DNA of 64,000 nt from Blepharisma japonicum (taxonomy: Eukaryota; Ciliophora; Heterotrichea; Heterotrichida; Blepharismidae). Position numbers and translations under genes: made by a program. The notes beneath the pieces were generated by a model that had not been told where the DNA came from, ran no database searches, and saw nothing but the letters and a program-made list of their open reading frames with translations. Position 1 is the stretch's first letter. Every line of letters starts with the position of its first letter. Shown here in pieces: positions 1-64,000 of this stretch. The stretch is from contig CATKHK010000025.1 of the NCBI GenBank assembly GCA_949751835.1, forward strand, positions 248,001-312,000, in the 5' to 3' direction.

Positions 1-1279
1 CATGAATATTTATAGTATTTAGTCTCAATGACGAATTTCTTGTGCACTCTAAAGAGCTTAAATCCAGTTGTTTATCAGAATACCCTCTTTGATTTAAAAG
101 ACTTCCACTAAGATTTTTTACAATTATTGGCTCTTTTGGTATCACAGGGTCAACAACTGCTCCATCTCTATAAACAGGCCTCTGTGGAGGAATATTTAAC
201 ACTTTTAGCCAATTTTTCATCATAGAAGTATCCCTAATAAGCCAATTCCCATTAGGATCAGTCCCTTCAGACTGAAAAATCAGCATTTCATTTTCTACAA
301 CTGCATAAGGATTTATCGCCAAAATAAATTCATTTCTCAAAGAATCAATAACATAATTGTCAGGTAGCAGCAGTGCTTTTACATTATCAGGAACTGGTAT
401 CAATTCTTCTTGATTCTCCACCTCAAGCATAGATTTCGCCCCAGAAAACTTCTGAATAAAATGATTTAAATTGGCATCATTGACTTCATATTGTATTAAC
501 GAGTCTTCTTCATCGCTAGACTCTGCTTGACTTGGCTGCATTTCTTCACCTGGCTTTATGTCTTCTTTAGAAGGCTCATCTTGGTTTTCTTCTGTTTCCT
601 CTTGTTCTTGGGTTTCAGTTATTTCGTCTTCATTTGTATCTGTAGGGTTATTTTCTACTGCCAGCTCTTCATTTATGAGAATCGGCTCAGAAGGCGGCTG
701 GTTTTTAGGCTCTTCAGGAGCTAGCTCTGGGGCGGTCATAAAAGAGACTTCTACTTGGTATTGGAAAGAATCATTCAAAAATGGAGATAACTGCTCGCTG
801 GATTTCACAAAAAATTCAAGTCCTTTATCGATTTTTCTTTCATATGATTCTGGGATCACTCTTGTGTTTCCTTCCGCTTTGATTTCTACTATACGAGGCT
901 TCATGAACTCAGCCAATGTCGGCCCACGGCTTTGTTTTTCTCTGAATTCTTCAAGTTGCTTTTGATCATATGAGGCAATTGATGATTTCAGTATTGGATC
1001 AAGGTCGCTTTTTAAGCCATATGTGAAAAGGACGTGTTTTTTAAATTCTGATTTGTCACCTATAAGTTTCCCATCAGTGGTAAAAATAATTGGAGATGAT
1101 CGAGTTTTGAATCCATAACCATTGATAATTTTATCTAAAAATGCTTCTCATTCGGTAGGATGCTTCATTATGATGTGGACAGAAACACTTGGAGCGCTTA
1201 GTGAGAGTTTTTTGCCAAGGTATTCACAGTAAGTGAAGGCTTGGCTTCCAGCTTCTCCTGCGATGATATAACTACTCAT
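1..1279 (-). CDS. MDH1B-like N-terminal domain protein (partial, runs off left edge)
   Basis: The reading frame is open from the ATG at 1277-1279 to the window edge, about 426 codons, with no stop. The first ~110 residues resemble the N-terminal glutaredoxin-like region of the putative malate dehydrogenase 1B family: a start like MSSYIIAGEAG, the motif HPTEWEAF, and SSPIIF. The Trp of HPTEW is a UGA codon at 1148-1150, matching a conserved Trp of the family. An acidic, low-complexity linker (Glu/Gln/Asn rich, roughly residues 185-260) follows, then a region I do not recognise. The dehydrogenase (Rossmann) part is not identifiable in the visible portion and may lie outside the window or be absent. 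MDH1B proteins are associated with motile cilia in animals, so a ciliary role is possible; this is inference. Confidence 0.6.
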
Positions 1280-1323
1280 AATTAAATATGATAAGTTATT
1301 TATATTAATATTAATATACAAAA

Positions 1324-3723
1324 TTATGATCTTCCAGAGCTTTTAGTTCGTCTTAATTTGATGGGTGATGGTGTATTGGAATCGATAGCGCGAGATTCTA
1401 TTGCTATAATTCTATTGTTTTGTTTCTTAGTTGATGCTAATTTTTCACTAGCTAAGAAAGTTTTAGGCTCTCTTGCAGGAACTTTTGGGTGCTTTATTGC
1501 GTTTAGGGCAAGTTTTTTCTCTTCAAGTTTCCTCTTGATATAGCTTAGGGTAGTTTCTGCATTTCTTTTATAAGTTTCTTCTTTTTCAACTTTTTCTCTA
1601 ATGTTATCAATTTCGCTTTGGTTTTGGCATTGTTTCAAATTTATTTCTTCTTTTAAACGCGTTTCTGTATATAAATTACTTTCTCTTTCTAGCTGCTTGC
1701 ACGCAGCATTTTCATTGCCAATTTTATTAAATCATTCATTTACTTCATTATTTCCCCTAATTGTTTCTTTCTAAATAAAATTCACATTGATTTCTAAGCT
1801 TAAAAAATCCAGACTTTTACTGAGCTCAATGCTAGTTTCTTTATAATTTTGTAGCTCATTTTCTAGCTCAAGGAATCTTTGATATTCAGTAAACTTTACT
1901 TCTTCATATTTTTCATTTAATTTATATAGTCTTTGCATTTGCTCTTCTCTTTCTCTTTTTCTTTGCTCAGTTTGCTCTTTGATTTCTTCAATAGCTCCTT
2001 CGTCAAACTGCATATCTTCAAGTTTATTTTTCAACTTTGGAATCAAATTTTTTATATGTAGCTGCTTATTATGAGCCAAATTTTGTTTAATTTCGTTGGA
2101 ATATTTGAAATTTATTTGGTTTGCTTCTAAATTCAATCTTAAAATATTAGTATTGTATCTTGATACTTCACTAAATAGCTGCCCTGCAATATTTTTTATG
2201 CTATTTTCTTTTAGATTTAAATCTTCAAGTGTTCTGTTAATTTTAAAAGCATTAGCTAAGGCACATCCTCCTCGGTTTTTTATTTTATTGCTACTTAAGT
2301 CAAGAAATTTTAGATTTTTGTTCCCTGCGATACCGCTGGCAATAATTTCTATCCCGATATCATCAATATCATTTGAACTTATATCAAGTGATATTAATCC
2401 TTTATTTTTTGCTAAACCTGTAAATAGCATATGAATACCTTCTGATTTTAATTCACACCCTGAAAGTTTTAAATATTTTAAATGCTCATTTTCTATCAAA
2501 AATTGTTGGCAAGATGACGAAAGCCCTGTGGAAAATGAATTTTTTTCTAGATTCAAGGTATGAAGCTGTGTGTTTCCTTTTAGTGAAGAAAATAATTTAG
2601 CTAATCCTTTAGTCCCTATTTCATTTTTTGATATGTCCAAACTTTCTAAAGGGCAAGAACCATCATAGTTTCCACCAAGCAAAGATGCTATATAGCTACA
2701 TCCATCATTTCCTATTCTATTCTGAGAAAATCCTAGCATTCTTAGTGAAGATGTTGAAATTGATTGAGAAAGCTTGTCTAAACATTCAGTTCCTAATCCA
2801 TTATTGGAAATATTTAAAGAAACCAAAGATTGATTGTCTCTGAGTCCTTCAATTATATACATTAAACCATCATTTCCTAATGAAGTTCCACTGATATTTA
2901 TAAACCCAAGTATGCTATTGCTTTGCAAAGCTTTTTGGATTGCTATAGCTCCTAGTATTCCTAGTCTGTTCCTATGCAATGCTTCATATGAAGACAAATT
3001 CAAGCTAACTAGTGTTGGATGATTTGCTATCAAATTTATGACAGCTGAAGCTCCTTCAGGACTAATATCATTACTACTCACATCTAAATGCACCAAAAAG
3101 CTATTTTTGCATATCAGTTTCGTTAATTCAATAGTTCCTTCATCTCCCATTACATTTTTAGCGAGCTCTAAATACGCGAACTCTTCATTATTCAATAAAA
3201 TGTCTCCTATTGTTTTAGCACTTTCGACGCCAATTCCTGACTCATTTAATTCAAACCTTCTATTTTTAAAATGCTTTAAGCAAAAGTTGAAAAATATCCT
3301 TTCTTGATCTAAAAGAACTGGGATTAGAAGGTCTTTACATCTTGCTTCATAAATTCTATGAAGTTGTAAAGTTGAAAGCCCAGGCACTGATAATTTGACT
3401 GGTGAATTGTAAGCTTTAGGAAAAAGCGAAGAAACCGAAAGACTTGTAGGCCGACTTGTAGAAAAATCTCTGTTATCATTTGATATAATTTTTCTTCGCA
3501 AAGGTGAGATATTATTTGATCTGGTTGTGCTTTGATTACGAAAATCTGATATAAAGTATGGAGCTTTCCGTTTTTTCGAGTTATCTGTGCTTTTTGAGCG
3601 AGATTTCTTTGATGAGGATTCATAAGTTCCACGAGTTGAAAAAATACTCTCAAGCTTGGTTCAAGAAGATTCAATTATTGTTTTTGGGTTGTAAGAATCC
3701 TTTGTTTGGAAGCTAAAACTCAT
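1324..3723 (-). CDS. RI-type leucine-rich repeat protein with coiled-coil tail
   Basis: The protein is about 794 aa. It starts at the ATG at 3721-3723 (MSFSFQTKDSYNP) and ends at TAA 1324-1326. Residue 21 is a UGA-encoded Trp. After a Ser/Lys-rich basic N-terminus come about ten leucine-rich repeats of the ribonuclease-inhibitor type (pattern L..L.LS.N.I...G...I), then a charged coiled coil (Glu/Lys/Arg rich) and a Ser/Lys-rich basic C-terminus. A 15-nt intron at 1771-1785 (GTGAATTTTATTTAG) joins the LRR part to the C-terminal coiled coil. Without its removal, an in-frame UAG would cut off the last ~145 residues. Such LRR plus coiled-coil proteins often act as scaffolds in cilia (DRC5/LRRC-type), but the exact orthologue is not clear. 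Confidence 0.8.
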
Positions 3724-4008
3724 TAGATTAATTTTTAAATGGAAGCAAATTAATGAGACATAAAATTTGCATAGTTGCATGTCTATTAAACAACTCCATT
3801 TTAATAGTTGGATAGGGAAAGGCCGAGTAAGCAGATTATTATAGTTGAGGCCCAAAATTATAAAGATATATAATTTGTTGAGAAATATTAAAACATTGAA
3901 ATTTTATTATTAAACAAATTAATGCCAGTTTAAGATAATTTAGCCCTTATATTTTTGAAATATAAAATAGATTGATAAATTATTAAAAATATAACTTCAG
4001 GAAAAGTT

Positions 4009-4815
4009 TTATTCCATTATGACCTCTCCAAGAATTTTTCTGGACATTTTTAAAGAAAAATAAAATCTATATAGTTTATAATTCAAAACGAAATAAAGAG
4101 AGTCTTTATAGATGACAGGATAAGAAAAAATAAACGACCCAACCATTGCTGGATTTGTAGATTTTGATCAGCTATGTAAATTAAAAGGCTCGCTTTCATA
4201 AATATCTCCTAATGAGTCAATCACATATGCTCTGTTATTTGTTACGCAATTAATCTTTATTGAAATTTGGACAAGATCTTGTAAAGGCAGTAAAGTAAAA
4301 GAGTCTAATAAAGGATCATAGATAAACAATTTTGTTTCTCCATGACCTGCTATAATAAATTGGTCTAAAAATATTGCAATTGAGCATGATCTTCATTTAA
4401 CTGAATTACTAGCAGATTGGGCTCAGCGGTTATTTGCTAAATCGAATCTTTTAGAAAGACTTAAGTTTGATCCATTAAAGCCGCCAAAAATATAGATTTG
4501 GCCATTGTAGTAAATTGCAGATGAAGAGACACATGGAAAGCCTCTTGCTAGCTCTCTAACTCTATAGCTTGAGTCCATAGTAAATGTAATTCCAGAGTAT
4601 TTTCCAGAATTAAGTAAATTTCCATAGCAAAAAATTTTATTTCCTGGAATAATGCACATGCAAATCCTATTATCGATGTTTTCAGAAACATTTACTGTGA
4701 TTTCTTTTTTAATTAATTTGTCAATATCCACTGCATTTAATCTTTTAGTTTGATGAATAAAAATCAAAACCTTGTCAGACTCATAATTTACTGGAGAAGG
4801 CTCTTTATATTCCAT
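4009..4815 (-). CDS. Kelch-repeat protein
   Basis: The protein is 268 aa, from ATG 4813-4815 to TAA 4009-4011. The middle shows a clear kelch blade: a hydrophobic AIYYNGQIYIFGGFNG stretch with the Gly-Gly pair, followed about 15 residues later by a Trp encoded by UGA. Further degenerate blades follow (YNGQIYIFGG-like, then FIIAGHGETKLFIYDP). Several Trp codons in the second half are UGA. The length suits a single 4-6 blade beta-propeller without a BTB or other partner domain. Kelch propellers bind protein partners; the target here is unknown. It lies between two other minus-strand genes. Confidence 0.8.
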
Positions 4816-4900
4816 TTTTACTTATTAATGCTCAATGAGTTTTAAAGTTATTCGAATTTGCGAGATGGCTTCAACGGAATCAGAAAGGGCGAAAAGTAGC

Positions 4901-6956
4901 CTAGAGATCGACATTGAAATTAAAGTCTGGATTTGGGATAAAATCATCACCAACATACGTATACGAGCAAGTATGAGTTCTTACTCATGAGCCATTTTCA
5001 GGGTGTTTTTGGATATGGTCTCTATATCTATCATTGCTGATAATCACTGCATTTTTATCTTTTCCATACTGCAAGGCATAAGAATCATCGTAGTCTCACG
5101 GTGGGGTCTTTATCAACAGACCTTTAGAGTCCAACGTCTTAAGGATTTCAAATCCTACAGGTATTTTCTTGGCATTTGCCCCAATAAGTTTAAGTTCTTC
5201 TACTCTATCTCCTTGCAGATACTGATCAGGAACCACAGCTTTAGCCTCATATCCTTTATTTTGGAAATATTCAATAGCAATTTTAATCCCTTTGCAAGAA
5301 AAAGCTCCATTTCCATGCCTAATAGCTACATTAGATCCATCAATGATTATCAATCTTTTTTCTTCTTTTGCTTCTTCGAAAAACAATCCAGCTTGGTCAA
5401 CGTCAAATCCTAAAGGATCCCAAAATTCGTCCTCTTTTACTTCATTTTTCTCTTTAAAATGCTCTAATAAATCATTTATTAATTCACGGGCTACTGTTGC
5501 TCTTATAATTTCATACTGATTGACTGGGGCTGCTTCATTTAAAAAGTCTTTATGAGAAAGATAATAATCATGTAAAGGTAAAAACCCAATGGATCTTGCA
5601 TCTTCTGGCAGTAAGAGATGAGGATTTAAAGGACTATCTGAATCAGGAATTGAAAAAAATGTAAGCATTAAGGTCTCTAAGTCTTCTTTTAATGAAGGAG
5701 TAAGAAGAAGCTTAGGAAGATCACGATATGAGTTGATTCAATATAAAAATATGAGAACTGCACCAATTCACGATGATGACCAATTTTCTATTTTCTGCAC
5801 AATTCTATGCATAAACTGACTGAAATACTCAAAAACTTGAATTGCAGATCCAGGCATTGTTCCAGAAAACAAGCTTGGATCATGATTTACCAAATTTGGG
5901 AGCTCTCTATAATCCTTTACAGTAATATGGACTGTGAAAATTCACAGTTGAACCATGCTCACGAGCAAATTCGAATATTGTTCTGCATTATCTTTCCTGC
6001 TCAGAAAAACGTCCATGTTTTCCAAGCAGCATCTCATTAGAAAAGTAACATCATCAGTGTTCACCCCAGTCAAATAAACTCCTTGGATTTTTAAAAATGA
6101 TAAACAAAAGCTGATATACCAAGAAGGCTGAGACGATACCTTCATTAATGCTTGATGTTGATCCCATTTAACTCTAAGCTCATCATATATATTAAATAGC
6201 TGCTCTCTACAGCTTATAGGCTCACTGGTTGATAATGCTCGTGATAGACCATAAACAGCTCCAAATAAATCACCAGTTCATTGATGGAACACTACAATAA
6301 ACCTTACATCCTAATAATTCATGAGTTCTTCCTGAAAATGAGTAAATTTTTAAAGACCTGTTTAAAAAATCTCTCACATCTTTTTGGATACTTTTATCTT
6401 GTTTTCCTTTAAGTTTTAAAGTCTCTGCAACTGCAACTAACAGTCTCCCTAGAATTTTCCTTGCAACTGCATCAGGTAAATGAGGCTCTTTTAATGGCTC
6501 AAAAGTTTTTCACGCTTGTTTTATCATATTCCCCAAGCTTTCTTTGTTTTTCAACAGCATACTCTCAAAATTTTGTTTTAAGCTGCCATTGGATTTTTGC
6601 AGTTCTTGCTCAGCCCTTTTAATTTCTTTTTTAATCAGCGTCCAAAAGCGTTCATCGATTTGCTTTTGTTGGATCATCTGAAGCATGGAGCTACGGGACA
6701 TTATTTGCATGAGAACTTCTACGATTTTTCGTTTTGGGTTGGTGAAGCTTGTGTGCTCCTGCAAGACAATAGAAGCATTGGTTCTGCCTTCAAGGGTGGA
6801 TTTCAATTCATTTTCATATGATTTAAAGCGCTTATAAAGGTCATTGTCGGGAAGTCTGATTATGTCTTCAGAAGGGTCTTGTTGAGTTTGGTGAAAATGA
6901 GGATGAGGTTTATTCTGCTGAAATTTCTCAAAGACATTCTTGCTGCTTATAGCCAT
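4901..6956 (-). CDS. NYN/PIN-like ribonuclease, Regnase-1 (ZC3H12) type
   Basis: The protein is about 679 aa, from ATG 6954-6956 to TAG 4901-4903. A 16-nt intron at 6292-6307 (GTAAGGTTTATTGTAG) restores the frame, and several Trp codons are UGA. The C-terminal ~150 residues form a Zc3h12a-like NYN nuclease domain: IIIDGSNVAIRHG (first catalytic Asp near residue 534), CKGIKIAIEYF, DYDDSYAL and ISNDRYRD. All the acidic residues expected for metal binding are visible. Regnase-type enzymes cut stem-loop mRNAs. Unlike ZC3H12 proteins there is no CCCH zinc finger after the NYN domain, because the protein ends right after it. The ~500-residue helical N-terminal region is not recognised. Confidence 0.85.
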
Positions 6957-7483
6957 AATTATAAAAGGGTAAAATGTTTAATTTAAATAGTGTAAAGGTT
7001 GTCAGATGTGATTGCAGTTTATGAGAAAATTTAATAAAAATATGAATTCAAATGGATGGAATAAATTGAATTTGAGGATGAATATCATTTTATATATATT
7101 TTATTTGCTTATGAAATAATAGTTTTAATCTCTTTGGCATTAATTTTCTTTTATTATTTAGTATGGAGTAAGATTTCAATACAACTATTTACATATTTAT
7201 ATTGGATTTCACATAATACTTTAAAAGATTTTTACAAATGAATTTTCTTTTTATTTTATTTCACCTACAAAGCTATAATATAAATCAATCAGCCGATCAA
7301 TGTTTTAAAAGTGAGATATAATATATTAGAAGATATTTTCATTCATACTAACAATTTTCCTACTTTTGAACTTTCTTCTTCTATTAAGATTTCTATGAAT
7401 ACTTCCAAATAATGTCACATAATATAATTTCATCTAATATACAAAAATAATGTAAATGATGGCAGTAACTTAGATAACTAAAA
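6957..7483. other. Intergenic, divergent gene starts
   Basis: These 527 bp separate the divergent starts of the NYN nuclease and the next plus-strand gene. The stretch is very AT-rich with stops in all frames. I see no RNA gene or repeat in it. Promoters for both neighbours presumably lie here. Confidence 0.6.
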
Positions 7484-8446
7484 ATGGAAAGAACGGTGTC
7501 TATTAAAGCTCGCGTCAATGATCAATTGGTAACAATTGAAAAGCTTCCAACATCATGGGAAGAATTGCTAAATTCTATCCATCATCTTGGCCATGCTATT
7601 AATTTCACCGTCTTTTGGAATGACCATCCTATCACAAACAAAAGGGAATTAGCTCTAGCATATCTAAATAACAAAAGCGACGAAATCATATTTGAAGCCA
7701 AACAAAACCCAAACCCTTTAACAAACATGGATGAATCATTAAAAGCAGACTATGATAATATGATTTCTCAGTTCACCCAATTCTCCACAAGTGATGAGGT
7801 CCCTTCTGAGCCATTAACCCTTCAAAACGGAGTTTTATCCAAAGAAGATTTAATGAATGTTATTAGAAGCCTGACCTTAAAAGCCAAAGAAAAACTATTT
7901 GAAAGTGGCAGAAAATTCATTGCAAAAAGACAGGAATTCTATGGAACTGATGAAGAAAAATATAGATCTGTCGTAATGGAGCAGCTTCAATTCCAAGAGC
8001 TTTTAATGTTGACTTGTTCTGCTGAAACTTTCAAAAAGCATGGAATTTCTTCAGAAGTTTTTGATAACTCAGTAAGAACTTATCAAAATGACGTTGATGT
8101 GAAAGAAGCTATTGAAAATATGTCAATTGAAGCCATTCAAGGATATGGAGATGTTCCTGAAGGCTTAAATGAAGAGAAACTCAAAGAAATGCTTTTTTAT
8201 TCATGCGATTTTATCAATCAGTATTTGGCCGATCATCCTTTAACGAATCCTATCGAAGCTATGGCCCTTAAATCAAGGGAATCTGATGAGATTCTTAAAA
8301 GGTTTGGATTTGATGAATTACAAATTTCTGCAGCAATGACCCAATATGATATAGAAAAAAATCCAAATTTCGAAGAAATAAGAAAAAAGCTTACTGAAGT
8401 CACAACTAAAATTTTTGGTTTTAACCCAAGTGAAATGCCTAGATAA
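7484..8446 (+). CDS. Hypothetical protein, possible N-terminal PB1-like domain
   Basis: The protein is 320 aa, from ATG 7484 to TAA 8444-8446, with no UGA codon and no intron. The first ~75 residues (SIKARVNDQLVTIEKLP, SWEELLNSI, then FTVFWNDHPITNKREL) have the rhythm of a PB1 or ubiquitin-like fold: a beta hairpin, a helix beginning SWEEL, and a later acidic strand. I cannot prove this. The rest is mostly alpha-helical and acidic, with a C-terminal FGFDELQISAAMTQYDIEKNP segment that resembles a UBA-like three-helix pattern. No catalytic motif is seen. Function unknown. Confidence 0.6.
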   Translation: MERTVSIKARVNDQLVTIEKLPTSWEELLNSIHHLGHAINFTVFWNDHPITNKRELALAYLNNKSDEIIFEAKQNPNPLTNMDESLKADYDNMISQFTQFSTSDEVPSEPLTLQNGVLSKEDLMNVIRSLTLKAKEKLFESGRKFIAKRQEFYGTDEEKYRSVVMEQLQFQELLMLTCSAETFKKHGISSEVFDNSVRTYQNDVDVKEAIENMSIEAIQGYGDVPEGLNEEKLKEMLFYSCDFINQYLADHPLTNPIEAMALKSRESDEILKRFGFDELQISAAMTQYDIEKNPNFEEIRKKLTEVTTKIFGFNPSEMPR

Positions 8447-8478
8447 TTATTAGATTTTTAAAAAGTAAGTTTATAAAT

Positions 8479-9105
8479 ATGAGGTCAAAGAGCACAAATT
8501 TGAGCCAAATTACACTACATGGCAATGAAAAGCCGATACCAAAAACAATTAATATGAACCAAATGCATTTTCATCAGTTTAAACATTTGAACTATACAGG
8601 AAATTTAGACATGATGCCTTATAAAGACATTAGTCAGTTTTATTACCGTGATATATACGGTCATATCTCTGTTCCTGCATGGCCATATACAACTCCCAAG
8701 CCAGCATTGAGTCAAAAAAGCGTTAAAGAAATGCCAATTCAGTTAGTCGCTAGTAAAGCTGAACAAACGGTTTCACTGTTCCAATCTAATAGGAAAATAA
8801 GCCTACCTAGCATTAAGTCAAAAGGATCGTTATTTAAGGATTCGTTTAATATTGAAAATAAGGATATAGAAAGATCTATTTATTTTTCAAGAAAGCCAAG
8901 ATATATAGATTTTCAGCCTTATAATTTGGAGGATTTCAAAAAAATAAACCCAAAAAATTATTTAATACTTGGTGGGCTTGGACCAGTAAATGTTGGCAGA
9001 GATGAGTGAGTGAAAAATACTAAAAAGGCAAAACTTGTAAAAGAATATAGCAAATCTGTTAGAGATTTAAATATAAAATTCGAAGCTGATAATATATCAA
9101 ATTAA
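8479..9105 (+). CDS. Hypothetical basic protein with LGGLGP motif
   Basis: The protein is 208 aa, from ATG 8479 to TAA 9103-9105. A UGA at 9007-9009 is read as Trp, extending the protein about 30 residues beyond an apparent end. It is basic and rich in Tyr, Pro and Ser with little predicted regular structure. A segment near the C-terminus (PRYIDFQPYNLEDFKKI, then YLILGGLGPV) looks like a short conserved linear motif of the type found in microtubule-associated ciliary proteins. That resemblance is from memory and weak. It begins 32 bp after the preceding gene ends on the same strand. Confidence 0.6.
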
Positions 9106-9396
9106 TCAGTTGTTTTTGTTGATTTAAAAATATTATGTCGAAAAATTAATTCGATTTTATTTTATTTAAATCGATAGCGAGAATGAGATTTTATTATTGC
9201 TTTCACTGATTTTCGAGGTCAAAATCATTTATTAATTAAATGGAAAAAGAAGTATGAGCTTTTATTGAATTTAAGGAATTATTTTGAAAATTAAATTAGT
9301 TTTTATTTCAATGCATAACCATATTAATTTTCTAAACAATTAAATAATATATCATACAGATATAAACTTTAATAAGAAGATATAATAATTAGTAAA

Positions 9397-9835
9397 ATGG
9401 ATACCCAAATATTGTCGCAACTTTCGACCTCAAATGAATCCCTAGAAAAGTCTGTTAAAGAATTTCAAACAATTGAAAAATATTGTAAAATTTATATAAG
9501 ATTCATCGCAAAATGAGATATTAGAAAAAATTACTTTAAACTTAGAAGATCATAAATCTATAATGAATCAAATAAAAGCAATCAACTTTTCAGAATCAAT
9601 CAAGCTTGGTATCAAATAATCAGCAACAGAAAACCTTTTAATCTATAAAGATTCAATTAAAAATCTCGAAGAAACATGTGTAAATGCTAAGCAGTCAAGC
9701 AATATTAAGTTTCTTGAAGATGAAAGGATAAATAAAGAAAACACACTGAATAAAATCAGAGAAGATATAGAAATAAAGAGAATTGAGTTAAAAAATTCTT
9801 ATAAATCAGGGATCAAAAAGATATTTAAGCAGTAG
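9397..9835 (+). CDS. Small coiled-coil protein, two tiny introns
   Basis: The reading frame from ATG 9397-9399 is broken until two introns are removed: 16 nt at 9485-9500 (GTAAAATTTATATAAG) and 15 nt at 9609-9623 (GTATCAAATAATCAG). The joined frame then runs to TAG 9833-9835 and encodes 135 aa. The protein is Glu/Lys/Asn/Ile rich with heptad-like spacing, almost entirely helical, and has no recognised domain. Both introns fit the size, ends and internal A of the other introns in the window, which is the main support for the model. Confidence 0.65.
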
Positions 9836-9881
9836 TTACATTTAATCTATTAGAATATTTTATCCTGTACATTTAATAAAA

Positions 9882-10877
9882 CTAAGTGAAACTTTTCTTT
9901 ACAGTTTTCGTTCTTGGCGGAGTTACAGGCCTTCCTACATTAAGTCCTCCATAGTTGAATTTCTGTTTTTTCTCTGAAGGCCTTAGAATTTGAAAGCTGC
10001 ACATCAAGCTATCATCAACGCTCATCATGCCTCCAGCATTATCAAACTCTCCACAGTAATTAGGAGCTGAAAAGACTGTGACAAGTTGCCTTTGAGCAAA
10101 AAACTCATATCCATCTTCTACAACTTGATGTGCTCTGCAAATCAGGTCTAAGTCATGTCTTCTTAAAAAATTCGACACAATATCAGCTCCAAACGTAAAA
10201 GAAACACCTCTGTCATTTTCTCCCCACCCTTGTACGTCTTTATCAGGATCACTTCATAATAAATCGCATAATAGACCAGTATCTGGGACGTCAGTTGGCC
10301 GAATGATCCTTTTAATTTGATCTATAGAAGAAAGCTCAGGAGAGAGTCCTCCATGCATACAAAGTATTTTGTCGTCAACAATTGCAGCGATTGGGAGACA
10401 ATTAAAGCAATCGATAAAGGTTTTTCATATTTTTATGTTGTATCGTCTTTTGCATTCATCATAAAACCCATAAATACGATTAATGCTCGCGCATTCATGA
10501 TTTCCTCTAAGTAAAAAAAAGTTTTCCGGATATTTTATTTTATAAGCTAGAAGCAAACATATGGTTTCTAAGCTCTGCTTCCCACGGTCTACATAATCTC
10601 CTAATAAGAGGTAATTCGACTCTGGAGGGAACCCGCCTTGTTCAAAAAGCCGTAATAAATCGTTATATTGACCATGGATGTCTCCACAAATTCTCATCGG
10701 TGCTGATAGTTCCAGAAGAATCGACTGTGACATAAAGATTTCTCTTGATTTCACACAAAGATTCCTTACTTCTTGCTCTGTCAAATTCACTTGTTTTCCA
10801 GGCCGAAAAGCTCGAACTTCTATAAGTCTGTCAATGATGCTTTCTAAATCAAGATCAGGAGGGTTATTAGTTACCAT
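9882..10877 (-). CDS. PP1: Serine/threonine protein phosphatase PP1 catalytic subunit
   Basis: The protein is 331 aa, from ATG 10875-10877 to TAG 9882-9884. All PPP-family metal and phosphate motifs are present: GDIHGQ (65-70), GDYVDRG (93-99), RGNHE (124-128), the LLWSDP block, and the C-terminal [14 protein letters not shown]. The Trp codons near residue 151 and in LLWSDP are UGA. Length and sequence fit the PP1 type rather than PP2A. PP1 dephosphorylates many targets through regulatory subunits. The gene starts 20 bp downstream of the stop of the large coiled-coil gene on the same strand, with no sign of an operon. Confidence 0.96.
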
Positions 10878-10897
10878 TTTAATATTTCAAATAAAAA

Positions 10898-13800
10898 TTA
10901 TTTCAAGCTATTAAAGGAAAGATTAGCTCTCTGAGGAGTCTTAGCAAAAATGCTTGGTAAAGCTTCTCCTATGCTGGACTTAGCTCGGCATACTAAGTCT
11001 TCATATTTGTCAACAAATTCTCCTTCTCCAATATCAATAAGTTTGTCTCTTAGTCCGATGTTTTGCCCTTTAAGGTCTTTTACTTCTTCAAGCAAATCAT
11101 AATACCGGTTTCTCCATATAGTGGCCATTGATTCTGGATCTTGGTCAATGCCTTCCATTTCTTCTTTTATCATATTTAGCTGGTCATAGGCTTCTAATTT
11201 TAACTTGGTTTCGCTTTTAAGTTTTAGCTTCAAGTCTTGAATTTTTCTATTATAAGCATTGTGGTGATGCAAATATTGCCTACCTGCATCAATTTCGCCC
11301 GATTTCATAACTTGAAGCTTTTTGTTTTGGATTTGAAATTGGTTCATAAGTTTGTAGTTATCAACAAACTCTAATCGTTGGTGAAGCTTCATTTTTTCTT
11401 CAAGTTCTGCTAGTCTTTTTCCTTTATTTGCCTTGTATTGTTGAAGCTGCAAACGCTGACTATTCATATCTTCTATTTGGGTTTGAAGCTTGTCTGCAAG
11501 TTTTTCAGCAGCAGCTAATGCTTGTTGTGTATATGATAGTTCCTGCTTTAACAAAGCTTCTCTTCTTTGCGACTCATTAAGTTGCTCCCACAAATACTGA
11601 TTTGAGCTTAGCTGCTCCCTGAGATCTTGTATATGTTTTTCAAAATTCTGATTCATTCTTAGTCTTGCCCATTGATGCATTGTTCTCATTTTTCTAATAG
11701 TTTCCTGCAGCAACACTAATTCTTTTTTCCTTCTTTCTTTAGTACTTGAATCATTTTCTTCTATTACTTGATCAATCGCTTGGATTTTCACTTTACTTGT
11801 AGGCTTTGACTTAATTTCATTCAACGCTTCTGCTTTTTGTGTGTCTATATCAGTTTTCAGCTCTACTGAAACTTCATCTCTATAGCTTTTAAAGGATTGT
11901 TTAAGATCAGCAATCTCTCTATCCTTTTCTTGGATTTGTTGCCTGTACTCCGATAGGACTATTTCTCGTATTTGATGCTCAAGAAGCTTCATATTGTTTT
12001 TAATTTCTTGGAGTTGCCTATGAGAAATATCTAACTCATATATTAGTTGGTTGCCTTTTTGAGATAATTGAGCATTTACAAGATTATCCAGATTTGTATT
12101 CAAGTTGTCAATATTTCGCTTAGCTAGCATGATTTCATTTTCTTTTTGCCTGAGTTGAGCTAATAGCTGTTGATATTCTAAGCTAGTGACTTCTTCTCTG
12201 GCACGGATCTCAGCTTCTGCATATCTCTGAAGCTGGTCTGCAAATCTTTTAGTAAGCTGGGTTAAATCTTTGATAGAGAAAACCAAGGCTTTTCCACATG
12301 TTGGCGCTTCAACAATGGTGCATCGGTTTCTCAAGGTGTTTAAATAGTTGTGCAAAATCCCAATCTTCCGAGTTGAGTCTGTATAATTATTGTCTATATT
12401 GCAAGTAAAATCTTCTTTTACACCAAATTGGCCAGCTGCTTGAGAAGCTTCTGTCAGTGAAGTTACTTCTCCTTCAATGAATTTAATGGCAAATGCACAT
12501 ATTAATGACTGAAAAGTATCTTTTAGCAGTTTTACTTCATTCTGCAGCTTTAGCAACTCTCTGTCTTCTCGAGACAAGCCTGAAGGAAGCTGAGTATCCT
12601 TCACTCATTCCAATGTATCTCTATATTGTGCTGATATTTTTTCATACACCACTGGGTCTGTCACAATGTCTTTATCTGTCCTCCACATAAACAGTGCACA
12701 TTTTAATCTTCAAGACTCGAGCTCTGGCTGTAAATAAGTAAGAGTAATTTCCAAAGATTTTAATGGAGCTTTCGATTTCATTAATTGCTTAGAAGATATA
12801 TATGAAGTTATGCTCAATGACATTGCAGTTGTGGTGGCCAGTGTGTGATTTCTTTCCTCTGACGACACTTCTAATAGTCCTCATTCCAAATCTCACATAT
12901 AAGCCCCTGAGACTTGTCCTAAAAACATATCTTTATTATCATTATCAATATATACAATTCTTTCACAAGCATCAATTACATCACAGTCTGGGTTTGAAAA
13001 TAATGGTGCAACTTCTTTATTTTTTAATACAAAATTCTTCCTATTAAGTCTAAACAGCATCGTCATGAACTCAGATACTTGTACGGCGTCTTCTTTCTTT
13101 TCATGCATTAATGAATGGTGTAGAGATTGATAGAGGGCAGAAGCAAAGACTTGAAATACTTTTTTGGACTGCATCACACAAATTTTGGGCTTTTCACCTT
13201 TGGTGGCTACCAAAAATTGGGTAGCCAAGCCTTTTAAGCTTCCAAGTCCACGTTTTATGTCTTCTTCTAATGAATATTTTGGAGATTGGGCGCTTAGCAT
13301 ATCGTCTACAGCCTTATGTGACATTTCTTCTTCAGATTTTTGTTCCTCAATTTTTCAAAAATCATACCCTGCTATAGTAGTGTCTTGTAAATCCATAACT
13401 TCTTCACTATTTTCTCCTAACAGATATATGAAAAACTTAACTTGAAGTATTTGAATGCAAGCTATAATAGTTTCTAAAGCAGTTTTTACTGGAGATGGAA
13501 ATCTCCAGTTATTTTTTGTTTGTAGCAGTGTCGTTTCTTTTTCTCTAGCAATAAGCCCTAAAGCTGTATTTTTGGCTTTTCCTGTAGACAAATCCAAAAC
13601 ATCAGCACACGAAAATGGATTTCAGTCACTCCACATGTGCGAGTCTTCTTCTTTAAATCCTTTCATAGCCAAAATCTCTTCAGTTGAAGGAATATGCTCA
13701 ACATTTACAATATCTCCATCTTCTCCTACAAAAACTCTGGGTCTTAGCTCATCTTCAATACCTTCAAATGTTTCTTGATATACATTGCTTGGTACAATTT

Positions 13801-16800
13801 TAATCAGCCTTCTGTACTCATGCAGTATTTTTATTATTTGGATTTTAATAGCATCATGATATACATCTCTCAGCACCTCTTTGCAATACCCGTCCACAAG
13901 ATTTGCCCTAACATTTCTAAGCACAAGTGGCAAATGGTCATTTTCGTCTAGTATTTGTTTATATTTTTCACCTATTCTTTTATAAGCATTTTCGACTTTG
14001 ACCCTATGTCTCATTTTTCGGATTTTTATGTCTAAAAAGTATTTGCTGGCTTCTCCTGAAATTCTGGATTTAAGTCTTTGGATTTCTGCTTCTGCTTTTT
14101 CAGGTAAGAGACCTTCGCCTCTTCTTCCTAGTACATTTGACCAAACTGTTTTGGTTTTCTTCGGAATATAGCTGAAATCTCTTGCCAGCTCAATTTCTGC
14201 GATGTTTTTAGTCCATTTGTCAAGGGCATTTTGATTGGTTTGAATTGCTATCATAAGTAGATGTTTGTGCATAGTTTGGTATAAAGCTGCAGCTTTAATT
14301 TCACAAATTCCACATGGGAGCATTAAAGCTTTGAGAGTTTGAACACTTGCAAAGTGCAAGTTAGCCTTAAGCTTAGGGTCAAATTCAAAAGCAGGGATTC
14401 AAAAATCAGTTCTTGAGCCTGGCCCATCATCAACTTCAGCAATGTGCCTTAGCCCTAAGTTCCATTCAGCAGGATCTAAGCCTGTGTTATCTTTTTTCAT
14501 AGTGATGCATTGTTTTTTATAAAGCTCTTCTAGAATATTGGTTTCTTCAATAGCTTGTTCTAAAGCTTTTCTATATCTTCATGCTTCCATCAAATTACAA
14601 CAAATTTGTAGTTCACTTGGTATACTTAATTCCATATTTTTTTTATCAGTTACATTTTGATTTAAAACTGGCAAAAGTCTTCAATTACCTGTTTTTACTT
14701 CAGCTCCAAGCTCTTTCGCGCATTCCATTACTAACTCTGCTTTATCAATCAACACTCCTTCTTCAAACAAAACTAGTGAAGTACATTGGCTATATTTTCA
14801 GTCTTTTTGCGCAAATTCCCATGATGCTTGTTCTAAAGTGCTTAGTGCTAATGGAGTTTCTGTTTCATAAATAGTGTATAGCTCATCAACACATCTTTGC
14901 ATTGTAGGCAAAATTTGGCTGATTTTTGCTAAAGCAGGGTTGATATCTAATACATCTTTTATATGGAAAAACATTCTCTGCTGCGTAAGAATGGACACCA
15001 ATAAACGATTATGCTCTTCTATAGTGCTTATATGTGCCCAGTAGCTTTGTGCGAAATATGATGCTTTTAGGTATAGCCTTGGCCTTAATGCTATTAAATT
15101 GATTACTTCTTGCGCAACTTTTAGCTGAGTTTCTTTTTCTACTGCATGCTCATATATTTCCATATAAGTCATAATAAGCTCCAGTTTAGCTTCTTGGAAT
15201 TTGCTTTCTAGATCAAGCAACTCGCCTACTAAAAAATCTCTGTCTATTGATGGATAATTGTTTCCTTCATCTTCGCACCAGCATTCGTATTGTAAAATAT
15301 AATAACTTCCAAGTTTTATAAGCTCTTTTTCTATCTCTTTATAATCATCTAGGATTACTGTATATGCTACATACTCTCCTTGGTCGTCTTTTACATAAAT
15401 TTCATTTTCTACGTATTCGAATTGGTCTCTCCTTCCAAATAAAGAAGGTACTTTATCAAAGATGTTGTCAGAGTTAACAGTTATAGGAGACGGTACAGTT
15501 GGATTATGCCCTGTATTTTCTTTTGCAAGAATATCAAGTTCTGCGTCAGGCTTAAGTTGTTCTCTGCTTCCTAAATCAGAGATATCAAAAGATAATCTTC
15601 TTTGAATACTTCTATATACATTTAGCATATCAATTAGCTTTTGTTTCAAATTTCGTGATTTTAGTAATTTTAAAGTATATAGCGCTTTTATGCACTGTGT
15701 TGGGAGCTCTATCAAATCTTCTTCTCCTGCTACATTTCCAACAGTTCTTTCTCGTAGCAAAGAGCTGAAATATTTTTTCTTGAGATCATTATCAGTGATC
15801 CCGATTTCAGTTTTCAGCACACCTTTTTTAGAAGCTTTTTCTGCATAAGTTAAAGAAAACTCTTCAAGAACTTTATTAATAGTAGGTAGATCTTGAACGT
15901 CAAGAATATTAAAAGCTGTTTCAAGTAATTGGTCATTTCTTTCTAAATATGCCAATTTCGCTTTTTGGCGACGATATCATATAGGAACTTCTGGAATAAG
16001 TTTTATTAAATGAATCCAATCAGGAATTTTGGCTGATACAATTTTTATAGATTTTGATGCAATTGAAGAAGATCCTCCTTGCTCACTTAACGAATAAGCT
16101 TTGCGAATAGCTGTTAGCCGATGGACTTTGAGATTTTTTAAATTTTCGTATCGTATCCCGGCCTTTTCTTTTTCTTCTTCATTATTATAAGGATACCAAT
16201 CAAGCCTTTGTCTTTGCAGCTCAAAGAATTCAGGAAGCAAATGCGCGACTTGATATGATAAAGAGTGGCCATCATCCAGCTGCAGATCCCCTACAAGGCC
16301 AAATTCTTTGCTTAGATGATCTAAGAGCCCTTGCAGCTGCTTTACATCTATAATTAGAGTAGGTGGGCTGTCAATTGTGTCTATATTAGAATTCAATAAA
16401 TCTTCATTTAAATTTAAATGCTCCTCCGCAAATGTGCTATGAACTGCTTGGGCTCGTTTCATCATTTCTTTTTGTCTCTTTAAATTTCTTAAATTAATAT
16501 TCGTCACCATCCTAACCACGATTTTCTGCTTTCCAATTTCTTCGCTTCCTGTCAGCAATTTCATCCTTTCTATGCTTTTCTTTTTTAAATTAGCTAATAA
16601 CTCCATAGACCGCTTCCAAATCTCAGTTCTGTGGAACACCCACAGTCATTTTAGCCTCAAAAGATATCTTGTAATAATTCTTTCATCATGAAGTCTTTGA
16701 GAATTTACTGATAAAAAGTCTTTTATATCATCTCTAGAAATACTGCTATAAGAAATAGTTGGCTCTTCCAAAAATAAATTTGTCCCTTCATCTGTTTTAG

Positions 16801-17359
16801 GTGATGGCCTGTTTTCCGATCCTGGAAATTCTTCATCATATCTCAGCCTTTCATATTTTGAAATATAATCATTTACTAATAAATTAATTGACTGTAATTT
16901 TTCGTTTACTTGAGAAATAGTCACTAGTGTAGGGAAATGTTGTGATAAAAAGGCTCACTTGAGAAGAAATTTAAACTTGTATTGTTGAAGAAAAAGGATT
17001 CGGCTGAAACTGAATTCTGCTAAAGTTTCGCGGATTTCAGGTGGAGTATTTTTTAGTTTCAGTGAAAAATAGTCAGATAGTAAAGTATCTGGGTACAAAG
17101 GAATAGGGTTTGGGCTAGGGATTTCAGCTATTTTATCTATAATCTCTTCTCTGAACCTTCGTTGGGCGTCTGGATGTTTTAAATAAATTGTTGACTGCTT
17201 TGAAGAATATACTAGCTTGTGGATTCTTTCTTTTATTCTTGGGTCCATAGTAATACTATGACGATTCCTGATTTCTTTGTATAAAAGATAGACGTCTCGA
17301 AGTCTTCCTACAAGATTTCCAAGCTCTTCTTCGCCTTTGAAAATATGATCTTCTTCCAT
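10898..17359 (-). CDS. Giant coiled-coil protein, CCDC162/DUF4549-like
   Basis: One uninterrupted frame of 2154 codons runs from ATG 17357-17359 to TAA 10898-10900 when UGA is read as Trp; at least ten UGA codons lie inside and there is no intron. The N-terminal ~300 residues match the layout I remember for the DUF4549 domain of CCDC162/C6orf183 (a KFKFLLKW-like segment, an SQHF segment, an ISRDDI segment, then LLRLKWL). The middle (~residues 300-1400) is helical and mixed charge. The last ~570 residues form a long coiled coil. CCDC162-type proteins are linked to motile cilia and sperm, so an axonemal or basal-body role is plausible; this is inference. Confidence 0.8.
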
Positions 17360-17521
17360 TTAATTTATGAATTATAATTTTCTTGCAATTAAAGCCGGTT
17401 TATGATTAGATAAATTCTTTGATAAAGAATATTTATTGCTTAGTGTAGAATAAATATTTAACTATCCAAAACGGCCAAATTGCAATAAACCCACATTGTT
17501 TTGTTATTAAATATTTGTAAA

Positions 17522-19090
17522 ATGGTGGAGGCTAAAAAGCTTAAATCTCCCACTTCGAATTTAGATATCCATGTTTCTAGCACCCTTTTTGCCCCAGCTA
17601 CCAATATATACTGTGAAGCAAAAATCCAAACTTGTCCCAAACCGACTTGGTCTCCTCTAGGAGAGACTGAAGTAATCTACGACTCCCAAAGCCTTCAATG
17701 AATAACCCCTATAAAAGCAATTTACAAGTTTCAGGCTCTTCAATACATTCGCTTTAATATTTTTCAAAAAGAAAACGAAAATGACAAAAGACATATTGGT
17801 CTTGCAACAGTAACATTGGCAAAGCTTGTCGGCTCTCCTCAGTTGGAATTCGAACTTAAAAGCTTAGAAACTAATGAGGTTGTGGGATCAATTTCTTTGT
17901 ATGCTGAAGAAGAAATTTCCAGTAAAGAAAAAGTGTTGTTGACCTTAAGAGGCGCACATTTAGACGATTTGGACACTTTTAGTAAAAGTGACCCATTTTT
18001 AAAAATCTATAGAGAGCATAGCGGAGATTGGATTTTAATTTACACAACTGAAGTTATTGATGACTGTCTAGATCCACAATGGAATTCTATTATGCTTGAA
18101 ATGAATGAATTATGTAGAGGAGACTTAGAAACCATGATAAAATTTGAATGTTTCGATTTTGATAGCGAAACAGAATTCGAATTAATAGGGATTGGGACTT
18201 GTAAAGCTGGAGAATTATTAATAAAAGGTTTTAATTTTCCACTCATAAATCATGATAAACAAAGAAAAAATAAAAAATATAGAGACTCAGGTGAAATATT
18301 TGTGGAAGATGTCACTGTTACTCAAGCTGACACTTTTATCGATTATATCCGAGCTGGAATGAACTTAAACTTGACTTTTGCTATAGACTTTACTGCATCC
18401 AATCTTTTACCCTCTAATAATAACAGTTTGCATTATATCAACCCAGACCCAACCTATAAAAATGAATACCAAAATGCTATAGAACTTATAGGAAAGTGCT
18501 TAAAAGAATATGATAGCGATAATAAATTAGCAGCATTTGGGTTTGGAGGAGTCCCTTCATGGATAGGAATTACAAGTCACTGTTTTCCGCTTAATGAGAA
18601 TGAAGCAAATCCGTATGTTGAAGGATATGAAGGCATTCTGGAAGCCTACAAGCAGAGTTTAAGTAAAATTACATTGGATGGCCCTACAGTCTTTAATGAG
18701 GTTTTGCAAAGTGAGTTTAAAATAATCAATGAATCTGATGCTAAGACTTATCATATTTTGGTGATTATTACCGATGGAGACTATTCAGATATCAGAGAAA
18801 CAACAAGAAGCATTGTGGAGGCAAGTGAGAAACCATTAAGCATTATTATAGTTGGAGTTGGATGGGACTTTTTTGATAAACTTGTGGCGTTAGATTCTGA
18901 TAGTGCTCTACTTAAAGACGACAGAGGAAGAAAAGCTACAAGAGACATTGTGCAGTTTGTTCAATACAGACAGTACAAAAATGAGCCTGAGCTGCTAGCT
19001 AAAGAAGTGCTGAAAGAAATTCCTAAACAAATAATGAAATATATGAAGCAGCGTGGGGTTCAGCCAAGCAATCTCACATCAATAGTATAG
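17522..19090 (+). CDS. Copine (C2A-C2B-vWA, Ca2+-dependent phospholipid-binding)
   Basis: The protein is 522 aa, from ATG 17522-17524 (MVEAKKLKSP) to TAG 19088-19090. A UGA at 17699-17701 is read as Trp. Two C2 domains come first; the second contains LTLRGAHLDDLDTFSKSDPF with the acidic Ca2+-binding loop and FECFDFDSE. A copine-type von Willebrand A domain follows, with the signature GMNLNLTFAIDFTASN and ITDGDYSD. Order and length match the copine family (about 520-590 aa). Copines move to membranes when Ca2+ rises. The gene is divergent from the CCDC162-like gene, with 162 bp between starts. Confidence 0.95.
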
Positions 19091-19242
19091 CTTTGATAGC
19101 TAATCTTAGTATTAACTAGATAAAACAATGTCTACTGTTTCAATTTTATGATATAATAATAGCTCTTTTAATAAGAAATTTAAATAGTAATTTTTTAAAG
19201 ATAAAATTATTTTCTAATATCTGTGATTATCTTAATCCTATT

Positions 19243-20505
19243 TTAGTCTTCTTTATGTGGATATGGTTCTAATTTATTAATTGCTGAGAAGGCTCTAGTT
19301 AAAAGGTAAAGATGTGATACGTGAAGAAAATATGATAAAGCCTCCTGAGGAGGATAATTAGCAAACACCATTTCAATGCATAAAAAGCTAGCCAATTTCA
19401 CATGTCTTTTTGTACCAATGCAGACAAAAAATGGAAGAGTATAAAAGTACCACGAGTAAAATTGGTAATGCAGAGATCTTGCGCAAGCAATTCCAATTAA
19501 ATTGATAGTATACAATGTGAATACAATTGCTATGTAAAAATTACTGAAAGGGTCTAAAGCTTTATTTTGATTTTTAGGAGAAATAAATTCTTTAATCGAA
19601 GATGGAAGGTTAAGGGACTGAAGTCTTTCTTTAATACTATTTCCATTAGAAGCTTTAGAAATCAAAAACCATATAAGTATCCCAACATGGAATACTAAAA
19701 GCAATAAATGGAATTTTGATGATAAAAATATATCAAGAGGAAGAAATTGCATATTTACAGACCATTTCATTTCGAATTTTCTTCCAAAATCAAAAGCCCT
19801 TACCAAATATCCAGAAGGGTTTACACTCAAGAAGGGTATAGCTATAATAATCTGAAAAGCTATTATATAAAGCAAAGCTAAAACTGTCCTTCGATAATTT
19901 TTAGACCAATTCAATAGTAACAGTACTCCAGGTAAATATAAAAGAATATTCATCTTTACTGAAAGCGCAATAGAATAAACAATTATCGCTAGTGCCCACC
20001 GATTCTTTATCATTAACCAAATGCTTAAATGCATAAAAGTAATGGCTATTGGATCATTAAATAATCTCAATAAGAAAATTGAATGAACTCTATATGATAA
20101 ACAGCATAAAACCATAGCAAAAATTCCAGTATGACTTTTAATTCTTTTGTAAATATTTAGAACAATAAATAAATTCAATAAATATAGTCCTAGAAATATA
20201 TATTGGCCAAGCTAAGTATTTATTACTTTTATATTTTTCCCTAAATCTGTGATGTAATATAGTGCTGAATAAATATAAACAAAGCCTGCAGGATATACTA
20301 ATGGGCCGGTGTCTCCTTTTAAGTTAAGATAATTCCAGTCTCCTTTAAGAAATCCTTCAACTTCTTGCATATAAGCAATTCAATCGATTTCTGTATATGA
20401 TCTTTTTTCGATTATGATAATTCCAGCAATAAGTTCAATAAGTAGAAGGCCAATAATATCTGCATGCGGTCTTAAAAGCTTAATAATTGTCTCAAAGCTG
20501 CTCAT
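19243..20505 (-). CDS. ALG3: ALG3, dolichyl-P-Man:Man5GlcNAc2-PP-dolichol alpha-1,3-mannosyltransferase
   Basis: The protein is 415 aa, from ATG 20503-20505 to TAA 19243-19245, with a 15-nt intron at 20212-20226 (GTAATAAATACTTAG). Family hallmarks are visible in order: [16 protein letters not shown] (its Trp is UGA), [46 protein letters not shown], and [18 protein letters not shown]. The protein has many membrane segments. ALG3 adds the first lumenal mannose to the lipid-linked N-glycan precursor in the ER. It is divergent from UTP23 with 151 bp between starts. Confidence 0.96.
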
Positions 20506-20656
20506 AATTATATAATAAAGAAATATGCTCAGATGTGGATAAAATTTCTGTCTAAAAATATATAAAATTTTGATAAATTTTTTATAGCATTTTAGAAGTT
20601 TGCATATGCGAAGCTAAATTGAGTATAATTAATATAACTAAGTTATGATATAATAA

Positions 20657-21478
20657 ATGAGGATAAAAAGAGGAAAGCAATACAAGAAAACAGTGATGTT
20701 TTATAAGACAAATTTTAATTTCCAAGAGCCTTATGAAATTATTCTTGATGGAAATTTTATTCAATATTGTGCCAAACTTCATTGGAATGTAAAAGAGATG
20801 CTTATGAAGCTTGTTGGCGGAATCGTACACATAAAACTTTCGCCCTGCGTGTATCGCGAACTTAAAGATTTACACAAAAGTGAGAAGCTTATTGCTGGGA
20901 CATTGAATATTGCCAAATCTTTTAGACAAGATGAATGCAAACATGAAGAAATACTTACACCAACTGAATGCATATTGAAAATGATCGGCAAAAAGAACAG
21001 ACATCACTATTTTGTAGCCACTCAAGACGTTTCCTTAAGAGAAACTTTAAGAAAAATTCCCTCTGTTCCTTTAATTTACTTTAAGCATGGCTTAATGACT
21101 TTGGATCCTCCAAGTGAAGTCAGTTTAATAAAATGCCAACGAAAAGAAAAAATCAAGCTAAAGCCAGAATCCTCCGAAAAAGCTAACTTAAAGCTTATGC
21201 TAAAAAATGCAAGAATAGAGAAAAGAGAAGAAGAACGACAAGAAAAAGAAAGCCTCTATCAAGACAAAGACTTCAAAAAAATGAAAATCGAGCTCGGTGT
21301 CAAAAGAAAAGCGAAAGGCCCCAATCCACTATCATGCAAGAAAAAACAAAAAATCGAAGATGAAGAAGCACCTTCTGCTATTAAAAAGATAAGAAGAAAA
21401 CGAAAATCTAAAGATTCTTCTACACAGCTTATTCATAGCCAAAGTGAAGGCAATGAAGAATCCATCATTCAAGAATAA
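20657..21478 (+). CDS. UTP23: UTP23, PIN-domain rRNA processing factor
   Basis: The protein is 273 aa, from ATG 20657 to TAA 21476-21478. The N-terminus (RGKQYKKTVMFYKTNFNFQEPYEIILDG) and the central TPTECILKMIG and HHYFVATQD blocks match UTP23, a PIN-like protein of the small-subunit processome related to FCF1/UTP24. A Lys/Glu-rich basic tail follows residue ~190, as in other UTP23 proteins. It acts in early 18S rRNA processing in the nucleolus. No UGA codon or intron is needed. Confidence 0.93.
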   Translation: MRIKRGKQYKKTVMFYKTNFNFQEPYEIILDGNFIQYCAKLHWNVKEMLMKLVGGIVHIKLSPCVYRELKDLHKSEKLIAGTLNIAKSFRQDECKHEEILTPTECILKMIGKKNRHHYFVATQDVSLRETLRKIPSVPLIYFKHGLMTLDPPSEVSLIKCQRKEKIKLKPESSEKANLKLMLKNARIEKREEERQEKESLYQDKDFKKMKIELGVKRKAKGPNPLSCKKKQKIEDEEAPSAIKKIRRKRKSKDSSTQLIHSQSEGNEESIIQE

Positions 21479-21529
21479 TTAAACTTCTTTCCAATCTAAA
21501 AATGATTCTGATTTGTTTTGATAAATGGA

Positions 21530-23320
21530 ATGTTTATTAAGAAGTTTAGCCTAGGGAATGAGAATATAGTCTCTTCAAAAGAAAAAAAATCCCTGGTTTC
21601 TAAGCTCTCTCCCGCATTTGAATTTATAAATGACAAAAAGCTAGAGCTAAAAGTAGCAAAAATAGCAGGCAGCAAAGGGAAGATATATTTCAGACATCAA
21701 AATGATGAATGGGTGCCAATTCTGGTTGACAGCAATGGTAAGCTTGATATTTTTCCTACTGTTTTTTTATTGTGGGATAACCCTTTGGTTTTGCCAGTTA
21801 TAGAAACTTGGTCAGGGGTTAGTGAAGCGATAATAAATGGCGCGGACCTAATGTGGCCTGGGATATGTGATGGAAAAACTGTGGTCGAATGGGTAAGACC
21901 AGGTATGTGAGTCTCTATTAAAATACACAAAAATGATGCCCCAATTGCGGTAGGGAAAGTTTTGCAGATTCCTGAGGATAAAACAAATCTTAAAGGAAAG
22001 TGTGTGGAAGTATTTCATTTTTATAGAGACAATTTGTGGGAATTAAATCAAATAATTCCAAATGAAGGATTTGGAATTGATTTTGTAGGCCCTTGTGGCG
22101 CTGAAAAAAGTGAAGAAGAAGAGGAAAAGAAAAATGAAGAAAATACTCAGGAAGAACTTAAAAACGAAGAAAGCAAAAATATTCTCCAAGAAAATTCTGA
22201 TATAGAGCAGAGAGAAAATAACCAAGACAGCACTGAGTTGAAAAATAATAAAGAAACAAGTCAGGAAGAAATTAAAGAAAATTCTCAGCAGAGCGAGCCT
22301 CAAAATCCTGAAGAAAACCCAAAAGATGAAGAAAACCCGCAAAAAATCGTAGAAGAAACCAAAGAAACAGTAATTTCAGAAGATACAGTTATCCAAATCC
22401 TCCTTACAGCTTTAAAAGTTGGTATAAAAGATGAAGATCTTCCTTTGGAGCCTAGTCAATTACAAATAGTTATGAATCAATGCAAAAGAGATATTCCCTT
22501 CTCAATGTCAAGTTCCCCTTTCAAAAAAATCGGAAAACTTCTAAAGCATGCCAATGATATTGGGCTAATTGAATACAAAGAACCTAAAGGAAGCGACCAC
22601 AAGCTTATAACAAGTATATCAAGATTCCATCCACTTTATGTCCAATGTATCCCTATTGTGAAAAAACCAAAAGAAAATAAAATTATCGAAAAACTAGAAG
22701 AAAATAACCAATATCCATTAGTTACTTTTACACCTGTCCTTATCCCGAACCAAAAAACCAGCCAATTTTTACTCCGAAACAACATTGAAGTAGAAGTTTT
22801 CACAAAGCAAGATTTAAATGCTATACTGCAAGACTATATAAAATCTCATAAATTGGATGAAAATGCTCCAAGTAAATCTCAAATCCTATTAAATGAAGAA
22901 CTAGCAGCTGCTTTGGGTGTTCCGCAAGGGCCATTTAATAAATCGGAGCTTACAAAGAAATTTTCGGAAAAATTTGCGGAAGGCTATGTAGAAGAAGAAA
23001 CATCAGGAATGCATCTTCCAATTGTAAAGCATGGCCAAGTTCCATGCATTGAAATTAGCTTGGCAAAAAGAAATAACAGAAAAAAGCTAACCCTAGCTAA
23101 AGGATTAGAAAGCTACCGTATAGATTTAAAAGAGCTTGTCTCTGATTGCCAAAAACATTTTTCTGCACAATCTTCTTTATTAGAAGTCTACCCAAATACA
23201 AAAATCAGTCACATTATCTTTCAAATGCAAGGCTCACAGTGTGCTGAGCTATCAAGCTATCTTACTAGCAAATATAAAATACCAAAGCAACACATAAAGA
23301 TTAAAAATAGCGTTAAATAG
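21530..23320 (+). CDS. EIF2D: eIF2D/ligatin translation factor
   Basis: The protein is 596 aa, from ATG 21530-21532 (MFIKKFSLGNENIVSS) to TAG 23318-23320. A UGA at 21908-21910 is read as Trp. The order matches eIF2D: an N-terminal DUF1947-like and PUA module (FRHQNDEWVPILVDSN ... LMWPGI ... VRPGMWV), an acidic Glu/Asn/Lys linker (~residues 195-280), a winged-helix/SWIB-like middle, and a C-terminal SUI1 domain (RIDLKELVSDCQKHF ... HIIFQMQGSQ). Human eIF2D is 584 aa. eIF2D delivers tRNA to the P site independently of eIF2 and recycles 40S subunits. A codon 12 nt upstream is not an ATG, so this ATG was chosen. Confidence 0.93.
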
Positions 23321-23371
23321 TTGAATAGAATGCGAAGCAATTAATTTAAATTAATTTTTTAGACATAAAAT

Positions 23372-26293
23372 TTAATACAAATTTCTTTTACTCATATTTC
23401 CCCTTGGTGTATTTTTCACCCAAACATCATTTTGGTAAGCAGCTCCAACCAAATTTGTTAACGTTTTATCAGATCTTTTCACCCTAGTTGTTTCTGATAT
23501 AGGCGGTAGCAATAAATCAATCTGTTTTGTTGCATCATATTGAGAGAGTGCTCCACTAATAGAAAGAGTACGCTTTGACTTATGGATTCTTGACGTATTG
23601 AAGCTATCATTGTGTCTTGGAGTTTGACCATCTGTTTCGAAGCTTAAATTCATTAAGGAGTCTGACCCAACTGATGATCATTTTTTTAAAGCTGAATCTT
23701 CTCTCCTGAACCCTATTCTATGTACATTCAAGTTTTTTGCATATTTCAAGTTGGTTGCTATTATATATAAGAGGGATTTTGTATTTATACCATCATCCAG
23801 GCTTAACCTTTTTCCAATACTTTTTGCATCTTTTGCTCTTATTGCAGTAATTATTTTTGCTCATCTGACTTGGTTAATCATGTTATTTCTGTCGCCTTTC
23901 CAATGATTTTTTGGAAAATCTTGAGGGATTTTCATTATTTTCTCTAATAATTCGTACTTCTTCTCATAGTTTAATAAGCCAGCGATTTCTTCTACAAGTT
24001 CTTTGAATCTTGGATTATAAATGTAAGGTGATAAATAGTTAGTAATTTCATCCTTTACATTTTGGGATATATTAGATTCTATAATTCCTTTCATAATAAT
24101 TTGATCAGACACATTTCTGGGTATTCGAGATTTTATATCTTCTTGATTTGATATATATTTTTCAACAAGTAGGAAAAATTTGAGAGCAGCGATTCTTCAG
24201 TTTCCATAGTACTCTTGACTATTTAGCCTTCGAGAGCTTTCTCTTGAAGACTTTCGTGACTCTTTTATTGGCAGTATTACCATGGAATTTGATTTTATTT
24301 CTTCTTCGCTGCTGACTTTAGGTTCTTCTTTAGTTTCATAAGGAAGGGCTATATTTTTTCATAAAATATCATAATTTGATGTCAGTAAATTTTCTATATA
24401 ATTTAATAATAAATCTTGCAAAAAATAAGACTCATTTATCTGGTTTAGCTCAATTTTCATTAAATCTTCAAGTTTCATATCTTTCATTATAGAGATTCTG
24501 CTAAATATTTCTGCAATATTGTCTTCAGGTTTTTGCTTTTCTGCATATACTTTTGATAATAATTCTATAAATCCATCAGAAAATTCTTGGTGGTTATTCC
24601 TCTTTTGTAATTTTACTTCTTCAATTCTTTCTATTTGAGGTCTTCGCTTGGTATATTTTGTATATTTTTTGCCTTCCTTTTTCTCAAAGCTTTCAATTGA
24701 GCTTTCGTTTTCAATTGATTGCGAGAGAAGCTTTTTCTTAAGATTTCTGCTTCTTATTGATTTTGTATCTCCTTCTACAGTCTTAAATATTACTCTTTCA
24801 GTAGATTTATTTTCAATAGAATTATCTTTTTCTGAAGAGACTACTATATCATTTTCTTGCTTAACTACAGTATCATTTTCTTGCTTAAATAGATCAATAT
24901 CATTCATTTCTTTGTCTTCTTCTTTATTTTCTGTAATAAATAAGTTTGCTTCAGTCTTTATAGCCCTAGGAGACTTATGCGACTTTTTTACAAGAGGAGC
25001 TGTTTCACTAACCGCCTTTTCATTGATTTTTGATAATTTGCTTGGGCTCTCTCTTATTTTTCCTTCTGCGTCTTCTGATTTTGTATGTGACTTTGATTCA
25101 TCATTTTTGGATGTTTCTAATTTAAAAGAGGCTAATATGCCTAAGATTTTCTGATATTGCTTTTCTGCAACATAGATTTCAATTCTTTTTTTGTCTGGTG
25201 GCGAAAATGGTATTTTGTCAATGAATTTCGTGATAATTTGTTCCAGCATTGTGATTTGTTGCATTTTTTCATTTATGTCTTTATTTGATTCATCATTTTT
25301 TGTGGTTGCTATTTGAAGTTTTGTTTTCGCTGATTTAAGATCTTGTTTTGTTTGCTCTATTAATTTTTCCTGCTTTTTCTTCGCTTTTTCAAAATTTGAG
25401 AGCTGCAAAAGTGCTGATCCTATATTTAGAACTCCAAACTCCTTGAATAGTTTATCTGACATCAAGCTTTCATTTTCTTCTTTTTTCCTGATAACTTCAA
25501 ATAAATCTTCAATTATTATTTGAAATCTTTCTCTGCTTATATTCTCGGCTCTTCTATTGTTTTCTATTGTTGTTTCTAATTTTTTAATATAAATCCCTGA
25601 TTTTTCTTTAATTCAGTCAATTTTTCTTCTTCATTTAGAATCCATTATTATAAGTTTTTTCTGAAAATTTTTTCTTTCTCTTTCCAATAACTTTTCAAGC
25701 TCAAAACCTTCTTTTCAAGCATCTAGCTAAGTAAATCTTACACTTATATCTCTAATATCTAGAAAGAAAGGCGCATCATACTGATTGATCGTTTCTAATT
25801 TTTCAACGACTTTTTCTCACTTTGGTGGGTTATTCTGCATAATTTTAAGCCCCTTATAAATCATTTCATCTCTTGTGTTATCTTCTGCATAATATTCTGC
25901 TATTGTATTATCGATCTTTTTCAGGTGTTTTTTCATTATATTCATCGTGCTTAGTGTGTATTTATTGTACTCTTCTTCTAATCTTGCAAGTTCTTCTATA
26001 TATCCTTGTGCTTTGTCAGGTGAATTTAAGCTTGTTCTTGAGGCATTATTTGGATTTTTTATTCTTTGAATTTTTTGAGCTAAATCACTATACATAATTA
26101 AAGAGATCTAAATAAATAATACTTCTTGAGCTGCATGTGTCAGAATCTCTTGTATATCTTTATTTTTCAGCATCCTTTTAGCCCAAATAAGTTTATTTTC
26201 CTGATATTTTGAAGCTTCATCTTCAGCTACTTTTTGATTCGACAAGTATAAAGTCATAAAATTTTCAAGTTCTTCATGAGTTTTCTTTTCCAT
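23372..26293 (-). CDS. Hypothetical 963-aa coiled-coil protein
   Basis: The model runs from ATG 26291-26293 to TAA 23372-23374 with two 15-nt introns: 26108-26122 (GTATTATTTATTTAG) and 25727-25741 (GTAAGATTTACTTAG). Several UGA codons are read as Trp; together these join five otherwise separate open stretches. The first ~470 residues are coiled coil (Lys/Glu/Ile rich). A Ser/Glu/Lys-rich disordered section with short repeats (KQENDTVV, KQENDIVV) follows, then a helical region and a basic C-terminus. I do not recognise the family. Its start lies 30 bp downstream of the bisphosphate nucleotidase stop. Confidence 0.7.
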
Positions 26294-26323
26294 TTTAATA
26301 TTGTATAATTTAATGAAGAAATT

Positions 26324-27217
26324 TTAATTTTGATTGTTAAATTCCCTCCAAGCTTCAAGTACTCTTTGTGCGTCTTCTCTTTTTGAGCTTATTACAAATC
26401 CGTCTTTATTCTTTATTGGCTGATCTTTATCATATAAAATTTTTTGTCCATTTAAATCAGATACAAATCCTCCGATTCCTTGTATAATTCCCTCTCCTGC
26501 ACATGTATCTCATTTGCTTGTCAATTCTCTATTGAACACATAAGTAGATGCGTTTCCTGATATTACTAATACAGAATCATACCCAGTCCCATCTGCATAT
26601 AAATTTCTTTCAGCATTTAAAGTTTTAAAAAATGCTTCACCATGAGGAATTTGCCAATGTTTGGTTTGTACAACTGAAAAATCATTTGGCTTAATGAAGC
26701 TGCTTTCATTAAAATCTCCAAAGCATGAGTGAATGCCTATTCCAAGACCTCCCCAATATGTAGGTGATCTATCAGCAAATGGATGATGAATTATCCCCAT
26801 AATTGCATTAGACTCATATGCAATCCCTATCAAAGTTGTTACCCCTATCAGCTCACCAATAGTGAAATTATAAGTCCCATCTAAAGGATCAACCCATAGC
26901 ACTAATTTGCTTAAATCAAGGTCTCTTAATTCAGCAGGGAAAATTTCTTCAGGAATTAAGTCTAAATTCACTTGTTTTATGTCAGAATCTGCTAATTCTA
27001 CTTGCTCTTCACCAATAATATTAATCCCAGGGAATAAATTATAGAGAGTACCCATGATGATCTTTTGTGAATTGATATCAGCAACTGTGCATGGATCATT
27101 ATGGCCTTTATAAACAGTTTGCAAGGTACCGTCAGAGTGAACACTTTTTATTATGTTCCCAGAAAGCTCAGCTAGTTGAATGCATGCTGATAAAAGTCTG
27201 TGTGCTTTTATTAGCAT
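26324..27217 (-). CDS. 3'(2'),5'-bisphosphate nucleotidase / inositol monophosphatase-like (BPNT1 type)
   Basis: The protein is 297 aa, from ATG 27215-27217 to TAA 26324-26326. The Li+-sensitive phosphatase motifs are present: IIGEEQ, WVDPLDGT (the DPxDGT metal site), and WDTCAGE near residues 236-242, whose Trp is a UGA codon. The sequence is closest in feel to BPNT1, which removes the 3'-phosphate from PAP in the cytosol; an inositol polyphosphate 1-phosphatase cannot be excluded. It is divergent from the RING gene, with 80 bp between starts. Confidence 0.9.
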
Positions 27218-27297
27218 AATATTAATAGCTTTATTGATACAAGAAATATGTAGATAACCTTCCTAAAATTTAGGTATAAGTATAATAATTATAAAAA

Positions 27298-27930
27298 ATG
27301 GAATCAGACATCAGAGACGACTTTCAATGTGTCATATGCTTAGGTGTGCTAATAGGCCCAGTTTTCCATGCAGCTTGTAAAAAATACTTTTGCAGCGAAT
27401 GCATCAACCAATATATGAGAAGTTCTCATGACTGTCCTTACTGTAGAGGCCCTCTTTCATCATCTTCAGTTCTGCCTGACCCAAATCTCTCAGAAATAAT
27501 CTCAATAACTGAATTTACTTGCAACTGTGGAGCGAAAATGCCTTATTCGGGCTACAACAACCATATGGGCGAGTGCACTTCTATAAGAGCTTTAATCAAG
27601 CACGCAGTTGAGACTACTGAGAAGCCCCCAGTTCCTGTAGTGAATAGATGGACTTTCAAATGCCCCTGTTGTGACCAAAGAAATCTAGATAGGCAAGGGC
27701 TATTAGATCATTATTCTCAAAGGCATAGAGGAAAATCTGGGGTTTGCCCGATCTGTTCTGCAATGCCCTGGGGTGATCCAAACTATGTAAGTAGCAATTT
27801 AAACAGCCATCTCCAATCCAGGCATAAATACGACACTGACACTTATACTGTAAATTCTACTTAGGATTATTCTATGGACGATGATTCAATATTGCAAAAG
27901 GTTTTGCAAGATTCCCTTTATAATAGATAG
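27298..27930 (+). CDS. RING / zinc-finger / UIM E3 ligase, RNF114-RNF138-like
   Basis: The protein is 205 aa, from ATG 27298 to TAG 27928-27930. A 15-nt intron at 27850-27864 (GTAAATTCTACTTAG) separates the main part from a C-terminal exon. Domain order is RING (CVIC ... CSEC ... CPYC, residues ~11-50), a CxC...H...C zinc finger (~75-98), two C2H2-type fingers (CPCCDQRN...H...H and CPIC...H...H), and a C-terminal UIM (MDDDSILQKVLQDSL). This is the RNF114/125/138/166 architecture. The UIM only appears if the intron is removed, which supports the splice. The RING position normally held by His (C-x-H-x-F-C) is Lys here. Such ligases ubiquitinate through E2 recruitment; the substrate is unknown. 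Confidence 0.9.
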
Positions 27931-27963
27931 AAGCCTTAACTTAATAGTTTTTTGCCTAATATA

Positions 27964-28389
27964 ATGGGAAAGATTAAAGAAGTATGGCTATTTGTTCAAG
28001 CAATTGCGTGCTTTAGGCTTGCTCAGTATTATTTATATGATTTTCGAGTCGCAGTAGGCCCTTCAATGCTTCCTACTATTTCAGATGCAGGCGACGTGCT
28101 ATTGATTGATAAATTGACTCCAAGAATCGGAAGTTTGAAAAAAGGGGATGTAATATTGGCAGAAAATCCTATGAAACCTAATAATCAGCTTTGTAAAAGA
28201 GTTATATGTGGGCCTGGGGAGGTGGCTGAGGTTGATGGCCAGGAGTATTTGGTACCTGAAGGGCATATTTGGATTGAAGGAGATAATAAATCACAATCAT
28301 TTGACTCAAGGAACTTTGGACCAATTTCTATAGGATTAGTTGAAGGAAAAGTGGCTTATAAATTATGGCCTAAAATTGAAAAGTTATAA
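27964..28389 (+). CDS. Mitochondrial inner membrane protease subunit (IMP1-like, S26 signal peptidase)
   Basis: The protein is 141 aa, from ATG 27964-27966 to TAA 28387-28389. The nucleophile motif VGPSMLPT has Ser at 34, and the general-base Lys is at 78 in CKRVICGPGE. The C-terminal IWIEGDNKSQSFDSRNFGPI box is typical of S26 proteases. One N-terminal hydrophobic segment precedes the catalytic Ser. Size and motifs match IMMP1L/Imp1, which trims presequences in the mitochondrial intermembrane space. It begins 33 bp after the RING gene stop. Confidence 0.92.
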   Translation: MGKIKEVWLFVQAIACFRLAQYYLYDFRVAVGPSMLPTISDAGDVLLIDKLTPRIGSLKKGDVILAENPMKPNNQLCKRVICGPGEVAEVDGQEYLVPEGHIWIEGDNKSQSFDSRNFGPISIGLVEGKVAYKLWPKIEKL

Positions 28390-28405
28390 AAATATAAAAG
28401 ATAAG

Positions 28406-29413
28406 TTATATCCATATGCCACCTTTGGGTGCTCTTCCTCCACCTGGGATGAATTGTCCTCCTTTGTAGAATTTCTTCCCAGGTACTTTGTCTTCAGGTT
28501 TCTTCTGTTGTTCTTCATGAGATAAAGCTTTTGAAGACACTTTATTTTGAGGAGATTTAATGGAGGATTTTTCTTCGCTTATAATTTTACTTTCTTCAAA
28601 GTACTTGTCAATTAATTCTTGCTTTTTCTTTTGCTGCCTTAATATTTCATTCTTCATTAATTGCTTTTTTGAAGCTTCTATTTCTGTGTTTTGAGTTTCA
28701 ATTATTCCTTTTTCTATAATTTCAGTTTCAAAACCATTGAAAATCTCTGCTTTATTTATTTCTTCTTTTTTTGCAGGTCTCGCTGCAGATTTTAGAGATT
28801 TTGATGATGCAGAAACTTTGAATTCTCCCTGTCTTTGGATTTGCCTGTTTCTCGCATTTTTAAGTAATTTTTTATGTAATTTTAATAATTGTTCTTTTAT
28901 GTCATTTTTTTCTTCTTTTAAATCATTATTTTTCTTAGCATCAAAAGCCTCAATATCTCCATTTTTCCCTTCTTTACAAATAAAATTACCGTTCTCATCT
29001 TTTAATTCTTCATATACGCTTTTCAGTTTATCCTTTAGCTCTGGAGGAAAATTTAACTGATTTATAATTTCATATTGTTTCTTTATTCTCTTAATAACTT
29101 CAGGCTTTTTAACGCGTTTTGGTATATTGATAGCTTTCTTTATTTTATGGTCTAATTTTCTGTCATCAATTCGATTCTCTTTTCGAGATTTTAGCACTAA
29201 ATTAATATCTTTATTCATTTCTCTTATTACGTCGTCTGTGCTTTTAAGTTTAGTTATATTATTTTTTGAAATAATATTGTTGAGTATTTCAAAAGAAAAT
29301 ATATGAGCTGCGTCCTGATCTGCACTTAATTTGCCAAATTTTAACTGTCCAATTGTTCTCCGTTGGATAGTTTCTTGGTAAACTTCTACAGGGCCGTGTG
29401 ATCTGGTATGCAT
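28406..29413 (-). CDS. Hypothetical Lys/Glu-rich protein with C-terminal KGGQFIPGGGR motif
   Basis: The protein is 335 aa, from ATG 29411-29413 (MHTRSHGPVEVYQ) to TAA 28406-28408. It is strongly basic and mostly helical, rich in Lys, Glu, Asn and Ile. The last ~20 residues form a sharply different Gly-rich tail, KFYKGGQFIPGGGRAPKGG followed by IWI. The tail looks conserved and may be a binding motif or a tag for assembly. Function unknown. It converges with the IMP1-like gene (16 bp between stops) and diverges from the ubiquitin-like gene (101 bp). Confidence 0.7.
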   Translation of the reverse strand: MHTRSHGPVEVYQETIQRRTIGQLKFGKLSADQDAAHIFSFEILNNIISKNNITKLKSTDDVIREMNKDINLVLKSRKENRIDDRKLDHKIKKAINIPKRVKKPEVIKRIKKQYEIINQLNFPPELKDKLKSVYEELKDENGNFICKEGKNGDIEAFDAKKNNDLKEEKNDIKEQLLKLHKKLLKNARNRQIQRQGEFKVSASSKSLKSAARPAKKEEINKAEIFNGFETEIIEKGIIETQNTEIEASKKQLMKNEILRQQKKKQELIDKYFEESKIISEEKSSIKSPQNKVSSKALSHEEQQKKPEDKVPGKKFYKGGQFIPGGGRAPKGGIWI

Positions 29414-29514
29414 ATATTTATTACAATCTAGATAAAATGTTGGTGTTTAATCATCTAAAAGTTATCAAAAATATTAAAATTTTTGGATTGTAATCTACAT
29501 ATTTTAAATATATA

Positions 29515-30729
29515 ATGGTTGAGACTGAAAGAGAAATAAGCCTCAGCTGACTTTACTGCCAAGATCATGTAATAAAATTAGGCAGTGACATACAGAAGCT
29601 AAAGGAAAATATAGAAAATGCTACAGGGATTCCTGCAGATCTTCAAATAATTCAGATTGATAAAGCTATATTTGAAGAAGGGAAACTTTATGAATCAATT
29701 TTGCAAAAACCTGGCTCAACTTTGAGGGTTTTAAGTAGTGAGCCTAAGTTTATTGAATACAATAATAAGTATGAAGGGATCTCTTTTGAGCGAGAGGAAA
29801 TTAAAGATTCACCTGTCGATAATATGATTCCAGAAGAATCCAAAGAAGTTGAGCTTATTATTCTTGTAAAAAATGAAAAACAAATAGTCAATATAAAAGA
29901 TTCATGCACGATTTTAGACTTAAAATACAAAATTGAGAAAAATTTGAATATTGCTTTTGGCTACCAAATACTTTTTTATAAAGGAATTGTGCTGAGAAAT
30001 AAACAACAAATTAATGAGCTAGAACTGAATACCACCCCAATAAAATTAATGAAAAGAGTGACAGGGAAAGAATTTAATATTGATAAAGTGTTTAATTTGA
30101 AAATTTCACATGAAAATTCATCATTTACACTTGTGGTATCTCCTACAATTACTATTGAAGCAGTCAAAACATTTATATTCAATAAGCATGGATTTGAACA
30201 AAATTCTCAGTCTCTATATTTCAAAGAAAAATTGTTAGAAGATTATGAAATTTTAAATTCAATTTTTCAAAGCTCTGAGCCAGAGTTGACTTTAATAACC
30301 AGACAAATAGGCTCTGGAGTAAAAAAAAAAACTAATGTGCTGGCAGTTGATTTGCTAACTAAAAAACAAACTTCTGATAAAGTAAACAAATACATAAAGC
30401 CTATAACTCGTATTTTCAATATATTTATTCAATGCACAAATAATCAATGCGAAGAAATCAAAAATATTCAGTTTGATGAAGGCCTTATAATTGGATATAA
30501 AGATTTTGAATTGGTATGCGAATGTGGTTCATCAGTAAACGTTGATATTGTTGCCCATGAAGCGTGCTGAAAGTTTTGTGGGATCAAAAATGGGAATAGA
30601 GTTATTCTTAATAATCGCAGATCTGAAAAGAATAATCCATCTTTCATTTTAGAAGAAAATAAGCAGATTAGTGATTTACGCAATTTTTCAGAGTTCAGGT
30701 TTGAGGTTAAAAAGATCAGAGCTTCTTAA
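29515..30729 (+). CDS. Protein with three ubiquitin-like domains and a Cys-rich C-terminus
   Basis: The protein is 404 aa, from ATG 29515-29517 to TAA 30727-30729. UGA codons near residue 12 and after EAC (30568-30570) are read as Trp. Three ubiquitin-like units of about 70-75 residues are visible: residues ~5-75, ~105-180 (ELIILVKNEKQIVNIKD ... KIEKNLNIA...YQILFYKG) and ~190-265 (FNLKISHENSSFTLVV...SLYFKEKLLEDYE). None ends in a processed Gly-Gly followed by the next unit, so this is not polyubiquitin. The C-terminus carries paired cysteines (CTNNQC, CECG, C..FC) that could bind zinc. Function unknown. Confidence 0.75.
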
Positions 30730-30832
30730 TCATAATATAATAAATTTTATTTTAATAATATTAATACAAAATAATTCGATTTTATTGCATATCATAATTA
30801 TATTTAAGAAACCAAATAATTTAATCAAACTT

Positions 30833-31984
30833 TTAAGTAGTAATTATGTAATCTCTTTTCATTTCTAAGAATTTTCTCAGTTCAGATCTGACATACAAGT
30901 CTTTAAAGTCCAGAGATAAAGGTCTTTCGAAATATTGCATTATAAGCTTATCAGGCACTTCAAATACACTCTTGAAGCTCCATTTCGGACATTTATCTTT
31001 ATCTACCAAAATCGCTCTCACTCCTTCATATACATCATCACCAGCTGCAAAGTTCATTGAAATTCTATATTCCATTGTGAAAACTTCTTCCAAGCTCATT
31101 TGTATGCCTCTCCTTATTTGCTCAAATGCTACTTTTTGTGATACAGGACTAAGCTTCATCAAGTCTTGATACGTTTTCTTCCCAAAGCTTGATTGTGAAG
31201 CCGCACATCTAGTATGAATTTCCTCAAGACTTGTGACTCCTCCAAAGTGTCTTTCAATTTCCTCGTAAAAACTATTATTTTCGTCAACCTTTTCAGCAAA
31301 TTTATCCACAAGTTTTTTAATTCCCACAACATTTGTATGCGGATTGACTTTTTCAATGAGCTGTTCAGTCAGATCAGCGATTCTGTCACTAGGGACATAA
31401 TGAGTGGCAACTCCTGCTTGAACTAATTCAGTTGAGTTTAGCCTGCTCCCAGTGACTGCTAAATATAAGCCTAAGCTTCCTGGAAGTCTTGATAAGAAAT
31501 AGCTTGACCCCACATCTGGATATAGCCCGATCCCACATTCTGGCATTGCAAAAATTGACCTTTCTGTGGCGATTCTTATAGGTGAATGAATTGTAATACC
31601 AGCACCTCCACCCATAGTGATCCCGTCCCATACACTAATTTGGATTGGCCTCATTCGGGCAAAGCCATAATCAGTGACATATTCCTTTCGAAAGAAAATC
31701 GATGGGAGAGTTGATTTTGGATCTTTTTGCTTGGCCTCGTAGACTGTTTTTAAATCTCCACCAGCTGAAAATGCTTTGTCACCTTCACCAGTGACAAGAA
31801 CAGCGCAAGTGTCCTTGTCTTGGTCCCAGTCTTTTAGATTTTGCATGAGGACATCAAACATCTCAATGTTCATAGAGTTCAAAGATTTAGGACGGTTGAG
31901 CTTGACGTGGCATAGATGGCGGCTGTACTTGCTTAAAACTGGTACATCTGAAGAGAAAAAGCGTAGAGAAATTCTATGTATCAT
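30833..31984 (-). CDS. HIBCH: 3-hydroxyisobutyryl-CoA hydrolase (HIBCH), mitochondrial
   Basis: The protein is 383 aa, from ATG 31982-31984 (MIHRISLRFFSS, a likely mitochondrial presequence rich in Arg/Ser) to TAA 30833-30835. Crotonase-fold motifs are clear: KAFSAGGDLK (oxyanion hole), WDGITMGGGAGI, and PECGIGLYPDVG, with the Glu and Asp used by HIBCH enzymes. The ~80-residue C-terminal extension with CPKWS near the end is typical of HIBCH and distinguishes it from simple enoyl-CoA hydratases. It acts in valine breakdown. Confidence 0.94.
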   Translation of the reverse strand: MIHRISLRFFSSDVPVLSKYSRHLCHVKLNRPKSLNSMNIEMFDVLMQNLKDWDQDKDTCAVLVTGEGDKAFSAGGDLKTVYEAKQKDPKSTLPSIFFRKEYVTDYGFARMRPIQISVWDGITMGGGAGITIHSPIRIATERSIFAMPECGIGLYPDVGSSYFLSRLPGSLGLYLAVTGSRLNSTELVQAGVATHYVPSDRIADLTEQLIEKVNPHTNVVGIKKLVDKFAEKVDENNSFYEEIERHFGGVTSLEEIHTRCAASQSSFGKKTYQDLMKLSPVSQKVAFEQIRRGIQMSLEEVFTMEYRISMNFAAGDDVYEGVRAILVDKDKCPKWSFKSVFEVPDKLIMQYFERPLSLDFKDLYVRSELRKFLEMKRDYIITT

Positions 31985-32666
31985 AATTTTCTTAATAAGA
32001 TATGCCAATTAAAGAAATTTAAATATGAGGTTAGAGAGTGATTATTATATGTTTTAGATTCTTTTAAAAATATATAGTATAGAAAATTCTAATAAATTAT
32101 ATATTGGGTAAATAGCTAGGATTTGCTAAAAATTTATCGTTGTTATGCTATTAAAGCTAAATTCTAATAATAATTCTAATATTTTAGTGAAATCAAGCTT
32201 CTCAAATCAGCTCTTTATCTTACAAATTCACTTTCATTAGTTCCATCAGCATGAGCCAAATTTACAATTAGTTCATATAATATGTAGCTTAATGGGAACA
32301 AATGCAGGGCTGCACTATAATGATAGAGGAAATATAGATTCCCTTAGTTTTACAGACAATTTTTTTAGGAAAAGAGCTTTAATTTCCTGCTTCATAAAAT
32401 CAAGAGAACTTCTTTAGCTTTAGAATCTAAACAACCTCATATCTTTGCGACCTGATCGTGATTTGGCCCCTTAAAACTCAATTATCTAAAAGCTAGAGAG
32501 AAAGATAAAATGCTTATATTTGAGTTAAAGATATAAGCTAAAGAGTGAGACTAGCTTTGATAGCATTTATTTAATTCAAAATATAATGCGTATCATAATT
32601 TTGGCTTACACCATTTAAGATATGAAGTCTGACTTAAGGATGCTTATAATAATTATATCCAAAATT
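31985..32666. other. Intergenic, no gene recognised
   Basis: These 682 bp lie upstream of the first membrane-protein gene and of HIBCH. The stretch is AT-rich with stops in all frames even when UGA is read as Trp. A TATAATAATTATAT-like run sits just before 32667. I see no RNA structure or repeat beyond short AT runs. Confidence 0.5.
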
Positions 32667-33707
32667 ATGCTATCAACCTTGTGTTTCTTAGCAATCGCAA
32701 CTATTTTTGATTACCTTCCAAGCTCTGATGTTCTTAAGCATTTCAAGTACGTACCAATATGCCTTATATCTCCTTGGTTATTTTACACTTTAAAATGTTT
32801 TTGCATCTATGATGAAATCTTATCCAAAACTGTAGATTTCGTCATAAGTTATGATAAATGCAGCTTTTCTATAGAAAACGAAGAAGATTCTACTATGACA
32901 TCAATTTTAAACTTTACTTATTATTTTCTTGTAGATGTTAGAGCTAATTATATCGTATCATGATATCTTTTACTAAAAATATGATACTTTAGTCAACCAA
33001 ATGAAAAATGAATTGATCATGCTTTCCATAATCTTACTACGACTACTGTTTTTCTTTGAAATCAAGAAATGAGTTGATATATTATCACAAGAAATTGAAT
33101 TTTTGTCTGTACTGCATTTGTACTTCAAGATAAATTTCATCCAACTAAGCTTCATCTCTATCATGGATACTCCAAGCTTCAATTCCTTTTGCTCTTCGTT
33201 AAAAATTGAGCGATATGCTTTGCAATAAATACTTTCTTTTTAGGTTTCGTTTTTTGTATCAATTTTGGACTGCTTAATTATTGGAGAGAAATTTTAAGAA
33301 TAATTTTGGAGGTAAGCTATACATTATTCTGAGCATTTTTGATATGGATTTATACAGATACATCTGTAGGAGTTTTATACTTTATTACCTCAAATTATCA
33401 GAAAAAGGGAAGGAACATCTATGAAGTTATTTTATTTGCAGTATTTATGTTCTGAGGACTTTTTAAGCTGGCTTCAATAGGTCTATTTTTTAACGCAGTA
33501 GTTTTATTAGTAGAGTATTACTATCATATTCCATTTGCATCTAGTGTACAAATTAAACTTATTCAATTGACTGCTTTTGCGCTCTTTCTGGGTTGTCCTA
33601 AAATGATTCGTGGGAAGAAATATAGAAAATGACTTTGGTCAACAGATCTTTTGTCACTCTGCTTTTCGCTTTACATCTTAAAATGTATTTTCACTTTTAT
33701 TTTTTAA
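32667..33707 (+). CDS. Multipass membrane protein, tandem family member 1
   Basis: The frame carries 10 UGA and 4 UGG codons and ends at TAA 33705-33707. I chose ATG 32667-32669 (MLSTLCFLAIATIFDYLP, 346 aa) over the in-frame ATG at 32622. It aligns with the start of the next gene, and the DNA just before both starts shares a TATAATAATTATAT-like run. The protein is rich in Phe, Ile, Leu, Tyr and Trp with about seven or eight hydrophobic segments. A conserved PNEKWID motif lies between segments, and the C-terminal block FWGLFKLASIGLFFNAVVLL is shared with member 2. No known family is recognised; a receptor or transporter-like role is guesswork. Confidence 0.75.
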
Positions 33708-34086
33708 TATAATTTCATTGTTATAATCTAATGTTAATAACTTAACAAGTTGTATCGGTTTAAATAATTCAGATGTATTTATAATTTATGTTAACTTCGA
33801 ATGCATTAGCTGGTTAATTAGCTTATATTTTTGGGATTTAACTAATTGGGTCATTAAAATCAACTTTATACATATAATTTATTATATTTATAATTTAAAA
33901 CTACTTTTAAATAAACATGAGGATAGCTTGAGCTATAATAAAACTTAAGTTGTCATTTCTTAGACCAATTTATTTGTTTACTTTGAAAAATCTTCATGGA
34001 GACTAGATTAGCGTGAAAGCCATATTCTATCCCGCTCCTCAAATTCTAACTAAAATATAGATTATAATAATTATATCTTAAAATCT
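33708..34086. other. Intergenic between membrane-protein genes 1 and 2
   Basis: These 379 bp are AT-rich with stops in every frame. I see nothing in the stretch other than the promoter-like ATTATAATAATTATATC run just upstream of 34087. Confidence 0.5.
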
Positions 34087-35124
34087 ATGTTAGCAACTTT
34101 ATGATTTATGGCAATCGCATTTCTGTTTGACTACTTACCAGACATTATCAATAGAGTAGAAGAATTGCGCCTCATAAAATACATAATAATCAGCCCTCTA
34201 ATTGCAAGTGCTTTCTGCATTTTTAGCTGTTATTGCATTCTTGACCCATTTCCTGAATGAAGCCTTGAGTTAATTCTCAAGTTTGAGAAATGCTATCCTT
34301 CTCAGCTTATCAAAGATCAATCCACTTTATCAGCATTTTTACACTTTTTATTGGACTTAATAACAAACGACACTCTGAATTATATCCTTTCTTTAGTTCT
34401 TTTGATCAAAGTTTGGTTTATCAACCCCCCTAATGAAAAATGAATTGAAAAAGTTTGATTTAATGAGTTTACATGAAATCTTGTATGCTATTTGAATTTA
34501 AAAGATAAAAGTACTTATTGTGTGATAAATAATGCATCTTACTTTTATGCTGAGTTTACTGTATTTATTTGATTGTATCCAGAAAATTTTTCTAATAATC
34601 AAGTATTCAAAATTAAAGTTTTTTTGACAACGATTTTGTATTCATTAGCGCAATATCTATTAATTCAAGTCATATATTTTGTGCACAGTACTTGGGATAC
34701 AGTAGATTATTATGAGCTAGCAGTGAATGCAAGCTATTTTTTAGTTTTGGTATATATATTAATAAATTATATCAAAAGATCACATATACTTTGCGTTTAC
34801 ATCATGCTAAAACTTAGAAGAAAAGTGAAAAATATTAATGATGTTATTTTATGTATAATTTTTGTATGCTGGGGGCTATTTAAAATGATTTTTTTCGGTA
34901 TTTTTATCAATGGAATTGTATTGATAGGGAATTATTATGGTTGTTTTCCATCGTTTTTTGAAGATTATATTAGTGCTTTTCAATTTATGCCACTTTCATT
35001 CTTTCTCCGTTACCCAAAATTCATTTATGATAAAAAATATGATTGACTATTTTGGCCTACTGATTGTTTCTTAATGATTTTGTCGATTAATTTCCTGAAA
35101 AATGCATTTATTCTCATATTTTAA
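34087..35124 (+). CDS. Multipass membrane protein, tandem family member 2
   Basis: The protein is 345 aa, from ATG 34087-34089 (MLATLWFMAIAFLFDYLP) to TAA 35122-35124, with 7 UGA and 4 UGG Trp codons. It is clearly related to member 1: shared N-terminal AIA..FDYLP, shared PNEKWIE, and a shared C-terminal block with WGLFK, GIFINGIVLI, then RYPKFIYDKKYDWLFWPTD and a Phe/Ile-rich last segment. Seven or so hydrophobic segments are visible. No known domain is recognised. Without the Trp reading of UGA only its last part is open. Confidence 0.75.
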
Positions 35125-35235
35125 ACATATAATCATAAAATATATAGGAGCTTAAATGAAATTATAAAGTATAATTTATCAGTTATTATAATGAGAACAT
35201 AATATCGTTATTAAACCAATTTTTAATAAATAATT

Positions 35236-36270
35236 ATGGCATTTCATTCTTGGTTTATCTGCGGGCTATTTTCAACTTTAACTTTGGCTATTTCCTGATG
35301 TTCCTTAATTTCAATCAGCAATAACAAACTGAAATCGTATTTTATAATTATTATTGCATGATTTTATGCAAATTATAGTATTTTTTGATTTTTTAGTCAA
35401 AATGAATCTTTAGAAATTTGAGAAAATTCAACTAAAATCGTTAAATTTTTTGAAAATTTTGCTTTTACAAAAGTTATCATTCAATTATTTTCATTTTTGA
35501 GCTATTCTCAAATTACTTATACATTGAGTTTAATTGCTCCAATTCTTCTTTGAATTAATCCGACGCTAACTTTAGACAATAAGCTTATAAAAATTGGTTA
35601 TTGCATGATTTTGAATAACGCATATATTTATCAAGCAACTTTAGATGAAAATTCTTATTACGGAAAATTTATCCCTTCTCTTTGCCCAATACTGCATTTA
35701 AGCTTTTTCCATTATCTTTGATCAAAGCATTCGCAAAGTTTTTCTAGTCGAAGAATTGCAACTATTGAATTTTGGCAAATTTTATTAGTAGTTTTGCATG
35801 GATTGACTTGATTTTTATTTGTTTTAAAGTGATTTTATGGAGACCTTCAATTGGGGCTATATGAAATACTAACTATGATATTTTGATTTTTTGCAGATTA
35901 TACTATAGCTTATTTTACTTTTATATTTTTTATAAGTGCATTTGGTGAGCTAGCTCAATATATCTATAATAATTCTTATATTATAAGGTCTAAAGCAAAA
36001 ACACTAAAACAAATTAAAAGCTTTGCAGCTTTCGAATTGCTCGGATGCTTTGGGTTAATTTTAGCAAATGTTGTTTGATACTATGCCTATAATTGCTTAG
36101 ATTATTATTTATCGTTTCCTTGATTAATAAATGAAGGATTTATAGGAACTCAAGTATTTGCTTTCACAGTATGAACTTCGCTCTCAACTTCAAAAAAAGA
36201 CGAAATTATAACACTGAATTTCAGAGCATTTTATTTAACAGTCAGCGTATTCAGAGCAATCTATTTATAA
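35236..36270 (+). CDS. Multipass membrane protein, tandem family member 3 (very UGA-rich)
   Basis: The protein is 344 aa, from ATG 35236-35238 (MAFHSWFICGLFS) to TAA 36268-36270. It has 12 UGA and 2 UGG codons, so the standard code shows almost no open frame. Composition and hydrophobic layout match members 1 and 2 (about seven segments), and the length is almost the same. The C-terminal block (LLGCFGLILANVVWYYAYNC ... YLSFPW) lines up loosely with the WGLFK...GNYYGCFP block of member 2. Sequence similarity is low, so common descent is likely but not shown. Confidence 0.7.
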
Positions 36271-36367
36271 TTAAAACATAATAAAACTCACAAATTGATT
36301 AAATATTTATAAGTTGGAATAATTTTAATGCAAATAAATAGTAAAATTTTCATCATTTCTATTGCAT

Positions 36368-38893
36368 ATGAAAAGTAATAAATCTGCCAGTATTCAGCCT
36401 CTTTCAAGCAATTCCCAAGCTCTTCCAGTAAAAGAATTCTGCAAACAATGTGACGAAAATATCAAAATTTCTGACAAAAACTTGATTTTGCTGTCAAAAT
36501 TCAAAAATATCCTTAATGAAGAAACAGCTGATATCGAATGCATCTCTCCTGATGCCATTAAGATAAAACTTGACGATCAGATCGAAAAAGCAAAGAAAAA
36601 GAAACTCTTCCAATATACAAACCTAAAAAAAGAATCAAGCCGCTTAAATGATCTTAAATTAGACCCCACAAGCTGCTTTATTTGGTTTATTGCCAACAAG
36701 CAAGAAATGAAAAATCTAGTCCCAGAAATCGAAGAAATCCGAATCAAAGAAGTTTGCTGCGAAATGACTTCAAAAAATAAAAACTGCCCTGATGGAAATT
36801 TCGGTCTAGGAAAAATTTTGGCCCATGAAGGAAAATTCGATTTAGCCCTGCAGCATTTAAAATTAGCAACCGAACAAAATGAGAACGAAAAGACTTACAA
36901 ATTATGATATGCTGTTATGCTTGTGCTGAATTTAGAAAACAAAGCACAAGCTGTAGATGCAAAAATGCTTTGCTATCGTAAGAGATAATTAGGATTGCTT
37001 AAGGATGGCAGCAAAACAATAGAAGTTTACTGGACACTTATGAAATTAGCGTTAAGCGGAATTTTAAATGTGGGGACTGAAATAGAGAGTGCTGAACATT
37101 ATGCAGTAAGAATCAAAGAAATTGATGATTATTATGGATTTTTAGCGTGGAGTGAAATTTCTTTAGCAAAACAATCATCACGCAGTATTGAAAGAGGAGA
37201 AAATATATTAAAAGAAATGATTAATTTAGCCCCAGAAAGGCCGGAAGCTTATATTATGTTGTGGTCGTATTACTACAACAAGAAAGAATACGAAAACGCT
37301 TTAGCAATCTGTGAAATAGGTTTCCTCAAACTAACAAATATTTCATGTGATTACTCTGTCCTTATCTCTTTAAAATATGCCAAAAGCTTATTCAAGCAAG
37401 GCAAATTTTCAAGTTGCTTTGATTTGTTACAAATGGAATATTCTAAATTCCCTCTATTTATGATATTTGTATATGAATATGGCAAACTCTGTGTAAAAAC
37501 CCAAGACCCACACTTTATGGGTTCAGCTATAGGAGCTTTACTTGAATGCTTAAGAGGCTCCTCAGAAGACCGTTACGGACAAATTTATTATTGGCTTTCT
37601 AAAGCTTATTTAATAGCTGGGGAAAAAATTGAGGCTTATGACTATATGAAAAAAGCACTTTCTTTATTAACAACAGGAATCGATAAAGGAGATATTGCAC
37701 AAGAAAGATTAAGTGAAACCAAAATTGCTGTAAAAGCTTCAGAGCTTAAAGAGCTTATGAGAGACATGCACGGACAGATCGTGAATTTAGACATAATTTC
37801 AAGAATCCTTGAAGGCGACACAGAAAACTGCAGATATGAAGAATGCAAAATTTACTGCAACGCTATAAGAGGGTTTGATAAAATAGAAGGAGATCTATGT
37901 GAAGCTAAAATTCTGTGAAAGCTTGGAAGAAAAGATGAAGCTATGCAATTGTTGTATAATGACTTGACAACTCAGAGTTTCAGCATGAAAATTCATTTCC
38001 AAGTAATCGAGCTTTGGAAACTGGAAAAAAATTATGAAGAAATTTTAAAAATTTCGAAATTAATTGTTAATTATTGCAAACAGATTAGCGTGCCAGTCCA
38101 GCTATGGGTGAAAATTAATATGATTTATGGCAAAGCACTTGCGAAATGTGGGAAAGTCGATAAAGCTATAGTCATTTATAAAAGCTTGGCAAAGCTACAG
38201 CCAAAACTGTATATACCAGATGTGGACTATACAAAAGATTTACAAACAGCTACTACAAAAGAAGATTTAAAATCTCCTGCAAAGCCAAGAAAACGAATTG
38301 TGAATAGAAAAAGTATTGGGTATAGTGAAGCTTGTCTTGATTTTGACACAAGAAGAGCCCAACTGATTGCATCTAAAAAAAATCTTAGCACAATTGTTGC
38401 GAACGAAGATGTAGAAAATGATATATCAACATCTTATAGTGTTGAATCACATCAGAAACAAATTGATTATGATCAATTAGAAGCGTCAGAATCTCCCCGA
38501 GCAAATCCTTTCACAAGGGCTCGAACTGGTTTTGAAGCAATAAAATGGTTTTCAGTTACAACAGATTACTTTTTCTTATACAAAATTGGCAAGTTATCAG
38601 CCAAGCATGAAGTTTATACACAAGATGGGTTTTTTGCTCTCCATGATTTTTTGAATTTCCACCATTACTGGATGAGAGCAGGAGTTGAAGCTGATGAAGA
38701 ACTAAGAGTTAAAGCTTTATTTTGGCTTGGGATTATTTGCCACCAGCTTGAAGACTATGAACAAGCTTACTTGATTTTCATAGAAATTATGAGCATGCTA
38801 TTTCAGCTTGGAAAGGTTGAAATGAGTGAAAGAATTCAGACTTGTTTTAGACATTATGAATCTTTAGGAATAAAGCCAGTTAATAACCTTTAA
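36368..38893 (+). CDS. TPR-like protein, 836 aa
   Basis: The model runs from ATG 36368-36370 to TAA 38891-38893 with a 15-nt intron at 36978-36992 (GTAAGAGATAATTAG) and UGA-encoded Trp at 36905-36907 and 37916-37918. Tetratricopeptide-type helical repeats are visible (FGLGKILAHEGKFDLALQHL, YIMLWSYYYNKKEYENALAI, KALAKCGKVDKAIVIYKSL, WLGIICHQLEDYEQAYLIF). A Ser/Lys/Arg-rich linker occupies roughly residues 630-690. TPR proteins of this size are common in intraflagellar transport and ciliary assembly, but no specific orthologue is recognised. It converges with the next gene, with 15 bp between stops. Confidence 0.75.
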
Positions 38894-38908
38894 AATTCCA
38901 CAATTAAT

Positions 38909-40894
38909 TTATCTATCAAGTCTCACTACTCTTTTTCCTCTTGCTTTGAAATCACCTTCTTCATATGCCAGTTTTCCTCTTACATACACATAGTGGATTT
39001 TCCCTAGCATTTCCATCCCTACAAAAGGTGACACTTTTTCGTATTCCGGGTTTTCTTCTTTTGCCTTAAATCTTTCATAAGGTGCCCATACAATTAAATC
39101 TGCATATTTATTTTTCTCAATACTTCCTCTCGAATCGTGGATATTTAAAATTTTCGCTGGATGTAAACTGAGCCATTTCGCCATTCTTACGATATAATGA
39201 TCAAGTTGTGTAGTTGTTGATACTGGGACATTAAGCATCGTTCAAATAGCTTGTAATGTATATCCTAAAGAACAAATCCCATTTAATGCTTTTTGAAAAT
39301 TCCCAGAGTCAATCGCCTTGTATTCTGCTTTAATAAAAGCATGCTGAGAACTTATAGAATCGATTCCTTTCATTTTTAATAAGTCTCATAATAAAATGAA
39401 ATTTGATTTGTTTCTGATTGGGGAAGAGTCTTTAAATCGTGTGTCCCCATCTCGAATAGCAGAATGAGTGAAGCTTAATTTAGAAGCTGAGAGCTCGCAG
39501 GTTAAACACTTGAAGTTTCCTTTTGCTTGACGGACTCGGTTAAGTGCAGCTGCAGATGAAAGGTTTGTAACGTGGACTGGACAAGTCACTTTTTTTAGGC
39601 TTTGGATTATTTTTTCGACTCCAGTAAGTTCCCAGTGTTCAGGATAGTTAGCTAAATGATTAATATAAATGCATTCCTTCACTGGGTTTTGCTCCATTTT
39701 TGTAGCTAGCGGTGGAGGTCGATTACCTCGAATTCTTCTTTCAAATAATGACTGCGGCTTAGGACTTGAGAGTTCAGATGCAGGATAACTAGAATCACTG
39801 TCGTCAATGTTATTTACAAGGATCCCAGAAAATGACTCACTTCTTAGTTTTTTTACAGGTGATAATGATTCCACTTGCTCTGAGCCTGAATATTGATAAG
39901 TGGACTGCTCAGCCAAGCTTAGATTTTCTATATTAAAATAGCTCTCTTTCACCCTTGCGTTTAAATCGTCGAAAATTGTTCGTGATTTCTGTTTCGAAAT
40001 TTTCTGGGGACTTTTTTCTTCATCTACTTCACTTATTTCTGGAATTGGCAATTCAATTGTAGGAGATTTTGAAATTTCGTTGATATGAAAAGTATCGGAT
40101 GGCCTTCTTTCTTGTATAGAAACTTCAGGTCTATTATCTTCGGCTGAAAGTGCTCTTTTTATTATTGATTGTGGCTTTTGAGCATTGATGATTTCTGGTT
40201 TATCCTCTTCTTCTTCCCCTTCGGATTCTATAGCATCTGGGAAGGCTCCTGCAAAGATTTTAAGGGTGCTTACACTTCCAGGTTTTCTTCTTTTCTCAAT
40301 ACTCTCCAATCGAAGAGGAGATGCTACATATAGCATCCTTGGATCTGGCAATGTAGGGTCAATTAATAAAACCATTCCAGTTTTGGCAATTTCTTTGAAA
40401 ATTCCTTCTAAGTTTGTAGGAATGCACTGCACAGATAAACTGGGTGGAAATAAATAACCCCTAACGGCAAAGCAGCCTTCTTCAGCATATGATGGAATAT
40501 TTTCAATATTGGAAACTTCAATAGTTGCTACTTTTCCGACATCACAATAAAGTTGCCCTGTAGGTGGCTGGTCTATATAATATCCAGGTTCTTCTAATAA
40601 AAAGCAAGTACCACCAGAAACAGCAGCTTTAGTCATTGCTGAGCAATCGTCCCACTCTCTTCGTACGCAAAGATCAATGATTCCCGGAGAAATATAAAAA
40701 TCTTCGTAATTGACTGGGTTTCACTCTAAATATTTTTCCGCTAAAGCATGAGGAGGAATATTTTCATCAACCAATATTACATCATAGATCACTTCACCTT
40801 CTATAAGAATAATTCCATACATTGGCTTGCTTGCGTGATATTGGGAAAAGCTACAAAGGACTATGTGTTTGCTTATGAGTGCCTTTTTCCCCAT
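38909..40894 (-). CDS. Allantoinase/dihydropyrimidinase-like amidohydrolase homologue, probable pseudoenzyme
   Basis: The protein is 661 aa, from ATG 40892-40894 to TAA 38909-38911, with UGA codons read as Trp. The cyclic amidohydrolase frame is recognisable: SPGIIDLCVRREW near residue 80, KAAVSGGTCFLLEEP, HLANYPEHWE, CPVHVTNLSSAAAL, AIRDGDTRFKDSSPIRNKSN, NGICSLGYTL, and the C-terminal LSLHPAKILNIHDSRGSI ... DLIVWAP strand region. The expected zinc ligands are not there: the HxH after the first strand is absent, HxxHLSS reads VTNLSS, CPHYL reads CELSA, and the SDHSPC Asp block reads SSQHAF. A Ser/Glu-rich insertion of about 160 residues sits in the barrel. Catalysis looks unlikely; a scaffold role is inferred, as in animal CRMP proteins. 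Confidence 0.8.
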
Positions 40895-41150
40895 TATATT
40901 ATATAGAGCTAACCGATGTGTAAATTTATTATCTCTCCCTTTTTTAGAGCTAGCTAATGTAATCTATTTATATTTAGATATCAATCTCTAGGAAAACCTA
41001 CTAAGTAAATTTTGATAAATTTTTTTGATTCATTAGGACAATAAATATACTTAATTATGAAGACTGTGAAATGCTAGACATAAAATACTACCATATTTGC
41101 GAAAATCAGTTTCATTCAAAATTAAATTAATTTATTATTCGCAACTTAGC

Positions 41151-41870
41151 TTACAGTGAATGCTTTCGTGAGGTTAGACTTCCATTCCCAAAATTTTTAC
41201 ATAAATCTTTATTTTTTTCATTTATGAATATATGCCTTCTATATATATTTGATACTTCTTGAGTATTAATCGGTCTTATTGCTGCCTTTTTTATTGGTCT
41301 TTTAGATTTCTGCTCTTTTCTCTCAGTACTATCTTCATCAACTATTGTCTTTCCCTTGAGTAATTGTCTTGGAGTTATTGCAGTTAATTTCGGCTTTAAT
41401 AATTTTGCATCGAAAACAAAAGGATTTGGCAAAGGGTTAATTTTTGAAAATGTTTTTTTCCAAGAAATATCTTTAGGACTATTAAAAATGTCCCTGCAAG
41501 TTTGCATAGACAATAAGTTTTCACTATTTTTATCTTCTTGTCTAGATTCATTTGATTCAAAAATTCTAGGAGACTTAAGCCCACTATTTTTTATATTTTT
41601 TTCCTCAATGCGTTGCAACTCAAATTTATTATCCTTTTTAACCACTATGCGTGGCTTATGTGAAGCTAATTGGCTACAATTAAGAGAATTTTGAACAGGG
41701 CTTATTATTTTAGGTAAAGATTGAGAAGTCTGAAGACTATAATTTTGAGTGATTGATTCTTGAGAATTGCATAAGGAGATATTACTTTTAGCACACACAG
41801 TCTTTCGATGAGATTTTGGCTTGCAACTTCTGAATATTGAAGCTAAGCACCCTGACGATTGAGTTGACAT
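41151..41870 (-). CDS. Hypothetical Ser/Lys-rich protein
   Basis: The protein is 239 aa, from ATG 41868-41870 (MSTQSSGCLASIFRSCKPKS) to TAA 41151-41153. It is low complexity, rich in Ser, Lys, Asn and Ile, and probably disordered, with several SP/TP sites that could be phosphorylated. No domain is recognised. A Gly-Cys and Cys-Lys pair near the N-terminus could be lipid-modified, but there is no N-terminal Gly. Function unknown. Confidence 0.6.
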   Translation of the reverse strand: MSTQSSGCLASIFRSCKPKSHRKTVCAKSNISLCNSQESITQNYSLQTSQSLPKIISPVQNSLNCSQLASHKPRIVVKKDNKFELQRIEEKNIKNSGLKSPRIFESNESRQEDKNSENLLSMQTCRDIFNSPKDISWKKTFSKINPLPNPFVFDAKLLKPKLTAITPRQLLKGKTIVDEDSTERKEQKSKRPIKKAAIRPINTQEVSNIYRRHIFINEKNKDLCKNFGNGSLTSRKHSL

Positions 41871-41948
41871 TTTATTTATACGCTAATTTAGATATTTAAT
41901 GGGATAGAAATAAAATTATAGATATTTTTGTTAAATAGTCGAAATTGG

Positions 41949-43451
41949 TTATGAAATCAAGGTTAAGACTTCTTTATGGGCTTCAGGGGATCGAGGCTTT
42001 TGACAAACTGAGCAAATAAATAACTTGAGAGAATTTTGAAAATTGCAGGAATGGCATGTTCAAGTGAGCTTCGACCTTAATGGTTGAATTTTTCTTGGAT
42101 TTGGATTAGAATTATCAATGGTGTCTGAAATTTTTGTTCAAGAATAGTTTCCATTATTTAATCTTATAAATTCAGATTTTATATTTGAGTTACTTGTTTG
42201 CCTTTCCTCACTTTCATTCATTGTTTTTCATTTTGAATATTTTTCTATATTTTCGTTAGAATTTAAAAATTCTTTATCTTCTGTAGCGTTTTCAATTGGT
42301 CTATTTCTTCACAGAAAATTATCAATGTTCTTATTCGACAGATTTTCATATTTTTCTTTATTTTTATTTTCATAAAATTTGTTTCAATCAACTGCTCTGC
42401 ATTCCATGCATCTATATTCATTATGTTTTATTAAATTCAAGCATTGTTTACATCTAAATTGAGGTTTATATTCGCTCAATTCGCACCTCTCATCAATATA
42501 TGATTTAAAAGATTTTTCGCGATTAATTCTCTCAATTCATAATCTAGTATCACTTTCAGCTTGCTCTACAGCAAATTTAGAGAATCTTTTTAGCTTATCT
42601 CAATCAATTTCTGTCATATTTTTAGTAATTTCTTTATAATTTTCATTTTTCTCGTAAATCATTAATATAGGGTACATAATTCTATTTGCCAGAATTCATG
42701 CGACTTCCAATCATCTAAGGTTTTTCTTATAGTTGAATTCCTCAAATAATACCCATTTATCACTGATTCTAACAAATGAATAATAAAAACACCCATTAAA
42801 AGCAATAAAACTTTTCAAATTATAAACCCCGCGATGCTGAATCTCCAAAGGAATATATCGTAAGAGCATAGCAATGCTTTCAGTTGAGGGTCTTTTATTC
42901 CAATCAATTTGAAAAAAGAGAATAGAAGAAGTTTCGAGTGTTCCAAGTTCTTCTTCAATACAGAATGATCAATCTTCAGAGCTTTTTAATCTTGAAGAGA
43001 GAAGCTTAAAAGTTACGGCTCCTTTTATATCAAATGAAAAAATAGAGTCTGGCTTTTTGGAGAGATTGGGATATCTAATAGTTTGTAGTCTATTAATAAT
43101 AAATTCTAATAATTGAATTGCAGATGCACCAAAGTGGGTAAGATCTTTTGGAAGGAATGCACATAAAGAATCGAGAACAATTGAACCTCCAGTCTTGCTG
43201 GGATATTTATACTTATACAATAAGCTCTAAATTATAGTTGCCTTAATTTTATCTTCTATTGTTTGTTCATCACAAGTCAATCCTAAGAAATAATCAATTA
43301 TATTATCAATTCCAAATAAGGCTTGAAATAAACTTGTAATAGCTGAGGATTCTATATTATTTCCAATTGTGAACTTGATTAAGCTGTCAATATCTTTGCT
43401 TTCGAGAATAATTCCCTCTTGATTATTTATCATGGAGCTATTTCTACTCAT
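41949..43451 (-). CDS. USP-like (ubiquitin-specific protease fold) protein, probable pseudoenzyme, with RanBP2-type zinc finger
   Basis: The protein is 495 aa, from ATG 43449-43451 to TAA 41949-41951. A 15-nt intron at 43227-43241 begins GC rather than GT (GCAACTATAATTTAG), and many Trp codons are UGA. The first ~300 residues follow the USP order: NNIESSAITSLFQALFG where the Cys box should be, LLEFIINRL in the finger/palm, and YNLKSFIAFNGCFYYSFVR...WVLFEEF ... YPILMIYE where the His box should be. The catalytic Cys and the His of GHY are not visible. Inactive USP53/54-type proteins have a similar tail. A Cys-rich knuckle (FRCKQCLNLI ... RCMEC) and a C-terminal RanBP2-type finger (LTWTCHSCNFQNS ... 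CSVCQKP, Trp as UGA) follow; the latter often binds ubiquitin. Confidence 0.65.
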
Positions 43452-44134
43452 TTTAAATTAAATAATTTCTCTTTAGGGTTTAAAATTTTATATCTTCGCA
43501 TAATCAAAAATAATTTTTTTTACAAAATGATTATCAATTTGTTACATATTTTAAAAATTTTTATTCAAAATATAATTTTTAAAGCATGCTTTTTTAATCA
43601 CTTTCTAATCACTGAATTGCTGCAATAAGCAAGCAATTTGAGAATTTGTTCCTAATAGATTATAATTAAACTTAATTGCAAAAGCATCAAATATTATATG
43701 TAAATAATAAGCATTGAATAAGTCTAGTTATCTATGTCTTATACATATTCATATTTATCATTTTGTCCATAAAAATTTAGTTATTAAATTTAAATTATTA
43801 TCCATTAATTATATTTAACATTTCTGGTAAGATCTTTAGTTCTTTTATTTACTTGCTTAATTTTATCAAACTTTAATCTTCCTTGATTTCGCTTCTTCTC
43901 AAACATACTAATTCGTTTTTTGATAATTTAAAACTAAAACCGAAAATCTAAAATCATTTCTAAATTATAATTAAATCAAAAATAAAGAGAAATTAAAATC
44001 ACCTTATTTCCAAGACATTCAAATTTAGTTCCTTGTTCATAATAAATCTAAAGATATAATTTAACTATCTGTTTAAGATAATTTATCCATGCCAATAATG
44101 CCAAATAAGTGGATATAATAAATCATAAATCAGT
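43452..44134. other. Intergenic, divergent gene starts
   Basis: These 683 bp lie between divergent starts and are very AT-rich. A 33-codon Lys/Arg-rich frame on the minus strand (43805-43906, MFEKKRNQGRLKF...) is the only open stretch of note and is probably chance. I see no tRNA or strong hairpin. Confidence 0.5.
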
Positions 44135-44545
44135 ATGGACGAGAAAGCGATAATATATGCCAAAGCGCGAGCCAAAGCTTATTTGGAGAAAAACATTCTC
44201 CATAAAGCCATGAGAATTTACAAATTCATATTAAAAAAAGTTCCTAATGATTATGACTCCAACAATAACTTAGGAATAATCTACGCAGAAACATTTATGC
44301 CTATTGATGCATTTAGGCATTTTTTCAAAGCAATTACAGCTTCAAAGGTAAAAGGTGAAGCTTGGATAAACATGGGAGTCGTTTTCGAAAGATTCGGAAA
44401 ATTAAATGAAGCAAAAATTGCTTATGAAACTGCAATTTTATTAAAAGGCACTGAAGAAGCAGCTAAAGATAAAATCGATAGAATAGGCACTGTGAAAAAA
44501 AGTTTAATCTCTTTTGTCCAGTCAGCATCAGATCCAGTACTTTAA
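44135..44545 (+). CDS. Small TPR protein
   Basis: The protein is 136 aa, from ATG 44135 to TAA 44543-44545. It consists of about three tetratricopeptide repeats (AYLEKNILHKAMRIYKFILKK, NNNLGIIYAETFMPIDAFRHF, WINMGVVFERFGKLNEAKIAYE) with the typical small and large residues at fixed positions. No other domain is present. Such proteins are protein-binding adaptors; the partner is unknown. Confidence 0.85.
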   Translation: MDEKAIIYAKARAKAYLEKNILHKAMRIYKFILKKVPNDYDSNNNLGIIYAETFMPIDAFRHFFKAITASKVKGEAWINMGVVFERFGKLNEAKIAYETAILLKGTEEAAKDKIDRIGTVKKSLISFVQSASDPVL

Positions 44546-45251
44546 ATAATACAATTATTTTATATAAAAAGATGCAAAGAATTCTTATAGCGTATTTGCG
44601 GATTGTATAATATGTTTTAAGATTTGATTTTTGGTTGATAATAAAACAAATAGTACAATAATATCATATTTTAGAAAACCTTGTTTAATTTAAGAAATAT
44701 TATAACTTCTTATGCACTTGCAGCCTCTCAATAGAGAGGCTTGCTGCTTCAGCGTTTGTATATTAATTAGATTATTGTTTTCTTAGAGAATTGAACTATA
44801 TTAGGAGCTTGCTGTTCAAGCTCTATGCTGTGCTTCAATGAAAAAACTAAAAAGTAAAAATTCGAATAATCAGAATTTACTTTTTGTCTTATATTTTTAC
44901 GCATTTCTATAACCTTGCTGTATATTTCTATGAGTTATCTTTTGTTTATAAGAATGAGATGATTTTTGAATTTTTATATTAATGAGCGAGATCATTTCAA
45001 TGGTTTCAAATATAATTAAATTAATAATCTAAAGCCTAAAATATACAATTATTTTTATTTTTCATTTAATTTATATAAATTCCTACTCAATAATTTTGAG
45101 ATCATTTTATTTTTTCTAGAAAACTGAGCCAATATAATTTATTCTTATAATTCTAATTATATAATAATCTTATATATTTTATTTTAAAAAATTATGATAT
45201 CAATTATATATTCTTATTTAGCAGTTGGCTACCGTATTCCTATTCTTTTTG
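44546..45251. other. Intergenic, contains a hairpin cluster
   Basis: These 706 bp hold no coding frame. Within them lies a cluster of three inverted repeats (separate entry, 44720-44885). The rest is AT-rich and unremarkable. Confidence 0.5.
44720..44885 (+). ncRNA. Candidate structured RNA: three hairpins ending in a T run
   Basis: Three inverted repeats stand out in an otherwise AT-rich gap. First, AGCCTCTC and GAGAGGCT with an AATA loop (44722-44741), possibly extended by GCAG/CTGC. Second, GAGCTTG and CAAGCTC with a CTGTT loop (44805-44823). Third, a 13-bp stem with a two-A bulge, AAAAAGTAAAAATTC against GAATTTACTTTTT (44849-44885), which ends in five T residues like a Pol III terminator. 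The first two hairpins share a GCTTGCTG element. No known RNA family is recognised, and the strand is assumed from the T run. Confidence 0.3.
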
Positions 45252-46934
45252 ATGGAAGACAATTATAAAATTATCCAAAACATGAACAATGAAGCAGCCG
45301 ACATTATTGAGAACTCAGTTGCCAATGCATCTCTCTGCAAAACAAGTGAGAAAAATTCTTTAGAATGCCTAAGCTTTACAGAAAAACTTGAATATCTCTT
45401 AGAGATTCGAAAACAAGCAGCTACATTTATACAAGTCCAATATAGATTCAGGAGAATGAAAAGAAGTGCGAAATTTAATTTGATGGTTTTAAGGGTTATG
45501 AAAGCCCGAAAAGCAGCCGCAAAAATGATCCAAAAATACGTCAGAGGGTGACTTGTACGGAATGACCTAAAATTTATTAAAGGAATTGACCAAAAAAAGT
45601 TCATTGTGTGGCGACACAATGGAAAAGATGTAAGTTTGATAGGAAGTTTTACAATGCCTCCATGGGAAGAAGAAATACAATTAAAATATTCAAAATCTCT
45701 TGGCAAATTCATAACCACAATATTATATGACAGACAAATTAAAGCAGGCACATATTGCATTAAATTTATAGTCGATGGGGTTATGGTATGCAATGGGGAT
45801 TTGGCAGTCTCTCAAGATATTTCAGGAAATTACAACAATGTAATTGGGGTTAATGACGATGCAAAAAAATTATCAAGGTCAATTAGTGTCAGATCTTTTA
45901 TGGGTATGGGAGCTGTTGACAGCGAGTTATCTAAGCATATAGTAACTCAAGATTCTCAGTCTCCTATCCTATTGACTCGGTCTTTAAGTGGAAATCTAGA
46001 TTCACCAAGAGGATTTGGGGTTGTTGAAGACAAAAAATCAAAATCGCCGATATACCTTATAATGAGTGGATCAATGGCTGCCAAATCTAAAAAGAAATCA
46101 GCTCCTCTTACAAGCCAAGGGAGCGCAGATGCTTATTTCATCAATGAAGAACTGCAATCATTTGGGGTCGCAGATGGAGTTGGTGAATGAGCTACATATG
46201 GCTTGGATGCAAGCAGATTTTCAAAAGAACTTATAAGATACTGCGAACAAGTTTTAATTGAAACTTTGCAATCTGAATGACCCAGCACTGAATTTTGTGA
46301 CTTACTAGAGCAAGTTGTTTTTGAAGCTTACCGAAGAATAGTATCCTATGGCAGCAGTACCATCCTTTTAGCAATATGTCGAGACTCATTTTTGCATTCT
46401 TTATCTCTTGGAGACTCGAGCTTCATCGTCTTAAGGCCTCGAGATGGCTGTAAAGCCCTTTCTGCAGTGTATCGATCAGTTGAACAGCAGCATTCCTTTA
46501 ACTGTCCATATCAGCTAGCAAACCTCCCAAAGCAGAATAAGTATCAAGAATTAATAGACAAAGGGTTTTCGACCTTAATTGCTCTTCTAAAAAGAACTTC
46601 ACAAAACATGAATGATTCTGCTTTCGACGCAGAAACCGAAATGATCCCTCTAAAAAGTGGAGATATCATTGTTGCTGGAACTGATGGACTTTTTGATAAT
46701 ATGTATGACCAAGATATAATCAAAATTGCTGAACAGGTTTTACAGAGCTATGACCAAGCTCAGCAAATTGCTGATGTTTTAGCAAAATTACTTGTAGAAA
46801 GAGCTGTCCAAAAAGGATGGGATCAATCTTATAAGTCACCTTTTGCTAGGAATGCTGGCAAAGCAGGAAAGAAATATATTGGAGGAAAGCTTGATGACAC
46901 AACAGTGGTTGTGGCGGTTGCGTTGAGTCCGTAA
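45252..46934 (+). CDS. PPTC7-type PP2C phosphatase fused to IQ motifs and a glycogen-binding-like domain
   Basis: The protein is 560 aa, from ATG 45252-45254 to TAA 46932-46934, with UGA-encoded Trp at several conserved sites. Two IQ motifs (FIQVQYRFRRMKR, MIQKYVRGWLVR, residues ~58-105) could bind calmodulin. A CBM48/AMPK-beta-like domain follows (VWRHNGKDVSLIGSFTMPPW ... GTYCIKFIVDGVMVCN ... GNYNNVIGV, ~115-200), then a Ser-rich linker. The C-terminal half is a PPTC7-like PPM phosphatase: FGVADGVGEW (~310), YGSSTILLAI, LGDSSFIVLR, QQHSFNCPYQL, GDIIVAGTDGLFDNM and GGKLDDTTVVVA. The metal-binding Asp residues are present. The combination suggests Ca2+/calmodulin- and polysaccharide-linked dephosphorylation; this is inference. 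Confidence 0.88.
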
Positions 46935-47102
46935 GTCGTTAAATTCAGATGGGATATGAGATTTGTCCTGTCTGAGTATTTAATTTGTTTATAGAAAATT
47001 TTAAAAACTCTGACTGTCTAATATTTTTCATAGATTTTTTAGAAGCTTTATTTATATAAATGACATAAATTATGATGGGGCACTTATAAGTAACAAATTC
47101 TA

Positions 47103-47957
47103 ATGTCGGTCGCAAAAAAAAGCTGTAAACCAAACACAATAAAATTTCTCCCTCAGCTTCAAAAAATCCCAGAAGAAGTAAGGCCATGCACCAGAGTGTA
47201 TAACCCAGAGGAAAATCTCCCATCAAAGCGAAACCCTGACCCGATCTCAGACGCCCCACAAAAGCGAGTCCAAACTGCAGTGCCCTTTGCACTAACTGAT
47301 ATAGATTTTTACTTAAAAGAGCTTGATGAAATTTTTACGAATCGGAATAAGCGCGTTGAAATCAATGACTCCTCCAAGCCAAATCCTACAGAGAAATCAG
47401 TAAAAAATGAAGACCTCGTTAAGCGGGAAGAAGAGTTGTCAAAGCCTTCTGACAAAGAAGTAAGTAAAATCAAAATCATAGAGTCAGATGAAATTATTGT
47501 GAACACTGAAAATCTTGGAGATGTTAGGGAAGAAATAAAATTAACGCCTGAGGAAACTGCTGAGTTGAAGTTGAAATTTATTGAAGATTTAAATAAAGCT
47601 ACAAAATTAACTTTTACTCAATTAAACGTGGTTGAAAAATACAAAATTCCATTTGTTCAAGACTCGTGGGCATGGCAAGAGAAAAAGCCGTTGATTCATG
47701 ACTTTAAAACCAGCCAATTTAAAGGAAACTCTTATGAAAAGTCTAAAGGGAATGTTGGATTATCGAAAAGACAGCCTCGAAAGCTGGGTGTTGATATAAC
47801 TTCTTTACTCGCAGAAATTCCTGTTTCATTACGTCCAATTTTCTCAGGCTCTTTGATAGTAAAGCCTATACAACTCAAAATAAACATCAGGGCTAACTCA
47901 TATCAAGAATACAAAACATTAATAGCGCCAACCCCAATTGTAAACCCTGTTGAATAA
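47103..47957 (+). CDS. Hypothetical protein, 284 aa
   Basis: The frame runs from ATG 47103 to TAA 47955-47957 with no UGA codon or intron. The N-terminus is Pro/Lys rich (EEVRPCTRVYNPEENLPS), the middle is acidic (Glu/Lys/Ser), and the C-terminal ~100 residues are more ordered (KYKIPFVQDSWAWQEKKPLI ... RQPRKLGVDITSLLAEIP). No domain is recognised. It converges with VPS29 with 24 bp between stops. Confidence 0.65.
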   Translation: MSVAKKSCKPNTIKFLPQLQKIPEEVRPCTRVYNPEENLPSKRNPDPISDAPQKRVQTAVPFALTDIDFYLKELDEIFTNRNKRVEINDSSKPNPTEKSVKNEDLVKREEELSKPSDKEVSKIKIIESDEIIVNTENLGDVREEIKLTPEETAELKLKFIEDLNKATKLTFTQLNVVEKYKIPFVQDSWAWQEKKPLIHDFKTSQFKGNSYEKSKGNVGLSKRQPRKLGVDITSLLAEIPVSLRPIFSGSLIVKPIQLKINIRANSYQEYKTLIAPTPIVNPVE

Positions 47958-47981
47958 ATTTAAGTATATTTCTTTAATTAT

Positions 47982-48545
47982 TTAACTCTTAGAGAACTGG
48001 GCCTTGTTCACTGAAATATTTCCATCAATAAGCTCATAAATAAATAAAGTTGCTTCATTTCCTTGGAAAGCCATAATAATAAAGCTAGCTTTTACTTCTG
48101 CAGTGATCGCTGAATAAGCTCCAGTCGCGCTTCCTGGGTTAATAAAATACTTCCCATCCAAGCTTTCAATTGACAAAGCATGAGTATGTCCTGAAACCAA
48201 AATATCACAGTCTAGCTGTCTTTGTAAGTTTCCTAACGCTTCTTTGTCTCCCCAAGGGATAACTTGATGCCCATGTATCAGTCCAATTTTCCAATCACCA
48301 ATACTAACAACTTTGGTTTCTGGTAGAGTTGTTCCTTCATCAAAATCCCCTCTTGTTATATGGATATTTGAGGCTAAACCTTTAAGCCAATCTGAATATT
48401 CACGACTACCGATGTTTCCAGTGCAAAAAACATGTTGGACTTTGCCAGGAACTAAGAGTTCTTTGAATTTCTCAGGTAAATCCACAGCTCGTTGAGGGAT
48501 ATGAAGGTCTCCTATAAGCAGAACAAGCTCTCCAAATTGGCTCAT
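47982..48545 (-). CDS. VPS29: Retromer subunit VPS29
   Basis: The protein is 187 aa, from ATG 48543-48545 to TAA 47982-47984. The metallophosphoesterase-like fold is clear: LVLLIGDLHIPQRAVDLP at the N-terminus, CTGNIGSREYSDWL, GDFDEGTTLPETKVV, IGLIHGHQVIPWGD, LVSGHTH, and FINPGSATGAY. Human VPS29 is 182 aa and nearly collinear. VPS29 is a structural subunit of retromer, which recycles cargo from endosomes. Its start lies only 20 bp from the start of the divergent gene at 48566. Confidence 0.97.
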   Translation of the reverse strand: MSQFGELVLLIGDLHIPQRAVDLPEKFKELLVPGKVQHVFCTGNIGSREYSDWLKGLASNIHITRGDFDEGTTLPETKVVSIGDWKIGLIHGHQVIPWGDKEALGNLQRQLDCDILVSGHTHALSIESLDGKYFINPGSATGAYSAITAEVKASFIIMAFQGNEATLFIYELIDGNISVNKAQFSKS

Positions 48546-48565
48546 ATTTAATGATTGGCATAAAA

Positions 48566-49387
48566 ATGCTGTCTAGGAATAGCAAACAGCTCGCTAGAGC
48601 TTTCACTTGGGGAGAATATTACCCTAACCGCAATCTTTATGTCGCTGGCGGGCATAAATACAATACTCGTTATAAAGACTTCTGGCAACAACATCAAACC
48701 TATGGACGTGAAGGCAAAGAGCATACTTACACTCACACTGAAAAAGATTACAAAATCCACAGGCCATGGGACACCGCTATGTTTTGGTTCAAAATCAACA
48801 TCGCTGGACAGTGGGATTTCTTCACTTATAGGTACTTAAGAGCGATGGATTACTGCACAATGGCGCTCGCACCCATTGGAATTGCAACTTTTGCAGTTTT
48901 GGGTGCTGCAGTGTTCAAGCCACTATATATGTACTCGTTGGTGTCAACTGCAGTGCTTTATTATAGGCTCAGAGATAAATGTTCACACCCAGAATTTGAT
49001 GAGCTGGGCATCAAGGATTTGCTTTATTCAAATGAGACTGTCAAGAAATATTTCAATGATCAAAGCTCATATGTGATTGACCAATATCAAGAGTATGATA
49101 AATTTAATATTGATCAATTTCCTGAATACTCGACCAGCAAATTGGCAAGATTTTTCAATGTAGACTGCAATACTACGACAGGATTTTTGAAGATGTGCGA
49201 CTTACAAAGCGACGCAAGAATGACTATTCACTTTAAAACAATGCCTTGGAGCGACCAGAAGTATTTTTGTACACATCCTTTCCTGTTTTATGACTTGTGG
49301 GCAGAAATCAACTGCAAAGGCGTATATGAAAAGATTGTGTTCGTTGATCCTAAGAAAGTGAATAAGAAGATATTTATCACTCTTTAA
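48566..49387 (+). CDS. Hypothetical mitochondrial-type protein
   Basis: The protein is about 273 aa from ATG 48566-48568 (MLSRNSKQLARAFTWGEYYP) to TAA 49385-49387; an in-frame ATG at 48551 would add five residues. The N-terminus has the Arg/Ser/Leu pattern of a mitochondrial targeting peptide. Two adjacent hydrophobic segments (MALAPIGIATFAVLGAAVF and a following YSLVSTAVLYY stretch) suggest an inner-membrane hairpin. The remainder is rich in Tyr, Asp and Phe. It may be a ciliate-specific mitochondrial subunit; I cannot name it. Confidence 0.7.
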   Translation: MLSRNSKQLARAFTWGEYYPNRNLYVAGGHKYNTRYKDFWQQHQTYGREGKEHTYTHTEKDYKIHRPWDTAMFWFKINIAGQWDFFTYRYLRAMDYCTMALAPIGIATFAVLGAAVFKPLYMYSLVSTAVLYYRLRDKCSHPEFDELGIKDLLYSNETVKKYFNDQSSYVIDQYQEYDKFNIDQFPEYSTSKLARFFNVDCNTTTGFLKMCDLQSDARMTIHFKTMPWSDQKYFCTHPFLFYDLWAEINCKGVYEKIVFVDPKKVNKKIFITL

Positions 49388-49542
49388 GAGATTATTATGA
49401 TAAACCGCTTAGGTTTTAGCTCCTTAAATTCTTCTTTAAGCATTCTTCAAAATTTAAAATTTAGGCACACAGGTGCTAAAATAAAATTAAAAAATCCTAA
49501 TTTGATGCTCGAATTATTGAAGTATGCTTTTACTTCTTATAC

Positions 49543-49881
49543 TTATTGCCCAGCGTCCTGAGCTTTCTTAACTGCTTCTGAAGCAGCCCAAACATCTTTC
49601 CAAATATCTTGAGATATGATATTAAGGCATCTTGAGTTGCATTCCTTAACTTTATTTTTCCCAATAATTTTGCATCTATCGTAACAACTTTGAGCTGCCT
49701 CAAGCGTTGCTTTTTCTTTAGCACGGTATTCTGGAGCTCCTGCATGGAGTGCTTCTAGCATCATGAGACTTTCTCTTTGTTGGCGCTTGCATTCTCTTCT
49801 AGCACCGGTATCTTCATTTCTGCAAGTTCCCTGCAGTGCGCTTAGTACCCCTGACAAAGCTGTCGCGTAGCTTTCAACCAT
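49543..49881 (-). CDS. Small Cys-rich protein with twin CX3C motif
   Basis: The protein is 112 aa, from ATG 49879-49881 to TAA 49543-49545. The C-terminal half has two CX3C pairs separated by ten residues (CYDRC ... CNSRC), the arrangement of small Tim chaperones of the mitochondrial intermembrane space, although their spacing is usually 11-16. Another Cys pair (CRNEDTGARREC) lies earlier. It may be an intermembrane-space protein with disulphide-bonded helices; the family is not proven. Confidence 0.65.
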   Translation of the reverse strand: MVESYATALSGVLSALQGTCRNEDTGARRECKRQQRESLMMLEALHAGAPEYRAKEKATLEAAQSCYDRCKIIGKNKVKECNSRCLNIISQDIWKDVWAASEAVKKAQDAGQ

Positions 49882-49931
49882 TTTAATTATTGGTCTTTAA
49901 TACCAAATGTTTAGTGTTGTTATTGAATTTA

Positions 49932-51074
49932 CTAAAGCATTTCTTCATCACTATCATCGCCTCCGAACAGTCTTTTAAACATATTCATTTTTTCTTCTTT
50001 TTCTTGGTCCAATTCTTCAGCCATTTCTTCCAGCTTATCACTTTCCATCCCAGGATCCAATGGGCATTCATATTCCAGCAATTTATTTTTCCTTGCCAAA
50101 ATCTCAGATTTTCTTTCATCACGGATTTTCATGTTCAAGAGCTTTGAAGGAAGATTATTTGTGCTTACACTTGTGAGTCCTTTAGGCACTTTTTTCTTTT
50201 TAAGCTGCAGCTTGTTTTCTACTTGTGCATAAGCTGCGATTCCTTTTTCTTCATCAATTCATAATAAAATATCATTTTGGTTCGGGTCATTGAAATAAGA
50301 GTATTTATAGTTCCTTAAATGAATTAATGATTTTTCATTCTCTTGCAGATCTTGTGTATTTTCTGGATCTTCTTCAACATAAATACTCATGACTGGGTCT
50401 GCTTCTTCATCTTCGTGCTCTTTAAGCACAGTGAATTTATTTTTTTCATGTGGCTCTTCATCATACACTAGCATCACAAACTCTGTATGAATATACGATA
50501 AATCAGGAAAAACAGAGTAGACTTTTTCAGCTTTTAAACCTGGCTTTGTAGGGTGCACAAATTCATTTTTCTCAAACGCAGAAACAATTTTGCTGATCCA
50601 AGTTTTGGTGTCGTATTCAGCCTCTACGTCAGCTTCGTTTTTGGCTTCTTCTTGAACTGTTGGGTTGGAGTAAACAATTGGTCCAGCTGGAAGAGTGGAT
50701 TTTCTTAAATAGAGCGAAGAATTGCTTGCTGAATATTTATTTGCCTTGGATTCTTCTTTATCTTTTTTAGGCTCTTCTAGTAATTCAGCATCTTCTTTGA
50801 AAAGTTCAGCGTCAGGTGGAGTATTGTATATCTCAGGGTTAATTAAATCTATTGGAATTCCGAGATCGAGGGGAAGAAGTAGGGGAGGAGTGTAGTTAGC
50901 CTCAAGAGATGTGAGGGAGTATTTTGTAAATCTGTCTTGGTCGAAAGGATAGGCCATGAGCTTTTGTTCACAGGGAACCATAGGGAGTTGGTTGTGAAAT
51001 CGAAAAGGAAGGCAAAATTTTGGGTCCTTTCTGAAGTCGTTTGGGAATTTTTTGCTTTTTGGCTTATCTCCCAT
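49932..51074 (-). CDS. PAF1: PAF1, RNA polymerase II-associated factor
   Basis: The protein is 380 aa, from ATG 51072-51074 to TAG 49932-49934, with a UGA-encoded Trp after NQNDILL. The N-terminal block CLPFRFHNQLPMVPCEQK...AYPFDQDRFTKYSLTSLE and LDLGIPIDLINPEIYN is diagnostic of PAF1. A C-terminal acidic Glu/Asp tail is present as in the family. PAF1 scaffolds the Paf1 complex in transcription elongation and histone modification. Confidence 0.93.
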
Positions 51075-51213
51075 TTTAATTAATAAAAAAGGTTTAGAGA
51101 CTCTGAAATTTAGATATAAAATTAGCCTAATTATGATTGACTTGAACTCTAGATATATACTTTTGATATTAGTAGAAGAGATACAAAAATTAAGAATAAA
51201 ATATTATAAAAAA

Positions 51214-51438
51214 ATGCAAATATTTATCAAAACATTGGCTGGCCTCTCGCTAACACTCTAAATCGAGTCATCAGACACCATAATTTATGTCAAAAATAAA
51301 ATTACAGAGAAAGAAGGAGCTCCATCAGATCAGCAAAGATTAATATTCTCAGGAAAACAGCTGGAAGATGAAAGAACTTTGGGAGATTATAACATCTCAA
51401 AATATTCGACAATTCATTTAGTATGTAGACTCTGCTAG
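51214..51438 (+). pseudogene. Ubiquitin pseudogene (in-frame UAA at codon 16, no Gly-Gly end)
   Basis: From ATG 51214 the frame reads MQIFIKTLAGLSLTL, then UAA (51259-51261) where ubiquitin has Glu16. It then continues [19 protein letters not shown] and [20 protein letters not shown] to a UAG at 51436-51438. The C-terminal LRLRGG is replaced by CRLC and a stop, so it could not be conjugated. Lys48 and Lys63 equivalents remain; Lys11 is Leu. No GT or GC donor is nearby that would splice out the UAA. A decayed copy of a ubiquitin gene is the simplest reading. Confidence 0.75.
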
Positions 51439-51522
51439 CCTAGCTTAAAGCTTTAGTTTATAGCTTCGAATACTTGCTAATAATATTTATTCCTCGAGTT
51501 CACAGTTCGTTAATTAATTAAT

Positions 51523-52416
51523 ATGTCTTCTAAAGCAGTTAAATCAAGATCCAAAAGTATCTATGAAAGCCCCAGTTCTCAACTCACTACAACTGTGCCA
51601 AGTCCTCAAAAAGAGTCTTTTTTTAATTCCACAATGTCGTCAAAAGAGCTTCTAAAAAATATGTATAATACTCGCTCCCATGAACGTCGGCGCAGTTCAG
51701 CATCTCGGCAATCAGGTTCTCTTGACCAGTCAATGGAATTTAATATGACATCTGGTCCAACTTTTAGTTCTACACAATCTTATTCCCATCGGTTTGCAGC
51801 TGACTCCATTCCTCAAGGAAATTTTGATGAAAGGGAATGCTTGATTTCTACAGAAAAGCTCGATAAGCAAGCAAAACTTTGTGAAAGCTTAGAAGCTAAA
51901 CTACTCAAAGAAGATTTTGTTAAAGCAAAGGTTAACTATAAAGCGCAAAAACATAAAGAATTTAAAGACAATTTAGAGCACAATAAAAAAATTGATAAAG
52001 AGTTTAAAGAAAAAGAAGCAAAGAGAGCACAGTCTCAAAGAGCAGAGGAAAGAAAAAATAAGAAAAAAGAAACAATTGAGCACAAAATTGTTATGCAAAA
52101 AATTAAAGATGATGAAACAAATCAATACAAAGATAGTCTGGATAGAGAAAATAAGAAGCACTTGCTGATAGATCAAATAAAAAACGAGCAAAAAGAAAGG
52201 AAGAAAATAGAAAAAGAAGAAGAAAGAGCAAGCTACTTAGATTTCATTAAATCCCAACAAACCCGCAGTAATGAAGAAGCCTTAAGAGAAAGAAAAGAAA
52301 TGTCCTATGATAGATCCACAAGACTTGTTGGGAACTGGATGAAAGCCCGAAGAAGAAGCCAAGAAGCAACTGAAAGACTGGACCTCACTTTGAAATTGAT
52401 TAATAGATATAATTAA
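51523..52416 (+). CDS. Hypothetical coiled-coil protein
   Basis: The protein is 297 aa, from ATG 51523 to TAA 52414-52416. The first ~110 residues are Ser/Arg/Thr rich and likely disordered, with several SP sites. Residues ~115-270 are a continuous Lys/Glu-rich helical coil (KEFKDNLEHNKKIDKEFK and similar). No known domain is present. Basal-body or cytoskeletal proteins often look like this. It ends 13 bp before RPB8. Confidence 0.7.
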   Translation: MSSKAVKSRSKSIYESPSSQLTTTVPSPQKESFFNSTMSSKELLKNMYNTRSHERRRSSASRQSGSLDQSMEFNMTSGPTFSSTQSYSHRFAADSIPQGNFDERECLISTEKLDKQAKLCESLEAKLLKEDFVKAKVNYKAQKHKEFKDNLEHNKKIDKEFKEKEAKRAQSQRAEERKNKKKETIEHKIVMQKIKDDETNQYKDSLDRENKKHLLIDQIKNEQKERKKIEKEEERASYLDFIKSQQTRSNEEALRERKEMSYDRSTRLVGNWMKARRRSQEATERLDLTLKLINRYN

Positions 52417-52429
52417 GATTGTAATAATT

Positions 52430-52879
52430 ATGGCAGGAATTGGAGGCTCAAGCACACTTTTCGAGGACACAATCAAAATAACAAGCGTAGATAAAGAAGG
52501 GAAAATGTTCCAGAGAGTCTCTCGTATTGAAGCTAGCACTGAAATTTTAGACATACAAATTGCCTTAGATATTCACAGCGAGCTTTATCCAATGGAGCCA
52601 AACCAATACCACTCCATCATTTTGGCATCTTCTCTAACGCTTGATGGTACTGAAGATGACGGCTGCTATAGAATTCATGAAAACCAAGCAAACACACTTT
52701 TGTCGAAGTTTGACTACTGTATGTATGGAAAGATCTTCAAACACACTTTAGAAAGAGGATTATTGGTTGTCTATATCTCCTTTGGTGGGCTGCTTATGAC
52801 GCTTACAGGATCATCATCAGATTTAGTGCAGCTGGAGCCTGATTCAAATGTATACCTACTTCTCAGAAAACTATATTAG
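52430..52879 (+). CDS. POLR2H: RNA polymerases I, II and III subunit RPB8 (ABC3)
   Basis: The protein is 149 aa, from ATG 52430 to TAG 52877-52879. Typical RPB8 features are visible: LFEDTIKITSVDKEGKMFQRVSRI near the N-terminus, the LDIHSELYPM block, and the C-terminal VYISFGGLLMTLTG ... NVYLLLRKL. Size matches the family (about 146-150 aa). It is a shared subunit of the three nuclear RNA polymerases. The gene begins 13 bp after the stop of the previous gene on the same strand. Confidence 0.95.
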   Translation: MAGIGGSSTLFEDTIKITSVDKEGKMFQRVSRIEASTEILDIQIALDIHSELYPMEPNQYHSIILASSLTLDGTEDDGCYRIHENQANTLLSKFDYCMYGKIFKHTLERGLLVVYISFGGLLMTLTGSSSDLVQLEPDSNVYLLLRKLY

Positions 52880-52926
52880 ATAATTAACATCAATTTTATA
52901 AAGAGATTTACATATAGTTTAAAGAA

Positions 52927-54339
52927 TTAATTTTTAATTATCCAGAAATCGTCTTCAAGCCTTTTCAGTGAATATAAATCTTCTGTAATTTCATCATTTT
53001 GTGTGCTCCCAAACGCGAATTGTTTATAATTTAAATGAGTAGAATTAGCAATGTTTAAAATCCCGTATCCTAAGCTTTCGCTTATTAGCGCACTTCATTC
53101 TTTAGGTTGGTCAGTAATATTAAATACAATTTTTGTATTTTCCAAATTTCCAGCGACACCGTTAATTACATGTATTGGGGCATTAGGATTTATAAAAACA
53201 TTTTCTTCTTTCTTATAATTTTTATGCATCTTTCCGAATTTTACTGGGAAAATTCTCTCATATAGGTGAACATGGCCACTTAAATATAAATCTACATTGA
53301 ATTTGACAAAAATTTCTTCAAATGTTTCTCTCATAACCTTTGCTTGAATTCCACAGTTTTTCATTATCATAGTTGATCATCGATTAGGTGAACAATATAA
53401 AGGTTTATGCCCCATTACAATAATCCAAGAAAATTTATTTTTGTCTATTCTTGATAAAGTATCATTTAGCCACGTCATTTGTTGTTGCTTTAAATAGTTA
53501 AAAATTGCTTGATCATATGGAAATGATTCTGGCTTCATTAAATAGTAGTCAAATTCTGAAGAAATTGCGATAATCATTGCTCTGCCAATCGGTAAAGAGT
53601 AAAATAATGGGACTGAAAATCTATTGGTAAAGTCTTTAAAAATTTCAGGAATTTCATGGTTTCCGACAACAGGCATATAAGGGACTTTGGAAATCAAAGG
53701 CTCCAAGTCATTAAGAAATTCATCCCCTCTTGATCCTTGGTTACTATATAAATCATAAGCAATGTCTCCCAAGTGCCAAATACTTGTAAAAGGGGTTGTT
53801 TCTTTTAAAATAGCACTTAATATATGCTGCTTTGGTATCAAGGTATGCTGATCATTTTCGAAATCCCCAACATTAGACGTGCTCCAATCTCCTACAAGTA
53901 GTATTGAAACATTATTAGATAGTCCAGGGTGAGACATAAAGCTTGATGATTTAGAAAAAGTGTATTCTCCTTTATAACAAGAGATTTCATAAAATATTTC
54001 TGTGTTTTCAGGCAAATTATCAAGATTGATTTTATAGATGTAGCTATTTCTGAGAATATTCGTAGGCTGAGATATATTTCTTGTATAGTTCAAATAGTTA
54101 ATTGTGCAATTGTTAGGGTTTTCTTTGAGGGTGAATACTAGAGTTGATGAATTGGCGGAATGGTATGATATGTGAACTTGCTGAGGGATGAGCTTATTAG
54201 GAACTGGCTTTACTTTGATATCAGGAAAATGGACTTCTGAAGGAAAAGTAGACTTGGAAGTAACAATATTTATATAGATGTATAAAAGTAAAACCAAATA
54301 GCCCAGGATCCCTATCCCTATTAAGAGCTCATTTCTCAT
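52927..54339 (-). CDS. Purple acid phosphatase-like metallophosphoesterase, membrane-anchored
   Basis: The protein is 470 aa, from ATG 54337-54339 to TAA 52927-52929, with two UGA-encoded Trp codons that join three open stretches. An N-terminal hydrophobic segment (residues ~5-27) is a signal peptide or anchor. A fibronectin-like domain precedes the catalytic domain, as in ACP7-type enzymes. Metal-ligand motifs are complete: VGDWS, HLGDIAYD, VVGNHEI, VMGHKPLYC and SGHVHLYER. It is likely lysosomal or secreted, hydrolysing phosphate monoesters. It converges with RPB8 with 47 bp between stops. Confidence 0.93.
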
Positions 54340-54607
54340 TATACTATTAGCATTAAATAAAAAGATTTTTTATAAATAAAAAAAATTCGTAATAATAATA
54401 CTTAATTTCATTTATTTACATAAATAAATTATCTAATAATTATAGCTTTACTCTCACAACCACCATTATATTTATAAATAATTCCAAAATATTCTCCGAG
54501 GCCAAAATCCCTTTTAATTTTCATATCTATCGATAGCATTAAATTAAAGCTATATAAATGCCTAAGCATATTTTCATTGTTGTTATTATGGCGAAACTTT
54601 TTAATAA

Positions 54608-57139
54608 ATGGAATCAGGGCAAGTTGACGTTGTGATTGAGCATTGGTAAATCCTATTTAGTAAAAATTGCAAGGCTCATGAATGGTGCACAAAGCATGAA
54701 GAAGCAAAGTACAATACATTTTTCGAGAAGACTAAAGCAGAAATAGAGTCTGTGTGCCCAGAAGTTGTTGTTCATGAAAACTATGAACACCCAATGCTAC
54801 GCCCTATATTAGAAGCTAGCACAAAAAGAAGCCCATTTCCAAAACCATCATTTCCAAGAATGGGCTCCTTTGAGGTCTATTTCAGAGGACAAGTAATTTC
54901 ATCAAAACTTCAAGCAGGGATTTGGCCTCATCCTGCAGCAATTGCCCATAAAATTAGGGAAATGCTAGATGGAGTAATTCCGGCTCATCAATCTAAAACT
55001 CAAAGTGATTTTAATCCCAGAAATAAAAGCAGTGTTTCGCCACAAAGAAATTCGGCTTCGCCACCAAGGAATGCCCAGAGTCCGCAAAAACCAAAATTTG
55101 TTGCACCAAAGTCAGCTCAAGCAAAGCCAAATGTAGAAAAGCCAAATGGAGATGTGAAGAAGGTTGAAGAAATTAAAAAAGAGCAGCCGGCTATTCAAAG
55201 TCCAGAGTATGAGTTTAATTTTGAAAGTGAGCCAATGTCAAGATCACGAGAGGAACAGCGTGCAAGAAATGAAGAAAAAAAAGAAGATGTTGAAGATAAA
55301 TATAGTGAGCACGCAAGTGAGGCTCATAAGAGTATGCGCAGTGAGCATTCTCAAAAAATCAATGAAGTAAATAATGAAGAGATTAATAAAGAGGCTGACG
55401 AAGATCACTATGAAGAAGATTATTATGAGGAAGAAAACAACAGTGCTAATCCAAGCAACCATCAAACTCCTTCTCATAAAAGTTTGCATGAAAGCCAACA
55501 TGGAACTCCTTCTCAGAAAAGCTTAAATGAAAGCCAGCATGGAGCTCCTTCTCATCAAAGTTTTTATGAAAGCCAAAAAGGAACTCCTTCTCAGAAAAGC
55601 TTAAATGAAAGCCAGCATGGAGCTCCTTCTCATCAAAGTTTTTATGAAAGCCAAAAAGGAACTCCTTCTCAGAAAAGCTTAAACCAAAGCCAGCATGAAG
55701 ATCCTTCTTTTAAGAGTTTACATGAAAGTCAAAAAGGAACTCCTTCTCAGAAAAGCTTAAACCAAAGCCAGCATGAAGATCCTTCTTATAAGAGTTTACA
55801 TGAAAGCCAAAAAGGAACTCCTTCTCAGAAAAGCTTAAACCAAAGCCAGCATGAGAAAAGTTTCCATGAAAGCGAGTATGGAACTCCTTCTCACAAGAGT
55901 TTGCAAGAAAGCCAGCATGAAACCCCTTCTCACCAGAGCTTGCATGAAAGCCAGCATGAAGATCCGTCTTTTAAAAGTTTGCATGAAAGCCAAGACCCTT
56001 CTAATAAAAGTTTGCATGAAAGTCAGTATGGAACACCTGTCAATAAGAGTTTGCATGAAAGTCAGCATGAAGTTCTTTCTCAAAAGAGCTTGCATGAAAG
56101 TCAGTATGGAATTTCTTCCCAAAAGAGCTTGCAAGAAAGCCAGCATGGAACTCCTTCCCAGAAGAGCTTGCATGAAAGTCAGTATGGAATTTCTTCCCAG
56201 AAGAGCTTGCAAGAAAGCCAGCACGGAACTCCTTCCCAGAAGAGCTTGCATGAAAGCCAGCACGGAACTCCTTCCCAGAAGAGTTTACATGAAAGTCAGT
56301 ATGGAATTTCTTCCCAGAAGAGCTTGCATGAAAGCCAGCACGGAACTCCTTCCCAGAAGAGTTTACATGAAAGTCAGTATGGAATTTCTTCCCAGAAGAG
56401 TTTGCATGAAAGCTTGCAAGAAGCTCCTTCAGAGAAGAGTTTGCATGAAAGCTTGCACGAAGCTCCTTCTCATCAGAGTTTCCATGAAAGCCAGCATGAA
56501 GCTCTATCACATCAAAGTTTGCATGAAAGCCAAAATGGAGCATCCCATAAAAGTTTGCATGAAAGTCAGTTAGAAGCTTCCAATCATTCACTTCGCGAAA
56601 CTCCTTCTCATAAATCTATTGCGAATGAAACTCCAGCCCATGAAACCCCAGATCATTACTCTGAAGTACATGAAAATGAAAATGGTGAGCCTGAAACTGA
56701 CCAAATCCAAGCAGGATCTGGAGAATATGAAGAAGTGTCTCCTGAAAATTATGAGCAAGAAGCCCACGAAAACTATGAAGTAATTTTTACTTAGCAAGAA
56801 GAAGCTCATGAAAATCAAGAACCTATTGCAGAGCCTCCATATCCAGTCACAAATACTATTGCTGCAGAAATGCTTGTAGGTGAAACTAAACAAAAGAAAA
56901 TCACTATTTCTAACGATACTGAAGTGGAACAGCTGTATCACGTTGAAATCACTGACCCAGAGTTTATCGAACTTAAAGAACAAGACATTACTATCGCTCC
57001 CAACAGCAAAGGGAAAATTCAATTAGTCTTTCTGCCAATTGAAGAGCCCTGCCAAGCAATTACCTATTTAATAATCCAACAGGATGAAGTAGTCAAGGAC
57101 TGTTATGAAATCAAAATCGATTATATGAGCAGTAACTAG
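54608..57139 (+). CDS. Selenoprotein-W-like (Rdx) domain joined to 13-residue repeats and a C-terminal MSP/Ig-like domain
   Basis: The protein is 833 aa, from ATG 54608-54610 to TAG 57137-57139, with 15-nt introns at 54646-54660 (GTAAATCCTATTTAG, inside the codon for the first Cys of the motif) and 56780-56794 (GTAATTTTTACTTAG). Residues ~5-115 resemble the Rdx/SelW thioredoxin-like fold, with CKNC at 13-16 (Cys in place of selenocysteine) and the C-terminal strand GSFEVYFRGQVISSKLQAGIWP. A Pro/Ser/Glu/Lys-rich linker follows, then about 30 copies of a 13-residue repeat of the form TPSQKSLHESQHG (residues ~280-660). The C-terminal ~90 residues (GETKQKKITISNDTEVEQLY ... IAPNSKGKIQLVF) look like an MSP/ASH-type beta-sandwich. 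Function unknown. Confidence 0.85.
55459..56600 (+). repeat. Tandem coding repeat, 39-bp period, about 30 units
   Basis: The DNA repeats with a period of 39 bp, equal to 13 codons (x-P-S-x-K-S-L-H-E-S-Q-x-x). Units fall in subtypes (TPSQKSLHESQHG, ISSQKSLQESQHG, APSHQSFYESQKG, DPSFKSLHESQKG) that recur in pairs, giving higher-order periods near 78 bp. A few units are short by 2-4 residues but keep the frame. The array is part of the gene at 54608-57139. Confidence 0.9.
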
Positions 57140-57150
57140 AATTTATTAAA

Positions 57151-58062
57151 TTATCCTTCCAAAATGTCATAATCGTCCTCTACACTTTCAGCGTATTTTG
57201 TTAAAGGGCCGAGCAAAGCTGCCAAGTTGAACTCCTCAAAGCATTCCTTCGCCATTTCACTATTGAAATACCTGAAAAGCTCTTCAAAGTTCATACGTAA
57301 AATTTTCCCTTGCTTCAGGGTGAGCATGTTTAAAAGAAGGGAGATGATGACTTGTTCTCCTTCGTATAGAAACATGTCAACCACTCGCATTCCATATTGA
57401 AGAGGCACCTTGCATCCAAAAATTGTGATAAAGTAGGGGGAAAAGCAAGTTAATTCTAAGTTTTCTGTCTGCAAGTGATTATACACTTCAGGCAGTAAAG
57501 ATTCCAGCTGACTGGATAAGCAGTCAAGCATTTTTACAAGCTTTGGGGTCCCTGAGGTGAAAATTTCCCTTCAATTTTTATCAAACATTATTGAGACAAA
57601 CGCTCAAAATGTCAACTCTTCTGATTTTATGTGGATAAATAAGAGACCTGCTATAAACGCCATTCCTTGGCAATAGCCGACCTCATTATCAAACTGGGCA
57701 TAAGCTCGTAAAATTCTTAAGATCCCAGATTGCCCAGGACCTTTGGTGTCCTTAAAGATTTCGTGATCAGGAAAAGTTCGAGCTAAGTCTTTTTGAATTA
57801 ATGGTTCGAAAATTTTGTCCTTTCTTTGAGAAAGGGTTTCATATCTTGAAAAATCCATGTGATTCGCACGAGTTAAGAAAGGCCAAATCTGACCTCTTAG
57901 GCTATCTGGAATCCCAAATAGCAAACTCTTACGAATTCGTTTAGGGCATGTGTGATGAAGATCGTTTTTCTCAAGCAAGGAAGCCCAATCTTCTTTTGAG
58001 AACTCATTGGTTATTGACTCAATTATTACGTATTCATCGCTAAGCAGACTTTCTGTTGCCAT
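57151..58062 (-). CDS. TBC domain Rab GTPase-activating protein
   Basis: The protein is 303 aa, from ATG 58060-58062 to TAA 57151-57153, with UGA-encoded Trp codons in the middle. The TBC motifs are present: GIPDSLRGQIWPFL, IQKDLARTFPDH (with the catalytic Arg finger), GILRILRAYAQFDNEVGYCQGM (with the Gln finger), and the helical C-terminal half. The protein is almost only the TBC domain. TBC proteins stimulate GTP hydrolysis by Rabs; the Rab target is unknown. It converges with the repeat-protein gene with 11 bp between stops. Confidence 0.93.
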
Positions 58063-58452
58063 GTCTAAGGAAAATTTATGAACCTAGTAATCCACATATT
58101 TTTTAAAAAACATTTCTGCTGAATCAATAAAATATTTGCATCATAATTAATCCAAAATGATATCACTGGTGTGGATAATTTTAGATAAATATTAAATATA
58201 TCAGAAATGAGAATTATACTTATTTCTGATGTGATCTGGAAATATTGGTAAAATTACTAATATATTGATTAAAGAGATAATCAATGCCATTAATTAGCGA
58301 TTTTGGTTCAATCATTTTTTTCCAAAATATGAAGAATATTACTTATAATAAAAAATATTAATATAAAACTAAATTATTACTTTAAATCTGATAAGGAGAT
58401 TTTTAACTCTTGTTAATTTTATTATCAATATTTGTGTTGACACTTTTAGTGC
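58063..58452. other. Intergenic, no gene recognised
   Basis: These 390 bp are AT-rich. I see no coding frame, RNA gene or repeat in the stretch. Confidence 0.5.
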
Positions 58453-59448
58453 TTATTTAAGTGTTTGGAAGTGAATCCTTTCGGCATGAGCAGGCTTAAA
58501 TCTCTTATACTCCTCTTTTAGCATTACATACGCATTTTCTCCAGTCCCTTCAATATCTGCCACCTCTCTCACAATTTTAGTCAAATTTTCTATCCACCCA
58601 CTTTCACTCTTGAACTTCTTCTTGCATTCTCCTATAAGCTCTTTTAATGTGACTCTCCCAAGCCTCATTAGCTCATTAACCACTGACTGTTTTGTCACTT
58701 TATCTTCTTTCAGTTCTTCTTCACTATCATACAGTCCTAAATCACTTGAATCTCCACTTTCTGAAGTCACACTTTTATTTTCCAGCAGCAGTTCTTGTAT
58801 TTCTTTTCCAGAGTTACTAAGCCTATGTTGCAGTGCCGCTTCATCTTTTTGCTCTTTAGTTTCTTCCTCTTCATTATCTTCTTCGTCATCAGGAAATTCT
58901 TCATCAAAATCCATGCCTTCTTTTCCAAACTCTTCTTCTTCAATAGTATTTTGATGCACTTTTTTGGTAGGTTTTAGATCTTCATCAGAGTCTTCTCCGA
59001 ACACTTCATTGACAAGCTCTTTTTCTTGGCGAATTCTTTGTTTTTTGCCTATTTTCAGCTCTTCTTCAGTTTGAATTTTGACTGCTTGGTTTAATGGCGA
59101 AAATTTGTATCAATGATCGGTGAGAATAATGCTGACTTCTTTACCATCATATATCAAAATTGCGTATTTATTGGATTCTTCACTTTTGCCGATCCATGAA
59201 CGCTTTCGTGAGTTGTCTTGGCATTTTAAAGAAAACTCAGCGATTTTGTTAGGCTGACGATTACGACGACTAGTGACCCTGGCTTGGATCTTTTTAGCTC
59301 CTTCAAGTTTTACTTCTTCTGGCTTGGCTTCTTTAATTTCTTCAATTTCTACACTGGTGGTTGAGAAATCGATGGGCTGGAGAACTCTGGCTACGTTTAC
59401 TTCTGTACCTGGATATTTTGGTAAAATTTTAAGAGGGTAATTTATCAT
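58453..59448 (-). CDS. TFIIF alpha subunit (RAP74-like)
   Basis: The protein is 331 aa, from ATG 59446-59448 to TAA 58453-58455. The dimerisation region contains YAILIYDGKEVSIILTDHWYKFSPL, matching the RAP74 WYNFTP block; the Trp is UGA. A long acidic Glu/Asp section follows. The C-terminal ~70 residues (VVNELMRLGRVTLKELIGECKKKF ... GENAYVMLKE) fit the RAP74 winged helix that binds FCP1. TFIIF works with RNA polymerase II in initiation and elongation. Only 8 bp separate it from the Dicer-like gene upstream on the same strand. Confidence 0.85.
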
Positions 59449-59456
59449 TATAACAA

Positions 59457-61724
59457 TTATAAAATTAAACTAATTGATTCACTGATATCACCTTCTTCTC
59501 TTCTCAGTTTATCATAGGCTTCAACTGCGGCTTGTTTCTTAACAAACCATGGGAGTTTTCCTTGTTTTTCAATATAAGGCTCGCCGTTTACAAAAATAAG
59601 TATTTTCACAGCCTTTTTTTCTATTAATTCTTGATATTCTATGTTTTTCCCGCGCCGACTACCATACTCAACAAGCCTTTCACAAATGTTTTTTTGGCAT
59701 TTATCTTTATTCTTGACTAAATATATAATAGGATCTGAAAATAAATCTTCAATTATTTCACAAGTGGCGATCAACGAATCACAATCAATAAGTATCGCTC
59801 CGATTAAAGCTTCTAAGCAGTCACTTAAAATTTTAGGAGGATCGTCACAGTGAGGATCAAAGTTCAGCAAATCGTCTTCCCAGTGAGAGTTAACTACAAA
59901 TCTCATGATTTCAGTCTTTAATTCATCTTTAACATGGATATGTTTATCAAGACCAGTAGATATGGCTAATTTTCTCAAAAAATTGTTGCTTACTAGAATA
60001 TGTCTGAATGTGGTGAGCTGCTCTGCTGTGAATTGTCCAAATGCAAATAATTCGGAAAGCACTATGAAATCAACGATTGAGTTGCCTAAAAATTCAAATC
60101 TGTTGTAATTGCGTATTGGATCAGAAGAATAGTGGGTTAGGGCTTGAGACAGGAGGTTTTTATTTGAGAAATAATAGTCAATAGATGATTCTATAACTTC
60201 AATTTTTTTTATTGAAGGATCATACAGAATAGGTAACAATTCACGAAGCTTTAGCTGATTTTCTGGGAAAGAAAATATTCTTCTAGAATCTAAAATCGTA
60301 AAATTATCATTGCTTAGAAGCTTCATCGTATCTTCATAAGCTGAATCTTTTATTAAAATCTCAAGATCATATATGAATTGTGCAGTATCATAAATTCCAT
60401 TGCCCAAATAAAGAGCCCCAATTAAAGCTTCAACAAACTCAGCCATCATTTTGTCAGTGATTTTATGCTCAACATCCCATGTTTCCCCAGAAATCATTTT
60501 TGATGCATAAAATGGGGGTCTGAATTTAGAAAGTTTCAATGAATTTGTCTTGAGATATCTTTGGAGCTCGAATTTCCATCCTGCAGAACTTAAATTTGGA
60601 CTGCTGATATTTTTAAACCTACTAATAGAAAGCTGGTACTCATTTTTTTTTGGGTATCTAAAATACACATGAATTGTTGAAACTACCTTAAGTATTGAAT
60701 TTCCCAGAACTTGCAAATAATCATAATTGTTTTTACTATCTAGGCAGGGGCTTGTGCAGGCGTCTTTTAAATATTTAAAGCAGCCCTTGTAGCCGAAAGT
60801 TTGAGAAAATTCTCATATGTATGAAGCTGATTCTAATTCCACCAGTGTACTTAATAGATTTCCACATTGAAGTCAAGTAGAAGCTTTAAGGGGGTATACG
60901 TCAACAAGACTGGAATGAAGAACTGGGGTGCCTTTTTCATTTATTTTTTGCTTTTCTATTTCGCTTGCATTAATAGGATTGTCAATATGCCTTGCTGATT
61001 TTGTTTGGGATGCGAAAATAAAAATGTTATCAGTTGATATTGATTTGATCATACCAGAGAAGAATAATTTTTTGAAATCAGATAAAGATTCAATATTAAG
61101 TCTGTCATCTAAAAGTACATCAATTGCGCTATAGGAATCGTAGAGATCGATTAAATCTTGCAAATCGGGGTTGTCACTGCCAAGTAAGTTCTGTAGAAAA
61201 TCTTTTGAATCCATGCTATCATCAAAGCAAGAAATGCATTGCCAGGTTGTATTTTTGCCTTTTAAAGATTTTACAATCATGTTTTCTCTTTGATTTGGAG
61301 TGAGGTCGCTGACTTTGATTGGCTTTTCTTTTTCTAAGAGGAGAAATATTGTAACCCAGTTAATAGTGTTATCAATTAAGGGAACTATTAAGTAGTTAGC
61401 ACTTGAAATTTCGCCCTCCTTAGCTTTTGAGGTTCGAATAATATCAGTTCAAAATTCATGTTGGAAATCTCGTAAATCATTCAGTGATTGAAAACTGAAG
61501 CGCAATATTCCTAGGGGATCTAAAAGTTGATCTGGAACTGGAAAAGGCTGAAAAGGTAAGATGACACCAAAATCAGGAGCAGAATGAATTCGATATAAAA
61601 AGCCTATATTTTTATTTTCTTCAGGTGAGAAAGTTTGGGAGAGAACGGATGAAAAATTTCGATAGGATTTTGTGTCCTGAGGAAGGGTTGGTTTGAGCTT
61701 TTTAGATATTGAAGGCGCTTCCAT
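59457..61724 (-). CDS. Dicer-like protein: tandem RNase III domains plus dsRBD, altered active sites
   Basis: The protein is 755 aa, from ATG 61722-61724 to TAA 59457-59459, with UGA codons read as Trp. No helicase is present. Residues ~1-330 are weakly structured, with a possible PAZ/platform remnant. RNase IIIa (~330-470) has YLQVLGNSILK and MAEFVEALIGALYL. RNase IIIb (~510-660) has RFEFLGNSIVDFI and ILSDCLEALIGAIL. A dsRBD-like end follows (YQELIEKK...KLPWFVKKQAAVEAYDKL). Compared with the usual E..LGD signature, IIIa has Gln and Asn (~338, 342) and Glu for Asp (~429); IIIb keeps Glu (~544) but has Asn for Asp (~548) and keeps Asp/Glu (~635, 638). Ciliates use Dicer-like proteins in small-RNA-guided DNA elimination. 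Confidence 0.88.
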
Positions 61725-61910
61725 AAATTTTATTTCAGGGGCCCTTTGGCTGAATATTAGTTTTTGAGAATTCCCTTATATTTTATCTATTTTAAACATT
61801 AAATATGGTTTAATCATTTTTGAAGCAGCTGCTCTTAATTTTTATCTACAAGTCTATGCTTTAGTCTATCAAATTTTCTTAAATTTCTCTTTCAAAAATA
61901 ATGATAGTAA

Positions 61911-62888
61911 TTAATTATTTCTTAAATTTGTATGAATCATGTGGAGTTTTTTATTTGCTTCCTTAACTAAACTGTTTTCTGGGCCTAATTCTGTCAAAAT
62001 CTCTAGCAATAGCTCGTATCCGTTTCCAGTCAAATTTTGTTCCATTTCAATAATCTCAAATGCTTTTTTAATCGCTTCCTCGTGAAATCCAAATTCAAAA
62101 TGAGCTGCTGCTAATCGACAATGGTTTTCAGTATTTTCATAATCAAACAAAATATCTTCTTGTATCCCAAGAATTACCGCTCTATATTCTTTCATGTTTA
62201 CTTTATATAAGCTTTTTTCTACAGCTTGATTTATTGTATCTACTAGTTTGCCTACTTCAGGATTTCTTGAAGCATCAACTCCATACTTATTAGAAATCCT
62301 TTTAGCAAATATTTCAGCATTCGGCAAATCACCGATTTCTAAGTAACCTCTAGCTAAGGCTACCCAGCAAGTAAGCTCATATTTTTCTAAAAAAAAGTCA
62401 CTACTAATTATATCTTTATACTCCTGGATAGATTCTAAAATTTTATTTTGTTGGAGAAAATCAGCAGCTTTATTGATTTTTGTAATAATTATGTCTTCTT
62501 TTGTGCATATACCAGACATAAGTCGCAAAACATTGACAAAGTTTTCCATTGATTTTTCATCTAAATTGCCTTCAACTCTTTCTATTAAAGCGCCATGATT
62601 GAGAATGAATAGTGCTGGGATTTTTTTAATTTGGACTGATTGAGCAAGAAGAGGTAAGGATTCAACATTTAGTTTGGCATATCCTCACTTACCTTTGTCA
62701 ATATTGAAGTAATTTGAGAACACTCGGGATATTTGTCGTGATGTATCACATCATTCAGCATAGCATTGCAAAAGAACTGGAGTTTGAGCCTTCATAACGT
62801 TTTTATCCCAGTTTTCAATGGTGTCAATTTCATAGATGCTTTCATTGACTACTCCGAACAATCGAAATAGTCTAAATTTTGTAAGCAT
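61911..62888 (-). CDS. Thioredoxin-domain plus TPR protein (CnoX/YbbN-like), probably mitochondrial
   Basis: The protein is 325 aa, from ATG 62886-62888 (MLTKFRLFRLFGVVN, presequence-like) to TAA 61911-61913. Residues ~25-115 form a thioredoxin fold (VLLQCYAEWCDTSRQI ... KLNVESLPLLAQSVQIKKIPALFIL) with WCDTS in place of WCGPC; the Trp is UGA. The C-terminal ~200 residues are TPR-like helices (ARGYLEIGDLPNAEIFAKRI, LAAAHFEFGFHEEAIKKAF). This order matches the bacterial co-chaperone CnoX/YbbN and its mitochondrial relatives. The missing second Cys argues for a holdase-type rather than oxidoreductase role; this is inference. Confidence 0.85.
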
Positions 62889-63206
62889 CTTTGCCTTTTA
62901 TTTTAAAACTAAATTTAGCAATAAAATAATATTGCATTCAATAATAAGAAGTAAATAAATTTATTTCTTTTGATTTATTATTTAGCTTAAAGAATTAAAG
63001 GAGTTTTCTGTGTGCTTTTGTATATTAACTTGGCTTGATATTATGCTAATTTTAATTGTTTAGAGATATTATGCAAAGTTAAAATACAATTAAATAAACA
63101 TAGCTATATCTAAATTTTTAGCAAATAATTCACTAAAACATTTGCAAAATTTAGAAAATTAAATTTATCTCTATTGATTCTTTTTACCACAAATGGTAAA
63201 AAATAG
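62889..63206. other. Intergenic with hairpin next to the downstream start
   Basis: These 318 bp separate divergent genes. A perfect 9-bp stem (TTTTTACCA and TGGTAAAAA, loop CAAA) at 63181-63202 lies 4 nt upstream of the dynein light chain ATG. The rest is AT-rich with nothing else visible. Confidence 0.5.
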
Positions 63207-63536
63207 ATGCAGCAGGAAAGTTTTAGCTCTCTCAAAAATGATGTTAATTCAAGAGCTCAACAACTTATCAATGTCCTTTTAGGGAATAAAGAATATAACC
63301 AAGAAGAAGTGCAACAATGGACTGCTCAACTTTCTGAAGACATTGTAAAAGGTTTGAAAGAACTTAATAGCAATTTTAAGTATTGCGTTTCCTGTATAAT
63401 TCTTCAAAAAGGAGATGCTGGCATGCACATGAGTTCGACCTGCTTTTGGGACAGCAACCTTGATGGAAGCGTAGCAATTAAATGGGAAAATAGTTCAATG
63501 CATTGCATTGTCAATATTTATGGCATTGCCTTCTAA
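63207..63536 (+). CDS. Tctex1-type dynein light chain
   Basis: The protein is 109 aa, from ATG 63207 to TAA 63534-63536. The Tctex1 pattern is strong: VQQWTAQLSEDIVKGLKEL, FKYCVSCIILQKGDAGMHMS, STCFWDSNLDGSVAIKWEN and MHCIVNIYGIAF, collinear with DYNLT1 (113 aa). It is a light chain of cytoplasmic and axonemal dyneins. All Trp codons are UGG. Confidence 0.96.
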   Translation: MQQESFSSLKNDVNSRAQQLINVLLGNKEYNQEEVQQWTAQLSEDIVKGLKELNSNFKYCVSCIILQKGDAGMHMSSTCFWDSNLDGSVAIKWENSSMHCIVNIYGIAF

Positions 63537-64000
63537 CTTAAACTTAACAAAGTTCTTCATCTTCAATTTAAAACACTCAAGCTTTCTAGGGCTTTCTTGC
63601 TGGCGAATTAAATATAAAAATAGAAAAGGATTAAACAGATAAAATGCATGAATTTTTACATAAAGTATTTCTAAATACTTCTAATTAATATGCTGGAAAG
63701 ATATTAACTCAAGGCTGATAACAAGAATTATTTATATGATAAATTAGTAAAGCAAGAAACCAACTCGCATTATGAAATAGACATTGTATAGTATTCAATT
63801 TTTTATGCACTATAAATGCTGGATTTGTTCTCTCAATTTTCTGCTAAACACAATTTAGAGAGTTTGAAGCTTATATTTTTAGTTATTAAAGGGGTTTTTA
63901 CTTAAAACTAGGCAAAACGTCTGAACATAGAAATATGATAAAGTCAGCTTATAATTTGAATTTACCTTACTGAGATTAATTAAGATTTTGTTTAGCTAGG
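63537..64000. other. Intergenic to the right edge
   Basis: These 464 bp hold no coding frame, RNA gene or repeat that I can support. They are AT-rich with stops in all frames. Confidence 0.5.

Follow-up and report, generated by a model that had tools for sequence, protein, structure and literature searches.

A Dicer-like paralogue of Blepharisma japonicum with asparagine at the first catalytic aspartate of both RNase III domains: a possible RNA-binding pseudoenzyme

Introduction

Does a Dicer-like (Dcl) protein with Asn at the first catalytic Asp of both of its RNase III domains still cut RNA, and if it does not, is its gene decaying or is it kept for another role? The question is raised by a gene of Blepharisma japonicum that lies in the stretch of 64,000 nucleotides analysed here (assembly GCA_949751835.1, contig CATKHK010000025.1, positions 248,001 to 312,000), which is called the window. 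Contigs are referred to below by short names, C25 being the one that carries the window. Published articles are cited by PMC number.

The window gene and its protein

With UGA read as Trp, positions 59457-61724 of the minus strand encode 755 residues followed by a terminal TAA, and the frame is complete. Three tryptophans (W92, W284, and W304) are encoded by TGA, and under the standard code the same interval contains three in-frame UGA stops. The use of UGA for Trp is described for Blepharisma stoltei, together with the telomere repeat CCCTAACA and a genome of 66% AT (PMC9942806). In the present host genome (45.2 Mb in 224 contigs), three units of CCCTAACA are matched 77 times in the forward and 91 times in the reverse direction, the reversed pattern has 0 matches, and the GC content of the window is about 33%. 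A search of the assembly with the window protein found a single copy of its gene. Its main parts are as follows.

59457..61724, minus strand: Dicer-like (Dcl) protein gene, 755 amino acids plus TAA, aligned from Met1 with the intact paralogue on contig C76
60780..61724, minus strand: N-terminal half, residues 1-315, the Dicer region ahead of RNase IIIa
60360..60779, minus strand: RNase IIIa region, residues 316-455, bounds picked from the alignment
59730..60212, minus strand: RNase IIIb region, residues 505-665, bounds picked from the alignment

Pfam Ribonuclease_3 matches two stretches of the protein (E 1.5e-33), that is, tandem RNase III domains, and the Dicers of the PDB align over both of them. 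Pfam finds neither a helicase nor a Dicer_dimer match. The first-pass annotation had also noted the missing helicase; the observation is correct by Pfam and loses its value as a clue, since this is normal for ciliate Dcls (PMC11441545). PAZ is detected by Pfam neither in the window protein nor in its sister Dcls, and the Dicer encoded on C20 reaches 13.2 bits against a cut-off of 28.8; a PDB profile search of the N-terminal half for PAZ or platform gave nothing relevant and one match at chance level. The N-terminal half has P115, I121, and W123 of the motif YLIVP...I(D/N)W in common with the C20 Dicer.

Directly upstream of the Dcl gene and on the same strand, window positions 61911-62888 encode a thioredoxin domain and a TPR_20 match just below the cut-off. 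Elsewhere in the window, about 28 copies of a 39-bp repeat (55465-56539) lie in a 666-codon frame (54794-56794, plus strand), which encodes a repeat protein rich in Ser, His, Glu, and Gln.

Metal-ligand sites

The metal-ligand columns, which agree with the PDB alignments, are occupied in the window protein as follows.

60711..60713, minus strand: Q338 (CAA) at the first Glu ligand of RNase IIIa; Glu in the four other paralogues
60699..60701, minus strand: N342 (AAT) at the first catalytic Asp of RNase IIIa; Asp in the four other paralogues
60438..60440, minus strand: E429 (GAG) at the later Asp ligand of RNase IIIa; Asp in the four other paralogues
60429..60431, minus strand: E432, the last Glu ligand of RNase IIIa, kept
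60102..60104, minus strand: N541 (AAC) in RNase IIIb; Glu in three sister Dcls, Gln in the C20 Dicer
60093..60095, minus strand: E544, the first Glu ligand of RNase IIIb, kept
60081..60083, minus strand: N548 (AAC) at the first catalytic Asp of RNase IIIb; Asp in the four other paralogues
59820..59822, minus strand: D635, the later Asp ligand of RNase IIIb, kept
59811..59813, minus strand: E638, the last Glu ligand of RNase IIIb, kept

We take the counterparts in Aquifex RNase III to be E40, D44, D107, and E110, which would correspond to Q338, N342, E429, and E432 in RNase IIIa and to E544, N548, D635, and E638 in RNase IIIb. Against the set E, D, D, E of an active Dicer, RNase IIIa thus has Q, N, E, E and RNase IIIb has E, N, D, E. 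The first-pass reading is borne out here in full: both boxes read LGNS (N342 and N548), the gene coordinates 59457-61724 are exact, three of the four RNase IIIa ligands differ (Gln for Glu and Glu for the later Asp besides the Asn), and RNase IIIb retains three of four. N541 is not diagnostic, because Gln in the C20 Dicer marks the position as a tolerated site.

Four of the eight metal-ligand sites are altered in the window protein vs 0 of 32 in the four paralogues (Fisher p 8e-4, related proteins being treated as independent). This is a plain table of five proteins; control comparisons in which the window protein belongs to the reference set of three are blind to the four lost ligand sites and were not used. 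The Asp of the D44 column is present in 81 of 81 RNase III loci collected in two scans, one from a viral contig and 80 from bacterial genomes. The bacterial loci are the 80 top-ranking ones out of 425 relatives that were confirmed, and the scan patterns left the residue in that column uncovered.

Compensation by a nearby acid, which would have supplied the catalytic Asp from a neighbouring position, is ruled out: in the alignment of the five proteins there is no new acid beside N342, and D552, four residues after N548, is shared by every one of them. Unrecognized 15-bp introns near the two Asn codons are likewise ruled out, as the alignment of the window protein with its C76 paralogue is free of gaps across both RNase III domains.

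The Dcl/Dicer family of the host genome

RNase III domains were matched 11 times in the host genome, on six contigs: C3 has one match and the five others have two each. The window protein as query returned the same loci. Genes with two RNase III domains lie on C25 (the window gene), C76, C110, C73, and C20. The protein of C20 is a Dicer of 1401 residues with helicase and Dicer-dimer domains (Pfam). The other three are 58% (C76), 37% (C110), and 32-33% (C73) identical to the window protein. Ciliate Dcls as a class are described as lacking the additional N-terminal Dicer domains, within a Dcr/Dcl split (PMC11441545), and the four helicase-less proteins of this genome fit the ciliate Dcl as the literature defines it.

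The proteins of C76, C110, C73, and C20 keep all eight metal-binding acids, and comparison of the paralogues within this one genome, a check proposed in the first pass, places Asn in the window paralogue only and Asp in the other four. In a tree of these proteins, which has a very long Dicer row, the window protein and that of C76 are sisters with support of 100/100, and the window branch is the longer one (0.55 vs 0.20). Because this closest relative is intact, the ligands were most simply lost after the duplication that separated the two.

The Dcl of C110 stops at 684 residues. The C-terminal dsRNA-binding domain (dsRBD) region that the window protein shares with C76 and C73 is missing from it, and the three frames just downstream show no continuation. 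The host genome also has at least 12 Piwi-domain matches, and four Piwi-domain genes stand in a row over about 12 kb of contig C87 (83374-95569).

Fold and dsRNA-binding domain

Residues 496-755 were modelled with AlphaFold2 from an alignment that included 54 other RNase III proteins. The model (pLDDT 87.9) has the RNase III helices followed by a helix, three strands, and a helix, the order of a dsRBD. The window protein is thus predicted to combine the RNase III fold with a C-terminal dsRBD at its RNase IIIb end:

59496..59687, minus strand: predicted C-terminal dsRBD, residues about 680-743 (AlphaFold2 model and Foldseek)

The pLDDT of this block starts at 83 and lies at 91-98 beyond its first residues, and the Foldseek matches of the model extend over it. 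At the head of the PDB matches are structures of Aquifex RNase III in complex with RNA, 2ez6 (D44N) being in the top three by E-value; ranks 8, 9, and 17 are mammalian and fly Dicers in dicing states. By sequence alone the dsRBD is weakly recognized: Pfam dsrm falls short of the C-terminus of the window protein and scores 21 bits in C76 at a cut-off of 23, and the best PDB match is a PKR dsRBD (E 0.24), so the assignment depends on the fold model. The family profile aligns to the C-terminus of DCL1. A single-sequence AlphaFold2 model of the whole protein was discarded (pLDDT 32), and no shape is claimed for the N-terminal half.

Mitoribosome chains also occur among the Foldseek matches, for example at rank 34, with 14-15% identity to the model. 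The chain concerned is presumably mL44, in which RNase III and dsRBD would serve a structural role. mL44 is a ribosomal subunit with one RNase III domain, whereas the window protein is a Dcl with two.

Natural and engineered counterparts

At the level of class rather than orthology, the window protein resembles Paramecium Dcl2, Dcl3, and Dcl5 and Tetrahymena Dcl1, which also have tandem RNase III domains and no helicase. These proteins dice scnRNA and iesRNA (PMC7374600), whereas the window protein is without four of its eight metal ligands. For one small-RNA class of Paramecium, Dcl2 is responsible for length and Dcl3 for sequence preference, and these two proteins show that Dcl paralogues can divide labour (PMC7374600). 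A second precedent comes from kinetoplastids, whose KREPB4-KREPB10 are, like the window protein, natural RNase III proteins kept without catalytic residues (PMC5770545, PMC9508840).

Both precedents speak for an obligate non-catalytic partner, which would bind an active Dcl and set substrate choice, length, or end sequence. Active KREN endonucleases are the inferred partners of the KREPB proteins with their non-catalytic RNase III domains (PMC5770545, PMC9508840), and the glycines of both LG(D/N) boxes, G341 and G547, are invariant in all five proteins of the host genome. However, the KREPB proteins are editosome components with an RNase III motif and a zinc finger, whereas the window protein has two RNase III domains and a dsRBD, and no zinc finger was found in it by Pfam. 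As its two RNase III domains are in one chain and are expected to pair there, the single-domain logic of KREPB does not apply to it, and an obligate partner is a rather unlikely explanation.

The closest counterparts at the ligand sites are engineered. Drosophila Dcr-2 with D1217N/D1476N is catalytically inactive and does not dice, and the change is equated with Aquifex D44N; the mutant was nevertheless seen with dsRNA bound, in a dicing-state complex whose two sites both contained metal ions (PMC9279154). Arabidopsis DCL1 with E1378Q/E1597Q, which are the Q338 and E544 columns when counted along our alignment, binds its substrates and does not restore miRNAs in the mutant; in wild-type plants it causes a dcl1-like phenotype, for which the authors consider competition the likely reason (PMC12825306). 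Mutants of Aquifex aeolicus RNase III including D44N bound RNA and lost cleavage, according to a review (PMC8138440). The window protein combines Asn in both domains, as in Dcr-2, with Gln in RNase IIIa, as in the DCL1 mutant. These dead Dicers were made in the laboratory, whereas the window protein is a natural, helicase-less Dcl with an additional Asp-to-Glu change in RNase IIIa. The Aquifex D44N enzyme has the identical Asp-to-Asn change, besides being a top-three structural match to the RNase IIIb-dsRBD model; it is a bacterial homodimer with one type of domain, whereas the window protein has two RNase III domains. Two groups of Dcr-2 chains in the PDB score about 4 bits above three others against either window domain (19.6 vs 15.6 and 19.5 vs 15.1, one pair per domain), as expected if the higher-scoring chains are the Asn mutants.

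From these published mutants we infer that RNase IIIa would be non-cutting, that RNase IIIb would be very slow or non-cutting, and that binding of dsRNA would survive. Taken as a whole, the window protein is very probably catalytically dead or crippled. The first-pass suggestion was a non-catalytic Dicer partner. The absence of catalysis is well supported for RNase IIIa; for RNase IIIb it is likely, and the altered, slow site that had been offered as the other option may still apply there. Partner is one of several roles that the protein may have. Such a half-active nuclease, with RNase IIIa dead and RNase IIIb slow or using another metal, would nick one strand or release its product slowly. 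In RNase IIIb one of the four ligands is changed, metal ions were present in both sites of the Dcr-2 double Asn mutant (PMC9279154), and the title of PDB entry 2ez6 pairs Aquifex RNase III D44N with a product of dsRNA processing, so some activity may survive at an Asn site. The same Dcr-2 mutant has no dicing activity, however (PMC9279154), the Aquifex mutants lost cleavage, and more of the changes private to the window protein (defined below) fall in RNase IIIb (13) than in RNase IIIa (8). A half-active nuclease of this kind is an unlikely explanation.

Decay or retention

Two Dcl sequences of this genome differ in what they have lost. A Dcl fragment on contig C3 (3314-4005), 77-91% identical to C110, has four in-frame TAA/TAG stops and a frame break and keeps its four RNase IIIa acids, RNase IIIb lying beyond its reach; the window gene is the reverse, with altered acids and an intact frame. 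The fragment illustrates that Dcl copies do break in this genome, and a gene on its way out, with relaxing constraint and no function left, would also account for the longer branch of the window protein. Yet its 755 codons contain no stop or frameshift. When the C76 gene was allowed to evolve neutrally in simulation, 150 amino-acid changes were accompanied by 8.2 stops on average, and none of 1000 genes was still open; open frames made up 0.1% at 100 changes and 3.8% at 60. The alignment of the window protein with C76 has 311 differences in 748 residues, and the tree assigns the larger share to the window branch.

In a codon model without constraint on the ages of the two sisters, neutrality of the window branch was not rejected (2dlnL 2.73), as decay would allow. 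This result was read as saturation of synonymous sites, and a same-age constraint was therefore applied, which amounts to assuming an equal mutation rate at both loci. Under it, the model rejects neutral evolution of the window gene (2dlnL 239.7). The omega of this gene, 0.128, exceeds the 0.088 of C76 (p 0.048), a difference in the direction expected of relaxation. By region, the two are not significantly different in any of five (p 0.12 to 0.83), and the N-terminal halves are alike (0.110 vs 0.095), the window gene being as constrained there as the intact C76. With an open frame and an omega of 0.13 under equal sister age, ordinary decay is unlikely, and we consider a gene already without function quite improbable.

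The excess change of the window protein is located in its RNase III domains. At sites where C110 and C73 agree, it has 32 private changes and C76 has 15; inside the RNase III domains the counts are 21 vs 7 (p 0.013), and elsewhere 11 vs 8 (p 0.65). At sites fixed in the other four proteins, changes are found at 17 of 83 in the window protein, 16 of 82 in C73, 9 of 75 in C110, and 1 of 67 in C76. C73 has kept all its acids, yet departs from fixed sites about as often as the window protein. Ligand sites are enriched in changes over other invariant sites at p 0.03 to 0.056; this enrichment is weak, and directed loss at catalytic sites is not claimed.

Private changes of fixed acids to their own amide (Asp to Asn, Glu to Gln) make up 7 of 11 in the window protein and 2 of 12 in C110 and C73 together, a post hoc comparison (p 0.03) that deserves little weight. 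A much smaller p for this excess was set aside, as it used rough BLOSUM-derived rates. Since four changes of this kind (E59Q, D122N, E569Q, and E698Q) lie away from the active sites, the pattern may be partly general drift of the lineage. A shift in the net charge of the whole protein is ruled out (-17 vs -16 in C76).

An assembly error or an RNA-level codon change that leaves the real protein intact is highly improbable: the gene is present in a single copy in the assembly, but its four ligand changes are in separate codons of two domains with further private changes, which makes sequencing error unlikely, and we know of no editing of CAA to GAA and of no A-to-I editing of ciliate mRNA.

A Dicer-like protein that may hold rather than cut

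The explanation that we prefer, and to which we give about an even chance, is that the window protein is a duplicated ciliate Dcl which no longer dices and which selection maintains as an RNA-binding pseudoenzyme. Once separated from C76, the protein would have lost dicing and retained its RNA-binding parts. It may then hold, without cutting, dsRNA precursors or small-RNA duplexes, competing with or acting alongside the active Dcls, of which C76 is the closest, or shielding the RNA from them. As an outcome, the amount or kind of small RNA would be tuned, or duplexes would be handed on. Competition or shielding would be the simplest role, followed by that of a partner; we put the chance that the protein is a competitor or holder in particular at a little short of even. 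More tentative is the possibility of a natural dominant-negative or guide-holding Dicer, which would hold dsRNA or scnRNA duplexes and set the amount, timing, or choice of small RNAs.

The link to small RNAs of genome editing, which the first-pass annotation had raised, comes from membership of the Dcl group and from the literature on B. stoltei (PMC9942806, PMC9942856). One Dcl of B. stoltei is strongly upregulated (PMC9942806), and it is not assigned to any of the Dcls described here. A literature search by title and opening of the abstract found no report of a degenerate ciliate Dcl, and the parts of PMC10876655, PMC8059543, and PMC2287173 that were covered contain nothing on degenerate Dcls.

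If this explanation is true, a full-length pseudoenzyme of the Dicer type, maintained by selection, would mean that Dicer too can be converted into a regulator, and would do so in a ciliate system where Dicer products are thought to choose DNA for deletion. The question is directly testable, since a conjugation time course with 24-nt scnRNA-like RNAs has been published for Blepharisma (PMC9942856). Should the guide-holding role in particular be true, a ciliate would have arrived naturally at the double Asp-to-Asn change with which structural biologists inactivate Dicer, and the small RNAs regulated in this way would be those that direct DNA elimination.
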